Of a stretch of DNA of 61,206 nucleotides, positions 1 to 61,206 are shown piece after piece. A model generated the notes under the pieces. It did no database searches. It was not told where the DNA came from and was given only the letters and a program-made list of their open reading frames with translations. Location: NCBI GenBank assembly GCA_030729385.1, contig JANQXM010000055.1, positions 1 through 61,206 on the forward strand, given 5' to 3'. Within the stretch, counting starts at the first letter, position 1. Each line of letters starts with the position of its first letter. Source of the stretch: Opitutales bacterium. Lineage in GTDB: Bacteria; Verrucomicrobiota; Verrucomicrobiia; Opitutales; Coraliomargaritaceae. A program made the translations under genes and the position numbers.

Positions 1-32
1 AAAGCCCGCTGATTCGAAAATCAACGGGCTTA
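1..32 (-). terminator. Rho-independent terminator of tRNA-Asp
   Basis: An inverted repeat with arms AAGCCCGCTGAT and ATCAACGGGCTT (one internal mismatch) lies directly downstream of the tRNA on the minus strand and ends in a short T run. It fits a factor-independent terminator for the tRNA transcript. Confidence 0.75.
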
Positions 33-34
33 AA

Positions 35-111
35 TGGCGGGATAGACGAGACTTGAACTCGCGGCCTCCTGCGTGACAGGCAGGCGCTCTAACCAACTGA
101 GCTACTACCCC
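35..111 (-). tRNA. tRNA-Asp (anticodon GTC)
   Basis: Read on the minus strand the 77 nt fold into a standard cloverleaf. The acceptor stem is GGGGTAG with CTATCCC, the D loop contains AGCTCAGTTGGTTAGAGC, the anticodon loop is CTGTCAC (GTC, aspartate) and the T arm contains GTTCAAGTC. The discriminator is G, as is usual for tRNA-Asp. The 3' CCA is encoded in the DNA. A terminator follows directly and a candidate sigma70-type promoter precedes it. Confidence 0.96.
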
Positions 112-130
112 TAAAAGTTAGAAGACGCAG

Positions 131-158
131 ACAGTAGAAACAGAAGAATTGAAGTCAA
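131..158 (-). promoter_or_regulatory. Candidate promoter of tRNA-Asp
   Basis: On the minus strand TTGACT (-35) and TACTGT (-10) are separated by 16 nt. The -10 ends about 20 nt before the mature tRNA 5' end, which is a sensible distance for a short leader. This is a sequence-pattern call only. Confidence 0.45.
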
Positions 159-207
159 GCGGAGTTTTTCACTTTTTTTGTTTCTTTTGAATGCGGTGGA
201 AGTCGGG

Positions 208-657
208 TCATTCAACCTTTTCCATTGGGATCTTATTCGGCACTGGGACAGCTAGCACGGGAGCCTTCGTTTTGATCCAGATGTTCTGCTCTTTAAGCAG
301 TTTTGCAGTCACTACTTCACAGGCTTCACCGATGGTCTCTACGGGCATCCGGCGACCTTTGGGAGTGGTATTAAACTCATAGGCGGCACTGATGATCTTG
401 CTTGGCGCGATCGAAACACTGTCGTCTTCAGGGATTTGCACAACCCAGCCGACGATATCTTTTTCGGCGAGCGATCCGTCGGCGTCAGACAAAATAATCG
501 AAAATTGTTTTTTGATGGGAGGTGGGCGATTCAGCTTTTCTTCCTCCTCGGCTTTGAGTTCCATTTCAATCTCCTGCATGACTGCATTGATCTTACGGAT
601 GTCGGGCTCGTTGCGTTGAAGAATAAATTTAAGGGTTTCGATGTCGATTTTTGGCAT
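208..657 (-). CDS. Conserved-looking protein of unknown function
   Basis: This 149-residue protein is not recognised. Its N-terminal 45 residues are charged and probably helical (a run of E and K around residues 30-42). A more globular part follows, with the segments FSIILSDADG and DIVGWVVQIPEDD, and the C-terminus is proline- and valine-rich. No signal peptide or membrane segment is visible, so a cytoplasmic protein is likely. The ATG lies 6 nt after an array of six CTTCC(C/T)AA octamers on the coding strand (see the repeat at 664-711), and there is no Shine-Dalgarno sequence. It is downstream of the M16 protease gene on the same strand and may share its transcript. Function is unknown. Confidence 0.7.
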   Translation of the reverse strand: MPKIDIETLKFILQRNEPDIRKINAVMQEIEMELKAEEEEKLNRPPPIKKQFSIILSDADGSLAEKDIVGWVVQIPEDDSVSIAPSKIISAAYEFNTTPKGRRMPVETIGEACEVVTAKLLKEQNIWIKTKAPVLAVPVPNKIPMEKVE

Positions 658-663
658 GAGTAA

Positions 664-711
664 TTAGGAAGTTAGGAAGTTGGGAAGTTGGGAAGTTGGG
701 AAGTTGGGAAG
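664..711 (-). repeat. Six tandem octamers before a start codon
   Basis: On the plus strand two TTAGGAAG units are followed by four TTGGGAAG units with no gaps. On the coding (minus) strand this reads CTTCCCAA and CTTCCTAA, ending 6 nt before the ATG of the gene at 208-657. The array lies between that gene and the M16 protease stop. The same word family recurs upstream of serC. Confidence 0.9.
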
Positions 712-744
712 TTTGCTTGGTTTCGGAGATGGAAGTCAACTCAA

Positions 745-3700
745 CTACTTTTGATAGACAACTTTGACGCCGTCGAGCGCAGTGCCGAATGTATCCATCG
801 ATTCGATAAATGTATAGTCTGGGCTCGCGCCCCAATTCCAAGTTTTACCCAGGATGTAATGACGTATCGGTAGCGGTGGTTCGGTGTTTGGGATTTTGAC
901 TGTGTCGGAGACGGTGGTAATGACCTGTGCGGCAGTTTCTGCCTCGTTTTTAAGGCTGGAGATAACGACGAGGCTTTCACCGGTATTATAAATTTGATCG
1001 ATAGTGATGGCCCAGCCCGCGTCGGGTGTATCGAGTCGAACGCTGATGGTTTGCTTATTGGTCACTGGTGCCGGAGTGGCATCGCTTGGTTCATTGAGTG
1101 AACCTGCTGCGACGCGAACAGCTTTCGCGGGGTCTAAGTATTTCCGGATAGCATTGTTCACCTGATCTGTGTTGATGGTCTGTAAGCGTTTTGGATATTC
1201 ATCTATATATTCTGGAGCAAAGCCACGTTGAACGAAGCTGTGCACTTGGCCCGCGACGCTGCCGGTGGTTGATAATGCAACCAGATAGGAGCCAGTTAAG
1301 GTTTCAATGGCGGCTTCGACTTCTGCTTTGCTGGTTCCATTGTCATACCAGTCTTGCACCACGGCGTCGGTCGCCGCGAGTCCCTGCGTTAGGAGTGCTG
1401 GGGCGAAGCTGGCGCCCAACAACCAGTTGCCTGAGGTTAGAATGTCGCCGTCGTGACTTGAGCGAATGCTATAGGTCAGCCCTTGTTTCTTGCGGACTTC
1501 TTGCATGAGCCGAGATTGGAAACTGCCGCCGAGGATGTAGTTGCCGATCATGAAGGGGATGTAGTCCTCGTCTGTGCGTTGGAGACCTGTGTTGTAGCCA
1601 TAGCGGATGGATACGCTGGTTTTGTCGGCGATATAAATACGTTCGGAGCGTTGGCTGTTTTCAAGCGGATCGGGCACTTCGGTTGGGTAATCGACGCCTC
1701 CGCTCCAGTCTTCAAACGCGAGTTCGACTGCGGCGGTGAGTTGCTCGAAATCGATGTCGCCGGCAAAGACCAAAGTCATTGATTTGGGACCGTAGTGAGC
1801 GCGGTGAAATTCAGTGATCGCCTCAATGGTCGTCGCTTTGACGTTCTCGACGAGGGGCTCAATCGGAGTGGTGTAATTGGGGTGCCCTTCGGGGTAGAGT
1901 AGACGGCTGGCTTCGGCGCTGGCACGGTAGTCGGGGTCATCAAGGGCTTGCAGAAGACCTGCGACTTGTCGGCTCTTGAGCGTTTCTAGCACTTCCGGTT
2001 CAAACGCTGGGTAGCGTAGCTGTTCGGCTAGCATTTCCATGACTGCTCCGGCATCTTGGCGCAGGAAGCGCCCGGAGAAACCGAGGTCGTGTGATCCGGC
2101 CGCAAAGCCTAGGTCTGCGCCGAGTGTGTCGAGGCGCTCAGCGATGGCAAAGCGGTCATTTTTGGTCGTGCCTTTGTCCAGCATTGCGGCGGTGAGACCT
2201 GCCAGCACGGGTGCATCCAGCGGACTGAGGTTTTCGCCAGCTGCTAGACTGCCCACAAAAGAAACGACTTCTTCAATAGGCATATCGATTGCAATGACTT
2301 TGATGCCGGCGACCTCAGCGCTGTGCATGGCACTTGAAAAGTCGATGGTGATACCGCTACTATCAACTACTGTGTCTGCGGCGACTTCTTCATTCAGTGC
2401 AGTCGCTCCATATACCTCGGGGTCACGATAATAGTTCGTGCCGTAGTTAGGGCTCGTTGAAAGTGCTGCGGTTTGTGTTTGTTTGGGAACAAACCACCCG
2501 GTGGTGCTGTTTTTAGAGATGAAATATTTCGCAGCTACTTGTTGAATTTCTTCGGCGGTGACCGATTGAATCGCTTGTGGTAGCGTGATGTAGTGAGTCC
2601 AATCACCCATCGCGATGGCGTCGTTGACTTGGCTAGCGATCGCGTAGGAGCCGTCGCGACCATATACTGTGCTGGCTTTGATGACCGATTTCGCGCGGGC
2701 GAGTTCGTCTTCGGTCACGCCGCCTTTGACCAATTTATGAATTTCTTCGAGGACGATGGCTTCAGTCTCTTCATGTGTTGCATCGGGTGTGAGATACGCA
2801 GCAAACATGAATAAGCCGGGGTCGCGTAATTGAGGGGCATAGGCAAATGTGGCGCTGGCTTTACCTTTGTCTTCGAGGGCGCGGTAGAGACGGCCTGTTT
2901 TATCTGCCCCTAGAATTTGTTGGAGAATGCTCAGTGCTGCCCAGTCTGTGTGGATGCCTTCAGGCACTTTGTAAGCGGTCATGACCACTCCGACTTGTCC
3001 GGTGCGTTCAATGGTGAGGCGGCGCGGACCGAGCTGTTCAGGCTCAACAGTATCAATAGTTGGAATTGGGTTGGGCGCTTTGGAGATTGACCCGTATTGC
3101 TCAGCGATGGCGTTGAGTGTGGCTGCTTTATCAAAACCACCAATCACTGTAACGACGGCATTCTCCGGCCAGTAGTAGATATTGTAAAAGTTACGCAGCT
3201 TTTCAGGTGAGGTGCTTTCGATGTCAGATCGCCAGCCGATTACCGGGTGCTGGTAGGGATGTGCGATGAAGGCGGTGCCAAAAATTTCTTTAAAAAGTGT
3301 GCTGACTGGGCTGTTCTCACCGCGTTCGTATTCGTTGCGCACGACCGTCATTTCGGAGTCGAGGTCTTCCTGTGTGATGCGAAGGTTGCGCATACGATCG
3401 GCTTCAAGCTCGATGGTGAGCGGCACATACTCGCTTGGCATGGTGGCGAAATAATTAGTGCGATCAAATGAAGTGGTCGCGTTGGAGCGTGCGCCGACGC
3501 GCTCCATGAGGCTGGGGTAGTCATTGCCCTCGGCGCTGTTAAAGCGCTCGGTACCTTTGAACATCATGTGCTCGAGGATGTGTGTGGCGCCAGTGGTGCC
3601 GGTGACTTCGTTACGAGCGCCGACTTTGTAAGTCACCATCACAGTCGCGACTGGTTGACCCTCGTTGGGGAGCAGGAGAATCGTCAAGCCATTCTCTGTC

Positions 3701-3819
3701 AGGCGATATTCTTCGATGTCGCCGACAGTTTGGACATGTTCGATACCTTCAGGTATTTTTTCGGAGGCGACCGCAGCAGCAGTCAGACAGGTAAAGAGGA
3801 GAGTATAAAAAAGCTTCAT
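745..3819 (-). CDS. Periplasmic M16 family (pitrilysin-type) zinc protease
   Basis: This is a zinc metallopeptidase of the M16 family, whose members degrade peptides in a closed chamber made of two halves. The 1024-residue product starts with a Sec signal peptide (MKLFYTLLFTCLTAAAVAS). The inverted zinc motif HILEH is at residues 80-84, with a third ligand likely in NEYERG near 163. The length fits four M16 subdomains, that is both halves in one chain, and only the N-terminal half carries the motif, as is normal. I chose the ATG at 3819 because the longer frame begins with GTG at 3831 and the ATG version opens directly with the signal peptide. It is transcribed away from the IscA-type gene. 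The substrate is not known. Confidence 0.92.
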   Translation of the reverse strand: MKLFYTLLFTCLTAAAVASEKIPEGIEHVQTVGDIEEYRLTENGLTILLLPNEGQPVATVMVTYKVGARNEVTGTTGATHILEHMMFKGTERFNSAEGNDYPSLMERVGARSNATTSFDRTNYFATMPSEYVPLTIELEADRMRNLRITQEDLDSEMTVVRNEYERGENSPVSTLFKEIFGTAFIAHPYQHPVIGWRSDIESTSPEKLRNFYNIYYWPENAVVTVIGGFDKAATLNAIAEQYGSISKAPNPIPTIDTVEPEQLGPRRLTIERTGQVGVVMTAYKVPEGIHTDWAALSILQQILGADKTGRLYRALEDKGKASATFAYAPQLRDPGLFMFAAYLTPDATHEETEAIVLEEIHKLVKGGVTEDELARAKSVIKASTVYGRDGSYAIASQVNDAIAMGDWTHYITLPQAIQSVTAEEIQQVAAKYFISKNSTTGWFVPKQTQTAALSTSPNYGTNYYRDPEVYGATALNEEVAADTVVDSSGITIDFSSAMHSAEVAGIKVIAIDMPIEEVVSFVGSLAAGENLSPLDAPVLAGLTAAMLDKGTTKNDRFAIAERLDTLGADLGFAAGSHDLGFSGRFLRQDAGAVMEMLAEQLRYPAFEPEVLETLKSRQVAGLLQALDDPDYRASAEASRLLYPEGHPNYTTPIEPLVENVKATTIEAITEFHRAHYGPKSMTLVFAGDIDFEQLTAAVELAFEDWSGGVDYPTEVPDPLENSQRSERIYIADKTSVSIRYGYNTGLQRTDEDYIPFMIGNYILGGSFQSRLMQEVRKKQGLTYSIRSSHDGDILTSGNWLLGASFAPALLTQGLAATDAVVQDWYDNGTSKAEVEAAIETLTGSYLVALSTTGSVAGQVHSFVQRGFAPEYIDEYPKRLQTINTDQVNNAIRKYLDPAKAVRVAAGSLNEPSDATPAPVTNKQTISVRLDTPDAGWAITIDQIYNTGESLVVISSLKNEAETAAQVITTVSDTVKIPNTEPPLPIRHYILGKTWNWGASPDYTFIESMDTFGTALDGVKVVYQK

Positions 3820-3941
3820 ATTTGGATCCACATTGGTCAGTGGTGGCGTAGTAAAAGTTCCTTGCCCTTGGACTGCAAGCGCGAGGGGCTAGTTAATTGC
3901 TTGAATATTCAATGCGTTTGAGAGTTGCGCGCACTTGAGTT

Positions 3942-4331
3942 ATGCTTAGCGGTGTGAGTATGGAAACGGCAATAGATATCCCTGAAGGTGTGCGATTGGG
4001 CAACGAGAAGCTCATTCTCGTGACTGAACCTGCGGGTGTAAAACTTAAGTCCCTGATCGAGCGCGAGCAGAAGGGCGAGTATTTGCGTGTGAAAATCACG
4101 GGTGGCGGTTGTAACGGATTGAGCTACAAAATGAAGTTCGTCGCTGACGCTAAGCGCGGGGATATCCTCGTTCGTTCCTCCGGGGCGCAGGTGTTGGTCG
4201 ATACCAAGAGCGCACTATACCTGAAAGGCACGCACCTAGATTATTCCGATAAAATGGTCGGCGGAGGGTTTAAGTTCAGCAATCCCAATGCCAAGGCCAG
4301 CTGCAGTTGCGGCGAGAGCTTTAGTATTTAG
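3942..4331 (+). CDS. Iron-sulfur cluster assembly protein, IscA/ErpA/SufA (HesB) family
   Basis: A-type carrier proteins accept an iron-sulfur cluster from a scaffold and deliver it to target enzymes in the cytoplasm. The 129-residue product has the family signature: GGGCNGLSY with Cys57 and a C-terminal CSCGESF with Cys121 and Cys123, which are the three cluster ligands. The core from about residue 23 to the end is of normal family length. The first ATG (3942) or the one at 3960 could be the start, and neither has a clear Shine-Dalgarno sequence. No other isc or suf genes are nearby, so ErpA-like or SufA-like function cannot be separated. Confidence 0.93.
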   Translation: MLSGVSMETAIDIPEGVRLGNEKLILVTEPAGVKLKSLIEREQKGEYLRVKITGGGCNGLSYKMKFVADAKRGDILVRSSGAQVLVDTKSALYLKGTHLDYSDKMVGGGFKFSNPNAKASCSCGESFSI

Positions 4332-4341
4332 CCCATTCATA

Positions 4342-4371
4342 AAAAAGGCCGACGCACTGCGTCGGCCTTTT
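4342..4371. terminator. Bidirectional terminator between the IscA-type gene and serC
   Basis: AAAAGGCCGACG and CGTCGGCCTTTT form a perfect stem around CACTG, with A and T runs on both flanks. It lies between two convergent genes and can end both transcripts. Confidence 0.9.
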
Positions 4372-4391
4372 GGGTATAAATTGTTGGTCGC

Positions 4392-5537
4392 TTAGCCTTG
4401 AATCTCAGCAAAGGCCCAATCGAGCCATGGGATGAGGGCTTCGATGTCGGCGGTGTCCACTGTGGCACCGCCCCAAATGCGGAGACCGTCGGGAGCATCG
4501 CGATAGCTGCCGAAGTCGTAGCCGACGCCTTCCTTGTCGAGCATTGTGACGAGTTGCTTGGCTTTGGCGGCTTGCTCCTCGGCGGGCAAGGCTTGATACC
4601 AATCTGCGGTGATCTTTAGGCAGATCGAAGTGTTGGAGATCGTGGCTGGGTCTTCGGCGAGGAAATCGATCCAGTCCGTTTTTGCGACCCAGTCGGCGAT
4701 GGCCTTGAGGTTCGCCTCAGAGCGCTCGATGAGTGCGGGGAGCCCACCGATGCTTTCAGCCCAGCGGAGGCCGTCGCACGCGTCCTCGACGCAGAGCATG
4801 GAGACTGTGTTGATCGTTGCGCCAGTAAAGATGTCTTTGATCAGCTTACCGCCCTTTGTCATGCGGAAGATCTTCGGCATGGGCCAAGCAGGTGTGTAAG
4901 TTTCCAGACGTTCAATCGCGCGTGGGCTGAGCACGATCATGCCGTGTGCACCTTCGCCGCCCATCACTTTTTGCCAAGACCATGTGACGACATCGAGCTT
5001 AGTGAAATCGATATCCATCGCGAACACGGCGGAAGTGGCATCACAAATTGTGAGACCTTCGCGGTCGGCGGGGATCCAGTCGAGATTGGGGACTTTCACG
5101 CCGGAGGTTGTGCCGTTGTAAGTGAAAACGACGTCGTTGCTGAAATTGACTTTGGAAAAATCGGGGAGCAGGCCGTAGTCGGCTTCATGCTTGGTGACGT
5201 TATTGAGCTTGAGCTGTTTGACTACGTCGGTGACCCAACCGGAACCAAAAGATTCCCATGCACACATTTCAACGCCGCGCGCGCCGAGTAGTGACCAAAG
5301 GGCCATTTCAACAGCGCCAGTGTCGGATGCGGGGACGATGCCGCAGACATAACCTTCGGGCAGGCCGAGGATGGAGGCGGATTTATCGATGACTTCTTCG
5401 ATGCGCGCCTTGGCTGGCTTTGCGCGGTGGGAGCGGCCTACTAGTCCTTCGCTGAGCGCATCGAGCGTCCAACCGGGGCGCTTGCTGCAAGGGCCGGATG
5501 AGAAGTAAGGGCGATTTGGTTTTACTGTCGGTTTCAT
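4392..5537 (-). CDS. serC: Phosphoserine aminotransferase
   Basis: SerC converts 3-phosphohydroxypyruvate and glutamate to phosphoserine and 2-oxoglutarate in serine synthesis, and also serves pyridoxal phosphate synthesis. The 381-residue sequence opens with [15 protein letters not shown] and has the SHRAK substrate-phosphate region. The PLP lysine is Lys190 in [14 protein letters not shown]. The form matches the Methanosarcina/alphaproteobacterial-type SerC branch rather than the E. coli one. The ATG at 5537 has no Shine-Dalgarno sequence and is preceded, 9 nt away, by degenerate 14-mer repeats. A bidirectional terminator follows the stop. serA and serB are not in the window. Confidence 0.93.
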
Positions 5538-5546
5538 GGTTGAAAG

Positions 5547-5588
5547 GAGTGAGAAGTTAGGAGTGCGCAGTTAGATGTCGAGTGTGAG
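5547..5588 (-). repeat. Degenerate 7/14-bp repeats before serC
   Basis: On the plus strand GAGTGAGAAGTTAG (5547-5560) is followed directly by GAGTGCGCAGTTAG (5561-5574), 12 of 14 bases identical, then a weaker unit ending GAGTGTGAG. On the coding strand this is pyrimidine-rich and stops 9 nt before the serC ATG. GAAGTTAGGA is shared with the octamer array at 664-711, and GAGTG with the heptamers at 12286-12313. Confidence 0.7.
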
Positions 5589-5591
5589 TTT

Positions 5592-6578
5592 CTAGTTCTT
5601 CTGAGTTTTGAAAAATCCGGAGGCGCTGCTCGGCGCTGCGATGATAGCGGTGTATGCTGGATTGCCGATGAAGGGGGTGACTGTTGTCAATTGGTCAACT
5701 TGTGACCCAGAGAGAATTTTATAAGGGGCGCTGGGGTCGGCGATCCAAGTTTGGCGGAAGGAACCGTTGGGGTTGATGGACCAGGAGATGACTTCGATCG
5801 GAGCATTTTCGTCTACTAGGGCTTGAGCACTGGCGCTGACTAGAGAGTGGCTACGGCTAGTCGGGTGTATGTCGTCCCAGAAAACATAGTCGTTCGGTGT
5901 CCCGCTTGATTGTTCATTTTGTGCCTCGGTGGTATTGCTGAACCCGAAGTCGCTCGCGTAATCGAGCATGTGGTCAAAGAGTGAGAAAATATCCAGTTTG
6001 TGGATCGTGACCGAAAGGCTGGTGGAGCGCGTGTTGAGCTCGGCAGCGAGCGCGGTATTGAAGGCGATGGTGCCGGCGCGGCGTGCTGTCATCAGTGGAG
6101 TGTCGCCCAGTGACTCGGGAATGGCGCCGAGGTCAGGTAGATTCGGGACGATGAAATGATCAACTCCAAGAGCTGCGAGCTGGGAGATGATGTCGCCGAT
6201 CTCACTGGCGAGCGTAGTCATGTTTTGGTTTGGATCGTCCCCTAGGTCGTTGCCGCCGATCCAGAGGGTGCAGAGGTCTCCTGACTGCCATGTATAACGA
6301 TTGGCGTAGCGATTGACTTGGTCTTGAAGGTCCTCGACCCTGTTTGTTGCGACAGCGAGATTGAGTCCGCTTGAACCCAAGAACCCTGATGTCGTGGCCC
6401 GAGTAAAGCCCAGTCGGTCTGCGAGGTTTTCATGCCAAAATTCTCCGCCGGAGTCGATCTGTCGGGCGCCAAACCAGTAACCGCCATCGGAGAGACTATC
6501 GCCGAAGACAACCATCCGTGCAGCTGAAAGCTGACCGCCCAGTGAGACGATACATAATATGAGCCCCCAGTATTTCAT
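5592..6578 (-). CDS. Secreted SGNH/GDSL-family hydrolase
   Basis: This is a serine esterase/lipase-type hydrolase exported by Sec. From the ATG at 6578 the product has 328 residues and begins with the signal peptide MKYWGLILCIVSLGGQLSAA. Block I is FGDSLSDGG (Ser28), block III is the GGND of WIGGNDLGDD and block V is DDIHPTSRS (catalytic Asp and His). The frame is open up to 6707, but the extra 43 residues are basic, lie inside the end of the topoisomerase gene and lack export features, so the internal ATG is preferred. The C-terminus ends GFFKTQKN without an obvious sorting signal. The substrate is unknown; PVC bacteria often use such enzymes on acetylated polysaccharides, but that is inference. 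Confidence 0.88.
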   Translation of the reverse strand: MKYWGLILCIVSLGGQLSAARMVVFGDSLSDGGYWFGARQIDSGGEFWHENLADRLGFTRATTSGFLGSSGLNLAVATNRVEDLQDQVNRYANRYTWQSGDLCTLWIGGNDLGDDPNQNMTTLASEIGDIISQLAALGVDHFIVPNLPDLGAIPESLGDTPLMTARRAGTIAFNTALAAELNTRSTSLSVTIHKLDIFSLFDHMLDYASDFGFSNTTEAQNEQSSGTPNDYVFWDDIHPTSRSHSLVSASAQALVDENAPIEVISWSINPNGSFRQTWIADPSAPYKILSGSQVDQLTTVTPFIGNPAYTAIIAAPSSASGFFKTQKN

Positions 6579-6615
6579 GGGGAGGTCTTTACGGAAACTT
6601 CGCCGTGAAGGCGAG

Positions 6616-9174
6616 TTATTCTGTTTCGGTCTTTTTCGCGGCAACCTTCTTGGCGGCTTTCTTCGCGGGACGTGGAGCGAACTCGAAGCCGATCTTACCC
6701 TTTTCAAAGTCGAGTGTCAGGTGGGCTTTGAAGGGGCGCTTAGTGCGTTTGGAAATGAAGCCGTCCAGCAGAGGTGTCTTGCCCTCGGTGAAGATTTTTT
6801 CGACGTCAGCGGCTTGGAGCTCCTTTTGCAGGATCGTCTTACCGAGACGGAAGCCGTCGGGTGAGTCCTTTGTTTTGAAATCGGGCACGTGGTATGCCTT
6901 GTCGGTTTCGTAGAACTTCGCTTCGAGACCGTTCTTCAAAGTAATGGTCTTGAGGAGTTGGTCGTCGGTCAGTTCCACTGCGGAATCGAGGTCATCGTCG
7001 AAGACAAAGTTGGTCTTCCACTTGCCGATCTTGCCGGTCTTGGTGACGTTTTGTATGAGTTCCAATCCGGCGGCGAAAGGCTTGTTGAAGCGAGACATGA
7101 AGCCTTCACGCTCATCGAGTTTCTTTGTGGTGAAGAGTTCAACGGCTTCTTCTTCCGATAGTTTGCGTCCAGCAATGTGCTTGGAGATGCGGAAGTCGCA
7201 TTCCTCCTCGCGGCACTCGTAAGTGGCATCCGTTTGTTTTAGGCGTGGTGCGCCGCAGGCAGGGCACGCGCATCCCAAGTCTGGGAAAGTGCGGTTGACG
7301 AGCATCTCCATGTGGCCGCGAGCCTTGGTGACGACGTCGGCTGTGAACTCGGCAATTTCTTGCATGAAGGCGTCACGCTTGATTTCGCCACGCTCCATTT
7401 TGTTGAGCTTAGCTTCCCAGTCGCCAGTCATGGATGGTGAGCTGAGGGCTTCGATCTTCATCTCTTCGCAGAGTTCAATCAGGCGTAGACCTTTGCCGGT
7501 GACGTTGAGGTCGCGGCCTTCGCGGGCGATGTATTTCTGACGTAGGAGACCTTCGATGGTCGCGGCGCGAGTAGCGGGCGTGCCCAGTCCACGTTCGGAC
7601 ATCGCTTCGCGGAGCTCATCGTCCTCGATCAGTTTGCCAGCACCTTCCATTGCGGCGAGTAGGGAGGACTCTGTGTAGCGAGCCGGTGGCTTGGTCTCTT
7701 TGTCGAGCACGTCGATGGCTTCGGTCTTGGCATCTTCACCTGGTGTGATGCCGACGAGCTCGTCCTTTTCAGCGGCAACACCAGCGACGCGTCCGTAAAC
7801 AGCGAGGTAGCCGGGCTCAGTCAGTGTTTTACCATTGGTGACGAAGACGTCCTGTTCGCTGCCGTGGTTGATTGTGGTGAGGCGCTTGGTGACTTCAAAT
7901 TCCGCATGTGGGAAGAAGACGGCAATAAAGCGCTTCACGACCATGTTGTAAATTTTTGATTCTTGCTCGTTGAGCTTAACCACACGGCCGGTCGGGATGA
8001 TGGCAAAGTGATCGGAAACCTTGGCGTTGTTGAAGACACGCTTGGAGAATTGAACGCGGTCGTTTTCGATCGAGTCGGCTGCCCATTTGGCCACTTCGTG
8101 TCCGGAACTGGCGAGATCGCGGAGAGTTTCGTAAACCTTGCCCATGTAATCCTCAGGGAGGTAACGAGAGTCAGTTCTTGGGTAGGTCACCATCTTGTGG
8201 CGCTCGTAAAGTGCTTGAGTCAGCCCGAGGGTGTTCTTGGCGGTAAAAGGCGCTTCACGTTGCAGTGTGGTGAGGTCGTAGAGCTGTGGCGCGATTTGTT
8301 TGGTCGGCTTGGTCTCTTCGGTCACGGTGCCGGTTTTACCGACGCAGCGTTGGTGGATGGTCTCCGCTGTCGATTTATCCCAAATGCGCTCGGCGCGACC
8401 GTGTAGTTGATCGGGATCTTTTGTGAAGTCTGTCGCGATCCATTTGCCGGGGTATTCGCCTTTGGCGACGGCAAACTCGGCGTGCACTTCCCAGTAGTCT
8501 TCAGATTTGAAGGCTTTGATTTCGCGTTCGCGCTTGGCGAGGATGGCGAGGGTGGGGGTTTGCACGCGCCCCGCCGCGGTGATGTTGAACCCACCGTGGC
8601 GTGAGCGGAAGCAAGTCAGTGCGCGAGTGGAGTTAAGGCCGACGAGCCAGTCGGATTCGGACCGGCACTTGGCGGCATCGGCGAGGTTTTGCATCTGCTC
8701 GCCCTCGCGGAGTTGATCCCAAGCTTCTTGGATGGCACTGGTGGTCATGGATTGCATCCAGAGGCGCTTGACAGGCTTCTGGATACTGCCGATGTCCATT
8801 ATATATTGGAAGATCAGTTCACCTTCGCGGCCGGCGTCACATGCGTTGATGATGACGTCGAACTCCTTCTTTTTCGCCAGGCTGAGGACGTGTTTGAGGC
8901 GATTGTGCGTCTGTTCAATGGGCTGCAGTTCGAATTTCTCCGGGATCGCTGGAAGCACTTTGAAGTTCCAGGGTAGGTTTTTACCGTTGGGGCCAGTGGG
9001 CATTTTCAGCTCAACTAGGTGCCCTACCGCGGAAGTGATCGCGGCATTTTCGTTTTCGAAATACTGTGCGTCGCGGGATTTGCCCTTCTTTTCGAACTTA
9101 CCCAATGTTTTAGCGAGCGCTTTGGATAGGTCCGTTGCGACGGAAGGTTTTTCGGCAATGATCAAATATTTCAT
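6616..9174 (-). CDS. topB: DNA topoisomerase III-type (type IA topoisomerase)
   Basis: Type IA topoisomerases cut one DNA strand through a tyrosine and pass the other, removing negative supercoils or decatenating DNA. The 852-residue protein opens with the Toprim start [13 protein letters not shown] and has DAGREGE at 113-119. The active Tyr331 is in [11 protein letters not shown] four-cysteine zinc ribbon (CACPAC and CREEEC) follows near residue 630. Two TopB-like C-terminal repeats come next, then a basic AKK-rich tail. The order and spacing fit TopB rather than TopA. It starts downstream of a 10-bp perfect hairpin on its leader side. The tail resembles the AKKA runs in L17 and in the protein at 54346-54849. 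Confidence 0.93.
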
Positions 9175-9205
9175 GTATATAATAGAGGGCGATCTGGAAA
9201 GTGCT

Positions 9206-9233
9206 GAGCCTTCGTGGATTACGAAGGCTCTTT
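9206..9233 (-). promoter_or_regulatory. Hairpin in the topB leader
   Basis: GAGCCTTCGT and ACGAAGGCTC form a perfect 10-bp stem with a 5-nt loop, 32 bp upstream of the topB ATG in the 275-bp gap between the divergent topB and lpxK. No gene ends here on either strand, so it is more likely a leader element or attenuator than the terminator of a neighbouring gene. TATTAT occurs between it and the topB ATG and could be a -10. The rest of the gap shows nothing else I can support. Confidence 0.45.
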
Positions 9234-9449
9234 AAAAGTGCTACTGAATTGACGGATTTAGAACGATGCTCGGTGCTGTTTGAGTGTAATATGGTTGCTG
9301 CTTTTCATCGTTAATGTGGATTGCTTTGATCTTGGCATTCGGAGTCTGCTTGTTTTCGGTAAAAAGAGGCGATTAATTCCGGCGTCAATCCTCTTTCTGG
9401 TTTTTGAGAATCGTTTTACTTCCGCTAGGCCCTTATATCTTCCACACTT

Positions 9450-10676
9450 ATGCTCCGTCGATACCGCTACAAACTCGCTCGCAAGGCCAATGACTTTGCG
9501 CAGTTTACCGCGGATGTGATCTACGATCGGCGACATGGTCGTGCGGCGGAAATAATGTCGTCGTTCCTCTATGCGCTCTCTTTTCTCTTTAGTGGGATCG
9601 TGCAATTACGCTGGTATTTGTATGAGCATCGTTTTCTTCGAAACAAGCCACTTGGGTGCCTCGTAGTGGTGGTGGGTAACTTGACGGTTGGCGGCACCGG
9701 TAAGACGCCAGTGGTGGAGAAATTTGCCCGCACTTTGCATGAGCGCGGACGGAAAGTGGCCATTTTGAGCCGAGGCTATAAGAGCAAGAAGGAGCCTTTG
9801 GCGAAGAAGCTGTGGCGGATATTAACCCACGGTGAGGAAGCCCCACCTCGTGTTGTTAGCGACGGAAAAAATGTTTTGCTCGATTCGGATGTAGCTGGTG
9901 ACGAACCTTTTATGTTGGCAAAGAACTTGCCTGGCGTGGTGGTGCTTTGTGATAAAAACCGCGTGAAAGCCGGTTCTTTTGCGATCCGCCGTTTTGGTTG
10001 CGATACGCTTATTTTGGATGACGGCTTTCAATATCTGCCGCTGAAAGGGCGGTTAAACCTGCTGTTGGTGGATAAGACCAACCCGTTTGGAAATCAACAT
10101 TTGCTGCCCCGGGGGATTTTGCGTGAGCCGATTAAGCACCTCTCGCGGGCGAGTTATATTTTCCTGACGAAGTCGGATGGCGTTCGCGACGATGCGCTCA
10201 TGGAGCTCATTCGGGAGCATAACTCGGAGGCTGAAATCATTGAATGCGCCCACCAGCCACAGTTTTTACAAGCGGTTGAATCGGATGAACGTTTGCCCCT
10301 CGATGCGCTCAAAGGGGCGCGTATTGCCGCATTTAGTGGGATCGCCTCGCCGGAAAGCTTTGAAAATATGCTGCGCGGCTATGGCGCTGAGATCCGTTAC
10401 AATCAGCGCTTCCTTGATCACCACCGCTTTACTCGGTATGAGATCCAGCATCTCTACAAGAAGGCTGGGTCGTCGGATCTCGATATGATCGTGACCACAG
10501 AGAAGGATGCCGTCCGCCTGTTTGAGGACATCAAGGCCCCGATCCCGATTTATTACCTTCGTTTAGAAATCGATATACTATCTGGGGAGGAAGACTTTGA
10601 TGCCGCCGCCGCCCGGATTTGCTTACCTCGAAATAAGCAAGCTCCCGTGACGCGTGCCCCTTGGTCTGTTAAATAA
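9450..10676 (+). CDS. lpxK: Tetraacyldisaccharide 4'-kinase (lipid A synthesis)
   Basis: LpxK phosphorylates the 4' position of the lipid A disaccharide precursor at the inner membrane, using ATP. The 408-residue product has the LpxK Walker [13 protein letters not shown] (loop at 81-87), the ILSRGYKS segment, [15 protein letters not shown] and the C-terminal TTEKDAVRL. It is longer than the roughly 330 residues usual for proteobacterial LpxK, with a basic N-terminal extension of about 35 residues before the membrane segment at about 36-54 and a longer C-terminus. The presence of lpxK shows an LPS-bearing outer membrane. The neighbours are not lipid A genes. Confidence 0.95.
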
Positions 10677-10717
10677 TCGCCTGTAATCGTGTAGATTGCA
10701 GCGATGTGCCATTTTGT

Positions 10718-10784
10718 GTGAGGATAATGGAACTTGCATTCTGCTCAGAATAGTCGATAAGCGTCCTCACTATAACACATGTTA
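10718..10784 (+). promoter_or_regulatory. Structured leader of the RRM protein gene
   Basis: In the 235-bp gap before the RRM gene, GTGAGGA (10718-10724) can pair with TCCTCAC (10764-10770). It encloses a smaller stem ATTCT/AGAAT (10738-10751). Directly after it lies an inverted repeat TAACA-CA-TGTTA (10773-10784). It could be an RNA leader or an operator. This is pattern evidence only. Confidence 0.35.
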
Positions 10785-10911
10785 GGATTCAGAGCGTGGG
10801 TAGGCATCAGTTGGATAAGTTGTATTCATTCAGGTATCGCAGTTCATTTCAGGACACTCAAAGCAAAGAAGCAGGTGCTATAGCCTCAAAGTAAGAGACA
10901 AAGATAATAAT

Positions 10912-11352
10912 ATGAATACAAAGATGTATGTAGGCAATCTGTCCTACGACGCCAACGATGGCGAAATTCGTGAGCTTTTCGAAGCTCATGGCACTGTAAG
11001 CGACGTTTTCATCGTCAAGGATCGTGAGTCTGGTCGCCCTCGTGGCTTCGCTTTCGTTTCTATGGAAACAGTTGAAGAAATGAACGCTGCAATCGAAGGC
11101 CTTAATGGCGCTGAGTTCATGGGCCGTAACCTCACAATCAACGAAGCACGTCCTCGCGAAGAGCGCCCACAAGGTGGCGGCGGCGGTGGCGGTCGTAGCT
11201 TCGGCGGCGGCGGTGGCGGCGGCGGTGGTCGCGGCGGCTATGGTGGCGGCGGTGGCGGCGGTGATCGTCGTGGCGGCGGTGGCGGTGGCTATGGTGGCGG
11301 AGGCGGCGGTGGCCGTGGTCGTGACCGTGGCGGTGATCGTGGCGGCTACTAA
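10912..11352 (+). CDS. RRM-type RNA-binding protein with glycine-rich tail
   Basis: This is a single-domain RNA-recognition-motif protein like the glycine-rich Rbp proteins of cyanobacteria, which bind single-stranded RNA and are often cold-induced. RNP2 is KMYVGNL (4-10) and RNP1 is RGFAFVSM (44-51). The RRM ends near residue 80. Residues 88-146 are almost pure glycine interspersed with arginine and tyrosine (RGG/GGY type). The 146-residue length is typical. It has a long leader with possible secondary structure and a very strong UUCG-loop terminator after the stop, so it is probably a monocistronic, highly expressed gene. RNA targets are unknown. Confidence 0.93.
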
Positions 11353-11384
11353 GCCTAAGCACTACGCTAAGTAAAAACTTTCTG

Positions 11385-11414
11385 CGGGGCTCATTTCGAT
11401 GAGCCCCGTTTTTT
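11385..11414 (+). terminator. Strong terminator with UUCG tetraloop
   Basis: CGGGGCTCAT and ATGAGCCCCG form a perfect 10-bp stem closed by TTCG and followed by six T. It lies 32 nt after the RRM gene stop and just before the convergent MYG1-family gene. Confidence 0.95.
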
Positions 11415-11425
11415 GTGCCTACCTC

Positions 11426-12280
11426 CTACGGTTTGTAGGCGGCATTAACTAATGTCTTCAGGCGTTCTACGTCAGCGCTGGAAGTCTTCGCAATAAAGCC
11501 ACGAGCATGGGTGAAGTGGACATCTTCTTCGCCGTCGAGTTGGGTGAACTCCATATGTGGATCATCGTTGAAGCGGCGCATGCCATAGCCTGTGCCACGG
11601 CTATCGGGATAGATGAGCGCGAGTACTTCTTCTTCGAGTCCAAGGGCCATTACATGACCACCGAGTCCGGCAGATGCTTCATCTGGCATCGGATCAGTGC
11701 GCGGCATGAAGAGAGCTTTGAAATGATCGAATTCCCAGACTTCAGCATGTTGTGCGACGAAGTCTAGGCGTGCTCGTAGACCTGTAACGTAGTCGACGAG
11801 ATCTTGACCGATCATGCGCATGATCTCCCATATCGGCTCGCCTGGCTTGTGTTCGGTTTGGCTGGCGAAGCGGCGGAGGATGGTGATATCGAGAGGGGAG
11901 TTTAGCTTGCCAAGGGTTTCACGATCCATACCCAGCCATTCGGCTGTATCCACTGGTCCCCTGCAATCAAACCACTCAGCAACTTCGAGCCAGGAGCAAA
12001 ACTCGCGTGAGTCTTCGTAGATGCCGAGGTGCTGGAGCACGAGTGAAAGGGCGCAAGTCGGGACGTGATCGCGTGGCAACTGATGGTGGTCGAAATTGTG
12101 TAGCTCTGGATTGTGTTGATGGCCGACATCGAGCACAGCAATTGTGGCATCGGCGAGATCGGCTTCGGTCGGATCGCGGCGTTCGATAGCAACAGGTGCT
12201 TGAGTGAGGAGCACGGCGCAGGCGAGAAAGTCGTCTTTGTGGGCGCCGCCAGGATGGGTTACGATGGATGCTATAGGCAT
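11426..12280 (-). CDS. MYG1-family (UPF0160) metal-dependent hydrolase-like protein
   Basis: The 284-residue protein matches the MYG1 family of the DHH superfamily, putative metal-dependent phosphoesterases or exonucleases; a eukaryotic member is a 3'-5' RNA exonuclease. Visible metal-site motifs are THPGGAHKDDFLA (His14, Asp16, Asp17), LDVG (Asp51) and NFDHHQ (64-66). The rest, including the WxF and GLGGH segments, follows the family layout. The start codon is preceded, 5 nt away, by four heptamer repeats. It is convergent with the RRM gene. Substrate and role are unknown in bacteria. Confidence 0.85.
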   Translation of the reverse strand: MPIASIVTHPGGAHKDDFLACAVLLTQAPVAIERRDPTEADLADATIAVLDVGHQHNPELHNFDHHQLPRDHVPTCALSLVLQHLGIYEDSREFCSWLEVAEWFDCRGPVDTAEWLGMDRETLGKLNSPLDITILRRFASQTEHKPGEPIWEIMRMIGQDLVDYVTGLRARLDFVAQHAEVWEFDHFKALFMPRTDPMPDEASAGLGGHVMALGLEEEVLALIYPDSRGTGYGMRRFNDDPHMEFTQLDGEEDVHFTHARGFIAKTSSADVERLKTLVNAAYKP

Positions 12281-12285
12281 CCGTC

Positions 12286-12313
12286 GAGTGGGGAGTGGAG
12301 AGTGGAGAGTGGC
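12286..12313 (-). repeat. Four tandem heptamers before the MYG1-family gene
   Basis: The plus strand reads GAGTGGG, GAGTGGA, GAGTGGA, GAGTGGC without gaps. On the coding strand this is a pyrimidine-rich (T/C)CCACTC array ending 5 nt before the ATG at 12280. It is placed exactly as the octamers at 664-711 are. Confidence 0.9.
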
Positions 12314-12334
12314 AAGTTTCTTATGTGTGGATAT

Positions 12335-12366
12335 GAAAAAGCCCCGCTCATCCGAGCGGGGCTTTG
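12335..12366 (-). terminator. Terminator of the second EF-G gene
   Basis: On the minus strand AAAGCCCCGCTC and GAGCGGGGCTTT form a perfect stem around GGAT, followed by a T run. It lies 26 nt after the stop of the EF-G gene. Confidence 0.93.
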
Positions 12367-12391
12367 TAATAAGTGTATTGGCAGTGGAGAA

Positions 12392-14506
<2,115 letters not shown>

Positions 14507-14729
14507 GATCTAATCTATTGTGTTTAAGAGTCTGTTTCAGATGGATTTAGAGAGCTTTTCGGATCGCGAGATCAGCCCACGGTTTTCCAAAAAAGAGGCG
14601 GAGATTAGGACTCCGTGCAAATACTGCAAGGCAAGAAAATAGATGATTTTCAGTATGGGTTCTGGGTGAATTGGTTGAAAAAGAGCGTTGAGATCAGTTG
14701 GCTTCTGATTATGCAAGTTAGTTCTACTT

Positions 14730-16166
14730 ATGATTCATTACTCCAACTATATTAACGGTCAATTCGTCGAATCCTCTCATGGCGACACGATCACAGTGAT
14801 TAACCCTTCGACCGGCGAGGCGATCTCGACGATTCCGAATAGCACTGCTGCGGAAGTCGATGCTGCTATCGATGCTGCGGAGGCGGCACAGCCAGCTTGG
14901 GGTGCATTACCTGCTATTGAGCGCGCAAAGCACCTGCATGTGTTGGCTGATAAATTGCGCGAAAAGGTGGAGCCTTTGGCTCGCTGCATCACGGAAGAGC
15001 AAGGGAAGACGCTGGGGCTAGCCCGCGTAGAAGTGAATTTTACGGCGGATTATTTGGACTATATGGCCGAGTGGGGGCGCCGTATTGAGGGCGAGATTAT
15101 CGAGAGTGACCGCCCGAAGGAAAATATTTTCCTCTTCCATAAGCCGATCGGAGTGGTGGCAGGTATCTTGCCATGGAATTTCCCGTTCTTTCTGATCGCT
15201 CGTAAAATGGCGCCAGCTTTAATTTGCGGGAACTCGATTGTTCTTAAGCCGAGTGAAGAAACGCCGAACAATGCTTTCGAGTTTTGTAAGATACTTGCCG
15301 AAACAGATATTCCGGCTGGCTTGGTGAATTTGGTGTCGGGTCTTGGTGCCGTTTCTGGTCGTGCCTTGACGGAGAATCCTAAAGTGGGGCTCATTAGTTT
15401 CACTGGAAGTGTCGAAACCGGTTCGCGCATCATGGGCGCCGCGGCGAAGCACATTACTAAGGTGAATTTAGAACTCGGCGGTAAGGCGCCTGCGATCGTT
15501 ACCGCCAATGCTGATCTCGATATGGCAGCAACTGCGATTCAAGCCTCTCGCGTGATCAACAGTGGTCAGGTGTGCAACTGTGCGGAGCGCGTTTACGTGC
15601 AGCGTTCAGTGGCTGAAGCGTTTACCGATAAACTCGTGGAGAAGATGAAGGCTGCTCGCTTTGGTAACCCCCTGGAAGATGAGACTGTCGATTACGGACC
15701 AATGATCAATCAAGCCGGTTATGAGAAGATCGTCACTTTACTGGAGAGCTCAGTGGCTGCAGGCGCGAAGGTGCTTTGTGGTGGAAAGCGCGGCGGAGAC
15801 GAAGGAGGTTTCTATTTTGAGCCGACAGTCGTCGGGGATTGCACGCAAGATATGGACCTTGTGCAAAAGGAAATCTTTGGCCCAGTGGTGCCGATTGTTA
15901 TTTTCGATACGCTGGATGAAGCGGTCGCTATGGCGAATGACACGGAGTATGGGCTGACATCATCTGTGTTTTCCAACGATATCAACGAAGCCATGAATCT
16001 CGTGGAAGAACTGAACTTTGGCGAAACTTACATCAACCGCGAGCACTTCGAGGCGATGCAAGGCTACCATGCTGGCTGGCGTAAGTCCGGAATCGGTGGT
16101 GCCGATGGTAAGCACGGCCTGTATGAGTTCATGCAGACGCAGGTTGTTTACATGCAGCGTCACTAA
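14730..16166 (+). CDS. aldA: Lactaldehyde dehydrogenase (NAD-dependent aldehyde dehydrogenase)
   Basis: The enzyme oxidises L-lactaldehyde (and glycolaldehyde) to lactate (glycolate) with NAD, a step that follows fucose or rhamnose cleavage. The 478-residue protein follows E. coli AldA closely from memory: ILPWNFPFFLIARKMAPAL, LELGGKAPAIV (Glu248), INSGQVCNCAERVYVQ (nucleophile Cys282), FGETYINRE and HAGWRKSGIGGADGKHG. The gene stands alone between the divergent EF-G gene and an outer-membrane protein gene. No fucose or rhamnose genes are in the window. The 223-bp upstream gap must hold promoters for both directions, but no clear one was found. Confidence 0.9.
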   Translation: MIHYSNYINGQFVESSHGDTITVINPSTGEAISTIPNSTAAEVDAAIDAAEAAQPAWGALPAIERAKHLHVLADKLREKVEPLARCITEEQGKTLGLARVEVNFTADYLDYMAEWGRRIEGEIIESDRPKENIFLFHKPIGVVAGILPWNFPFFLIARKMAPALICGNSIVLKPSEETPNNAFEFCKILAETDIPAGLVNLVSGLGAVSGRALTENPKVGLISFTGSVETGSRIMGAAAKHITKVNLELGGKAPAIVTANADLDMAATAIQASRVINSGQVCNCAERVYVQRSVAEAFTDKLVEKMKAARFGNPLEDETVDYGPMINQAGYEKIVTLLESSVAAGAKVLCGGKRGGDEGGFYFEPTVVGDCTQDMDLVQKEIFGPVVPIVIFDTLDEAVAMANDTEYGLTSSVFSNDINEAMNLVEELNFGETYINREHFEAMQGYHAGWRKSGIGGADGKHGLYEFMQTQVVYMQRH

Positions 16167-16280
16167 GCCGCGAACTTCGAAGTCGTCGGTTCACGTGTCT
16201 TCGTTTTCGGAGGCGTGTTAGTAATATATAAAGTCAGCTTAGTATTGCCTTATTATAGGTCATCTGAGTGTTTGCGTGTA

Positions 16281-16928
16281 ATGAAACGAGTATTTTTGAT
16301 TGTGTGCGTGCTGCTGGGAGGCGGGACTTCGGTTCTTCAAGCTGCTTCTGATGAAGGCGCCAGTTACAACCTGTTGCTGAAGTATAAGTTGAACGAGGAT
16401 TGGTTTTTAATCTCACGTTCCAATATGGCCAGCCGGTTTCATTACGAGGATCATTTCTTCGGCTATACCGGCTTAGGTTTGGGTTACAATTTTGATAAGA
16501 ACTGGAGTGTCCGGGTAGGCTATCGCCACGCGTGGATCCGACCCGGCGAGGAGTGGTTAGAGGAAAATCGACCCTACGCAGAGGCTTACTATGCGAATGT
16601 GTATGAAGGTTTTCGTGTGACCAATCGCAGTCGATTTGAATTTCGCTTATTCGATTACCGCGAGGACGATGTGCGCTTTCGAAATGAAGTCGTCGTCGAA
16701 GCACCGTGGGAGTTTACCTCGTTGAAACTGAAGCCATATATAGAAGAAGAATTTTTCTACGGCTTTGATCAGAGTCGGTTCGAAGCCAATTGGCTGGGTG
16801 GCGGGTTATCCTGGAGCCCAATGAAAGGCGTGAAGCTAAAGATTGGCTATCGCTGGGTGCATCAACGCCTCGGGAAGAATTGGTCTAACCGAAACGTCAT
16901 CGTGACTGGCGTAAATATCTTCTTCTAA
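16281..16928 (+). CDS. DUF2490-like outer-membrane beta-barrel protein
   Basis: The 215-residue product from the ATG at 16281 begins with a signal peptide (MKRVFLIVCVLLGGGTSVLQA). Alternating aromatic and charged strands follow, such as WSVRVGYRHAW, SRFEFRLFDY and VKLKIGYRWV, ending in the aromatic residue F. This is typical of small DUF2490-like barrels in the outer membrane. The frame is open from 16215, but the extra residues before the ATG are not signal-like. It sits between aldA and the convergent pilC-type gene. Function is unknown. Confidence 0.75.
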   Translation: MKRVFLIVCVLLGGGTSVLQAASDEGASYNLLLKYKLNEDWFLISRSNMASRFHYEDHFFGYTGLGLGYNFDKNWSVRVGYRHAWIRPGEEWLEENRPYAEAYYANVYEGFRVTNRSRFEFRLFDYREDDVRFRNEVVVEAPWEFTSLKLKPYIEEEFFYGFDQSRFEANWLGGGLSWSPMKGVKLKIGYRWVHQRLGKNWSNRNVIVTGVNIFF

Positions 16929-18073
16929 CCGACCACGCTTGAGAGTTGGAAGATCGGTAGAAACATCGCCATAACGATGCCACCAATCACAATACCTAGG
17001 AAGCAGATCAAGAGCGGCTCCATCAACGATGTCAGCGCTTTGACGAGTGTGTCCACTTCAGCATCATAGAAATCGGCCACCTTCACTAGCATGCCGTCTA
17101 CATTACCGGTTTGTTCGCCAGCTCGTGTCATGTGTTTAACCATCGGCGGGAAGTAGGGGTCGTCGGCGACGACTTCGGATACTTGACCACCTTGGCTGAT
17201 GTGCTTGGAAACATTTTTACAGGCTGCTTCGACGAAGACATTGCCTGATGCTGAAGCGACAATTTCCAGTGTGCGCAGAATCGGCACGCCTGAACGCATT
17301 AGAATCGCATAAGTGCGGCAGAAGCGTGAAAGGTTCACTTTTCGCGCGAGCTCACCAACGACGGGAATTTTAAGAATAAGCGTGTCTTTGACCACTCGAC
17401 CTTTGGGCGTGGCGACGAATTTCTTAATCAACCAAATGATCCCGAAGATGCCTCCAATTAGGAAGACGATGTAAGATTTTAAGAAGTCGCTGACTCCGAT
17501 TAGGATTTGAGTCGGCTTGGGTAGTTCGGCTCCAAAGTCTTTGAACATGTCCGCAAAAACCGGAATCACGAAGATAAGGAGTACGTTGACCAAAATGACG
17601 GCTAAGCCGATCACGACCACAGGATAGACCAGTGCGCCTTTAACCTGTTTGATCAATTTAACCGTGTCTTCAAAGTAGGTCGAGGTCTTGTCGAGGATTT
17701 CAGCGAGGCTACCGCTGGCCTCGCCGGCTTCCACCATGGATACGAAAAGATTTGGAAATGCCTTAGGATAATCACCACAGGCATCGGAAAAAGAGCGCCC
17801 AGCGGACACTTCGTTTTTCACATTGCGTATAATGACTTGGAAAACCGGATTCTCGGTTTGTTCTTCAAGGGCTTCGAGCGCGCTGACCAGAGGGAGACCC
17901 GCTTCGAGCATGGCGGCGAGTTGTTGCGTGAAGACGGTTAATTCAACCAGTTTTACCTTCTTACGCTTTGCCTGCTTCTCGTAAGACTTCCGTTTGGCCA
18001 TTCTCTGCCCTTCGGCGAAACTTCGTTTTTTAGAGCCGGAGGTGCTGGCGGAGGACGAATTGAGTGTAGCCAT
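16925..18073 (-). CDS. Type IV pilus / type II secretion inner-membrane protein (PilC/GspF family)
   Basis: PilC/GspF is the polytopic inner-membrane platform protein of type IV pili and type II secretion. From the ATG at 18073 the product has 382 residues. A basic lead (SGSKKRSFAEGQRMAKRKSYEKQAKRK in part) precedes two repeated T2SSF domains: LTVFTQQLAAMLEAGLPLVSALEAL and LSRFCRTYAILMRSGVPILRTLE. Membrane segments lie near GALVYPVVVIGLAVI, YIVFLIGGIFGIIW and LICFLGIVIGGIVMAMFLPIF. The frame extends upstream to 18283, but that part contains no family sequence. No other pilus gene is nearby, so pilus and secretion roles cannot be told apart. Confidence 0.9.
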   Translation of the reverse strand: MATLNSSSASTSGSKKRSFAEGQRMAKRKSYEKQAKRKKVKLVELTVFTQQLAAMLEAGLPLVSALEALEEQTENPVFQVIIRNVKNEVSAGRSFSDACGDYPKAFPNLFVSMVEAGEASGSLAEILDKTSTYFEDTVKLIKQVKGALVYPVVVIGLAVILVNVLLIFVIPVFADMFKDFGAELPKPTQILIGVSDFLKSYIVFLIGGIFGIIWLIKKFVATPKGRVVKDTLILKIPVVGELARKVNLSRFCRTYAILMRSGVPILRTLEIVASASGNVFVEAACKNVSKHISQGGQVSEVVADDPYFPPMVKHMTRAGEQTGNVDGMLVKVADFYDAEVDTLVKALTSLMEPLLICFLGIVIGGIVMAMFLPIFQLSSVVG

Positions 18074-18168
18074 ATTTGTATCGTGGTAGGTTTCTAACTG
18101 CGGGATTGTTGTTATCTGCGGGGGCACATGCAAGTTTTCGTGTCGGCATAAGGGCTTATTTATGGATT

Positions 18169-18196
18169 TTGACACGAATTTTAGTGAATTTACAGT
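18169..18196 (+). promoter_or_regulatory. Candidate promoter of rpmH-rnpA-yidD-yidC
   Basis: A perfect TTGACA and TACAGT lie 16 nt apart, about 120 nt before rpmH. A second perfect TTGACA at 18251 has no good -10 at 17 nt. No DnaA boxes are seen in this 242-bp gap, so it does not look like the replication origin. Confidence 0.4.
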
Positions 18197-18315
18197 GACT
18201 GAGCCACATCGTCGCTCGTAAATGGGGTGAAAAAACAGTGCGATCTCGCCTTGACAGAGCGCGAGCAAGAGGTTTCTCTCCACCGCTTTTCTACAATTTT
18301 AAAGGATAACACATC

Positions 18316-18471
18316 ATGGGACCTACATACAGACCTTCTAAATTACGCCGCGCTCGCAAACTTGGTTTTCGTGCACGCAATGCAACACGCGGTGGCCGTA
18401 AGGTTCTCGCAGCACGCCGTGCTAAAGGCCGCTACCGTCTAGCCGCGAGACCTTCCGTCAAGCCAGTTTAG
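18316..18471 (+). CDS. rpmH: Ribosomal protein L34 (bL34)
   Basis: A 51-residue reading frame encodes [20 protein letters not shown] and on to the L34 core [20 protein letters not shown], ending in a basic PSVKPV tail. L34 is one of the smallest proteins of the large subunit. The genomic order rpmH-rnpA-yidD-yidC is the near-universal one and confirms the call. It has a T/A-rich leader with AAAGGA about 8 nt before the ATG. Confidence 0.97.
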
Positions 18472-18487
18472 CAGGAAGCATGATGCC

Positions 18488-18862
18488 ATGGGCGTCCCTG
18501 CATCACAGCGCTTGCGCAAGCAAAGCGATTTTCGACAGATCCGCAGTCAGGGTATCCGTATCCACTGCGGGTCTTTCATTTTTCAATGTTTGCAACGCAG
18601 TGAGGACACCGCAGCGCAGTCTCGATTAAGCGTAATCGCTAGTCGCCGAGTGGGCAACGCGGTGAAACGTAACTACGGCAAGCGGATGTTGCGCGAAATT
18701 TTCCGCAAGAATCAAGCCGCACTGCCACCTCATACAGACGTAGTCATCGTGCTGCGCGGCAGTTACGATACACAAAGTTATGCTCAATTGGAGGCTCGTT
18801 ATTTAAAAGCCTGCGGTAACTTTTCGAAAAACATTGTGCCCACTAAGGAAACCGAAGCGTGA
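18488..18862 (+). CDS. rnpA: Ribonuclease P protein component
   Basis: RnpA is the protein subunit of RNase P, which removes the 5' leader of tRNA precursors. The 124-residue product has the N-terminal [10 protein letters not shown], the central [14 protein letters not shown] and the RNR-type helix [13 protein letters not shown], all hallmark segments. It starts 16 nt after rpmH and its stop overlaps the start of yidD by one base, so the cluster is one operon. The RNA subunit gene was not found in the window. Confidence 0.96.
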
Positions 18863-19179
18863 TGAAAGCTCCTGCTCAACGACCTTCGATACTCGCGGTA
18901 AGTGCTGCGGGTCTGGTGCGTTTATACCAATTAATCGTTTCCCCGATTAAATATTTATTTTTTGGTCCAAGTTGCGGTTGTCGTTTTCATCCCACTTGCT
19001 CCTGTTATTCGCACGCCGCCCTGCTTAAACACGGCTTTTGGCGTGGGTCACTACTCTCATTGCGAAGGATTCTTCGCTGCCATCCTTGGCATCCCGGCGG
19101 AGAAGATCCTGTTCCAGACTTGAAAAGCGAGTCGAGACAAGACATCTCAGCACCCTTCAATACACATTTAGATGGATAA
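18862..19179 (+). CDS. yidD: Membrane protein insertion efficiency factor
   Basis: YidD is a small membrane-associated protein that helps YidC insert membrane proteins. The 105-residue product has the family core [18 protein letters not shown], then [15 protein letters not shown] and [14 protein letters not shown] with conserved Cys, His and Trp residues. The ATG at 18862 overlaps the rnpA stop by one base, and the GTG three bases earlier is less likely. Its 3' end overlaps the yidC start by 8 bp, which suggests translational coupling. Confidence 0.95.
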
Positions 19180-21004
19180 AAAGAACACATTTCTAGGCGT
19201 AATCTGCATCGTAGCCGGTATTGGCTTCATGTTTTGGCAAGCCAAACAAGTAGAGCAGCAGCGCGAGCAACAGCTTTTAAATGCGCCTGTCGCAGTGGAG
19301 CCATCGGAGTCGTCGACTCCGGCTGACGCAGTCATGGCGCCCGGTGCGCCGAGTGATACTGCTGGCAATGAATCCATTCTCGGACTTCTCGCTAAAGATG
19401 TCGTCGATGAAGCGGAAGCAGCAGTTCAGGTCACAGTTGCGACAGTTGAGGAACAGACAGTTGAGCTCGCCAATGACTTTATCGAAGTTGATTTCACGAC
19501 ACGCGGTGGTGCGATTCGCACGGTCTCCTTTCTCCAAACAAAACGCGGGGAGCGTGATGACTATATTTTCAATGACGAGGGTCTGTTGCCTGCGCTTAGC
19601 TTGAGTTTGAATGATGGTGGCAAAATGCACGAGGTTGCCTTGGATTATGCAATCGAGTCGCGGACCTATGATTCGATTACCTTTGTCCTTGATAGTGGAG
19701 ATGGACTCGTCATTCGCCGGACTTACACACTTTCAAGCGGCGATGAGGATCATGATCCATACTCCATCCGTCACACCACGACATTCAGCAACAACGGGAG
19801 TGCACCAAAATCGCTCGCTACGATATATCTGAATCTGGGCACAGCACGTCCGATCTCCAAGAATCCGTTGCCCACGTATTTGACGGTCGGCTACTTTGAT
19901 GGTGAAGATGCCGACTTTGTTGCGATCAATAAGTTGACTGGTGGAAAAGGTTTTCTCGGCATCGGTGCGAGCGACCCAAAGGATGAGATCAAGAAAGATG
20001 CAGTCATTCAGTGGGCATCGGTAAAGAATCAGTTTTTTGCAGGTGTGCTTTCTTCTGAAACCGCCGGTAGCGAGTTGTATATTTATCCTGTTAAGGGCGA
20101 AGATGCGCTGGCAAGTGCGGACCCTGCCTTGGTTGGTATTTCCGGTAGTGCGGGTTATAAAATCGGCACGCTCGCCGCAGGAGAGACCGAAACCTTGAAC
20201 TTTGATTTTTATGTTGGACCTAAGGAGTTCAAGCGCTTGCAGGCGATGGGTAACGAGCAGGACCGAGTCATGCAGTTCGGTTTCCTTTCCTTTATTAGTA
20301 AACTGCTGCTCGCGTTCATGTATGCGATCCACTCGGTTGTGCCTAGTTGGGGTTGGTCGATCGTGATCATGACCATCTGTATCAAGACGATCTTCTGGCC
20401 ACTCACTGCCAAGGCAAGCCGCTCGCAAAAGCGCATGGCCAAGATCCAAGCGCCGATGGCAGAACTGAAGGAAAAGTATAAGGACAATCCTCAGCGTATT
20501 CAGCAAGAGACCTTGAAGCTATTCAAGGAGCATCAAGTGAATCCAGTCGCGGGCTGTTTGCCGATGCTTGTCCAGATGCCTATTTTCTTGGGGCTTTTCT
20601 ATATGTTGCGCACAGCTTCCGAGCTACGCCATGAGCCGTTTCTGTGGGTCACCGATTTATCTCAGCCCGATACATTGATGGAGATTGCTGGATTCCCGAT
20701 CAACATCCTCCCGCTGATCATGGGTGCCACCATGTTCTTGCAAATGAGTATGATGCCAGTCAATCCATCGGCGGACCCCGCACAACAGAAGATATTCAAG
20801 TTTCTTCCGTTTATCTTTTTGATCTTTCTCTATAATTTCTCTTCCGGCTTGGTGCTTTACTGGACATGTCAGAATATTCTCACTATTGTGCAGCAGAAGA
20901 TTATTAACAACCAACCCGATCAACCTCTGAAGCCTGTCGCCGCTGCTGCGGCACCAGCGAAGGGTAAGGGTGGGGCACCGCGTACAAAGCCGCGCAAAAA
21001 ATAG
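19172..21004 (+). CDS. yidC: Membrane protein insertase YidC
   Basis: YidC inserts and folds inner-membrane proteins alone or with Sec. The 610-residue product is the Gram-negative form. An N-terminal membrane segment ([16 protein letters not shown]) precedes a large periplasmic beta domain (about 90-350). The conserved core follows: [49 protein letters not shown] and [19 protein letters not shown]. The C-terminus is basic ([14 protein letters not shown]), like tails that touch the ribosome. The first 8 bp overlap yidD. Confidence 0.97.
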
Positions 21005-21069
21005 TCGAATACTTCCCCTCGCTGCATTTTCAGCTTTTCACTAAATCACATATCTACATTTTATCGCTT

Positions 21070-21819
21070 ATGTCTGGACATAGTAAATGGGCTACCATCA
21101 AACGAGCTAAGGGCGCAACGGATGCCAAACGCGGCAAACTGTTTAGTGTGCTTAGTAAAGATATCACACTCGCGGCACGCGATGGCGGGGGCGACCCTGG
21201 ATTCAACCCGCGCTTGCGCACGGTGATTGCGAAAGCTAAGGCCGCGAACATGCCGGCAGATAATGTCGATCGTGCGATTAAAAAAGGCACGGGCGAGTTG
21301 CCAGGTGTGGTTTACGAAGAAATCGTCTATGAAGGTTATGCACCTGGTGGCGTCGGCCTCATTGTTGAAGTGACGACGGATAACAAGAACCGTTCCGCCT
21401 CTGAAGTGCGTAGCACGATGGGTAAGAATGGCGGCAACCTAGCTGGTGTCGGAGCCGTGGCATTTCAATTTGACCGCAAAGGTCAGTTCATCATCGATGC
21501 CAAGCAAATCGAAGAGGAAGCCCTTATGGATCTGGCCTTAGAGGCTGGCGCTGAGGATATCAAAAACGAAGGCGATCACTTTGAAGTGATTTGCCCCATG
21601 GGCGAATATGATAATCTGACACAGGCATTGTCCGATAAAGAGGTTGAGTCTGAATCGGCCGATTTAGTCTATTTACCTAACATTCTGGTTCCGGTTGATG
21701 ACAAAGATACTGCCCGTAAAGTGCTACATCTCATCGAGTTGCTCGACAACTTGGATGACGTGAAAGCCGTCCACTCGAATCTCGATCTCGCCGAAGACTT
21801 ATTGGGAGAGGACGAATAA
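21070..21819 (+). CDS. YebC/PmpR-family (TACO1-like) protein
   Basis: The 249-residue protein begins MSGHSKWATIKRAKGATDAK and contains MPADNVDRAIKKG, YEGYAPGGVGLIVE and the NKNRSASEVRS segment, all hallmarks of the YebC family. Members have been described as transcription regulators and, more recently, as ribosome-associated factors that help at proline stretches. It begins 65 nt after yidC and may be co-transcribed. Cytoplasmic; length is normal for the family. Confidence 0.95.
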   Translation: MSGHSKWATIKRAKGATDAKRGKLFSVLSKDITLAARDGGGDPGFNPRLRTVIAKAKAANMPADNVDRAIKKGTGELPGVVYEEIVYEGYAPGGVGLIVEVTTDNKNRSASEVRSTMGKNGGNLAGVGAVAFQFDRKGQFIIDAKQIEEEALMDLALEAGAEDIKNEGDHFEVICPMGEYDNLTQALSDKEVESESADLVYLPNILVPVDDKDTARKVLHLIELLDNLDDVKAVHSNLDLAEDLLGEDE

Positions 21820-21905
21820 TTGCATATTTCGTAGTAAAAACCGCTTGCCAACAAGGAGAGAGGCTTACACCGTTAAGTCTTACAAACAGCAAACCCCATA
21901 ATATT

Positions 21906-22160
21906 ATGCGCTTCAAAATTCTAGCCCTTCTTTCACTCGCCGTATCGGCACTTGTATTCTCTGGTTGCGACGGCGGCCGCGCTCAAATGGAGAAAAAACA
22001 AGCTAATCTGCTTGGCATAGCCTCTTATGAGCCTGACAGCTATGTGCCTGCCGGCACTAACACAATTGCTGTTAGCACTGACGATCTTTATGATCGTGAC
22101 AATGTTCAAGGATCTAAGGTCACTCTTTTCTGGGGCTTGATCACTCTGAAAGATTACTAA
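21906..22160 (+). CDS. Small lipoprotein of unknown function
   Basis: The 84-residue product has a lipoprotein signal peptide ending in the lipobox FSGC (Cys20), so it is probably lipid-anchored. The mature part is short and polar, with GIASYEPDSYVPAGTNTIAV and a C-terminal TLFWGLITLKDY. No family is recognised. A terminator follows directly, so the gene is probably a monocistronic unit. Confidence 0.75.
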   Translation: MRFKILALLSLAVSALVFSGCDGGRAQMEKKQANLLGIASYEPDSYVPAGTNTIAVSTDDLYDRDNVQGSKVTLFWGLITLKDY

Positions 22161-22184
22161 GTCTTAGCATTCACTTTAATTTAG

Positions 22185-22214
22185 AAAGCCGCTCCGTAAG
22201 GGGCGGCTTTTTTC
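22185..22214 (+). terminator. Terminator of the small lipoprotein gene
   Basis: AAAGCCGCTCC and GGGCGGCTTT pair around GTAAG (one wobble), followed by a T run. It separates the lipoprotein gene from oleC. Confidence 0.88.
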
Positions 22215-22254
22215 TTGGCACAATGGCTCCTCTTCCGCGAGATACGATTCGAAC

Positions 22255-23871
22255 ATGCCGCATAATGTAGCCCACTATTTAGCCGAACAAGCACGCGAAC
22301 AGCCGCAGGTTGCAGCTGTTCGTGCGCCGATCGGTCGTATGTCGGATGGATCGATTCGTTATGCCGAGCGAAGCTTCGGTCAGCTGGAGGCAGAAGCCTC
22401 AGCGACTGCGCATTATTTTGCGGGGCAGGGAATCACACGCAGCACTCGAGTGTTGTTGATGGTCAAGCCGGGCTTGGACTTAATTCGTATCGTGTTTGCA
22501 CTGTTCAAGATCGGGGCGGTGCCCATCGTGATCGATCCAGGTATGGGCTTGAGCCGGTTCCTTCGTTGTGTGCGGCATTCGCGTCCGACCGCAGTGATTG
22601 GGATTCCAGTGGCGATATGGATCGCACGCTTGTTTCGCCCCAGCTTTCGAGGTGTGTCGATTAAGCTACCAGTGGGGCGTGGCTTTGCAGGTCGTTTGGC
22701 AGTGTATGAGAGTCAGGGGCTGTTCCCTGTGGTGGAGTCTGCGGAAGATGAGCTCGCCGCGATATTATTTACCTCTGGTTCGACGGGACCTGCCAAAGGC
22801 GTGTGTTATGCGCACGGCATGTTCATGGCACAGGTTGAGGCGATCCGAGCGCAGTATCAAATTGAACCGGGCGAGGTGGATTTACCGATGTTACCAGTGT
22901 TTGCCTTGTTTAACCCCGCGCTCGGTATGTGCACGGTGGTCCCCGAGATGAACCCGAGTCGTCCGGCCACGGTGGATCCGGCAAAAATTGTTCGCGCGAT
23001 CCAGCAAAATGAAGTGACCAATAGCTTTGGTTCACCCGCGCTTTGGACGAAGATCGCACGGTATTGCGAAGCGCATGCGATTACGCTGCCGTCGATACGT
23101 CGTATCTTAATGGCCGGCGCGCCTGTGCCGCCTGCTCTCATGGTGCAGATGCAGAAGATCATTCCAAATGGTGAAATCCATACGCCATACGGTGCGACGG
23201 AGGCTTTGCCTGTCAGTTCGATTGCCGCGGCAGAAGTGTTGGAGGAGACCGCTAGTCGCACTCAAAATGGCGAAGGGACCTGTGTCGGAAAGCCGCTGCC
23301 CGATGTTTCGGTCAGAGTGATTGAGCCCGTGCACGGCGCGATTGCTGAGATCGGGCAGGTGGTAGATTGCTTGGAGGCGCAGATCGGCGAAATTATTGTT
23401 CGCGGTCCATCTGTGACCAGAGGCTATGATCAATTGCCGGAGGCAGACACTAGTTCGAAAATTGCGGGTAGCGACGGGCATTGGCATCGCATGGGAGACA
23501 TGGGTTGGCTCGATGCGCAAGGGCGTTTGTGGTTTTGTGGGCGTAAGGCTGAGCGGGTGATGACCGCCGATGGGCCACTTTATACCGATTGCTGCGAAGC
23601 GATTTTTAATCAGCACCCGCAAGTGTTTCGTTCGGCGTTAATTGACGTGGGCGATGGAACGCCCGCGATTGTAATTGAATTGGAAAAAGACTCGGGTGCT
23701 TCAGCTGGGGCTGACTTTATTGCGGAATTGAAGCAGTTGGCACAGTCGAATCCGGCAACTGCGTCGATTAAAGATTTCTTTTTTGAATCTCCATTCCCTG
23801 TCGATGTTCGGCATAATGTAAAAATACATCGCCTGAGTTTAGCGAAAAAGTTTCGCCAAACTCAGAACTGA
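22255..23871 (+). CDS. oleC: Olefin biosynthesis beta-lactone synthetase (OleC, AMP-binding family)
   Basis: OleC is an AMP-forming synthetase that closes a beta-hydroxy acid to a beta-lactone in long-chain olefin synthesis. The 538-residue protein has the AMP-binding loop FTSGSTGPAKG (172-182). From memory it closely follows Xanthomonas OleC in the stretch VDLPMLPVFALFNPALGM, then PSRPATVDP, the TPYGATEALP motif, the HRMGDMGWLDAQGRLWFCGR hinge and the C-terminal VRHNVKIHR lysine region. oleD follows 17 nt downstream. OleA and OleB, which act before and after, are not next to it. Some OleC homologues were first called acyl-CoA ligases. Confidence 0.9.
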   Translation: MPHNVAHYLAEQAREQPQVAAVRAPIGRMSDGSIRYAERSFGQLEAEASATAHYFAGQGITRSTRVLLMVKPGLDLIRIVFALFKIGAVPIVIDPGMGLSRFLRCVRHSRPTAVIGIPVAIWIARLFRPSFRGVSIKLPVGRGFAGRLAVYESQGLFPVVESAEDELAAILFTSGSTGPAKGVCYAHGMFMAQVEAIRAQYQIEPGEVDLPMLPVFALFNPALGMCTVVPEMNPSRPATVDPAKIVRAIQQNEVTNSFGSPALWTKIARYCEAHAITLPSIRRILMAGAPVPPALMVQMQKIIPNGEIHTPYGATEALPVSSIAAAEVLEETASRTQNGEGTCVGKPLPDVSVRVIEPVHGAIAEIGQVVDCLEAQIGEIIVRGPSVTRGYDQLPEADTSSKIAGSDGHWHRMGDMGWLDAQGRLWFCGRKAERVMTADGPLYTDCCEAIFNQHPQVFRSALIDVGDGTPAIVIELEKDSGASAGADFIAELKQLAQSNPATASIKDFFFESPFPVDVRHNVKIHRLSLAKKFRQTQN

Positions 23872-23888
23872 AAGTGAGATTTAAATAG

Positions 23889-24887
23889 ATGAAAATTTTA
23901 GTCACAGGTGGCGGTGGTTTTGTCGGCGGTTATGTCATCGAGCGCCTTTTAGCGCGTGGCTATGAAGTGCGTTCGATTGGGCGTTCGCCGCAACCCGCGC
24001 TCGAAGCAAAAGGCGTGGAAGTCATTTGCGGGGACCTATCGGATTCGTCCATAGTTGAAGCCGCTTGTGCGGGAGTGGCTGCGGTCTTTCACGTCGCAGC
24101 CAAGGCAGGCGTATGGGGGAGCTGGGATAGTTTTTATCGGCCTAATGTGATTGGCACGCGCAATGTCGTTGCCGCATGTCGGAAACAAGGCGTCGGGCGA
24201 CTGGTATATACAAGCACTCCGAGCGTGGTATTTAATGGTCAGCCTATCTCGGGTGAGGGCGAAGAGATGCCTTATGGGCGCAATTGGCTTTGTCATTATG
24301 CACATACGAAGGCGCTCGCAGAGGAGGAGGCCTTGGCGGCTAGTTCTGATGTATTGAGGATTGTGGCGCTGCGGCCGCATCTGGTGTTTGGTCCAGGCGA
24401 TCCACACCTTCTGCCGCGAGTGATAGAAAGTGCGGTGAGTGGTCGTTTGAAAATTATTGGCGATGGTCGTTCGCGGGTGGATGTTTCCTATGTCGGCAAT
24501 GTGGCAGATGCACATCTGAATGCCTTCGATGCTCTGCAAGAGCGCCCTGGGGTGGTTTCGGGGAAGGCATACTTTATTTCGCAGGGAGAGCCTGTTGAAT
24601 TGTGGCCTTGGGTGAATCAAATCTTAGAATCGCTGGGGCATGCGCCTTTAACGAAGAGGATCCCGTTGCCAGTAGGTTATGCTGCCGGTGCGTTGGCCGA
24701 ATGCGTGTGGCACTTATTTAGAAAGCAGGGTGAGCCTCCGATCACGCGTTTCGTTGCGGTCGAATTGGCGAAAGATCACTTCTTTAACATCGAGGCCGCA
24801 TGTGATGACATTAAGTATAGTTGCCATGTGCCAATGGAAGCGGCGCTACGGTTGACTATTAGCGATCTTAAAGGGCGAGGCTTTTAA
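23889..24887 (+). CDS. oleD: Olefin biosynthesis 2-alkyl-3-ketoalkanoate reductase (OleD-like)
   Basis: OleD is an NADPH-dependent short-chain reductase that turns the beta-keto acid made by OleA into the beta-hydroxy acid used by OleC. The 332-residue product has the Rossmann start ILVTGGGGFVGGYV, the segment VFHVAAKAGVWGSWDSFY, the YxxxK pair in HYAHTKALAEE, and ALRPHLVFGPGDPHLLPR. These follow the OleD/3-beta-HSD-like subfamily. Pairing with oleC on the same transcript makes OleD much more likely than a generic epimerase. Confidence 0.88.
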   Translation: MKILVTGGGGFVGGYVIERLLARGYEVRSIGRSPQPALEAKGVEVICGDLSDSSIVEAACAGVAAVFHVAAKAGVWGSWDSFYRPNVIGTRNVVAACRKQGVGRLVYTSTPSVVFNGQPISGEGEEMPYGRNWLCHYAHTKALAEEEALAASSDVLRIVALRPHLVFGPGDPHLLPRVIESAVSGRLKIIGDGRSRVDVSYVGNVADAHLNAFDALQERPGVVSGKAYFISQGEPVELWPWVNQILESLGHAPLTKRIPLPVGYAAGALAECVWHLFRKQGEPPITRFVAVELAKDHFFNIEAACDDIKYSCHVPMEAALRLTISDLKGRGF

Positions 24888-25075
24888 CGTTATTTTACCA
24901 GCTTCACCGTTGACGAGCTTATGGAATGGGAGTCCTATATCTGAGTGTTAGATGAACCTCTCTTCCCTATTAGCGTTTTAGCAGTTTTACTACTGATCGC
25001 AGTTTGTTGTATTGTTTACTTTGGTTGCGGATGTGTAACCTTAAAGCTTCCGGCGAGGAGGAACAGGGGCACATT

Positions 25076-26278
25076 ATGGCGACGAGCGCGCGCCTCGATC
25101 CTGCGTCGAATGCTTTATTTTCGACCTTATCGCATGAGCTACGCACGCCGTTGAATGGCTTGTTGGGGATTGTGCAAATGCTCAATGAGGAGCGTGAAGA
25201 TGAAGACCTGCAAGCCATTGAGGGCTGTGCCCGTCACATGCTCGCGGTGGTATCGACTCTAGTGAATCATGCTAAGATCCAAGAAGAGTGGGACGATTTG
25301 CCGGAATACCGTGAGTGGATGAGCCTTTATGAAATATTGGAGCAGATAAAGCGGAACATGGCTTTTCGTGCGACCCTACGTGGGCTCGAACTAGATATTA
25401 TCCATGAAGATCGCTCCCTTCGATTGCGCGGCGATAGTGATCACTTGCGGACGATTATTGAGAATGCTTTACTGGGTTCTCTTGAGGCGGTGTCTTTGGT
25501 CGAGATACCAAAGCAACGGAAGAAATTGACTGTTTCATGGACGGCGGATGAGCATGGTATTAATGTAACGATTTCAAATCCGTTGGAAGTCTTTGAGGCA
25601 GACCGAAGCCAGAAAATACGCGACGTCTTCCGTCTGACCACTGGCGAGAATCATCGCCGCATTAAAATGGAATATCTTTATTGGGCGGTTTCATCGGCTT
25701 TGTTGGAGAAGTATGAAGGCGCGCTTTACTCGAAAGTGGATGATTTCGGTTCAGTGCAAACGTTGCTGACTTTTGAGATGGAGCAAATGCAGGCATCTGC
25801 CAGCGATCGCAGACCAGTGGGAGGCATTAGCTTGGAAAGTGGCAACCTCGTGTCGAAAGCGGTGTCGAGCTTACCTCGGAAGTTGAATATACTTGTTGCA
25901 GAAGATGACCCGATTGCTCGTAGCCTGATGGGGATGGTCTTTAAGCATATGGACCAAGAGGTCGATTTTGCGACTAATGGGCGCGAGGTTCTCGATCGAG
26001 TCAGCCAGAATGCGCATTACGATGTCATCTTGATGGATATTGATATGCCGATTATGGATGGTGTGAGTGCTACAATTGCGCTTCGTAATGGTGAGTCCGG
26101 GGAGCATGGCACACGTGTCCCGATTGTCGCGGTGACTGCATTCAATACACTTTCGGATGAAAGTAAGTTTAAGCGCGCGGGAATGGAATACTATCTGCCT
26201 AAGCCAGTTCGCTTAAAAGATTTACGTGCGGTCTTAATTGAAGTGATTCGCAAAAAGACTCGGACTGAGAAAGCTTAA
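25076..26278 (+). CDS. Hybrid sensor protein: HisKA with degenerate ATPase domain plus receiver
   Basis: The product has 400 residues from the ATG at 25076. A dimerisation H-box FSTLSHELRTPLNG (His20) is followed by an ATPase-like region with an N-box-like IIENALL but no recognisable DxGxG or GxGxG. A complete receiver then follows: acidic pair AEDD, phospho-acceptor in VILMDIDMPIMDG (Asp321), VAVTAF and the lysine of LPKPV. It may act as a phosphotransfer or phosphatase scaffold rather than a kinase. The start follows AGGAGG and AGGGG. Upstream in another frame (24945-25060) a clear membrane helix (VLAVLLLIAVCCIVYF) is encoded, which could be a separate peptide or a frameshifted N-terminus. 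Confidence 0.8.
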   Translation: MATSARLDPASNALFSTLSHELRTPLNGLLGIVQMLNEEREDEDLQAIEGCARHMLAVVSTLVNHAKIQEEWDDLPEYREWMSLYEILEQIKRNMAFRATLRGLELDIIHEDRSLRLRGDSDHLRTIIENALLGSLEAVSLVEIPKQRKKLTVSWTADEHGINVTISNPLEVFEADRSQKIRDVFRLTTGENHRRIKMEYLYWAVSSALLEKYEGALYSKVDDFGSVQTLLTFEMEQMQASASDRRPVGGISLESGNLVSKAVSSLPRKLNILVAEDDPIARSLMGMVFKHMDQEVDFATNGREVLDRVSQNAHYDVILMDIDMPIMDGVSATIALRNGESGEHGTRVPIVAVTAFNTLSDESKFKRAGMEYYLPKPVRLKDLRAVLIEVIRKKTRTEKA

Positions 26279-27087
26279 GCTTTTACAGATCTTTGCCGTG
26301 TTGCCTCGTAAAGGCAGACTGCAGCAGCCGCCGCAACGTTGAGTGAGTCTGCGCGACCTGCCATTGGAATGCGAATGCGTTGGTCGACTTGTTCGAGCCA
26401 GTAGTTGGAGAGCCCATCGCTTTCGCTGCCAAAGAAGAGGGCAGTGGCCTTCGTATAGTCCACGTCCCAATGCATGCTTTCGGTGTCAGGCGTGGTGGCA
26501 ACGCGTTGTATGGCATTTGCTTGGAGCCATTCTTGTAGTCCTTCACGTGTGGTCGCCGCAATCGGAAGAGCAAAGATCAGCCCTTGGGAAGAGCGGATTG
26601 CGTTGGGGTTGTAAAGATCCAGCACGCAGTCAACTAGTATGACCGCTTCTGCGCCGGCACCGTCCGCGCTGCGTAAAATTGCGCCGAGGTTACCTGGCTT
26701 TTCGATGCCTTCGAGCACGAGTAGGAGTGGGGCGTCAGTCAGCTCTAAATCATTAAGGCTGCTGCCTTGCTGTAGTCCTACGCCGATGAGACCGTCGGGT
26801 CCTTCGCGATAAGCTGCTTTGCTAAAAGCATCTTCGCTCATCCGGACCAGTTGCCGTTCGCCTGTTCGACGTTGTGTATCGATGAAATCGCTGTGGCCTT
26901 CGGATGGGAAATATTCGGGACAATAAAAAATGGTTTCGACGTCAAACCCGGCGCCGATGGCGTGCCCCAGCTCGCGGAGACCTTCGACTAGAAAGCGTTC
27001 TTGCCGATCGCGATGTTTGCGCTCACGTAGTTTGACCAGGTTTTTTACTTGGTCGTTATTTCGGCTTTGTATGTAGGCTTCTTCCAT
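26275..27087 (-). CDS. TrmH/SpoU-family RNA 2'-O-methyltransferase
   Basis: These knotted (SPOUT) enzymes methylate ribose 2'-OH in tRNA or rRNA with S-adenosylmethionine. The 270-residue product has an N-terminal substrate-binding domain (KLRERKHRDRQERFLVEG). SPOUT motif 1 is in LEGIEKPGNLGAILRSADGAG, motif 2 in LFFGSESDGLS and motif 3 in IRIPMAGRADSLNVAAAAAV. The target nucleotide cannot be told. It converges with the sensor gene and their ends overlap by 4 bp. Confidence 0.92.
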   Translation of the reverse strand: MEEAYIQSRNNDQVKNLVKLRERKHRDRQERFLVEGLRELGHAIGAGFDVETIFYCPEYFPSEGHSDFIDTQRRTGERQLVRMSEDAFSKAAYREGPDGLIGVGLQQGSSLNDLELTDAPLLLVLEGIEKPGNLGAILRSADGAGAEAVILVDCVLDLYNPNAIRSSQGLIFALPIAATTREGLQEWLQANAIQRVATTPDTESMHWDVDYTKATALFFGSESDGLSNYWLEQVDQRIRIPMAGRADSLNVAAAAAVCLYEATRQRSVKA

Positions 27088-27196
27088 TGAATGTATGCTG
27101 CCGTTCTAGATGTCTGTGCCAGTCTATCAATCGTAGATTCGACAGAATTTCCATTTTAGGGTTGCACGAATCCTCTGCTTTGGGGAGGGCATGGGG

Positions 27197-28417
27197 ATGC
27201 AAGTGCCAAAAAATTTCGTCGCCGAGCCATTTGAATATCATCAAGAGGTCGAACTGACTATTGAAAGCTTAACCAACCTCGGACTCGGGGTGGGGCGCAT
27301 TGACGGCTGGGTCGTTATGGTGCCATTCGTCATTCCTGGTGAGAAGGTTCGGGCGAAAGTTTATCGTAATTACCAAAATTATTCTGATGCAGATTTAGTC
27401 GAAGTGCTTGAAGCCTCGCCAGATCGCATCGCGCCGAATTGCCCGCTCTATACCACCTGCGGTGGTTGCCAGTATCAGCACATTGAATACAAGCGACAGT
27501 TGGAGGAGAAGACGCAGCACGTGAGAGAGCTCATGGTGAAACTCGGCGAGATCGACCATCCAGTTGAGTTGGCGCATGGTTCGCCGAAAGTCTATAACTA
27601 TCGTTCTAAGATCACCCCGCACTACAATCGCCCCGAGAAGGATGGTTCACAACCGATTGGATTCCTTCAGTATGGTCGTCGCAATCAGATCGTAGATGTG
27701 GAGCAATGCCCCATCGCGACGGATGCGATTAACGCGGCTATGCCTGATGCTCGCGACAGCGCGCGCCGCGAAGGAGGGAAGAAGCGCCGTCAACGCGGGG
27801 GCACTCTGCTCATGCGTAATGTGCTCGAAGGCGTTGTTACCAATCCGCAGGAGATCGTCTCCGAGCGTGTTGGGGAGCTTACTTTCCAATTTAAAGCGGG
27901 TGAGTTCTTTCAGAATAATCCGTATATCTTGCCAGAGCTTGTGGACTATGTGGCTACGGAAGCCTCCGCGCTGGGTGCGCGCTATCTAGTCGATGCGTAT
28001 TGTGGCGTCGGTTTATTTGCACTTTCGACTGCGAAGTCTTTCGAGCAAGTCGCCGGAGTGGAGATTAGTGAGCCCGCAGTGCGATGGGCGCAGGCGAATG
28101 CCACGATCAGCGGTGTGAAGAACGCACGTTTCGTGATCGGTAAGGCCGAAGCGATTTTCAATGGTTTGAAGTTTCCCGCCGATGAGACCGCAGTCGTCAT
28201 CGATCCGCCACGTAAGGGTTGTGATGCAAGCTTCCGTGAGCAGTTAATGCAGTTTCGCCCTCGGCGTATTGTCTATGTTTCATGCGACCCAGCTACGCAG
28301 GCTCGGGATTTGAAGGAGTTTATCGAAGCCGGTTATGCGATTACACGCATTCAACCATTCGATTTGTTTCCGCACACGCGCCACATTGAGAATGTGGTGT
28401 CGCTGAGCCTGACTTAG
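27197..28417 (+). CDS. RNA m5U methyltransferase (TrmA/RlmD family)
   Basis: This enzyme methylates uridine C5 in rRNA or tRNA. It has an N-terminal TRAM domain, a 4Fe-4S site (CPLYTTCGGCQYQH and a later Cys in VEQCP), the SAM site VDAYCGVGLFAL, DPPRKGC, the nucleophile Cys in VYVSCDPATQARDL and the base Glu in RHIENV. The start is set at the second ATG (27197), because GGGAGGG is well spaced for it but too close to the ATG at 27191. Choosing between RlmD, RlmC and TrmA needs more than this sequence. Its stop overlaps that of the convergent lipoprotein gene by 3 bp. Confidence 0.93.
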   Translation: MQVPKNFVAEPFEYHQEVELTIESLTNLGLGVGRIDGWVVMVPFVIPGEKVRAKVYRNYQNYSDADLVEVLEASPDRIAPNCPLYTTCGGCQYQHIEYKRQLEEKTQHVRELMVKLGEIDHPVELAHGSPKVYNYRSKITPHYNRPEKDGSQPIGFLQYGRRNQIVDVEQCPIATDAINAAMPDARDSARREGGKKRRQRGGTLLMRNVLEGVVTNPQEIVSERVGELTFQFKAGEFFQNNPYILPELVDYVATEASALGARYLVDAYCGVGLFALSTAKSFEQVAGVEISEPAVRWAQANATISGVKNARFVIGKAEAIFNGLKFPADETAVVIDPPRKGCDASFREQLMQFRPRRIVYVSCDPATQARDLKEFIEAGYAITRIQPFDLFPHTRHIENVVSLSLT

Positions 28418-28836
28418 CGCGAGCCCTTTAGTTCGATTCTTCGGAATTCAGCGAAACCAGAAGATTTGCTATTGGTGAAACGGATGCCCGTCTTGCCATC
28501 AAGCTTCAGCTTGGAGCCTTCTAAAGTGGAGAGTAATTGGTATTCGAGGTTCATCAGTTGCTGTGGGCCCGCTTTGCGGGTGGCGATGAGTCCGCTTATT
28601 TTTCCATCAGCTATTTGACCAAACCATTGATTCACGGGACCTTGCCCAGAGATGGTATCTCCTGAAATTCGCAGCATGACGTTCACTTGTGCGGGAATGC
28701 TGGTTTCATTGAACTGCACCAAGCGATAAGTGCCTTCGAGTGGATTATTCTTCGCCTTTGGGCTGTTTGTGCTGCTGGCGCAGCTGCTAAAGATCAGGAT
28801 GGATGCGAGTGCAAAGAGGGTGCGAAAAGTAGACAT
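28414..28836 (-). CDS. META/HslJ-like lipoprotein
   Basis: From the ATG at 28836 the 140-residue product has a lipoprotein signal (MSTFRTLFALASILIFSSC, Cys19). The remainder, NPLEGTYRLVQFNETSIPA then LRISGDTISGQGPVNQWFGQ, resembles the META/HslJ domain found in heat- and antibiotic-response lipoproteins. The frame extends to 28992, but the extra residues are not signal-like. Its end overlaps the methyltransferase gene tail-to-tail. The family call is by pattern, moderate confidence. Confidence 0.75.
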   Translation of the reverse strand: MSTFRTLFALASILIFSSCASSTNSPKAKNNPLEGTYRLVQFNETSIPAQVNVMLRISGDTISGQGPVNQWFGQIADGKISGLIATRKAGPQQLMNLEYQLLSTLEGSKLKLDGKTGIRFTNSKSSGFAEFRRIELKGSR

Positions 28837-28986
28837 TCGGGCATCATGCGAGCCCACTTTTGCATTTGCAACCTTGCTAAGTGTAAACTGTGAAATAGTC
28901 GTGATCAGGCGTAACCCTTTTATTTTAGGGGTTTGCGGGGGGATTTGGGGCCGAAGAGGAGTATGGAAAAAAATCGAACAAAATCC

Positions 28987-29014
28987 TTGCACAGCAAACC
29001 CTAAGCGCTACTTT
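28987..29014 (+). promoter_or_regulatory. Possible promoter of the str operon
   Basis: TTGCAC and TACTTT lie 16 nt apart and 36 nt before rpsL. The -10 is weak (3 of 6). This is the only reasonable sigma70-like pair seen near the start of this large cluster. Confidence 0.25.
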
Positions 29015-29049
29015 CGCCGTCTTTCTCTAATTTCAGCGATCAATATTTC

Positions 29050-29430
29050 ATGCCAACAATTAATCAACTAGTCCGCAGCCCACGCGTTGTGCAAAAGGTA
29101 AAATCCAAGTCACGCCATTTGGACAAGAACCCGTTCCGTCGTGGTGTCTGTGTCCAAGTGATGACCCGCACGCCTAAAAAGCCTAACTCTGCTATCCGTA
29201 AGGTGGCAAAGGTGCGTCTCACTAATGGTCACGAAGTAATCGCTTACATCCCTGACGAGGGCCACAACTTGCAAGAGCACAGTATCGTGCTTGTGCGTGG
29301 TGGTCGTGTTAAGGACCTTCCAGGTGTTCGTTACCACATCGTTCGTGGCACACTTGACTGCGTGGGTGTTGAAAAACGTCGCCGTAGCCGTTCCAAATAT
29401 GGTGTTAAGCGTCCTAAGGTAGCTTCCTGA
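29050..29430 (+). CDS. rpsL: Ribosomal protein S12 (uS12)
   Basis: S12 lies at the decoding centre of the small subunit. The 126-residue product has MPTINQLVR, the [11 protein letters not shown] loop and [10 protein letters not shown]. Both lysine regions where streptomycin resistance arises are wild type (Lys43/44 and the Lys of VKDLPG). First gene of the str operon, followed by rpsG after 39 nt. Confidence 0.98.
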
Positions 29431-29469
29431 TCCACTTAGCCATTAGTCATTTTTAAAAAGTAATTTATT

Positions 29470-29943
29470 ATGTCACGTCGTAGACAAGCAGTTAAACGTC
29501 CACTTATCCCGGACCCACGCTATAATAGCACTCTAGTAGCCAACTTGGTGAACATGATCATGGAGCGCGGTAAGCGCACTGTGGCACAGCGCATCGTTTA
29601 CACAGCGTTCACGCGCATGAGCGAGAAAATCGGTAAGGGCGATCCAGTTGACTTGGTCATGGGCGCACTTGAAAATGCACGTCCAAAACTTGAAGTGAAG
29701 AGCCGCCGTGTTGGTGGTGCTACATATCAAGTGCCAGTTGAAATCTCTTTTGAGCGCCAGCAAGCACTCGCCTTCCGTTGGATGGTGACGACTGCACGCA
29801 AGCGTAAAGGTGTCCCTATGGACGAAGCACTCGCCGATGAGCTTGTTGATGCATACAACAACACCGGTGCAGTTGTGAAGAAGAAGGAAGAAGTCCACCG
29901 CATGGCTCAGGCCAACCGCGCATTCGCGCACTTGCGCTGGTAG
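29470..29943 (+). CDS. rpsG: Ribosomal protein S7 (uS7)
   Basis: S7 nucleates the 30S head and contacts tRNA in the exit site. The 157-residue product has SRRRQAVKRP, the DPRYNSTLVANLVNMIM segment, VKSRRVGGATYQVP and HRMAQANRAFAHLRW, as in the family. The ATG follows TTATT with no Shine-Dalgarno sequence, a pattern repeated through this cluster. In many bacteria S7 represses the str operon; no such leader was identified here. Confidence 0.98.
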   Translation: MSRRRQAVKRPLIPDPRYNSTLVANLVNMIMERGKRTVAQRIVYTAFTRMSEKIGKGDPVDLVMGALENARPKLEVKSRRVGGATYQVPVEISFERQQALAFRWMVTTARKRKGVPMDEALADELVDAYNNTGAVVKKKEEVHRMAQANRAFAHLRW

Positions 29944-29985
29944 TCTCGACTACTTCCCAAAACCTGTTCTTTTCCAGTCTATCTA

Positions 29986-32139
29986 ATGTCCGCTACTATG
30001 TCAGCCAGTGCTAACTCGTCGAAACGTAAGTTCCCTTTGGAGCATACGCGTAACATCGGCATCGTTGCGCATATCGACGCGGGCAAAACGACAACGACTG
30101 AGCGCATACTTTTCTACGCAGGTGTCGTCCACAAGATGGGCGAAGTGCACGAAGGCAGCGCAGTCACAGACTGGATGGATCAAGAACGCGAGCGTGGTAT
30201 CACGATTACCTCCGCAGCAATTTCCTGTAATTGGACAAATCAGCACGGCCCTTACGCTGGCGTTTGTAGCCAAATCAATTTAATCGACACCCCCGGGCAC
30301 GTCGATTTCACCGCCGAAGTGGAGCGTTCGCTCCGAGTCCTTGATGGAGCTGTCGGCGTTTTTTGTGCCGTCGCAGGCGTGCAGCCCCAGTCCGAAACGG
30401 TCTGGCGGCAAATGACGAAGTATCAGGTGCCTCGCATCGCCTTCGTTAACAAGATGGACCGTGTGGGCGCGGATTACTTCGCTGCGATCGAAAGTATGCG
30501 AGACCGCCTTAAGGCCAATGCGCATCCGATCTATATTCCGATTGGTGCGGAAGAAGATTTCAAAGGTATGATCGACCTCGCCTCGATGCAGGCGTTGATC
30601 TATGATCCCAAAGATGAGTCCGGTATGACTTTTGATCTCACTGAGATCCCTGCCGAATATGTGGATCAAGCCAATGAGTATCGCGAGAAGCTGATTGATG
30701 CCTTGGCTGATTTCGACGACGACCTCGCCGATAAGTATCTCGAAGGCGAAGAGCTTTCAGCGAACGACGTCCGCCAAGCTATTCGCAAAGCAACGATCTC
30801 ACTCAATTTCTGTGGAGTTATCCCAGGTAGTGCTTTCAAGAACAAGGGCGTGCAGTCCGTTCTTGAGTCGGTTGTCAACTTCCTGCCATGCCCACTCGAT
30901 TTGCCGCCAATGAAGGGCGAGAACGAGCAGGGGGTCGAAGTGCTCGTTGAGCCGGATGATAACGCCAAGTTTGCCGGCCTCGCATTCAAACTCATGAATG
31001 ACGGTTACGTCGGGAAGCTCGTTTTCATGCGCGTTTACTCAGGCACACTTACCAAGGGCACCGCACTTTACAACCCGCGCACTGGTAAAACAGAACGTAT
31101 TTCCCGCCTTCTTGTGATGAAGGCGAATTCCCGCGAAGACATCGAAACCGCTTACTCTGGCGACATCTGTGCGATTGTTGGCGGTCGTGATATCGTCACT
31201 GGCGACACGCTGTGCACTAAGGGCTTCGATGTCCGTCTTGAACCACCGACATTCCCAGAACCTGTCATCTCCATGTCGATCGAGCCGAAAACCACGGCCG
31301 ACCAGGAAAAGATGGCACTTGGTCTGCAACGCCTCTCTGAGGAAGATCCGACATTCGTCGTGAGTTCCGATGAGGAAACCGGTCAGACACTGATCGCCGG
31401 GATGGGCGAGTTGCACCTCGAAATCATTAAGGACCGCCTTTTCCGCGAATTTAAAGTTGGTGCCGAAGCCGGTCGCCCACAAATCGCCTATCGCGAAACC
31501 ATTTCGATCAAAGCAGAAGGGGAGGGCAAATTCGTTCGCCAAACCGGAGGCACTGGTCAATACGGCCATGCGCGTATCAAGATTGAACCGCTCGAACGCG
31601 GCACAGGCATCGAAATCGTCGACAAAACTGTTGGCGGTGTGATTCCCAAAGAATTTATCAAGCCCACGCTGGAGGGTATTCGCGAAGCCGCCAACAATGG
31701 CACTGTCGCTGGTTTCCCTGTGGTTGATTTTAAGGTCACATTATTCGATGGCTCTTTCCACGAAGTGGATTCCAACGAAACATCTTTCAAAATGGCCGGG
31801 ATCTTCGCCTTCCGCGACGCCATGATGAAGGCCGGAGCACTGTTGCTCGAGCCCGTCATGAATGTCGAAGTGGAAACACCAGAAGACTATCAAGGTGACA
31901 TCATGGGCGATTTGAACCGCCGTCGTGGTCAGATTCAGAATGTCAGTGCGAAAACCGCATTCATTTCTATCTGTGCCGCTGTGCCGCTCGTTGAAATGTT
32001 CGGTTACTCCACTATCGTTCGTTCGCTTAGTAAGGGCCGCGCATCTTTCAGCATGGAGCCTGCTAGCTTCGAGCCCGTGCCGTCGAATATTCTCAATACA
32101 ATTCTCGAAACATCAGGCCGCGCACCCGCACGGAACTAA
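29986..32139 (+). CDS. fusA: Elongation factor G (str-operon copy)
   Basis: EF-G is the GTPase that moves tRNA and mRNA through the ribosome. The 717-residue product has G1 [14 protein letters not shown]3 DTPGHVDF, G4 NKMDR and the domain IV segment [15 protein letters not shown], with a canonical layout. A Met-Ser-Ala-rich lead of about 15 residues precedes the G domain; the ATG at 29998 is an alternative start. It lies between rpsG and rpsJ, and the usual tuf gene is missing after it. It is clearly diverged from the second EF-G at 12392-14506. Confidence 0.97.
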
Positions 32140-32183
32140 TTTCATCCTCTCAAACTACAATCTCACACAAAACAAAAAATATT

Positions 32184-32492
32184 ATGAGTGCACAACGTAT
32201 CCGTATCCGCCTAAAAGGCTTTGATTATCGCGTTATCGACCAGTCTGCTGCAGACATCGTCGAAACAGCTAAGCGCTCCGGCGCCCGTGTTTCCGGCCCT
32301 GTGCCGCTTCCAACGAAGATTGAGAAGCTCACAGTGAATCGCTCGGTCCACGTTAACAAGAAGTCCATGGACCAATTCGAAGTCCGCACACACAAGCGCC
32401 TGATCGACATCGTCGAGCCAACTGCAGCCACAGTGGACGAGCTCAAGAAGCTCAATCTCCCTGCAGGTGTCGATATTTCGATCAACGTGTAG
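32184..32492 (+). CDS. rpsJ: Ribosomal protein S10 (uS10)
   Basis: S10 is a 30S head protein that also works with NusB in transcription antitermination. The 102-residue product has [26 protein letters not shown] and [14 protein letters not shown]. It follows fusA by 44 nt with an A-rich leader and no Shine-Dalgarno sequence. It is the last gene before a strong terminator, so here S10 belongs to the str transcript and not to the rplC transcript. Confidence 0.98.
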
Positions 32493-32498
32493 TTATTT

Positions 32499-32551
32499 TT
32501 CAATAAAGGTGCCGCTGGAAACCGCTGGTGGCGCCTTTTATTGATTTTTTT
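32499..32551 (+). terminator. Terminator between rpsJ and rplC
   Basis: TCAATAAAGGTGCC pairs with GGCGCCTTTTATTGA (one bulge, wobbles), followed by seven T. It sits right after rpsJ. It should end the str-rpsJ transcript or attenuate readthrough into the rplC genes. Confidence 0.88.
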
Positions 32552-32559
32552 GATATTTC

Positions 32560-32601
32560 TTGAAAACAACTATTGACGAGTGGGTAACTTCCCTCTTTTT
32601 T
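32560..32601 (+). promoter_or_regulatory. Possible promoter region of the rplC operon
   Basis: TTGAAA (32560) and TTGACG (32573) are two -35-like elements in the A/T-rich 150 bp between the terminator and rplC. The -10 partners (TAACTT at 32585, or a T run at 32596) are weak. A promoter is expected here because a strong terminator precedes it. Confidence 0.35.
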
Positions 32602-32654
32602 CCGTCGCTCGCTTCCCACTGAGGCGATAAATCACATTTTTTTAAACCGCTAAC

Positions 32655-32690
32655 GCAGGTCTAACAAACGGAACCTCCAGTTCCACCTGC
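32655..32690 (+). promoter_or_regulatory. Bulged hairpin in the rplC leader
   Basis: The outer stem GCAGGT (32655-32660) pairs with ACCTGC (32685-32690) and the inner stem GGAAC (32670-32674) with GTTCC (32680-32684). A 9-nt one-sided bulge (CTAACAAAC) and a 5-nt loop complete it. The structure ends 11 nt before the rplC ATG and there is no Shine-Dalgarno sequence, so it could control access of the ribosome. An autoregulatory r-protein site is a natural reading, but unproven. Confidence 0.6.
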
Positions 32691-32701
32691 CTATTAGTAT
32701 T

Positions 32702-33346
<645 letters not shown>

Positions 33347-33374
33347 CCTCTGAGGACGAAAGGACATACCTACA

Positions 33375-34013
33375 ATGAAACTTAAAGTATTTTCAACCGA
33401 CGGAACTAAGAGCGAAGAAAAAGAATTCGCGCAGTTCCCTACATTCGAGGGCGACAAGGGCATAGCAGCGCTTCGTCAAGTTGTCATCGCACACCAAGCC
33501 AACGCTCGCCAAGGCAACGCGTCTACCAAGACACGTGCTGAAGTCAGTGGTTCTGGTAAAAAGCTTTTCCGCCAAAAAGGTAGCGGCACCGCTCGTCAAG
33601 GTGAGCGTCGTGTGCCACACCAACGTCATGGTGGTATCGCTCACGGTCCAAAGCCTCGCGACTTCTCGCAGAAGATTAATCGCAAGATGAAGACACTCGC
33701 TTTCCAACGTGCACTCTTTGAGCGCGCTTCCGAAGGTGGTCTTTCCGTGATCCAAGCGCTCGAAGTTAAAGAGCCTAAGACAAAACTCTTCGACAAGGTA
33801 TTGACTGCAGTGCTTCCCACTCGCGGCAAGGTCTTGATCGTAGACGACGCATTTGAAAACAACGCCGCTCTGGCTGCTCGCAACATCGAAGGAGTTTCCC
33901 TCGCTGAAGCTGGTAATCTGAGTGCTCTCGATGTTGTGCGCTACCGCCACATCATCGTCAGCTCTAAAGGCATCGAAACTATTATCGCCCGCGCAAATGG
34001 AGGTGAGTCATGA
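33375..34013 (+). CDS. rplD: Ribosomal protein L4 (uL4)
   Basis: L4 binds 23S rRNA and lines the exit tunnel; in E. coli it represses its own S10 operon. The 212-residue product has RQGNASTKTRAEVSGSGKK and KGSGTARQGERRVPH in the tunnel loop, then GPKPRDFSQKINRKMK. Its last four bases overlap the rplW ATG (ATGA), so L4 and L23 are coupled. Confidence 0.97.
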   Translation: MKLKVFSTDGTKSEEKEFAQFPTFEGDKGIAALRQVVIAHQANARQGNASTKTRAEVSGSGKKLFRQKGSGTARQGERRVPHQRHGGIAHGPKPRDFSQKINRKMKTLAFQRALFERASEGGLSVIQALEVKEPKTKLFDKVLTAVLPTRGKVLIVDDAFENNAALAARNIEGVSLAEAGNLSALDVVRYRHIIVSSKGIETIIARANGGES

Positions 34014-34300
34014 TTTTAGCTGATACAATTCTTAAAGAATACCGCGTTACAGAAAAAGCTGCCATATTGTCAGCCAATCTGAACCAATACACCTTCGAAG
34101 TTGCACCTAGTGCCAATCGCATTGAAGTCGCTCGCGCTGTCGCGAAAGTCTTCAACGTCGAGGTCACTAAAGTGAACATCCTTAACAAAAAGCCTAAAGT
34201 GAAGACCGACCGCTCACGTCGCGGACGTCCCGGCACTAAGGGCGGCCACAAAAAGGCCATCGTCACTCTGAAAGAGGGCGATAAGATCGAACTCGTCTAA
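34010..34300 (+). CDS. rplW: Ribosomal protein L23 (uL23)
   Basis: L23 sits at the tunnel exit, where SRP and trigger factor dock. The 96-residue product has VTEKAAILSANLNQYTFEV, VAKVFNVEVTKVN and RSRRGRPGTKGGHKKAIVTL. The start overlaps rplD by 4 bp and has a good GGAGGTG Shine-Dalgarno sequence. Confidence 0.97.
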   Translation: MILADTILKEYRVTEKAAILSANLNQYTFEVAPSANRIEVARAVAKVFNVEVTKVNILNKKPKVKTDRSRRGRPGTKGGHKKAIVTLKEGDKIELV

Positions 34301-34320
34301 GAGACAGGAGAAATAACACC

Positions 34321-35166
34321 ATGCCACTCGTAGATTCCAGACCTTTGACTCCCGGCCAACGTTTCCTCGTAAGAAACAAGCAGGACGTCTCCAAGAAAAA
34401 GCCTGAGCGCCAACTCACGACTTACAAGCACCACAAGAAGGGCCGTAATTGCCACGGTCGTATCACTTCTCGTCGTCGTGGTGGTGGTCACAAGCGCGCT
34501 TATCGTATCATCGACTTCCGTCGTGACAAGATCGACATCCCTGCAAAGGTGCAAGCGATCGAGTATGATCCGAATCGTTCCGCAAACCTTGCATTGCTCG
34601 CATATGCTGACGGTGAAAAACGCTACATCATTGCACCACGCGGTGTTAAAGAGGGTGATACGTTGATCAGCACCAACGAGCGCGTTGAGTTCTCCGCTGG
34701 TTATTGCATGCCTTTGGCAATCATTCCACCAGCCACTAAGATCCATGCGATCGAGCTTCACCCAGGACGCGGCGCGCAAATCGCTCGTTCAGCTGGTCAG
34801 TCCGCTCAGCTTGTTTCTGTTGATGGCGAGCGTGCGACAGTGAAGATGCCTTCCGGTGAAATCCGTTTCCTTCACTCACGTTGCCGTGCAACGATCGGTG
34901 AAGTCGGCAATCATGACCACCATAATCAAGTCCTAGGTAAAGCCGGTCGTAACCGCTGGCTTGGTCGCCGCCCACGTGTTCGTGGTGTTGCGATGAATCC
35001 TGTCGATCACCCTATGGGTGGTGGTGAAGGCCGCACATCAGGTGGTGGTCACCCACAATCTCCTTGGGGTCAACTCTCTAAGGGCTTCCCGACTCGTAAG
35101 AAGTCGAACCCAACTAATTCGCAAATCGTCGTTCGTCGTAACGGTCGTCAATTGAAGAAAAGATAA
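34321..35166 (+). CDS. rplB: Ribosomal protein L2 (uL2)
   Basis: L2 is a core large-subunit protein near the peptidyl transferase centre. The 281-residue product has GRNCHGRITSRRRGGGHKR, GDTLISTNERVEFSAG and the conserved C-terminal stretch VRGVAMNPVDHPMGGGEGR, with the essential His in NPVDHP. The start follows ACAGGAGAAA at a reasonable distance. Confidence 0.98.
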   Translation: MPLVDSRPLTPGQRFLVRNKQDVSKKKPERQLTTYKHHKKGRNCHGRITSRRRGGGHKRAYRIIDFRRDKIDIPAKVQAIEYDPNRSANLALLAYADGEKRYIIAPRGVKEGDTLISTNERVEFSAGYCMPLAIIPPATKIHAIELHPGRGAQIARSAGQSAQLVSVDGERATVKMPSGEIRFLHSRCRATIGEVGNHDHHNQVLGKAGRNRWLGRRPRVRGVAMNPVDHPMGGGEGRTSGGGHPQSPWGQLSKGFPTRKKSNPTNSQIVVRRNGRQLKKR

Positions 35167-35177
35167 TTTTATAAGCC

Positions 35178-35447
35178 ATGTCACGTTCCGTAAAAAAAGG
35201 TTTCTTCGTCGATCCCCACCTTTCCAAAAAGGTAGTGGTCGCACAGGCCAACAATGACCGCAAGCCGATCCAAACTTGGTCGCGCCGTTCGACAATCACT
35301 CCCGACTTCGTCGGTCTCAACTTCAACGTCCACAACGGTCGCAGCTTTTTGCCCGTCTATGTGACTGAGAATATGGTTGGCCACAAGCTTGGTGAGTTTG
35401 CACCGACACGTACCTTCAAGGGTCACCCTACAGGTAAGGCTAAATAA
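35178..35447 (+). CDS. rpsS: Ribosomal protein S19 (uS19)
   Basis: S19 is a 30S head protein contacting the A-site finger. The 89-residue product has [50 protein letters not shown] in the family pattern, and ends [11 protein letters not shown]. In most bacteria rplV follows directly; here a 375-bp gene for an exported protein intervenes. Confidence 0.97.
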
Positions 35448-35474
35448 AGCCACCAACACTTAGCTATAAACGCC

Positions 35475-35849
35475 ATGCACCTTTCGCCCATATCAACACT
35501 ATCTAAGCTAGCCAGCTTGTTCCTTTTCGGGGCAATGGTTGCCGGTAGTGCTGTGCGTGCGGAAGTTCCCGCTTTCGTCAAAGAGTCTCTCTATAGTCCT
35601 TATGCGGCACCCGTCGCATCCGTGGTTCCTACACTCGCAGCTGACGTCGTTATTATCGACGGTGGTTTAGAGCAAGGGTTACGCCTCGGGATGGTTTGCT
35701 CCATCAGTCGTGGATTAAGCTCTATTGGCGAATTGATCATCATCGAATCTCAAAGTGACCGTGCCGCAGGACTTATCCTCGAATTGGTCGACGACTCCAC
35801 CATTCAAGCGGGAGACATTGCCCGCGTTAAAACAATTCAAAACAGCTGA
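35475..35849 (+). CDS. Exported protein of unknown function inserted in the S10 operon
   Basis: This 124-residue frame lies between rpsS (27-nt gap) and rplV (5-nt gap). It starts with a Sec-type signal peptide (LASLFLFGAMVAGSAVRA, AxA-like site before EVPAF). The mature part of about 90 residues is a likely beta domain, with VVIIDGGLEQGLRLGMVCSI, IGELIIIESQSD and IQAGDIARVK. That spacing resembles a small beta-barrel domain seen at the end of FlgT-like or other envelope proteins, but the match is weak. Tight packing and consistent codon use suggest a genuine gene co-transcribed with ribosomal proteins. The ATG has no Shine-Dalgarno sequence. Function is unknown. Confidence 0.8.
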   Translation: MHLSPISTLSKLASLFLFGAMVAGSAVRAEVPAFVKESLYSPYAAPVASVVPTLAADVVIIDGGLEQGLRLGMVCSISRGLSSIGELIIIESQSDRAAGLILELVDDSTIQAGDIARVKTIQNS

Positions 35850-35854
35850 ATCTC

Positions 35855-36190
35855 ATGCAGGTCCAAGCCTATACTAAATACGCCCGTATGTCGCCCCGCA
35901 AGGTGCGCGATATCACTCGCGCCATCCAAGGTCGCAACGCCGCCGAGGCCGTCGAAATCTTACGCTTTATTCCGCGTAAGTCCGCACGTCTCGTCAGCAA
36001 AACGCTCCAGTCGGCAATCGCGAATGCGGAAAACAATAACAACCTTTCTTCGGATGCACTCAAGATTGAGTCGGCTACCGTCGAGCAAGGCCCAGCGTTC
36101 AAGCGCTTCCGCCCAGCTGCTCGTGGTTCGGCACACCCTTATAAGAAGCAGACCAGCCACATCCGTATCATCCTCACTGACGAGGCTTAA
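35855..36190 (+). CDS. rplV: Ribosomal protein L22 (uL22)
   Basis: L22 lines the exit tunnel near the macrolide site. The 111-residue product has MQVQAYTKYARMSPRKVRD, LRFIPRKSARLVSKTLQSA and a tunnel hairpin around GPAFKRFRPAARGSAHPYKK. It begins 5 nt after the exported-protein gene, so its translation may be coupled to that gene. Confidence 0.97.
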   Translation: MQVQAYTKYARMSPRKVRDITRAIQGRNAAEAVEILRFIPRKSARLVSKTLQSAIANAENNNNLSSDALKIESATVEQGPAFKRFRPAARGSAHPYKKQTSHIRIILTDEA

Positions 36191-36214
36191 GATTTAACCG
36201 ACCACTCTTTTATT

Positions 36215-36847
36215 ATGGGACAGAAAGTTCATCCAATCGGCTTCCGCCTAGCAGTAACCCGTGACTGGGATTCACGCTGGTATGCAAACAAAAAGCAATA
36301 CCCTGAATTCATCAAGGAGGACCACACAATCCGCACTTTCCTTACAGAGAAATTGCGCTATGCGTCCGTGCCACGTATTTTCATCGAGCGTGCTTCTGGC
36401 CGTATCCGTGTGAAGATCTTCACTGCACGTCCTGGTGTGATCATCGGCCGTAAAGGTGCAGAGCTCGATAAACTCAAGGATCAGCTTAACAAGAAGGTCG
36501 GCAAGGAAATCATGCTCGACATTCAAGAAGTCAAGCGCCCGGACCTTTCTGCACAGCTCGTCGCTGAAAACGTAGCTCTCCAGCTAGAGCGTCGTATCGC
36601 TTTCCGTCGTGCGATGAAGCGCGCCGTTCAAACGACAATGGCAATGGGTGCCGATGGTATCCGTATCCAGTGTGGTGGCCGTCTCGGTGGTGCAGACATT
36701 GCCCGCACTGAGCAACAACGCCAGGGTCGTGTGCCTTTGCAAACACTTCGCGCTAACATCAACTACGGTTTCAGTGAAGCAAGCACAGTTTACGGCATCA
36801 TCGGTGTCAAATGCTGGATCTGCCTGCCTGACGACGAAACCGCATAA
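36215..36847 (+). CDS. rpsC: Ribosomal protein S3 (uS3)
   Basis: S3 is at the mRNA entry channel and has helicase-associated residues. The 210-residue product has GQKVHPIGFRL, a KH domain with RPGVIIGRKGAELDKLK and the C-terminal GRLGGADIARTE with TVYGIIGVKCWI. The C-terminal tail is short compared with the E. coli protein (233). The start follows TTTTATT with no Shine-Dalgarno sequence. Confidence 0.97.
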   Translation: MGQKVHPIGFRLAVTRDWDSRWYANKKQYPEFIKEDHTIRTFLTEKLRYASVPRIFIERASGRIRVKIFTARPGVIIGRKGAELDKLKDQLNKKVGKEIMLDIQEVKRPDLSAQLVAENVALQLERRIAFRRAMKRAVQTTMAMGADGIRIQCGGRLGGADIARTEQQRQGRVPLQTLRANINYGFSEASTVYGIIGVKCWICLPDDETA

Positions 36848-36892
36848 GCGTCCTAACGAAACTTAATTTTTAACTCTTAAACTGAGCGAACA

Positions 36893-37306
36893 ATGGCATT
36901 ACTCCCATCACGCACTAAATACCGCAAGGTTCACACTGGCCGCATCTACGGCAAGGCACAAACTTGTAACGCACTCGCTTTCGGCGATTTCGGTATCCAA
37001 TCTCTCACACGTGGTCGCATGACCTCTCAACAGATCGAAGCCGCTCGTGTTGCTATGACTCGTAGCCTCAAGCGTAAAGGTAAGGTCTGGATCCGTGTTT
37101 TCCCTCACAAGCCTGTGACCAAGAAGCCTGCTGAAACCCGCATGGGTAAAGGTAAGGGTTCTGTCGAGAAGTGGGTCGCTGTGATCCGCCCAGGAACAAT
37201 GCTTTTCGAGATCGCTGGTTGCTCTGCAACTGCTGCTCGTGAAGCCCTTCGTCTCGCCGACACCAAGCTGCCGTTTCACTGCCGCTTCGTAACACGCGAA
37301 GACTAA
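36893..37306 (+). CDS. rplP: Ribosomal protein L16 (uL16)
   Basis: L16 organises the A-site of the large subunit. The 137-residue product has [45 protein letters not shown] and [23 protein letters not shown], all family hallmarks. Confidence 0.97.
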
Positions 37307-37338
37307 TCTCCATATTTACTGATACAGGAAATTTTATT

Positions 37339-37542
37339 ATGAGCACAAAAGATATCCGCGAAATGTCCGAAGTAGAAATCGAAAAGAAACTACGCGACTC
37401 ACGTGACGCTCACGTCAACCTTCGTATGCGCAAGCAGACCGGTCAGGTCGAAAAGCCACACGAATTTACTAACTTGCGTCGCGAAATCGCACGCCTCGAA
37501 ACAATTCTCAAAGAAAAGAAGTTGGCTGCTGCCACTGCTTAA
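37339..37542 (+). CDS. rpmC: Ribosomal protein L29 (uL29)
   Basis: L29 sits next to L23 at the tunnel exit. The 67-residue product is all helical, with REMSEVEIEKKLRDSRD, NLRMRKQTGQVEKPH and RREIARLETILKEKK. A Shine-Dalgarno-like AGGAA precedes the ATG. Confidence 0.96.
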   Translation: MSTKDIREMSEVEIEKKLRDSRDAHVNLRMRKQTGQVEKPHEFTNLRREIARLETILKEKKLAAATA

Positions 37543-37563
37543 ACTTTCAAAGCCACTAAGTAT

Positions 37564-37839
37564 ATGGAAGCAACTCGCAACTCTCGTAAGTCCCTCACTG
37601 GAACAGTTACAAGCCGTTCAGGTGATAAGACAATCAAAGTCACTTATTCTTACAAGGTCCCGCACCCTCTCTACAAGAAAGAGATTAAGCGTAAGACTGT
37701 TGTGCACGCGCATGATGAAGCCAACGAGTGTGGCCTTGGAGACAAGGTCGAGATCATGGAAACACGTCCACTCAGCAAGCTCAAGCGCTGGCGTGTCACA
37801 CGTGTGATCGAAGTCGCACCAAAGATTGGCGACGAGTAA
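37564..37839 (+). CDS. rpsQ: Ribosomal protein S17 (uS17)
   Basis: S17 is an early 16S rRNA binder. The 91-residue product has RKSLTGTVTSRSGDKTIKV, KVPHPLYKKEIKRKTV, HAHDEANECGLGDKV and ETRPLSKLKRWRV, the standard OB-fold pattern. Confidence 0.97.
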   Translation: MEATRNSRKSLTGTVTSRSGDKTIKVTYSYKVPHPLYKKEIKRKTVVHAHDEANECGLGDKVEIMETRPLSKLKRWRVTRVIEVAPKIGDE

Positions 37840-37890
37840 TCGCGCGGCACACCACATTATTATTTTTAACCGATTAACGGAGATTTAGCT

Positions 37891-38253
37891 ATGATTCAGA
37901 TGAACAGTCGCGTATTTGTCGCGGATAACACAGGTGCCAAGGAAGCGGAGATGATCCGTCGTATTGGCCAAAACAAGCGCACCGCTGATGTCGGTGACGT
38001 AGTGATTTGCAACGTCAAGGTCGCAGCCACAGATTCTTCAGTGAAGAAGGGGGAGGTCGTTCGCGGCGTCGTCGTTCGCACGAAAGCACCTGTTCGTCGC
38101 GCAGACGGCAGCTATCTTCGCTTTGATAACAACGCAATTGTTATCATTAATGCAGACGGCAACCCTAAGGGCACACGTATCTTTGGCCCTGTCGCCCGTG
38201 AACTTCGTGCGAAGTTCATGAAGATCATTTCACTCGCACCGGAGGTTCTCTAA
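37891..38253 (+). CDS. rplN: Ribosomal protein L14 (uL14)
   Basis: L14 lies at the inter-subunit face. The 120-residue product has [33 protein letters not shown], the [21 protein letters not shown] segment in parts, and [18 protein letters not shown] precedes the ATG at a usable distance. It is the first gene of the spc group and its stop is 2 nt from rplX. Confidence 0.98.
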
Positions 38254-38255
38254 TC

Positions 38256-38498
38256 ATGTCTAAAGCAATCAAACGCGAAGAAGAAGTTGTTGTCATCACT
38301 GGTTCTCACAAGGGGAAGCGTGGCAAGGTATTGTCCGTTCAATCTGGTGAGCGCGTCCTCGTTGAAGGCGTCAACATGATCACAAAGTTCGAACGTAAGT
38401 CTCAAGACAATCCAGACGGCGGTTCGGTTGAGCGCGAAGCTCCAATCCATTATTCCAACGTCATGTTGGCTTCAAAATACGACGCTAAGCAGAAATAA
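38256..38498 (+). CDS. rplX: Ribosomal protein L24 (uL24)
   Basis: L24 initiates large-subunit assembly. The 80-residue product has VVVITGSHKGKRGKVLSV, VEGVNMITKFERKSQ and REAPIHYSNVML with the KOW motif near the start. It is shorter than the roughly 104 residues of E. coli L24, lacking part of the C-terminus, as in several phyla. Confidence 0.96.
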   Translation: MSKAIKREEEVVVITGSHKGKRGKVLSVQSGERVLVEGVNMITKFERKSQDNPDGGSVEREAPIHYSNVMLASKYDAKQK

Positions 38499-38570
38499 CT
38501 AGCTTGCCAGTCGCTACAAAAGCCGCATTTTCACGCACTTTTTCCACAATCACATCGATCACTCTTAACT

Positions 38571-38591
38571 AGCCGGGTCAGAAATCCGGCT
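38571..38591 (+). promoter_or_regulatory. Hairpin just before rplE
   Basis: AGCCGG and CCGGCT form a 6-bp stem with a 9-nt loop, ending 8 nt before the rplE ATG in an unusually long 101-nt gap. In E. coli, S8 binds the mRNA at this very junction to repress the spc operon. The position is the same, but I see no clear match to the S8 site. Confidence 0.4.
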
Positions 38592-38599
38592 TACATACG

Positions 38600-39187
38600 A
38601 TGGCTACAGTCCTACAAAAACATTATACTGATACGGTAATTCCCGAACTTATGAAAAAGTTCGGTTATTCCAATCCGCACCAAGTGCCCGCGATCAAAAA
38701 GATCGTCATTAACTCTGGTTTCAATGCAACAGCTGACAAGAATCACATTGCATATGTGAACCAAGATATCGCCAAGATTGCTGGTCAAAACCCTGTCACT
38801 ACAAAGGCGAAACTCAGTATTTCGAATTTCAAACTCCGCGAAGAGCAACCAATCGGTTGTAAAGTCACCCTCCGTGGTGCCGCGATGTATGACTTCCTTA
38901 TCCGCCTCATCAATGTCGCACTTCCAGCGATTCGTGACTTCCGCGGTGTGCCAACTAGGTTTGATGGCAAAGGTAACTACACACTCGGTGTGAGCGACCA
39001 TACAATCTTCCCAGAAATCAGCGCTGAAGGCACAAACGCCACACTCGGTATGGATATCTGCATCAATACCAGTGCGAACACAGATGAAGAAGGTCGCGAG
39101 CTCCTCGCTCTCTTCGGTGTTCCTTTCCGCAAGACGAGCGCCGAAGTAGAAGCTGCAGAAGCTGCTGCCGCTGCCGCCAACGCATAA
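38600..39187 (+). CDS. rplE: Ribosomal protein L5 (uL5)
   Basis: L5 binds 5S rRNA. The 195-residue product has HQVPAIKKIVINSGF, FKLREEQPIGCKVTLRG, VALPAIRDFRGVP and NYTLGVSDHTIFPEI, then ends in an alanine-rich tail (EAAEAAAAAANA) that goes beyond the usual 180 residues. A hairpin lies just upstream. Confidence 0.97.
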   Translation: MATVLQKHYTDTVIPELMKKFGYSNPHQVPAIKKIVINSGFNATADKNHIAYVNQDIAKIAGQNPVTTKAKLSISNFKLREEQPIGCKVTLRGAAMYDFLIRLINVALPAIRDFRGVPTRFDGKGNYTLGVSDHTIFPEISAEGTNATLGMDICINTSANTDEEGRELLALFGVPFRKTSAEVEAAEAAAAAANA

Positions 39188-39209
39188 GCACATTTAACAC
39201 GACTTTCTT

Positions 39210-39515
<306 letters not shown>

Positions 39516-39561
39516 GCACTTTCGCTTTACCAAACCAAATGAAAACCCACTAGTTACTACT

Positions 39562-39960
39562 ATGGCAGTTCACGACACAATCGGTGATTTCATCACCATC
39601 ATTCGCAATGCGAGTGCGGCACGTAAGGGTTCTTGCACCGCATCGTTCTCCAAGATGCGCCTTGCGATCGCTTCCATTCTCAAGGTTGAAGGTTACATTG
39701 CTGACTTCAGTGAGACTCAATGCGAAAAGGGCTTTAAGACCATTACTATTCAATTGAAATATGTTGGTGGCACTCCCGCTATTACTGGTATCCAGCGTCA
39801 CAGCACGCCTGGTTGCCGTCTCTACTACGGTTGCAAAGAAATCCCCCGCGTTCTTAACGGCTTGGGTGTTGCAATCCTCACAACTTCTAAAGGCGTCATT
39901 CGCGCCCGCGATGCCCGTGAAAAGGGTGTTGGCGGTGAGCTCGTCTGCAAAGTCTGGTAA
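39562..39960 (+). CDS. rpsH: Ribosomal protein S8 (uS8)
   Basis: S8 binds the central domain of 16S rRNA and represses the spc operon in E. coli. The 132-residue product has DTIGDFITIIRNASAARKG, GLGVAILTTSKGVIRARDAR and GGELVCKVW, as in the family. Confidence 0.97.
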   Translation: MAVHDTIGDFITIIRNASAARKGSCTASFSKMRLAIASILKVEGYIADFSETQCEKGFKTITIQLKYVGGTPAITGIQRHSTPGCRLYYGCKEIPRVLNGLGVAILTTSKGVIRARDAREKGVGGELVCKVW

Positions 39961-39977
39961 TTGAAAGGCAATATACG

Positions 39978-40514
39978 ATGAGCAGAATTGGTAAACTTCC
40001 CATTCCCGTCCTTGATAAGGCAAATGTATCGATTAACGGTCAGACCGTTTCCGTCGATGGCCCCAAGGGTAAACTAGAAAAGACTTTCGACCGCTCGGTT
40101 AATATCGAGATGGCCAACGGCGAGATCCGTGTGACTCCAGCTGATAGCAGCCGTCACGCACGTGCCATGTTTGGCACAGCTCGCTCGATCATCAATAACA
40201 TGGTGATTGGCGTCGTCGATGGTTACTCCAAGGATCTTATCATTAAGGGTGTCGGTTTCCGCGCCGCCCTTAAAGGCAACATCCTTGATCTATCACTCGG
40301 TTATTCTCACCCAGTTGAGTTGACTATTCCAGAAGGCATCACTGTGACTGTCACTGAGAATACAAAACTCAAAGTTGAAGGTGCCGATAAACAAGTCGTT
40401 GGCGAAATTGCTGCGACAATCTATTCCTACTTCCCAGCCGAGCCTTATAAGGGCAAGGGTGTCCAGATCGTCGGTCAATACGTCCGCCGTAAGGAAGGCA
40501 AGAAGTCCGCTTAA
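39978..40514 (+). CDS. rplF: Ribosomal protein L6 (uL6)
   Basis: L6 lies near the sarcin-ricin loop. The 178-residue product has MSRIGKLPIPVLDKANV, NNMVIGVVDGYSKDLIIKGVG in parts, LDLSLGYSHPVELTIPEGI and YKGKGVQIVGQYVRRKEGKK, a standard family layout. Confidence 0.97.
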   Translation: MSRIGKLPIPVLDKANVSINGQTVSVDGPKGKLEKTFDRSVNIEMANGEIRVTPADSSRHARAMFGTARSIINNMVIGVVDGYSKDLIIKGVGFRAALKGNILDLSLGYSHPVELTIPEGITVTVTENTKLKVEGADKQVVGEIAATIYSYFPAEPYKGKGVQIVGQYVRRKEGKKSA

Positions 40515-40534
40515 TTTTCAGCAGAGGTTAAAAC

Positions 40535-40882
40535 ATGAAACTCGCAAAGAAAAACATCCTTTTACAGAAGCGTCGCTGGCGTATCCGCAAGAAAATCAAG
40601 GGCACTGCAGAGCGTCCACGCTTGACTGTGCACTTCTCCAACAAAAACATCTACGCACAATGCATCGACGACGTAAAGGGTCACACCGTGGCTTACGTTT
40701 CTTCGATTGGTGGCGACGAGAAAGCAAACAACGATGGTGCAGTTGCACTCGGCAAAGCTATTGCTGAGAAGGCAAAGGCAGCTGGTGTTGAGAGCGTTGT
40801 CTTCGACCGTGCTGGCCGCCGTTACCACGGTTGCGTCAAATCATTTGCTGAATCGGCACGCGAGAGCGGCCTCCAGTTCTAA
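40535..40882 (+). CDS. rplR: Ribosomal protein L18 (uL18)
   Basis: L18 binds 5S rRNA with L5. The 115-residue product has [38 protein letters not shown] and [21 protein letters not shown] with the C-terminal GLQF. The gene is packed between rplF and rpsE. Confidence 0.97.
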
Positions 40883-40893
40883 GGAATTACCAT

Positions 40894-41418
40894 ATGAGCA
40901 GACAAAAAAGATCATTTTCTCAAAAAGACGAAGTCGAAGAAGTTCCAGAATACGTCGAAAAGGTTGTGCATATCAGCCGTTGTTCGAAAGTTGTTAAGGG
41001 CGGTCGCCGTTTTAGCTTCGCAGCACTCGTCGTGACTGGTAACCAAAAAGGTGAAGTCGGTGTCGGTTATGGTAAGGCAAAGGAAGTTCCCGAAGCGATT
41101 CGCAAGGGCACAGAGAATGCTAAGAAGAACCTCGTCACTATCAAACTCCGTGGCGACACGATCCCTCACCACGTTCTCGGCGAAGCCGACGGTGGTAAGG
41201 TGCTCCTTCGCCCGGCAACAGACGGAACAGGTGTTATCGCAGGTGGCGGTTGCCGCGCTGTTCTTGAATCCGTAGGTATCAAAAACATTCTATCCAAGTC
41301 TCTCGGCTCGAACAATCACTTGGCTATGGTCAAGGCGACAATGGCTGCGCTTCAGCAGCTTCGTTCGAACGAAGAAATCAAAAACGTTCGTTTCAGCCAA
41401 GCTGGAGCGGAAGCGTAA
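40894..41418 (+). CDS. rpsE: Ribosomal protein S5 (uS5)
   Basis: S5 shapes the mRNA entry and affects fidelity. The 174-residue product has [39 protein letters not shown] and [20 protein letters not shown], a normal family pattern. rpmD (L30), the usual next gene, is absent: rplO starts 13 nt after the rpsE stop. Confidence 0.97.
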
Positions 41419-41430
41419 GGAGCCAACACA

Positions 41431-41904
41431 ATGAATCTCGAAAATATTCCAACAATCGCTGGTGCAACGCACCCGACCAAACGTCTCGGACGTGGTGAGG
41501 GTAGTGGACACGGTAAAACTTCCGGTAAGGGACACAAGGGTCAGAAGGCTCGTTCCGGTGGCGGTATCCGTATTGGTTTCGAAGGTGGTCAAATGCCACT
41601 ATATCGTAAACTTCCACGTCGTGGCTTCAACAACTTCAACTTCAAAGTTTCCTATCAATTGGTAAACGTCGGTCAGCTCGAGAAGCTTGAAGGCGATGTC
41701 GTTGATCGTGCAGCCTTGGTCAAAGCCGGTCTTGTTCGTGATAACGATCAAGGCGTTAAGCTTCTTGGTGACGGCGAAGTATCCAAAGCATATACAATCA
41801 ACGTCTGCAAAGTTTCCGCATCTGCTAAAAGCAAGATCGAAGCTGCTGGCGGTAAGATTGAAGAAGCTGCAGCTCCAGTTGCTGACGTAAAGCAAGACGC
41901 ATAA
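41431..41904 (+). CDS. rplO: Ribosomal protein L15 (uL15)
   Basis: L15 is a late-assembly 50S protein. The 157-residue product has the glycine-rich lead GRGEGSGHGKTSGKGHKGQK, FEGGQMPLYRKLPRRGFNN and a C-terminal domain with KVSASAKSKIEAAGGKIE. A short acidic tail of about ten residues (APVADVKQDA) is added. Confidence 0.97.
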   Translation: MNLENIPTIAGATHPTKRLGRGEGSGHGKTSGKGHKGQKARSGGGIRIGFEGGQMPLYRKLPRRGFNNFNFKVSYQLVNVGQLEKLEGDVVDRAALVKAGLVRDNDQGVKLLGDGEVSKAYTINVCKVSASAKSKIEAAGGKIEEAAAPVADVKQDA

Positions 41905-41946
41905 TTCAGTTCGCTCGTCGAACCGAATGAATGACAACCTCGAAAT

Positions 41947-43461
41947 ATGCTTTCTGCTTTTACCAACTCTCTGAAGATTCCTGAACTGCGCCAGAAGATC
42001 TTCTTCACGCTGGCGTTGCTATTCATCGCTCGTGTCGGTGCTAATATCCCATTGCCTGGGATCAACACTGGCCCGATTACGGAGTTCATGAGCGATCAGG
42101 CATCTGCAGGTGGCGGTGTTGTTGGCCTCTTCAACATGTTCACTGGTGGCGCACTCCTTAAAGGTGCGGTATTTGCCCTCGGCATTATGCCATACATCAG
42201 TGCTTCCATTATTATGCAGCTCGTTGGTGCGGTTTTCCCTGCCATCGCTCGCCTGCAGCAGGAAGGTGATGTCGGTCGTCAAAAGATCAATCAGTACACT
42301 CGTTACCTGACACTCGGTATTTGCGCGGTTCAAGGGCTCTTGCTACTCGTCGCTTTGTCGACCAATCCGGGCAGCTTGATCGGGCAAGGATTTAATCCTG
42401 CAGAATATGGTTCTGTGGTGATTATGCCTCAGTTGCCATTCCTGATCACAGGCACTATTTTCCTCACCGCTGGCACCATGATCATGGTATGGCTTGGTGA
42501 GCAAATCACCCAAAAAGGTATCGGTAACGGTATCTCACTATTGATCACAGTCAGTATCATCTCCGGCCTTCCGGCTGCGGTGATGGCTGCTTATCAAATG
42601 TTCGTCGCACCTGTCGGTTCCGAAGGCGCAGCGTTGGGTGTTCCAGAAGGTGTTTTGATGCTCGGACTTTTATTTGCGGTGACTGCTGGCCTCGTTGCCA
42701 TCACACAAGCGCAACGTAAGATTCCTGTGCAGTATGCAAAGCGTGTTGTCGGTCGTAAGGTTTACGGCGGTCAAAGCTCTTTCCTTCCTTTGAAGGTGAA
42801 CTACGCTGGTGTTATGCCCGTCATCTTCGCTTCTGCGATCTTGATGTTCCCTGCACAGATCCTCAGCTACCTTGGCTCCGCCACTGGTATGCGCTTCTTC
42901 AACGACTTTGCTGATGCAATTGCACACGGTCGTGCTGCATACTACATCATTTTTGGTCTTCTGATCCTGATCTTCAGCTACTTCTGGGTATCGATGATGT
43001 TCAAGCCTATTCAAATCGCTGACGATTTGAAAAAGAATGGCGGTTACATTCCTGGCGTTCGCCCAGGTGAGCCAACTGCTAAGTTCCTCGACCACATCAT
43101 GACACGCCTAACACTGGCGGGTGCTATTTCCATTACGGTGATTGCGCTGTTCCCCGATGTGCTCCTTTTCGCATACAACGTACCATTCAGCGTCGCCGTA
43201 TTCTTCGGTGGCACCGGTATGCTTATTACAGTAGGTGTGCTTCTTGACACCATGCGCCAAATCGAAACATACCTCCTTCAACGTCACTATGACGGGTTCT
43301 TGAAAAAAGGTAAGATTCGTGGTCGTTCCGCTGCTCGTAACAAGCAACTCGTTGATTCCGCAGGCTTGCAAGATTTTTGGACCGCATGGCGTCCACTACT
43401 CTTTATCGCCATCGCGCTTTTTGTTCTCGGTATTGTTTCTTGGTTCTTAAACCTCGGCTAA
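41947..43461 (+). CDS. secY: Protein translocase subunit SecY
   Basis: SecY forms the channel of the Sec translocon in the inner membrane. The 504-residue product has ten hydrophobic segments, with ARVGANIPLPGIN, ALGIMPYISASIIMQL, RKIPVQYAKRVVG and MPVIFASAILMFPAQIL. It is about 60 residues longer than E. coli SecY, mainly in loops and in a hydrophobic end WRPLLFIAIALFVLGIVSWF. It lies between rplO and map, as usual. Confidence 0.97.
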   Translation: MLSAFTNSLKIPELRQKIFFTLALLFIARVGANIPLPGINTGPITEFMSDQASAGGGVVGLFNMFTGGALLKGAVFALGIMPYISASIIMQLVGAVFPAIARLQQEGDVGRQKINQYTRYLTLGICAVQGLLLLVALSTNPGSLIGQGFNPAEYGSVVIMPQLPFLITGTIFLTAGTMIMVWLGEQITQKGIGNGISLLITVSIISGLPAAVMAAYQMFVAPVGSEGAALGVPEGVLMLGLLFAVTAGLVAITQAQRKIPVQYAKRVVGRKVYGGQSSFLPLKVNYAGVMPVIFASAILMFPAQILSYLGSATGMRFFNDFADAIAHGRAAYYIIFGLLILIFSYFWVSMMFKPIQIADDLKKNGGYIPGVRPGEPTAKFLDHIMTRLTLAGAISITVIALFPDVLLFAYNVPFSVAVFFGGTGMLITVGVLLDTMRQIETYLLQRHYDGFLKKGKIRGRSAARNKQLVDSAGLQDFWTAWRPLLFIAIALFVLGIVSWFLNLG

Positions 43462-43553
43462 TTCCCCGGACGCTTGATTTTTCCGAAGGTGTTTCCTAAC
43501 CGATGCTTCTTCGTTTCCTAATTGTTCTTTGATCCATCTCCTCTAGTAGACCG

Positions 43554-44321
43554 ATGAAATCCATTCGTTCAGACGAAGAAATTCAATCGATCCGCGAAGC
43601 CTGCCAAATCGCCGCGACCGTTCTTAAACGTCTCGTCGATGAAGTAGAAGAGGGGATGACCACCTACGATCTCGACCAGCTTGGTCGCAAATACATCGAA
43701 GAGTTCGGTGCGGAGAGTGCTTGCTTTAACTATCGTTCTGGCAGCAACGTCTTTCCCGCCCACACTTGCCTATCCATTAACGAGGAAATCGTTCATGGTA
43801 TCGGCACTATGCGTCGCACCATTCAAGGCGGTGACGTTGTTTCGATTGATGTCGTGGTTCGCTATCGCGGATTTATTGGCGACAATGCCAGCACAGTTCT
43901 TATCCCGCCCGTTGCGGACGAGAACCAAAAGCTCATTGATGCCACTCGCGAAGCACTTAACTACGCCATCAGTTTTGCCCGAGCCGGTAATCGCGTTGGA
44001 GACATCTCCAATGCAGTTGAGCGCTATATCAAGCGTCACAACTTTGGGATCGTTCGCGAATTTGTCGGTCATGGCGTTGGCGCCACGATGCACGAAGCAC
44101 CCCAAATCCCGAATTTCGGTCGACGCGGAACCGGTGCTTTACTCAAACCCGGCATGGCATTGGCGATTGAACCGATGATCAATATGGGCACTGGTGCAGT
44201 CTCCATGATGGACGACGGTTGGACCGCTGTCACTCGCGATGGTAAACCCTCCGCTCACTTCGAGCACACCGTCCTCGTCACCGGAGGCGATCCAGAAATA
44301 TTAACAATTCCGAAAATTTAA
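43554..44321 (+). CDS. map: Methionine aminopeptidase, type I
   Basis: Map removes the starting methionine from nascent proteins. The 255-residue product has the metal ligands in VSIDVVVRYRGFIGDNA (two Asp), HGVGATMHEAPQIPNFG (His), LAIEPMINMG (Glu) and the closing SAHFEHTVLVT (Glu). Type I without an N-terminal extension. The 92-nt gap before it is pyrimidine-rich. adk, the common neighbour, is not present. Confidence 0.97.
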   Translation: MKSIRSDEEIQSIREACQIAATVLKRLVDEVEEGMTTYDLDQLGRKYIEEFGAESACFNYRSGSNVFPAHTCLSINEEIVHGIGTMRRTIQGGDVVSIDVVVRYRGFIGDNASTVLIPPVADENQKLIDATREALNYAISFARAGNRVGDISNAVERYIKRHNFGIVREFVGHGVGATMHEAPQIPNFGRRGTGALLKPGMALAIEPMINMGTGAVSMMDDGWTAVTRDGKPSAHFEHTVLVTGGDPEILTIPKI

Positions 44322-44360
44322 CTTTTCAAACTCTCTTAAATCACTATTTTCCACCGTTTT

Positions 44361-44376
44361 CCCGCAATCCAGCGGG
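44361..44376 (+). promoter_or_regulatory. Small hairpin before rpsM
   Basis: CCCGC and GCGGG pair around AATCCA, 20 nt before the rpsM ATG, and a seven-T run follows 9 nt after the stem. It could be a weak attenuator or leader element at the start of the alpha group. infA and rpmJ, usual here, are absent from the 74-nt gap. Confidence 0.3.
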
Positions 44377-44395
44377 TGACCAACCTTTTTTTATC

Positions 44396-44758
44396 ATGCC
44401 ACGTATACTTGGAGTCGATATCCCTGCAAACAAGAAGCTAGAATACTCGCTTCGCTACATCTACGGTATTGGACCGACACGCGCGAAACTTATCGTTGAA
44501 GTGTCTGGTTTCGATCCAGATCGCCGTGCTGGTGACCTCTCTGAAGAAGAGGTGAATCAGCTCGCATCGATTGTTTCGGACAAGCAATACATCGTTGAAG
44601 GTGATCTCCGTCGTGAGCGCACTGCCAACCTGAAGCGCCTATCAGCGATCCGCAGCCTCCGTGGCATCCGCCATATGCGTGGATTGCCTGTTCGTGGCCA
44701 ACGCACTAAAACAAATGCGCGCACACGTAAAGGTGCCGTCAAACCGGTTCGTAAGTAA
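44396..44758 (+). CDS. rpsM: Ribosomal protein S13 (uS13)
   Basis: S13 contacts P-site tRNA and forms inter-subunit bridges. The 120-residue product has MPRILGVDIPANKKLEYSL, YIYGIGPTRAKLI, LRRERTANLKRLSAIRSLRG in parts and RGQRTKTNARTRKG, all family features. Confidence 0.97.
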   Translation: MPRILGVDIPANKKLEYSLRYIYGIGPTRAKLIVEVSGFDPDRRAGDLSEEEVNQLASIVSDKQYIVEGDLRRERTANLKRLSAIRSLRGIRHMRGLPVRGQRTKTNARTRKGAVKPVRK

Positions 44759-44777
44759 CCACTAAGAGGACTTTCCT

Positions 44778-45284
44778 ATGAGCGAAGAAGAAAACACACC
44801 AGTAGAAGAAGAAAAAGTAGTTGCAGCTGCTGCAACCGAAGAGGCTGAAGCGCCCGTTAAAAAGGTAGAAACAGCTGAGGATCTTCTGAAGAGCGATCTT
44901 GACGGTGTTAAAATCCGTCGTGCCAAGGGCAGCAAGAACATTACCTCCGGTATTGTGAATGTCCTCGCTACTTTCAATAACACTAAAGTCACTTTCTGTG
45001 ATCCACGCGGCAACGTCATTTCCTGGTCCAGTGCCGGTAAGTGCAACTTTCGTGGCTCTCGCAAGTCCACTGCATACGCAGCACAGGTCGTCACACAAGA
45101 CGCCGGTCGTGTTGCGATTTCGCATGGTATGAAAGAAGTTGTCGTTAAGTTGAACGGTCCAGGTATGGGTCGTGATTCAGCTGTGCGCGCACTCCAATCT
45201 TTGGGTATGGTTGTAACTGAAATTGTGGATGTGACTCCGATCCCCCACAACGGTTGCCGTGCTCCAAAACGTCGTCGTGTCTAA
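44778..45284 (+). CDS. rpsK: Ribosomal protein S11 (uS11) with acidic N-terminal extension
   Basis: S11 shapes the platform and the E-site mRNA path. The 168-residue product is about 40 residues longer than usual. Its first ~45 residues are acidic and alanine-rich ([15 protein letters not shown]), followed by a normal core: [39 protein letters not shown] and [15 protein letters not shown] Shine-Dalgarno sequence AGAGGA at 7 nt supports the extended start. Confidence 0.96.
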
Positions 45285-45343
45285 TTGTGCCTCTGCCACA
45301 TAGATACTTAATAATTAGTTAGCAGAACCAACCAATACAACAT

Positions 45344-45952
45344 ATGGCCCGTTACACAGGACCCACTACTCGTATCAACCGCCGTTTCGGACAAGCGATT
45401 TTCGCACCGACTAAGGCATTTGAACGCAAGCCTCACCCTCCAGGCCAACACGGCCCTCGTCTCCGCCGCAAGTTTAGCGACTATGCGGTTGGTTTGAACG
45501 AAAAGCAGAAACTCCGTTTCATGTATGGAATTACGGAGAAACAATTCCGCCTCACTTTCGAAAAGGCTAAAGCAACACGTGGTGTAACCGGTGAAATTTT
45601 CCTCAAGATGCTTGAGTGCCGTCTTGACAGCGTGGTCTACCGCTTGGGCTTTGCTAAGTCACGCTCTGCGGCACGTCAGTTTGTTGGTCATGGTCACATT
45701 TTTGTGAATGGTAAAAAGACCGATATCGCCAGCTTCATGGTTAAAGAAGGTGACGAAATCGAAGTGCGCGAGCGCACATCTTCTCGCCAGCTAGCAGCAC
45801 GCAGCATGGAAGAGAGTCAAGCTCGCACCACTCCTGAGTGGCTGACACTTAACGCTGACGCTCTTAAAGCGACAGTTAATCGCCTTCCTTCTTCCGAAGA
45901 AACCGAAGCCGCTATTAACGTTCAACTCATCGTTGAATTCTATAGCCGTTAA
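45344..45952 (+). CDS. rpsD: Ribosomal protein S4 (uS4)
   Basis: S4 nucleates 30S assembly and in E. coli represses the alpha operon. The 202-residue product is the zinc-free form, with no CxxC at the N-terminus. It has KPHPPGQHGPRLRRKFSDY, GITEKQFR and an S4 domain with LECRLDSVVYRLGFAKSRSA, then VGHGHIFVNGKK. Confidence 0.97.
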   Translation: MARYTGPTTRINRRFGQAIFAPTKAFERKPHPPGQHGPRLRRKFSDYAVGLNEKQKLRFMYGITEKQFRLTFEKAKATRGVTGEIFLKMLECRLDSVVYRLGFAKSRSAARQFVGHGHIFVNGKKTDIASFMVKEGDEIEVRERTSSRQLAARSMEESQARTTPEWLTLNADALKATVNRLPSSEETEAAINVQLIVEFYSR

Positions 45953-45960
45953 TCCGTCCA

Positions 45961-45982
45961 CGTCGGACCCTCTGGTCCGATG
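45961..45982 (+). promoter_or_regulatory. Perfect hairpin before rpoA
   Basis: TCGGACC and GGTCCGA pair around CTCT, and the flanking CG and TG extend the stem. It lies about 40 nt before the rpoA ATG, without a T run, so it is not a terminator. It could be an RNA processing site or a translational element. Confidence 0.4.
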
Positions 45983-46021
45983 ACAGCAAATTATTTGTAA
46001 CTGTTAACACAAAGCCCAATT

Positions 46022-47023
<1,002 letters not shown>

Positions 47024-47056
47024 TCCCGCCTCTAGAGGCTAACGAATTTAAAGACA

Positions 47057-47626
47057 ATGCGTCACAGCAAAAGAAGACATAGACTAGGGGTCACAGGCCC
47101 TCACCGTTCCGCTATGATGGGCAACCTCTCGGTTGCACTTATCACACACGGCCGTATCGAAACGACCTTATCTAAGGCTAAGGCACTCCGTCCTTTTATC
47201 GAGAAGGTAATCACCCTCGCGAAGAAGGCAGACAAAGCCAACGATGCAGCCCGTAAGATCCACTTCCGTCGCCTCGCGATCTCTCGCGTTCGTGATAAAG
47301 GTGCAGTGGCTAAGCTTTTTGATGAGCGCGCTAGTGAGTTCGCTGATCGCGAAGGCGGTTACACACGTATCTACAAGATCGGTCAACGTATCGGTGATGC
47401 TGCTGAAATGGCACTCATCGAGCTAATCGACGGCAACGACGAAGGCTATGAAAAGCCTAAGAAGAAAGCCGCGAAAAAAGCGACTAAGAAGGCTGCTAAG
47501 AAAGCAACCAAGAAGGCTGCTAAGACCGAAGAAGCGACTGAAGAAGAAGCACCAGCAGCTGAAGAAGTTGCTGCCGAGGCACCTGCTGCTGAAGAAGCTC
47601 CTGCTGAAGAAAAGAAAGACGCGTAA
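47057..47626 (+). CDS. rplQ: Ribosomal protein L17 (bL17) with Lys/Ala then Glu/Ala tail
   Basis: L17 is a bacterial 50S protein near the tunnel exit. The first 125 residues are a normal L17: MRHSKRRHRLGVTGPHRSA, THGRIETTLSKAKALRPFIE and TRIYKIGQRIGDAAEMALIEL. A tail of about 65 residues follows, first AKKA/ATKKA repeats (positive), then EE/PAAEE repeats (negative). The tail is histone-H1-like in composition and is rare for a ribosomal protein. A strong terminator follows. Confidence 0.95.
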   Translation: MRHSKRRHRLGVTGPHRSAMMGNLSVALITHGRIETTLSKAKALRPFIEKVITLAKKADKANDAARKIHFRRLAISRVRDKGAVAKLFDERASEFADREGGYTRIYKIGQRIGDAAEMALIELIDGNDEGYEKPKKKAAKKATKKAAKKATKKAAKTEEATEEEAPAAEEVAAEAPAAEEAPAEEKKDA

Positions 47627-47648
47627 GCGATTCCTTTTATACATTTAC

Positions 47649-47679
47649 AAAAGCCCGTCCGTCATGGACGGGCTTTTTT
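47649..47679 (+). terminator. Terminator of the ribosomal supercluster
   Basis: AAAAGCCCGTCC and GGACGGGCTTTT form a perfect 12-bp stem around GTCAT, followed by T. It ends the alpha operon after rplQ. Confidence 0.95.
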
Positions 47680-47747
47680 GTGCCTAAAAAGCAGGGGCTT
47701 TGCTCGTTCAGGGTTCTCGGCTTGTATGTGTCAATTGTGCTACAAAA

Positions 47748-47777
47748 AAATCCCGCAGCTTGAAAGCTTGCGGGATT
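47748..47777 (-). terminator. Terminator of glyS
   Basis: AAATCCCGCA pairs with TGCGGGATTT, with a T run on the minus strand (an A run on plus), 26 nt downstream of the glyS stop on that strand. A second, separate terminator from that of rplQ. Confidence 0.9.
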
Positions 47778-47802
47778 TGAAAGTTTGTAACCTGCTTTTG
47801 GT

Positions 47803-49329
47803 TTAACCGTCGATTTGCTCTTCGAGGAACTTGAAGAGCTCGTCTTCGGTGACGCGGCGTTGTTCGCAGGTGTCGCGATCGCGTAGGGTGACGGTGCCGT
47901 CCTTCTCGATGGTATCGAAGTCGATGGTGATGCCGTATGGGGTGCCGATCTCGTCTTGACGACGGTAGCGGCGACCGATGGCGCCAGATGCGTCGTAAAA
48001 GACGTTCCAGCGGCGCTGTAGTCGCTTGTAGAGGGCAGTGGCGCGCTCAACGAGTTCGGGCTTATTCTTGAGCAATGGGAAGATGGCTGCCTTGTAGGGG
48101 GCGATCTTCGGGCTGAATTTGAGCACAAGGCGTTTCTCGGCAACTCCTTTATCGTTGGGCACTTCGTCTTCGGTGTAGGCGGCGGTGAGCACGGCGAGGA
48201 GTGTGCGGTCGACGCCGAGCGATGGCTCGATGACGTGGGGCACATACTTTTCCTTAGCGGCTTCGTCGAAGATAGTCATCGACTTACCGGAATGCTCCTG
48301 GTGTTGCTTCAGGTCGTAGTCGCCGCGGCAGGCGATGCCCCAGAGCTCTTGTTCGCCGTGTGGGAACTGATACATGAGGTCAGTTGTCGCTTGCGAGTAG
48401 AAGGCAAGCTTGTCTTCAGGGTGGATGTCCTCGGTGATGCCGTCACGGTCCAAGCCGATGGAAACGAGCCAGTCGGTGCAGGTGTCGATCCATTCACGGT
48501 GTAGCGTTTTCCAGTCCGCGTTTGGTGAAATGAAGTATTCGATCTCCATTTGCTCGAATTCACGGGATCGAAAGATGAAATTACGAGGTGTGATTTCGTT
48601 ACGAAAGGCTTTACCGATTTGAGCGATACCGAAAGGGATCTTTACGCGACCGGTATCGACAATGTTCTTGTAGTTGGCAAAGATACCTTGAGCGGTTTCC
48701 GGGCGAAGATAAGCGACGGCTGATTCATCCGCAAGCGGTCCGACTTTGGTTTCGAACATGAGCTTGAATTCGCGTGGCTCAGTCAGCGAGCCGGGCTTGC
48801 CAGTCGCTGGGGACGGGATGAGTGCGTGTTCCTCTGGCTTTGATTCGGTGTAGTCCTTGAGGACGATTGGCCCGAGTTCGCCTTGCTTTGCCATTTTACG
48901 CTTCATTTCAGCAGCGGCTTTTTCAGCAACTTCTTGCTGGTCGATGCATTCAACCACAGAAACGTAGCCGATGGTTTCGCCATCTACGTTGACTGGAGCG
49001 AAGAAAAGTTGGTCTGCACGGTAGCGGAGCTTGGATTCTTTACAGTCGACCATCGGGTCGGAAAAGCCGTCCACGTGGCCGGAAGCCTTCCAGATCTTCG
49101 GGTGCATGATGATTGTGGAGTCGAGGCCTTCGATATCGTCACGTCGTTGCACCATGTCGCGCCACCAAGCTTGCTTGATGTTGTTGCGTAGTTCGACGCC
49201 GAGTGGGCCGTAATCGTAGAACCCGTTATAGCCGCCGTAGATTTCGGAGGACTGAAAAATGAAACCGCGGCGTTTGCACAGGCCGACGATATCTTCCATC
49301 AAAGTTTCGCTAGATGCTGGAGCTGTCAT
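47803..49329 (-). CDS. glyS: Glycyl-tRNA synthetase (homodimeric class II type)
   Basis: The enzyme charges tRNA-Gly. The 508-residue chain is the single-chain alpha2 form, not the alpha/beta form. It has [68 protein letters not shown] and the motif 3 region [15 protein letters not shown]. It ends in an anticodon-binding domain. It is preceded upstream by TCAGC-type and GAGTG-type repeats. It converges on the rplQ terminator. Confidence 0.96.
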
Positions 49330-49365
49330 AAGCCCGCCAAAGATGGTGTTTCAGCATGGAGGGTC

Positions 49366-49425
49366 AAGTGAGTAGTGGGAGTGATCAGGTAAACGCTGAT
49401 ATGCTGAAAACTAAAATGCTGATGA
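49366..49425 (-). repeat. Degenerate repeats upstream of glyS
   Basis: On the coding (minus) strand a run CAGCATTTTAGTTTTCAGCA then TATCAGC (49391-49425) shows TCAG/TTAG words every 7-8 bp. The nearby CACTCCCACTACTCAC (49368-49383) resembles the heptamers before the MYG1-family gene. The first part matches the array before lysC: AGCATTTTAGTT, one differing base, then TCAG in both. Confidence 0.7.
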
Positions 49426-49487
49426 ATGTGGTGGAATTGATTTTCTGCGAGGTTGCCAAGTGTCTGTAATCTTTCATCTTGGTCGAA

Positions 49488-50171
49488 ATGAGTTCCGGTA
49501 AATCAACCACACCTAAGCAGCTGAAGGGGCATGAACGCTTCCTTCTGTGGTTGTTGGTGGCTTTTATTCGGACTTGGGGGCGCACGTTGCGCTTTAAGTG
49601 GGGAGCGGAGGTGCAGGCCTTGATTGATGAACCCGTTGTGCCATCGGTGGCGGTAACTTGGCATAATCGCTTGTTTGTTTCTCCGGAGTTTTTTCGCCGT
49701 CATTTGAAAAAACGTAAAGTGGCGACTTTGATCAGCGCGAGTTCAGATGGTGGTTGGTTATCTGGTTTTTTTGAAACGCTTGGCATCAAGCCGGTGCGTG
49801 GTTCACGCTATGGTCGTGGGGCTCAGGCATTTCGTGAAATGATCACGGCGAATGCGGAGGGTTATGATATATCGGTCACCCCAGACGGTTCGCGGGGACC
49901 ACTTTATGATATGAAGCCCGGAGCGGTGGCAATGGCCCAGAAGACTGGGGCGCCGATCGTATTGCTGTCATTGAATTTCAATGGGGCGTGGCGTTTGAAG
50001 AGTTGGGATAAGTTTTATTTGCCCTATCCATTCAGTCGGATCGACGTGAGGGTGGATCGTGTGGGGCATTTTGCGGAACTAGGCACGGAAGACCTCAAAG
50101 AAGCCTCGATTGCACTTAAAGCACGAATGGATGCCATCACGGAGGACGAATTGGTCTATGGGAAAGGCTAA
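49488..50171 (+). CDS. DUF374 lysophospholipid acyltransferase-like protein
   Basis: Members of this family resemble acyltransferases of phospholipid and lipid A synthesis. The 227-residue product has a hydrophobic lead (FLLWLLVAFIRTW), the segment VAVTWHNRLFVSPEFF with the His typical of DUF374, then SASSDGGWLSGFFETLGI, PVRGSRYGRGAQAF and VTPDGSRGPLYDMKPGAV. The longer frame begins at TTG (49479); the ATG at 49488 is preferred. Role: membrane or lipid A acylation is inferred, not shown. Confidence 0.85.
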   Translation: MSSGKSTTPKQLKGHERFLLWLLVAFIRTWGRTLRFKWGAEVQALIDEPVVPSVAVTWHNRLFVSPEFFRRHLKKRKVATLISASSDGGWLSGFFETLGIKPVRGSRYGRGAQAFREMITANAEGYDISVTPDGSRGPLYDMKPGAVAMAQKTGAPIVLLSLNFNGAWRLKSWDKFYLPYPFSRIDVRVDRVGHFAELGTEDLKEASIALKARMDAITEDELVYGKG

Positions 50172-50247
50172 ACAAGGTGTAACTCTTTCCTTGAAACTTA
50201 GCGTGCCTAGTATTGCTTGATGCATCCTACCTAGGGCAGATCACTTA

Positions 50248-50297
50248 TTTCGTCTTTCAGCTTTTAGCATTTTAGTTCTCAGATTTCAGCTTTTATA
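50248..50297 (+). repeat. Degenerate heptamer repeats before lysC
   Basis: The words TCAG, TTAG, TTAG, TCAG and TCAG recur at 7, 8, 7 and 7 bp in TTTCAGCTTTTAGCATTTTA and on to TTCTCAGATTTCAGC, ending 5 nt before the lysC ATG. The strand is pyrimidine-rich and no Shine-Dalgarno sequence is present. The core AGCATTTTAGTT is shared with the glyS array. Confidence 0.75.
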
Positions 50298-50302
50298 AAA
50301 AC

Positions 50303-51517
50303 ATGGCACTCATCGTTCAAAAATATGGCGGCACTTCAGTCGGCGATGTGGACCGCATCAAGAATGTGGCCCAGCGCGTGAAGGAAACCTATGACGCCGG
50401 CAATCAAGTTGTGGTGGTGGTTTCGGCACGTTCCGGGGTGACCAACGAGTTGATTGCTCGTGCGAAGGCGTTGAACCCAAATCCAGACGAGCGTGAGATG
50501 GATATGTTGCTTGCGGTGGGCGAACAAGAGACGATTGCTTTGACTGCAATGGCTTTGCATGCGTTGGGCATTCCCGCTGTTTCGCGCACCGGAGCGCAGG
50601 CTGGTATTTTAACAGATCCCTCCCACACACGTGCACGCATCACCAGTATTTCTGGCGGCGACCTTCAGGAACAATTGGACGCGGGCAAGGTGGTCATCCT
50701 CGCTGGGTTCCAAGGGCATTCGGCTGATGGGCAAATCACGACGCTTGGTCGTGGTGGTTCTGATTTGAGCGCGATCGCAATTGCGGCGGCACTCAAGGCT
50801 GACCTGTGTCAGATTTTGACGGATGTCGATGGCGTCTATACTGCGGATCCACGTATTGTGTCAGATGCGAAAAAGCTGAATGAAATTTCCTACGAAGAAA
50901 TGCTCGAACTCGCCAGCAGCGGTTCGAAAGTCATGCAAAATCGAGCGGTCGAGTTTGCGCAAAAATTCAATGTCGTTTTTGAAGTCCGCTCCAGTTTTAA
51001 CAACAACCCCGGAACTATTGTGAAAGAAGAAGTCGCCTCTATGGAAGATGTCGTGGTGAGCGGTGTCGCTCTCGATAAGAACCAAGCCAAGATTGTAGTC
51101 AGTGATTTACCTGATCGCCCCGGAACTGCCGCCAAGCTTTTCGAAGCGCTCGGTGTGGCCGGTATCAGTGTGGACATGATTGTTCAGAATCTTGGCCGTG
51201 ATGGCAAAGCCAACATGACCTTTACCGTGCCACGTGATGATATTCATCGTGCAGAAAAAGCGGTTGCGGAGTCGTTCCCCGATGAGGCTGCGGGCAAACT
51301 TTTTGAAGCGAGCGATATCGCTAAGGTTTCTGTTGTCGGAGTGGGCATGCGCTCGCACTCAGGTGTTGCGGCCAAGCTTTTTGCGGCTCTGGGGCAGGCG
51401 GGTGTGAATATCCAACTCGTCAGCACATCGGAGATTAAGATTTCAGTTGGAATCGATCCGAAAGATGCGGAGGAAGCGACACGCATTGTGCATGCTGCCT
51501 TCGGGTTAAGCAAATAG
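50303..51517 (+). CDS. lysC: Aspartate kinase
   Basis: The enzyme phosphorylates aspartate, the first step to lysine, threonine and methionine. The 404-residue chain has the start VQKYGGTSVGDVDRI, the GGSDLSAIAIAAAL kinase segment and DGVYTADPRIV. Two ACT domains follow in the C-terminus (KIVVSDLPDRPGTAAKLFEAL and VVGVGMRSHSGVAAKLFAAL), which bind feedback inhibitors. It is upstream of thrC, with one gene between, so it probably feeds threonine synthesis. Confidence 0.96.
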   Translation: MALIVQKYGGTSVGDVDRIKNVAQRVKETYDAGNQVVVVVSARSGVTNELIARAKALNPNPDEREMDMLLAVGEQETIALTAMALHALGIPAVSRTGAQAGILTDPSHTRARITSISGGDLQEQLDAGKVVILAGFQGHSADGQITTLGRGGSDLSAIAIAAALKADLCQILTDVDGVYTADPRIVSDAKKLNEISYEEMLELASSGSKVMQNRAVEFAQKFNVVFEVRSSFNNNPGTIVKEEVASMEDVVVSGVALDKNQAKIVVSDLPDRPGTAAKLFEALGVAGISVDMIVQNLGRDGKANMTFTVPRDDIHRAEKAVAESFPDEAAGKLFEASDIAKVSVVGVGMRSHSGVAAKLFAALGQAGVNIQLVSTSEIKISVGIDPKDAEEATRIVHAAFGLSK

Positions 51518-51525
51518 GCTCAGCT

Positions 51526-52869
51526 ATGGAAGCGGAGCGTATGTCTGGTATGGATCATCGCTCAATATTGCTGGCTGCCGCGGCAGCTTTGCCACGGCGT
51601 GAAGATTTAGCGCCGTATATTGAAGATGTCGCCAAGGCAGAAGCGCGCGGCTACTTTTTGCCCGATGAGGATGAGCGCTTGCGCGAGATATACTGCCGCT
51701 ATTTGGCTGTGCGCTCGTCGTTGTTGGATTGTTTGCTCGATCTAAGTCGTGGGCGCTGGGCGCATCGTGATACCGATGACCTGAGTGATTTCGTGGTCGC
51801 ATATGCGGCGGCTTGTTTACTGGTGCGGGCTGCGAGTTATCTGGTGGAGTTGACCGAGGATGCTCCGGTCACAAGAAAGAAGCTGGATGAGCCCGAGCCG
51901 CGTTATGGCTTAGAGGCGAAGACTTTTACTCGTATCTATCAAAGTCTCACATCGCCGCGTCGTTGGTGGGGCTTTTGGGATGCGACACATTTTTATCAGA
52001 AACAGCGTGAGGAGATTCTTGAGTTGCGGTCGGACGGTTCAATGGGGCCGATTATCGAGTTATTGATTGCAGAAGAAAGCTTCGTGCCGCGCAGCCGGAA
52101 AGTGTTTTTAAAGAAGCGTTTGTCCTATCGTGTGCATTCTTTTTTACGGAGAAGTTTGTCGGGCTATCAGAAAGTGATGTTCAATATGTTTCAACTGAGC
52201 GGGCATAGCATCGCTGAATTGAAGCAACCTTTTGTGAAACCCATTGGGGCGGGTAAGCGCGTAACGGATGAAGTGCGGTCTCGATTGGAGTCTTTTTTGC
52301 AGCCCGGCGATGTCTTAGTGACGCGGCATGACGACGCCTTGAGTAATCTCTTTCTCCCTGGGTTCTGGCCTCACGCTGCGTTTTATGTGGGGAGTAATGA
52401 ACAGCGAGCAACCATCGGGGTGGACAGTGGGCTTTCGATCGGACCTGAAGTGCGTTTTCTGGAAGCCAAGAAGGACGGGGTGCGTCTGCGACCTGCCAAT
52501 GACACCTTGCAGGTGGATGCGTTTGTCGTGCTACGACCCTCCTTGTCGAATGCCGATGTGGTCAATGCCGTGGGTCGTGCTTTGACGCATGCTGGAAAGC
52601 TCTACGATTTCATCTTCGATTTCACCGCGTCAAATCGTTTGGCCTGCACGGAACTCGTTTATCGCTCCTATCATGGAGTCGGACCGGTCGAGTTGGCGCT
52701 GCAGCCACATGCCGGGCGTCATTGCCTCTCGGCTGAGGATTTGATCAACCAAGTAGTGGGCAATGGCTGGTTTGAGCCAGTTCTGGTTTATGGCCTAGTG
52801 GGGGACCAATGGATCGAAGGTCTTGAGTCCCGCGAATTGTTGCAGGGAAGTTTCGCTTCAAATTTTTGA
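51526..52869 (+). CDS. Permuted NlpC/P60-like (YiiX/DUF830-type) hydrolase
   Basis: The 447-residue product has an N-terminal helical part (about 1-230) of unknown role. A C-terminal permuted papain-like domain follows. The Gly-Asp of LQPGDVLVTRHDD is the usual opening, the His is in FWPHAAFYVGS and the Cys nucleophile in ACTELVYRSY, so the order is His before Cys as in YiiX/YebB-like proteins. It starts 8 nt after lysC and is followed by thrC. No signal peptide or membrane segment is evident. The start may be 51526 or 51541; the latter has GCGGAG just before it. The role could be hydrolysis of peptide, amide or acyl bonds; unknown. Confidence 0.75.
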   Translation: MEAERMSGMDHRSILLAAAAALPRREDLAPYIEDVAKAEARGYFLPDEDERLREIYCRYLAVRSSLLDCLLDLSRGRWAHRDTDDLSDFVVAYAAACLLVRAASYLVELTEDAPVTRKKLDEPEPRYGLEAKTFTRIYQSLTSPRRWWGFWDATHFYQKQREEILELRSDGSMGPIIELLIAEESFVPRSRKVFLKKRLSYRVHSFLRRSLSGYQKVMFNMFQLSGHSIAELKQPFVKPIGAGKRVTDEVRSRLESFLQPGDVLVTRHDDALSNLFLPGFWPHAAFYVGSNEQRATIGVDSGLSIGPEVRFLEAKKDGVRLRPANDTLQVDAFVVLRPSLSNADVVNAVGRALTHAGKLYDFIFDFTASNRLACTELVYRSYHGVGPVELALQPHAGRHCLSAEDLINQVVGNGWFEPVLVYGLVGDQWIEGLESRELLQGSFASNF

Positions 52870-52918
52870 AACGGTAATTGTTGATTGACTCTCAGGTTTG
52901 GGATACAGACTTCAGAGT

Positions 52919-54280
52919 ATGCAATTTATAAGCACACGTGGCCAAGTGCCCCCAGTTTCGTTTTCCACCGCAGTCGCGCAAGGTCTCGCGCCAGATGCGG
53001 GGCTTTATTTGCCTGAAACACTGCCAGACCTGAAGCCATTCTTGAAGGAATGGGAGGGGCTGAGCTATGCCGAGCTATGTGAGGCGTTTTTCTCGATCTT
53101 TGCGACCGACATTGATCCGGCAGAGTTGAAAACGATTGTTGCGAAGTCTTACACCAAGTTTGATCACGCTGACATCGCGCCAATTGTTAAACTGAGCGAA
53201 GAGCTTTATGTGCTCGAACTCTTCCACGGCCCTACGCTCGCGTTTAAGGACTTCGCTTTGCAACTACTCGGCAATTTGTATGAGGCGCAGATCGCACGCA
53301 CAGGTAAGCCAATTTCTGTTCTCGGGGCGACTTCCGGTGATACCGGTGCCGCTGCGATTCATGGCTTGTTGGGTAAAGAGGGCGTGACGACATTTATTCT
53401 TTATCCCGATGGTCGCATCTCTCCACTCCAGGAGCGTCAGATGACCTGCACAGGCGCGAGCAATGTGTTCCCGCTGGCGATTAAGGGTAGTTTTGACGAC
53501 GCGCAAGCTGCTATGAAGACGGTCTTCGAGGATCAGGAGTTTGCAGCAGAAGTGGGGCTCTCTGCGGTCAACTCGATCAATCTCGCCCGTATCTTAGCGC
53601 AGTGTGTTTATTATTTGTCCGCATTCTTTCGTTTGCCTGCGGATGTGCGTGAGAACGTGACCTTCGTTGTGCCAACTGGTAACTTTGGTAACGTGTTGGC
53701 CGGTTGGTTGGTGCAGCGTATGGGTTTGCCGATCAAAGGATTTCGGGTCGCGACCAATCAAAATGATATTCTTCACCGGCTCTTTCAAACTGAAGTCTAT
53801 AAGTTGGACGCGGTGGCACCTAGCTTAGCGCCTTCGATGGATATTCAGGTGGCTTCGAATTTTGAGCGCTTTCTCTATTACGCGGAAGGCAGTGATCCCG
53901 CCAAGGTGCGTGAGATTATCCAGACTTTCAAAGATACCGGAGAGTATATCTTCGAGGAATTGAAGGCTGAAGGCTTTAGCAGTTCACGCACAGATGATGC
54001 GGAGATTGCGACGATCATTCAGCGCGTGTATGAGCAATATGGTTATATCGCGGATCCACACACGGCATGCGGCTTTGCGCCGATGGCCGATTCGGGGCCT
54101 GAGATCGTGCTTTCGACTGCTCATCCCGCAAAGTTTCCTGACACTATACAAGAAGCCATTGGCCAGGATTCGACACACCCTTCGCTTGAAGCGCTCAAGC
54201 AGCGCGAGATTGTGAAGCATGCAGTCGAGCCGACGCCGGAGGCAATTAAAGCATTCATGCGGGCGCACATCGTTCGGTAG
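52919..54280 (+). CDS. thrC: Threonine synthase
   Basis: ThrC converts phosphohomoserine to threonine with pyridoxal phosphate. From the ATG at 52919 the product has 453 residues: MQFISTRGQVPPVSFSTAV, ELFHGPTLAFKDFALQLLG (PLP Lys110), VLGATSGDTGAAAIHGL, NSINLARILAQCVYY and VPTGNFGNVLAGW. The frame opens with a TTG at 52898, which is less likely. It is the third gene of the lysC group. A bidirectional terminator follows. Confidence 0.95.
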   Translation: MQFISTRGQVPPVSFSTAVAQGLAPDAGLYLPETLPDLKPFLKEWEGLSYAELCEAFFSIFATDIDPAELKTIVAKSYTKFDHADIAPIVKLSEELYVLELFHGPTLAFKDFALQLLGNLYEAQIARTGKPISVLGATSGDTGAAAIHGLLGKEGVTTFILYPDGRISPLQERQMTCTGASNVFPLAIKGSFDDAQAAMKTVFEDQEFAAEVGLSAVNSINLARILAQCVYYLSAFFRLPADVRENVTFVVPTGNFGNVLAGWLVQRMGLPIKGFRVATNQNDILHRLFQTEVYKLDAVAPSLAPSMDIQVASNFERFLYYAEGSDPAKVREIIQTFKDTGEYIFEELKAEGFSSSRTDDAEIATIIQRVYEQYGYIADPHTACGFAPMADSGPEIVLSTAHPAKFPDTIQEAIGQDSTHPSLEALKQREIVKHAVEPTPEAIKAFMRAHIVR

Positions 54281-54292
54281 ATTTTGAGGCAC

Positions 54293-54324
54293 AAAAAAGC
54301 CCGTCGTTTACACGACGGGCTTTT
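54293..54324. terminator. Bidirectional terminator after thrC
   Basis: GCCCGTCGT and ACGACGGGC form a perfect 9-bp stem around TTAC, with A and T runs on both sides. It separates thrC from the convergent AKKA-repeat gene and can serve both. Confidence 0.93.
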
Positions 54325-54345
54325 GAAATTTTCAGATATCGCTAA

Positions 54346-54849
54346 TTACCAGGCGAAGATCGGAGAGCTGATGGATGTGCCACCAACTGCGACTGTAAGG
54401 TTTTCGCCTTCTGCCCAGATCTCATCGTTGATGAGGAACTTGAAAGTGACTTCGCCCTTAGCTTTAGTGCTCTTTAGTGCCCATTCGTAAGGAGTTACAT
54501 TGTCGAGCAATGTGCCCTTGGACCAGCTGAGGCCAGCGCCTGAGCCACGCACGTAGAGACTGTTGCCGAAGCCGACATCAACACGAGCGATGAGTGAAGT
54601 TTGCTGAACTTTCTTAGCACCTGCTTTTTTAGCTGGTGCTGCCGTAGTAGCAGGAGCCTTCTTAGGTGCCGCTTTAGGAGCAGCCGCTTTAGTGGCAGGA
54701 GCTTTCTTAGCAGCGACTTTTTTAGCAGGAGCCTTTTTAGCAGCGACTTTCTTGGCCGGAGCTTTTTTAGTGGCGACTTTCTTAGCAGGTGCTGTCTTGG
54801 TTGCTACCTTTTTAGCGGCAACTTTCTTGGTTGTGGTTTTTTTAGCCAT
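54346..54849 (-). CDS. AKKA-repeat protein with starch-binding-like C-terminal domain
   Basis: The 167-residue protein has two unlike parts. Residues 1-82 are low-complexity ([15 protein letters not shown]), like the tails of bacterial histone H1 (Hc1) and of L17 in this window, and should bind nucleic acid. Residues about 84-167 look like one beta domain: [50 protein letters not shown]. The last words resemble starch-binding (CBM20/CBM48-like) folds. That match is by eye only and could be a fold, not a function. No signal peptide. Single gene with its own 161-bp A/T-rich upstream region, where I see no clear promoter. A chromatin-associated role is possible. Confidence 0.75.
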
Positions 54850-55010
54850 TTGAATTTATTTTCTAATTTAGATGAGTTATTATCTCGGTCACATCCAGAA
54901 ATTAACTTGTGGCATACTGTCCGAAGGCAGGGTGCATAGCAGATAACTAGCCAAGTTGATACCAAAAAGTTTATCTTTTCGTTATTTATTTTCTGCGGTT
55001 TCTACGTGGG

Positions 55011-55649
55011 CTAGTTGCCTGTTAGTAAGTAGATGACTTCCTCTGCCAAGTTTTTTGCATGGTCCGCGATCCGTTCTATGGATTTCGAAATAAGGATTGT
55101 CTCGATGTTACTGGAAGGTTCTACGCTGCCTTCGCACATGTCAGATGCGAGGGCCTTGAAGTTTTCTTTGTTTAAACGATCCACTTCTTTATCGCGTTCC
55201 ATAATGGACTCAGCGAGCTCGAGGTCTTCTTCGAGGAAGCAAGTGATGGCGTCGTCCAGCATTGCGAAGGCTAGTTTGCTCATTGCTTCGATGTGCACCT
55301 TGTTGACGACTTTGCCGTCGCGGGTAAGGATGCGCTTGGTTTTTTTGGCGATGCTGTGTGCTTCATCGCCTGCGCGTTCGATGTCGTGGCTGGCTTTGAT
55401 GGCGACAAAGATTAATCGCACGTCGCTAGAAACGGGGGAACGCAAAGTGATGTAGCGAACGGATGCACGGTCGATTTCGATTTCGAGGTCGTCGATTTCG
55501 TCGTCGAGTTTGATCGCACGTTCGGTTTTCTCGAGGTCGCTGTTGAGGAAGCCTTCGACGGCGAGTCGACCCGCTTCGTGTGCCTTTTCGGCGATTAGGA
55601 TGAGTTTGGACCGTAGGTCCTGAAGTTCGTGGTGGAAGTAGCGTTTCAT
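55011..55649 (-). CDS. phoU: Phosphate system regulator PhoU
   Basis: PhoU links the Pst transporter to the PhoR/PhoB two-component system and limits phosphate uptake. The 212-residue product is fully helical, with two PhoU repeats: [20 protein letters not shown] with [19 protein letters not shown], and [20 protein letters not shown] with [27 protein letters not shown] closes it. Last gene of pstS-pstC-pstA-pstB-phoU. It begins 40 nt after pstB, with GTGGG-type repeats in the gap on the other strand. Confidence 0.95.
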
Positions 55650-55663
55650 GGCTGAATGTATTG

Positions 55664-55686
55664 AAGTGGGTGCGGTGGGTAGTGGA
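55664..55686 (-). repeat. GTGGG-type degenerate repeats before phoU
   Basis: The plus strand has GTGGG at 55666 and 55675 and GTGG at 55682. The coding strand is pyrimidine-rich (CCACTACCCACCGCACCCAC), 14 nt before the phoU ATG. Weaker than the other arrays, but same position, same strand bias and same CCAC(T) word. Confidence 0.5.
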
Positions 55687-55689
55687 TGA

Positions 55690-56490
55690 TCAACCGAAGC
55701 GCCCGGATATGTAGGCTTCCGTTTGTGGGTTTTTCGGGTTCATGAAAATATCGTCAGTATTTTCAAATTCGATGAGCTTCCCGAGATAAAAGAATGCGGT
55801 GCGATCAGAGACACGAGCCGCTTGCTGCATGTTGTGTGTGACGATGACGATAGTGTAGTCTTTCTTGAGCTCGTGGATCAACTCTTCGACTTTCGCGGTG
55901 GCGATCGGGTCTAGCGCGGAGCAAGGCTCGTCCATGAGTAGGATCTTAGGGCGCACCGCGAGTGCGCGGGCGATACAGAGGCGTTGTTGCTGACCGCCGG
56001 ACATGCCGAGCGCACTTTCGTTGAGGCGGTCTTTAACTTCGTCCCAAAGCGCTGCGCCGCGTAGGCATTCTTCGACTACGTCGTCGAGTGTGCTTTTTTT
56101 CTTCACGCCTTGGATGCGGAGACCGTAAGCGATGTTATCGTAAATCGACTTAGGGAAGGGGTTCGACTTCTGGAAGACCATGCCGACGTGTTTGCGTAGT
56201 TCGATGACGTCGATGTCTTTGTCGTAAATATTGACGCCGCTGATCTTGATTTCGCCACCTTTGATACGGGCGATATCGATGAGATCATTCATGCGATTGA
56301 AGCAGCGTAGGAAAGTGGACTTGCCACAACCCGAGGGACCGATAAATGCGGTGACCTCTTTCTCTTTAATATCCATGTTGATATCAAAGAGCGCTTGTGA
56401 GTCGCCGTATGCGAAATCGAAGTTTCGTATTTCGATAATCGGTGGCTGCGAGTTTTCGCTAGTAGTGATAGGTGTGCTTGTTTGAGCCAT
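55690..56490 (-). CDS. pstB: Phosphate ABC transporter ATP-binding protein
   Basis: PstB is the ATPase of the high-affinity phosphate importer. The 266-residue product has Walker A GPSGCGKS, the signature [18 protein letters not shown], Walker [14 protein letters not shown] and the switch His in [13 protein letters not shown]. The TAYISGRFG end is typical of PstB. Adjacent to pstA and phoU in the same order as in many bacteria. Confidence 0.97.
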
Positions 56491-56532
56491 GAGAAAGTGT
56501 TTTCGCTGTTATAAATTCGGGTGTATCCTAGA

Positions 56533-57738
56533 CTACCATTTGTATTTTTTGCGGATCTTCACGCGTAGTATGATGCTGCTTAGAGCGAAGAATCCGACGA
56601 TGAAAAGGAAGACAAAGGCTGCGCCATATTGCATGTTCCGAGTATATTCGTTTTGCGGGATTTTGGCACTGACCACGTAGATGTGGTAGGGCAGTGCCAT
56701 TACGCCTTGGAAGAAAAAGTCGGTTGGTTTAGTAAGACCTTCCCATGGCAGCTGGTCGCGTAGCGCGAATGCGGCGGTAAACATGATTGGTGCGGTCTCA
56801 CCTGCGACGCGGGCGATACCCATGATCGAGGAAGTCAAGATACCGGGGAGGGCGTAAGGCAAGACGTTGGTGCGAATGGTCGTCCATTTCGAGGCGCCGA
56901 GTGCTAGCGATCCTTCGCGGAAACCTTTCGGGATGGCGCGCATGGACTCTTCACTGGCGGTGATGATGACGGGCAAAGCCATGATCGCGAGCGTGAACCA
57001 CCCGGCGATCATCGAGACACCCCATCCGAAGAAGAGGACGAACATCCCGAAGCCGAACAAGCCGAATACGATGGAGGGCACCCCGGAAAGATTGAGGATC
57101 GACAGACGGATCAGTTGCAGCACGCGACCAGGGCGGCTGTATTCGCTGAGATAGACGGCGCAAAGCACGCCGAGGGTGAGTGCGATGGCGATGGAGCCTG
57201 CCACGAGCAGGCAGGTGCCGATAATCGCTGGACCAATGCCGCCGCCACTGTAAGCGTAATTGTTATAGGCGTAGAGTTCTTCCGACGGCGGCTCGGGAAG
57301 GGCGCGATATTCGGAATCGCTATACATGAGCCGACCTTCCTTGCGCTCTTCATCAAGCGTTTCGTAGCGCTCCTCGAGCGTTTCGATTTGGCTACTATAC
57401 GCGGCAGCTTCTGTTTTGGCCCCGGAGCCGAGTGCCGCCTTCTTGGCTTTGCTCGAGAGAATCTCTGCTTTGATCGAGGCGAGCTCGTCGTAGATTTCCT
57501 TCGGTTCGTAAACGTGCAGTGTTTGTGGCTTTTGCGTGAGGAAAGCGATATTGATGAATGGAGCCTTTGTCATGAAGACGGCTTTGGATCCATTATAGGC
57601 GATGTTGAAAAAGATGTAACCAGCCGCGATGATGACGGCATAGGTAGCCAATCGGAAGAAGAGCGTCGTGAACGATTCAAACGCAGCTTGGCGGCTCTTT
57701 CGCTTCGAGAACGGATGTGGTGCTTTTTGTGCAGACAT
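56533..57738 (-). CDS. pstA: Phosphate ABC transporter permease PstA with a long TM1-TM2 insertion
   Basis: PstA forms the inner-membrane channel with PstC. The 401-residue product is about 100 longer than usual. TM1 lies near 28-46, then a charged coiled-coil-like segment (about 72-163) with [19 protein letters not shown] and [17 protein letters not shown]. The normal permease core follows, starting [17 protein letters not shown], with [15 protein letters not shown] and the ABC loop [14 protein letters not shown]. The extra part is in the same location as that of PstC. Confidence 0.95.
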
Positions 57739-57756
57739 GATCGTAAAGTGTAGAGG

Positions 57757-59565
57757 TTAATCGCCGAGCTTGCTGAATCGTTTAACGACCCACTGCGCAG
57801 TGTAGTTAATGATGAGGGAGATGAAGAATAGGACGATGCCGACCATGAAGAGTGCTCGGTAATGGAGGCTACCTTGCACCACTTCTCCCATCTCTTGGGC
57901 GATAATACCGGTCATGGTGTGAACGGGCTCGAAAAAGACGCCTGGCCCTTCGGTGAAGTCGGGGATTTTGATACGGTTACCTGCGCAAAGGAGCACGACC
58001 ATCGTTTCGCCAATTACGCGACCGAAGCCAAGCATGATCGCCGAGATGATGCCAGACAGCGCGGTTGGCACGATCACGCGCATGGTGGTTTGCAACGGGG
58101 TCGCACCCATGGCGAGTGATGCTTCTTTAAAGTGGCGGGGGATGTTGTTGATCGCATCTTCAGCCAGTGTAAAAATCGTGGGGATCGCCATCAAGGCGAG
58201 CAAGCAGCCCGCGGTGAAAGCATTGAGGCGCTCTTGGATCGGAAAAAATGGCACCCACTGAAAGCCGTCCAATTGTGAGAACCAGCGAATGAATTCGCCA
58301 AAGACGACCACCCCGAAGAAGCCTATGACGACGGAAGGAATCGCAGAGATGAATTCTACATAGGGCTTGATGAAATTACGTTCGGCTGGCCCAGCGATTT
58401 GATTGACGTAGATGGCAGCGCCGACGCCGAACGGAATCGCGAAAACCAATGCGATGGCTGAGATGAGTAGCGAGCCGCTTAGTAGTGGCATTAAGCCATA
58501 CCAGTCTTGTTGGTCGCTGGCGGTGACCCAGTCCTTCCCGGTAAGAAACGCACTGGCGGCTTGAAATATCGAAACCGGTGCGGATTGATCCCAGTTTGCT
58601 AGCTTCGCTTTGTGTGCATCGATATTGGAGAAGAACTTTTGATTCAGCTCCTTGAAGGTAGCGATCCGTTCTTCAATCGCCGGGCTGTTGAATTGGACCG
58701 CATCAGCCGTGGCAACGACTTCGGTAAGCGAGACTTCGAGCGCATCTAGTATCTCTGCATAGCGTGCCTGTTCATCGATCACTCCCTTGATCGTCGTATT
58801 GAAATCGACTGGCTTGATGGTCGCTTCGATCTTCTCTGCTTCCAAGCCGAGGAGCATGGCAAAGGTTTCGCGATCTGCTTGGTCGAGTGCCTTTTCGGGC
58901 GTGATTGAATCTGCTTCTTTGAGAAATCTCTGGGCTTCTTCGGAAGGGAGCGAGTTGTCGCGAGAATGGTCGCGCAGGAGCAGTGTGTATTTTGCGCGGT
59001 CTTCTTTGGAAAATGTATAGCTCGTTGATTGTATCTCTGCGATACGCTGAGTGTAATTTTCGACTGTTTCTCGGAGATTTTCGTTTGTGGTGTGCTGGTC
59101 GCGGATCTCGATGGCGACATCCATCTTGGTTTTGACGAATTTCTTAAGGTCGGACCCTGCACGCATGTAGCCGAGAAACAGCGCTTTGGCTTCGGGGTTG
59201 AAGATGGCTTTGGAGATTTCTGCTTGTGAGCTGCCTGAAGCTTTGAGCTCGTTGATCCAGTCGGACTTTACGTCATTCAGATAGCGTGTGAGCTCGGTGT
59301 AGTCCTCTCGTTTTTCCTTAAGGATATCGACATATTCGAGGCCAGAGAGTCGGTATTCTTCCAAGCTCTTATGGTAGAGACCCATGAAGCCGGCGCCTTC
59401 TTTAAACAGGAAAATAGTGATGAGGGCTAAAATCACGATCGCGACCATGGCATTGCTGCCGAAAAAGGTCTTAATGATACTATCGGAATCTTTGCCCAGA
59501 AAAAGTGCCCGCCTTTTACTGAAAGCGGGTTTATTCGGATCGGTCTGTTTAGAAGAAGCTGCCAT
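57757..59565 (-). CDS. pstC: Phosphate ABC transporter permease PstC with a very long TM1-TM2 insertion
   Basis: PstC is the partner permease of PstA. The chain of about 602 residues is nearly twice the usual 310-330. TM1 is at about 40-58. A highly charged, helical segment of about 270 residues follows ([54 protein letters not shown]). The core then has [20 protein letters not shown] and [19 protein letters not shown] with the ABC contact loop [16 protein letters not shown]. The extra segment should be outside the membrane on the periplasmic side. I use ATG at 59565; the frame opens at TTG (59571). It follows pstS after a terminator. Confidence 0.94.
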
Positions 59566-59651
59566 GTTCAATGTGCGAAGTGTGGTATATCGGCTGCAAT
59601 CTGCAATTCAAGCTTTTGGCGAGTCTGCAACAATCTGGTAACAGTGGGTAT

Positions 59652-59688
59652 AAAAAAAGGGCCGTTGCTTTATGGGCAACGGCCCTTT
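59652..59688 (-). terminator. Terminator between pstS and pstC
   Basis: On the minus strand GGGCCGTTGC and GCAACGGCCC form a 10-bp perfect stem with flanking A/T, followed by seven T. It lies about 24 nt after pstS. It probably makes pstS mRNA more abundant than the rest, as needed for the binding protein. Confidence 0.93.
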
Positions 59689-59711
59689 CGTGATAAAGTC
59701 TAATAAAGCGA

Positions 59712-60539
59712 CTAGTAGATCGAGAGGAAGTGCACGCGATTGATGATCGCTTGACCTTCAGGGCTCATTGTGTAGCCGATGAAGTCATTGGCGAGTGGTG
59801 TGAGCGCTTTGCCCTTGTTGATCAAGTAGTAGAGTGGGCGAGCTAGCGGATAGTCTGCTGCATCTGGTGCAGAACCTTCGACGGGAAGGACTTTAACTCC
59901 TGGTGTGTTGATGTAAGCGAGGCCGACATAACCGATACCATTTGGATTTTTCGCAACTTCAGAAGCGATTTGCTCATTGCCAGCCATCTTTTGTGTGTCT
60001 GTGCCATAGTCGCGAGAGTTCATTGCAAGCTGTTGGAACACCGCGTATGTGCCGGAAGAAGTGTTGCGTGTGTAAGCAGAGATGTCGCCAGTTGTGGCAG
60101 AGATGCCAGACCAGTCTGTGACGTCACCAGTGAAGATAAGCTCGATTTCTTCGAGTGAGATGCTCTCGAGTGGGCTCGCTTCGTTGACGATGATCGCGAT
60201 GCCGTCTTTAGCGACGGTGATAGTCTTCATGTCGATGCCATTGGCTTTTGCCTTGGCAACTTCCTTATCCTTAGGGTCACGAGAGGACATGCCGATTTCA
60301 GCAGTGCCGTCGATGACAGAGGCAACACCAGTTGAAGAACCTTCAGCGGCGATTTCGAATGCGACCTCGACGCCTTGCTTAGCCATCTTGGCTTTAAAAG
60401 CTTCAGCGATTTGAGGCACCATTTTTGCGCCGAGTGTATCGGAGCCTTTAATGACGATGGTTTCGGTGGCGCTTGCTTGAGAAGCAAATGTCAATGCTGC
60501 GACTGCAGTCAATGTGCGGAGAATAGATTTTGTGTTCAT
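59712..60539 (-). CDS. pstS: Periplasmic phosphate-binding protein
   Basis: PstS captures phosphate and delivers it to the PstA/PstC channel. The 275-residue product has the signal peptide [20 protein letters not shown] and begins the mature part with [19 protein letters not shown]. The phosphate-site words are [23 protein letters not shown] and [17 protein letters not shown]. It ends [14 protein letters not shown]. Its promoter carries four 11-bp-spaced repeats (Pho box). A terminator follows. Confidence 0.96.
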
Positions 60540-60600
60540 ATAATATGTGTTTAGTCTGTTTATGTTAGCGCATCAGATTTTAAGAACCGTGCGTGGTTAT

Positions 60601-60656
60601 AATATAGGCGATGTTTGTTTCGGTATTGTGGCGCTTTTGTTACGGAAGTGTTAAGA
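60601..60656 (-). promoter_or_regulatory. pstS promoter with four Pho-box repeats
   Basis: On the coding strand four 8-mers lie at an exact 11-bp period: TCTTAACA (60656-60649), CCGTAACA (60645-60638), GCGCCACA (60634-60627), CCGAAACA (60623-60616). Nine bases later is TATATT (60606-60601) as -10, with no separate -35. This is the layout of a PhoB-type box that replaces the -35. A leader of about 55 nt precedes the ATG. Confidence 0.75.
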
Positions 60657-60890
60657 AAAAGACTTTTTGGCAGTTAGTCGGAAGTTTTGTTTCTGGGTTT
60701 ATTCGTCCTTAAGTATTTGTAGGGCAGCATTTAGTGTTTTTCGAGGGGTCGATTTTTTGACGCAGGGAGATGGGGTTCGCTACGTTTCAAGTGTTTCATT
60801 TGTCTGCTGAACGGCACAATTCGCGCTCAATTGTTTCTTGTATGCGATACTTGCGAAACATTTGACGCATAAGTGTCACAATTAACGCAT

Positions 60891-60935
60891 CCGTAACAAA
60901 AGTGCGACATATCTGTAACAGTATGGGGGTATGTT
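60891..60935 (+). promoter_or_regulatory. Porin gene promoter with Pho-box repeats
   Basis: CCGTAACA (60891), GTGCGACA (60902) and CTGTAACA (60913) lie at an exact 11-bp period, preceded by a partial unit AATTAACG (60880). Nine bases after the last unit is TATGTT (60930-60935) as -10, the same distance as at pstS. CCGTAACA is identical in both arrays. Confidence 0.75.
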
Positions 60936-60974
60936 TGTGACGTTGTTCTGCAACAAACTCACAAATAACAAACA

Positions 60975-61206
60975 ATGAAATTAAATAAACTTACACAACT
61001 CACTGCAGTTTCGATGGCACTTCTTGGTGCATCGTCTTTCGCAGCCTCTAACGACGCACTTCTCGACCTTTTGGTGAAGAAGGGTGTTTTATCTGAAACT
61101 GAAGCGACTGCGGTTGCTGCTGAACTTAAAGAAGAGAACAAAGGCGTTTCTTTCTCCGCTAAGGGCAAAGAAACGGTAAAGCTTCGCTTCAATGGTCGTA
61201 TGCAAG
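60975..61206 (+). CDS. Phosphate-selective porin-like outer-membrane protein (partial, runs off the end)
   Basis: The frame from ATG at 60975 is open to the window end, giving 77 residues. It starts with a signal peptide (MKLNKLTQLTAVSMALLGAS, likely cut after SFA). SNDALLDLLVKKGVLSETEA and a charged helix with AAELKEEN follow, then the beginning of a strand region VKLRFNGRMQ. This matches the start of OprO/OprP-type phosphate porins. The Pho-box promoter and position next to pstS support the call. The 3' part is outside the window. Confidence 0.8.
   Translation, partial: MKLNKLTQLTAVSMALLGASSFAASNDALLDLLVKKGVLSETEATAVAAELKEENKGVSFSAKGKETVKLRFNGRMQ

Follow-up and report, generated by a model that had tools for sequence, protein, structure and literature searches.

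A predicted exported barrel protein encoded between rpsS and rplV in the S10 operon of Verrucomicrobiota

What is the gene for a predicted exported protein doing among the genes of the ribosome? Few bacterial gene orders are as conserved as that of the S10 operon, within which rpsS (S19) and rplV (L22) are neighbors in most species. In the window, by which we mean the whole 61,206-nucleotide stretch of an Opitutales bacterium's DNA that we analyzed, genes follow the usual order between rpsS and secY, with a single exception: the gene we call X. An earlier note on this DNA had offered two readings of X, one in which it ties envelope growth to ribosome synthesis and one in which it is a lineage-specific insertion that the operon tolerates. 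Our own leading reading, to which we give a probability of roughly 45%, is that X belongs to the envelope, as a scaffold or stoichiometric subunit, and that the ribosomal operon sets its dose. An exported non-ribosomal gene kept inside the S10 operon phylum-wide is unusual, and we found no description of X in the literature we searched, on insertions in the S10 operon, Verrucomicrobiota signature proteins and Akkermansia essential genes.

A gene inside the S10 operon

X (35475..35849, plus strand) starts with ATG and encodes a protein of 124 residues. Its 5' neighbor is rpsS (35178..35447, plus strand; PF00203, 9e-36) and its 3' neighbor is rplV (35855..36190, plus strand; PF00237, 2e-36), so the reading frame and its two gaps stand as the earlier note described them. 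The first gap, of 27 nt (35448..35474, plus strand), is devoid of an SD-like motif; the second measures 5 nt (35850..35854, plus strand), and the rplV translation initiation region extends into the last codons of X. X is co-directional with both neighbors and tightly spaced, as a gene of the S10 operon should be, and a scan of the coding (plus) strand from rpsS to rplV found no terminator-like site. SD-like motifs are absent at 16 of the 25 starts checked in the window's ribosomal cluster, those of X, fusA and secY among them. Further upstream, the 209-nt rpsJ–rplC gap (32493-32701) holds a strong terminator-like hairpin (32505-32538; 14 pairs, T-rich after), and the S10 operon in the window may therefore be attenuated or split after rpsJ.

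Read by eye, the N terminus, MHLSPISTLSKLASLFLFGAMVAGSAVRA followed by E, has a polar n-region, a hydrophobic core and a V-R-A site, and it looks cleavable between MVAGSAVRA and EVP. This places a putative signal peptide at residues 1 to 29 (35475..35561, plus strand) and supports the export signal that had been proposed for the protein. Relatives preserve the hydrophobic core of this region, and its residues drift.

The earlier note had also allowed for a spurious frame, absent or disrupted in relatives. A homologue is present in 42 of 57 genomes of close relatives, and in each of the 41 order-level loci where both flanking genes are present, X lies between rpsS and rplV, with rpsS–rplV gaps of 342-478 nt and a hydrophobic stretch at the N terminus of X. 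Over 91 pairs within the family (Nei–Gojobori), whole-protein dN/dS has a median of 0.18; the first 31 codons taken by themselves give 0.44 and the codons after them 0.12, and rplV gives 0.04 in the same comparison. A chance frame is ruled out by the homologues in relatives and by purifying selection at this level. The pattern along the gene is, as far as codons can tell, that of an exported protein with a constrained mature domain.

Could X matter less as a protein than as a switch for the gene that follows it? An exported product encoded 5 nt ahead of rplV, with the rplV initiation region overlapping its end, recalls SecM; X would then be a secretion-monitoring leader whose export state controls rplV translation. 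Synonymous-site conservation is indeed 0.87 over the last 10 codons of X and 0.87-0.91 around the junction, and folding of the window's junction RNA gives a favorable z of -3.4. Equal synonymous-site conservation is seen at the starts of rplB and rpsC, however, and the rplV start is therefore best taken for a normal initiation region whose overlap with the end of X is incidental. The aligned pairs show almost no covariation and the junction RNA has no match in Rfam, and we reject a special RNA element here. Nor does the protein help: the barrel is conserved but the C-terminal tail varies between families (VKTIQNS, VKTLKA, LKTL, RANPRI), a comparison that yielded no conserved arrest motif. Short spacers flank X in relatives, but spacers of up to 80-130 nt also occur, and there are long forms with a coil. 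A SecM-like leader is, in our judgment, very improbable.

Distribution across the phylum

Our collection scan was seeded with the L22 alignment, since A1 was too divergent, and so also returned genomes that lack X. For the phylum we sampled 132 genomes evenly and scored them for S19, L22 and X, the last with a profile of 50 sequences, the survey covering Verrucomicrobiota as grouped by the tool. In 71 of the 132, X is the gene immediately 5' of rplV. In 43 of these genomes rpsS is on the other side of X, with 405-1158 nt between the domain matches; this is the phylum-wide outcome of the synteny check that the earlier note had proposed, alongside the 41 loci of the order. In the other 28, all Lentisphaeria-like, rpsS has been relocated and X is still directly 5' of rplV; in three of them (G167, G170 and G135) a single contig holds both rpsS and rplV, separated by 37 kb to 1.2 Mb. 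A split S10 operon with rpsS far from rplV is seen in these three and in G061, also Lentisphaeria-like. Weak X matches in Lentisphaeria-like families (E 1e-6 to 1e-10) were accepted on the strength of their position immediately ahead of rplV. One ancient cut beyond X could account for the linkage in all the split operons, which makes that linkage modest evidence only.

Operonic matches from other classes, checked individually, are nearly all between rpsS and rplV. At this position, Verrucomicrobiales- and Chthoniobacterales-like genomes (L050, L056, L057, L064, L082, L092, L108 and L124) encode an exported protein that is longer and shares the C-terminal domain. When named genomes were scanned with the L22 alignment, the window's family fell close to 'Opitutia bacterium UBA7441' (L045). 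Outside the phylum (Firmicutes, Proteobacteria and others, among L073-L123), nearly all loci have an rpsS–rplV gap of 138 nt or less and lack X. "Lineage-specific", as the insertion had been called, is thus too narrow a term for a gene that spans the phylum Verrucomicrobiota. The identities of X and L22 correlate across 66 loci (r 0.67, against 0.18 for the top of 2000 permutations), as fits vertical descent with losses. X is an old gene that many Verrucomicrobiota have, the gut bacterium Akkermansia muciniphila probably among them. The long form, of 236 aa, is carried by genome G163 (C1:357230-357940, minus strand), which appears to be A. muciniphila ATCC BAA-835, and its presence there makes the idea testable. 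Amuc_0296-0297, Amuc_0301 and Amuc_0304 are listed as ribosomal in a published transcriptome study (PMC13335675). One metagenome-assembled contig titled Akkermansia muciniphila (CAMCHD010000171.1, L068) has an L22 of Opitutales type together with the short form of X; it is probably misbinned or misnamed.

Losses speak for the second of the earlier readings, which we put as a neutral or hitch-hiking insertion that profits from strong expression. X has been lost from most sampled Opitutaceae-like (f13) genomes, from f24 and from several further families, and is dispensable there. In the 41 genomes that have rpsS and rplV adjacent and no X, the gap is 47-190 nt in all but three, a clean removal after which the operon evidently works. 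One of the three exceptions is G109, a genome of 0.9 Mb whose gap measures 355 nt and contains no X gene; it is one of two genomes of this endosymbiont size in which X has been lost (L180 in G109; L182 in G090). Yet X has been kept at one place in three main lineages under strong purifying selection, with its barrel motif preserved. That X has stayed so long at one place under strong purifying selection, has been lost cleanly elsewhere and keeps to rplV in the split operons argues, taken together, against mere tolerance, which we consider distinctly unlikely, and fits selection for co-expression. Of the two readings first put forward, then, tolerance is disfavored and the envelope–ribosome link fits what is seen.

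The barrel and its possible role

AlphaFold2, run with 20 sequences, folds residues 41-120 (35595..35834, plus strand) into a six-stranded barrel with a block mean pLDDT of 91-98, in keeping with the small, beta-rich mature domain that had been read from the sequence. The Opitutales protein is a short form: a signal peptide and this single six-stranded beta-barrel. In most other lineages X takes a long form (~160-305 aa), in which an export signal or membrane anchor and a helical coil precede the same barrel; in the long form that was modeled, helices run over residues 36-154. Overall, X ranges from 105 to about 300 aa. Its N terminus looks like a cleaved signal in Verrucomicrobiae-like genomes and like a membrane anchor in some Kiritimatiellae-like ones (L149, L150). 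X-type barrels also occur in separate anchor-and-coil genes, some of them tandem pairs outside the operon (L133 in G148:C2; L161 in G399:C6; Akkermansia-like f23). The window's own genome has such a paralogue, a 277-aa anchor-coil-barrel protein (L162:1992-2825; G000:C24, minus strand), next to a gene resembling glucose-6-phosphate isomerase.

The earlier note had left the domain unidentified, and it is true that no Pfam or NCBIfam model reaches its cut-off for X; what can be added is that this is a small barrel nearest to those of FlgT_C, TsaP-C and MreC. In structure comparison, F1/V1-ATPase subunits come first with their N-terminal barrels (Z about 10), and FlgT and MreC are also among the matches. 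Among solved chains, a sequence profile puts TsaP (E 0.0012) and MreC (0.12) closest. FlgT_C is the commonest sub-threshold match (12 of 50 X members at E <= 1, best 1.8e-4); L092 scores 15.6 bits against a gathering cut-off of 27, and the window's X has no match to FlgT_C (PF16538). Judged by predicted fold and profile, X has a fold and a motif in common with FlgT, TsaP and MreC and is a member of none of these families. As a phylum marker it exposes a gap in curated family libraries.

The MreC matches (NCBIfam, profile and fold), weak as they are, raise an alternative. With its export signal or anchor, helices and barrel, long-form X has the layout of an MreC-like accessory to cell elongation, and its place in the operon would let wall synthesis follow growth. 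All 14 sampled Akkermansia-like (f23) genomes have X and are without a Pfam MreC match (G060, G075, G078, G081, G084, G087, G103, G115, G121, G134, G148, G156, G161 and G163), and nearly all the other sampled genomes do have one. The association between X and MreC loss reaches p 0.006, but the MreC-less genomes form one clade, so the enrichment is one event rather than independent evidence and we set it aside. Moreover, 57 of the 71 X-bearing genomes have a real MreC elsewhere, the window's genome among them (C6:13474-13932 of G000; 2e-27). Pfam's MreC model does not match X, the NCBIfam model gives 13 bits against a cut-off of 385, and hhalign of X against 12 MreC proteins of the phylum returns a probability of 6%. 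An MreC-like accessory is in our view an unlikely reading.

The best sequence match among solved structures points elsewhere, to the C-terminal part of TsaP, both halves of whose domain are covered, and X could accordingly be a peptidoglycan- or secretin-associated protein. A secretin is present in 21 of 22 genomes checked. Secretins also occur, though, in X-less genomes (G048, G140, G182), and G015 has X and, as the sole secretin match in a 99% complete genome, a short stretch with two stops (G015:C6:72220-72510), as if the gene were decaying. X itself is without the LysM domain. We hold a TsaP-like role to be quite unlikely.

We return to X as an envelope subunit dosed by the S10 operon. X would be exported by Sec and cleaved, leaving in Opitutales a periplasmic protein of ~95 residues and one barrel. 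Less certainly, the barrel may serve protein–protein contacts or assembly, like its counterparts in FlgT, TsaP and MreC, in which case X would be part of the cell envelope as a scaffold or stoichiometric subunit. From its place in the operon we infer that X is co-expressed with rplV and produced in step with ribosomes; its dose would then be held in proportion to ribosome content and, through ribosome content, to growth rate. There is a counterpoint: the fold is common, and the best structural matches, the ATPase barrels, belong to cytoplasmic proteins. No partner gene for X was found. Its location nonetheless hints that envelope building is dosed jointly with ribosome building, the two syntheses being physically joined here in one string of genes. 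A broader version, in which this exported structural subunit is ancestral to Verrucomicrobiota, Lentisphaeria- and Kiritimatiellae-like lineages included, couples envelope to ribosome phylum-wide and partly replaces MreC-type scaffolding in Akkermansia, strikes us as rather unlikely.

Comparison with known systems

Like X, the PVC signature protein (CT421.2 homologues) is a hypothetical lineage marker of the same superphylum; compared by size alone, X is the longer, at 105-300 aa against about 53 to over 80 aa (PMC3444138). The C-terminal domain of FlgT (PF16538; 3w1e, Foldseek rank 9) shares with X the small barrel and a G...G...GM motif, and FlgT is periplasmic; unlike X, it is a flagellar ring protein with additional domains. 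X is not tied to flagella: FliG_C is absent from the window genome and from 64 of the 71 X-bearing genomes, with no association (Fisher p 0.59). TsaP, the type IV pilus secretin accessory (3jc8), has a C-terminal domain that matches the X profile in two halves (E 0.0012 and 0.0025). X differs in having no tie to a pilus locus, in being encoded in the S10 operon and in its want of LysM, for which Pfam gave no match in the window's X and which was not among the matches of six further operonic forms. Long X approaches MreC (PF04085) in overall plan, and its barrel is similar to a beta domain of MreC, but X has a single barrel where MreC has two successive beta domains, and the window's X is also without a coil.

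By position, the closest parallels are the non-ribosomal genes of ribosomal-protein operons, secY, adk, map, infA and rpoA, which, like X, are co-encoded with ribosomal proteins. Those genes serve core translation, transcription, nucleotide supply or, in the case of secY, export, and they do so in nearly all bacteria. X, in contrast, is itself the predicted exported product, and within the genomes we examined it is confined to one phylum.
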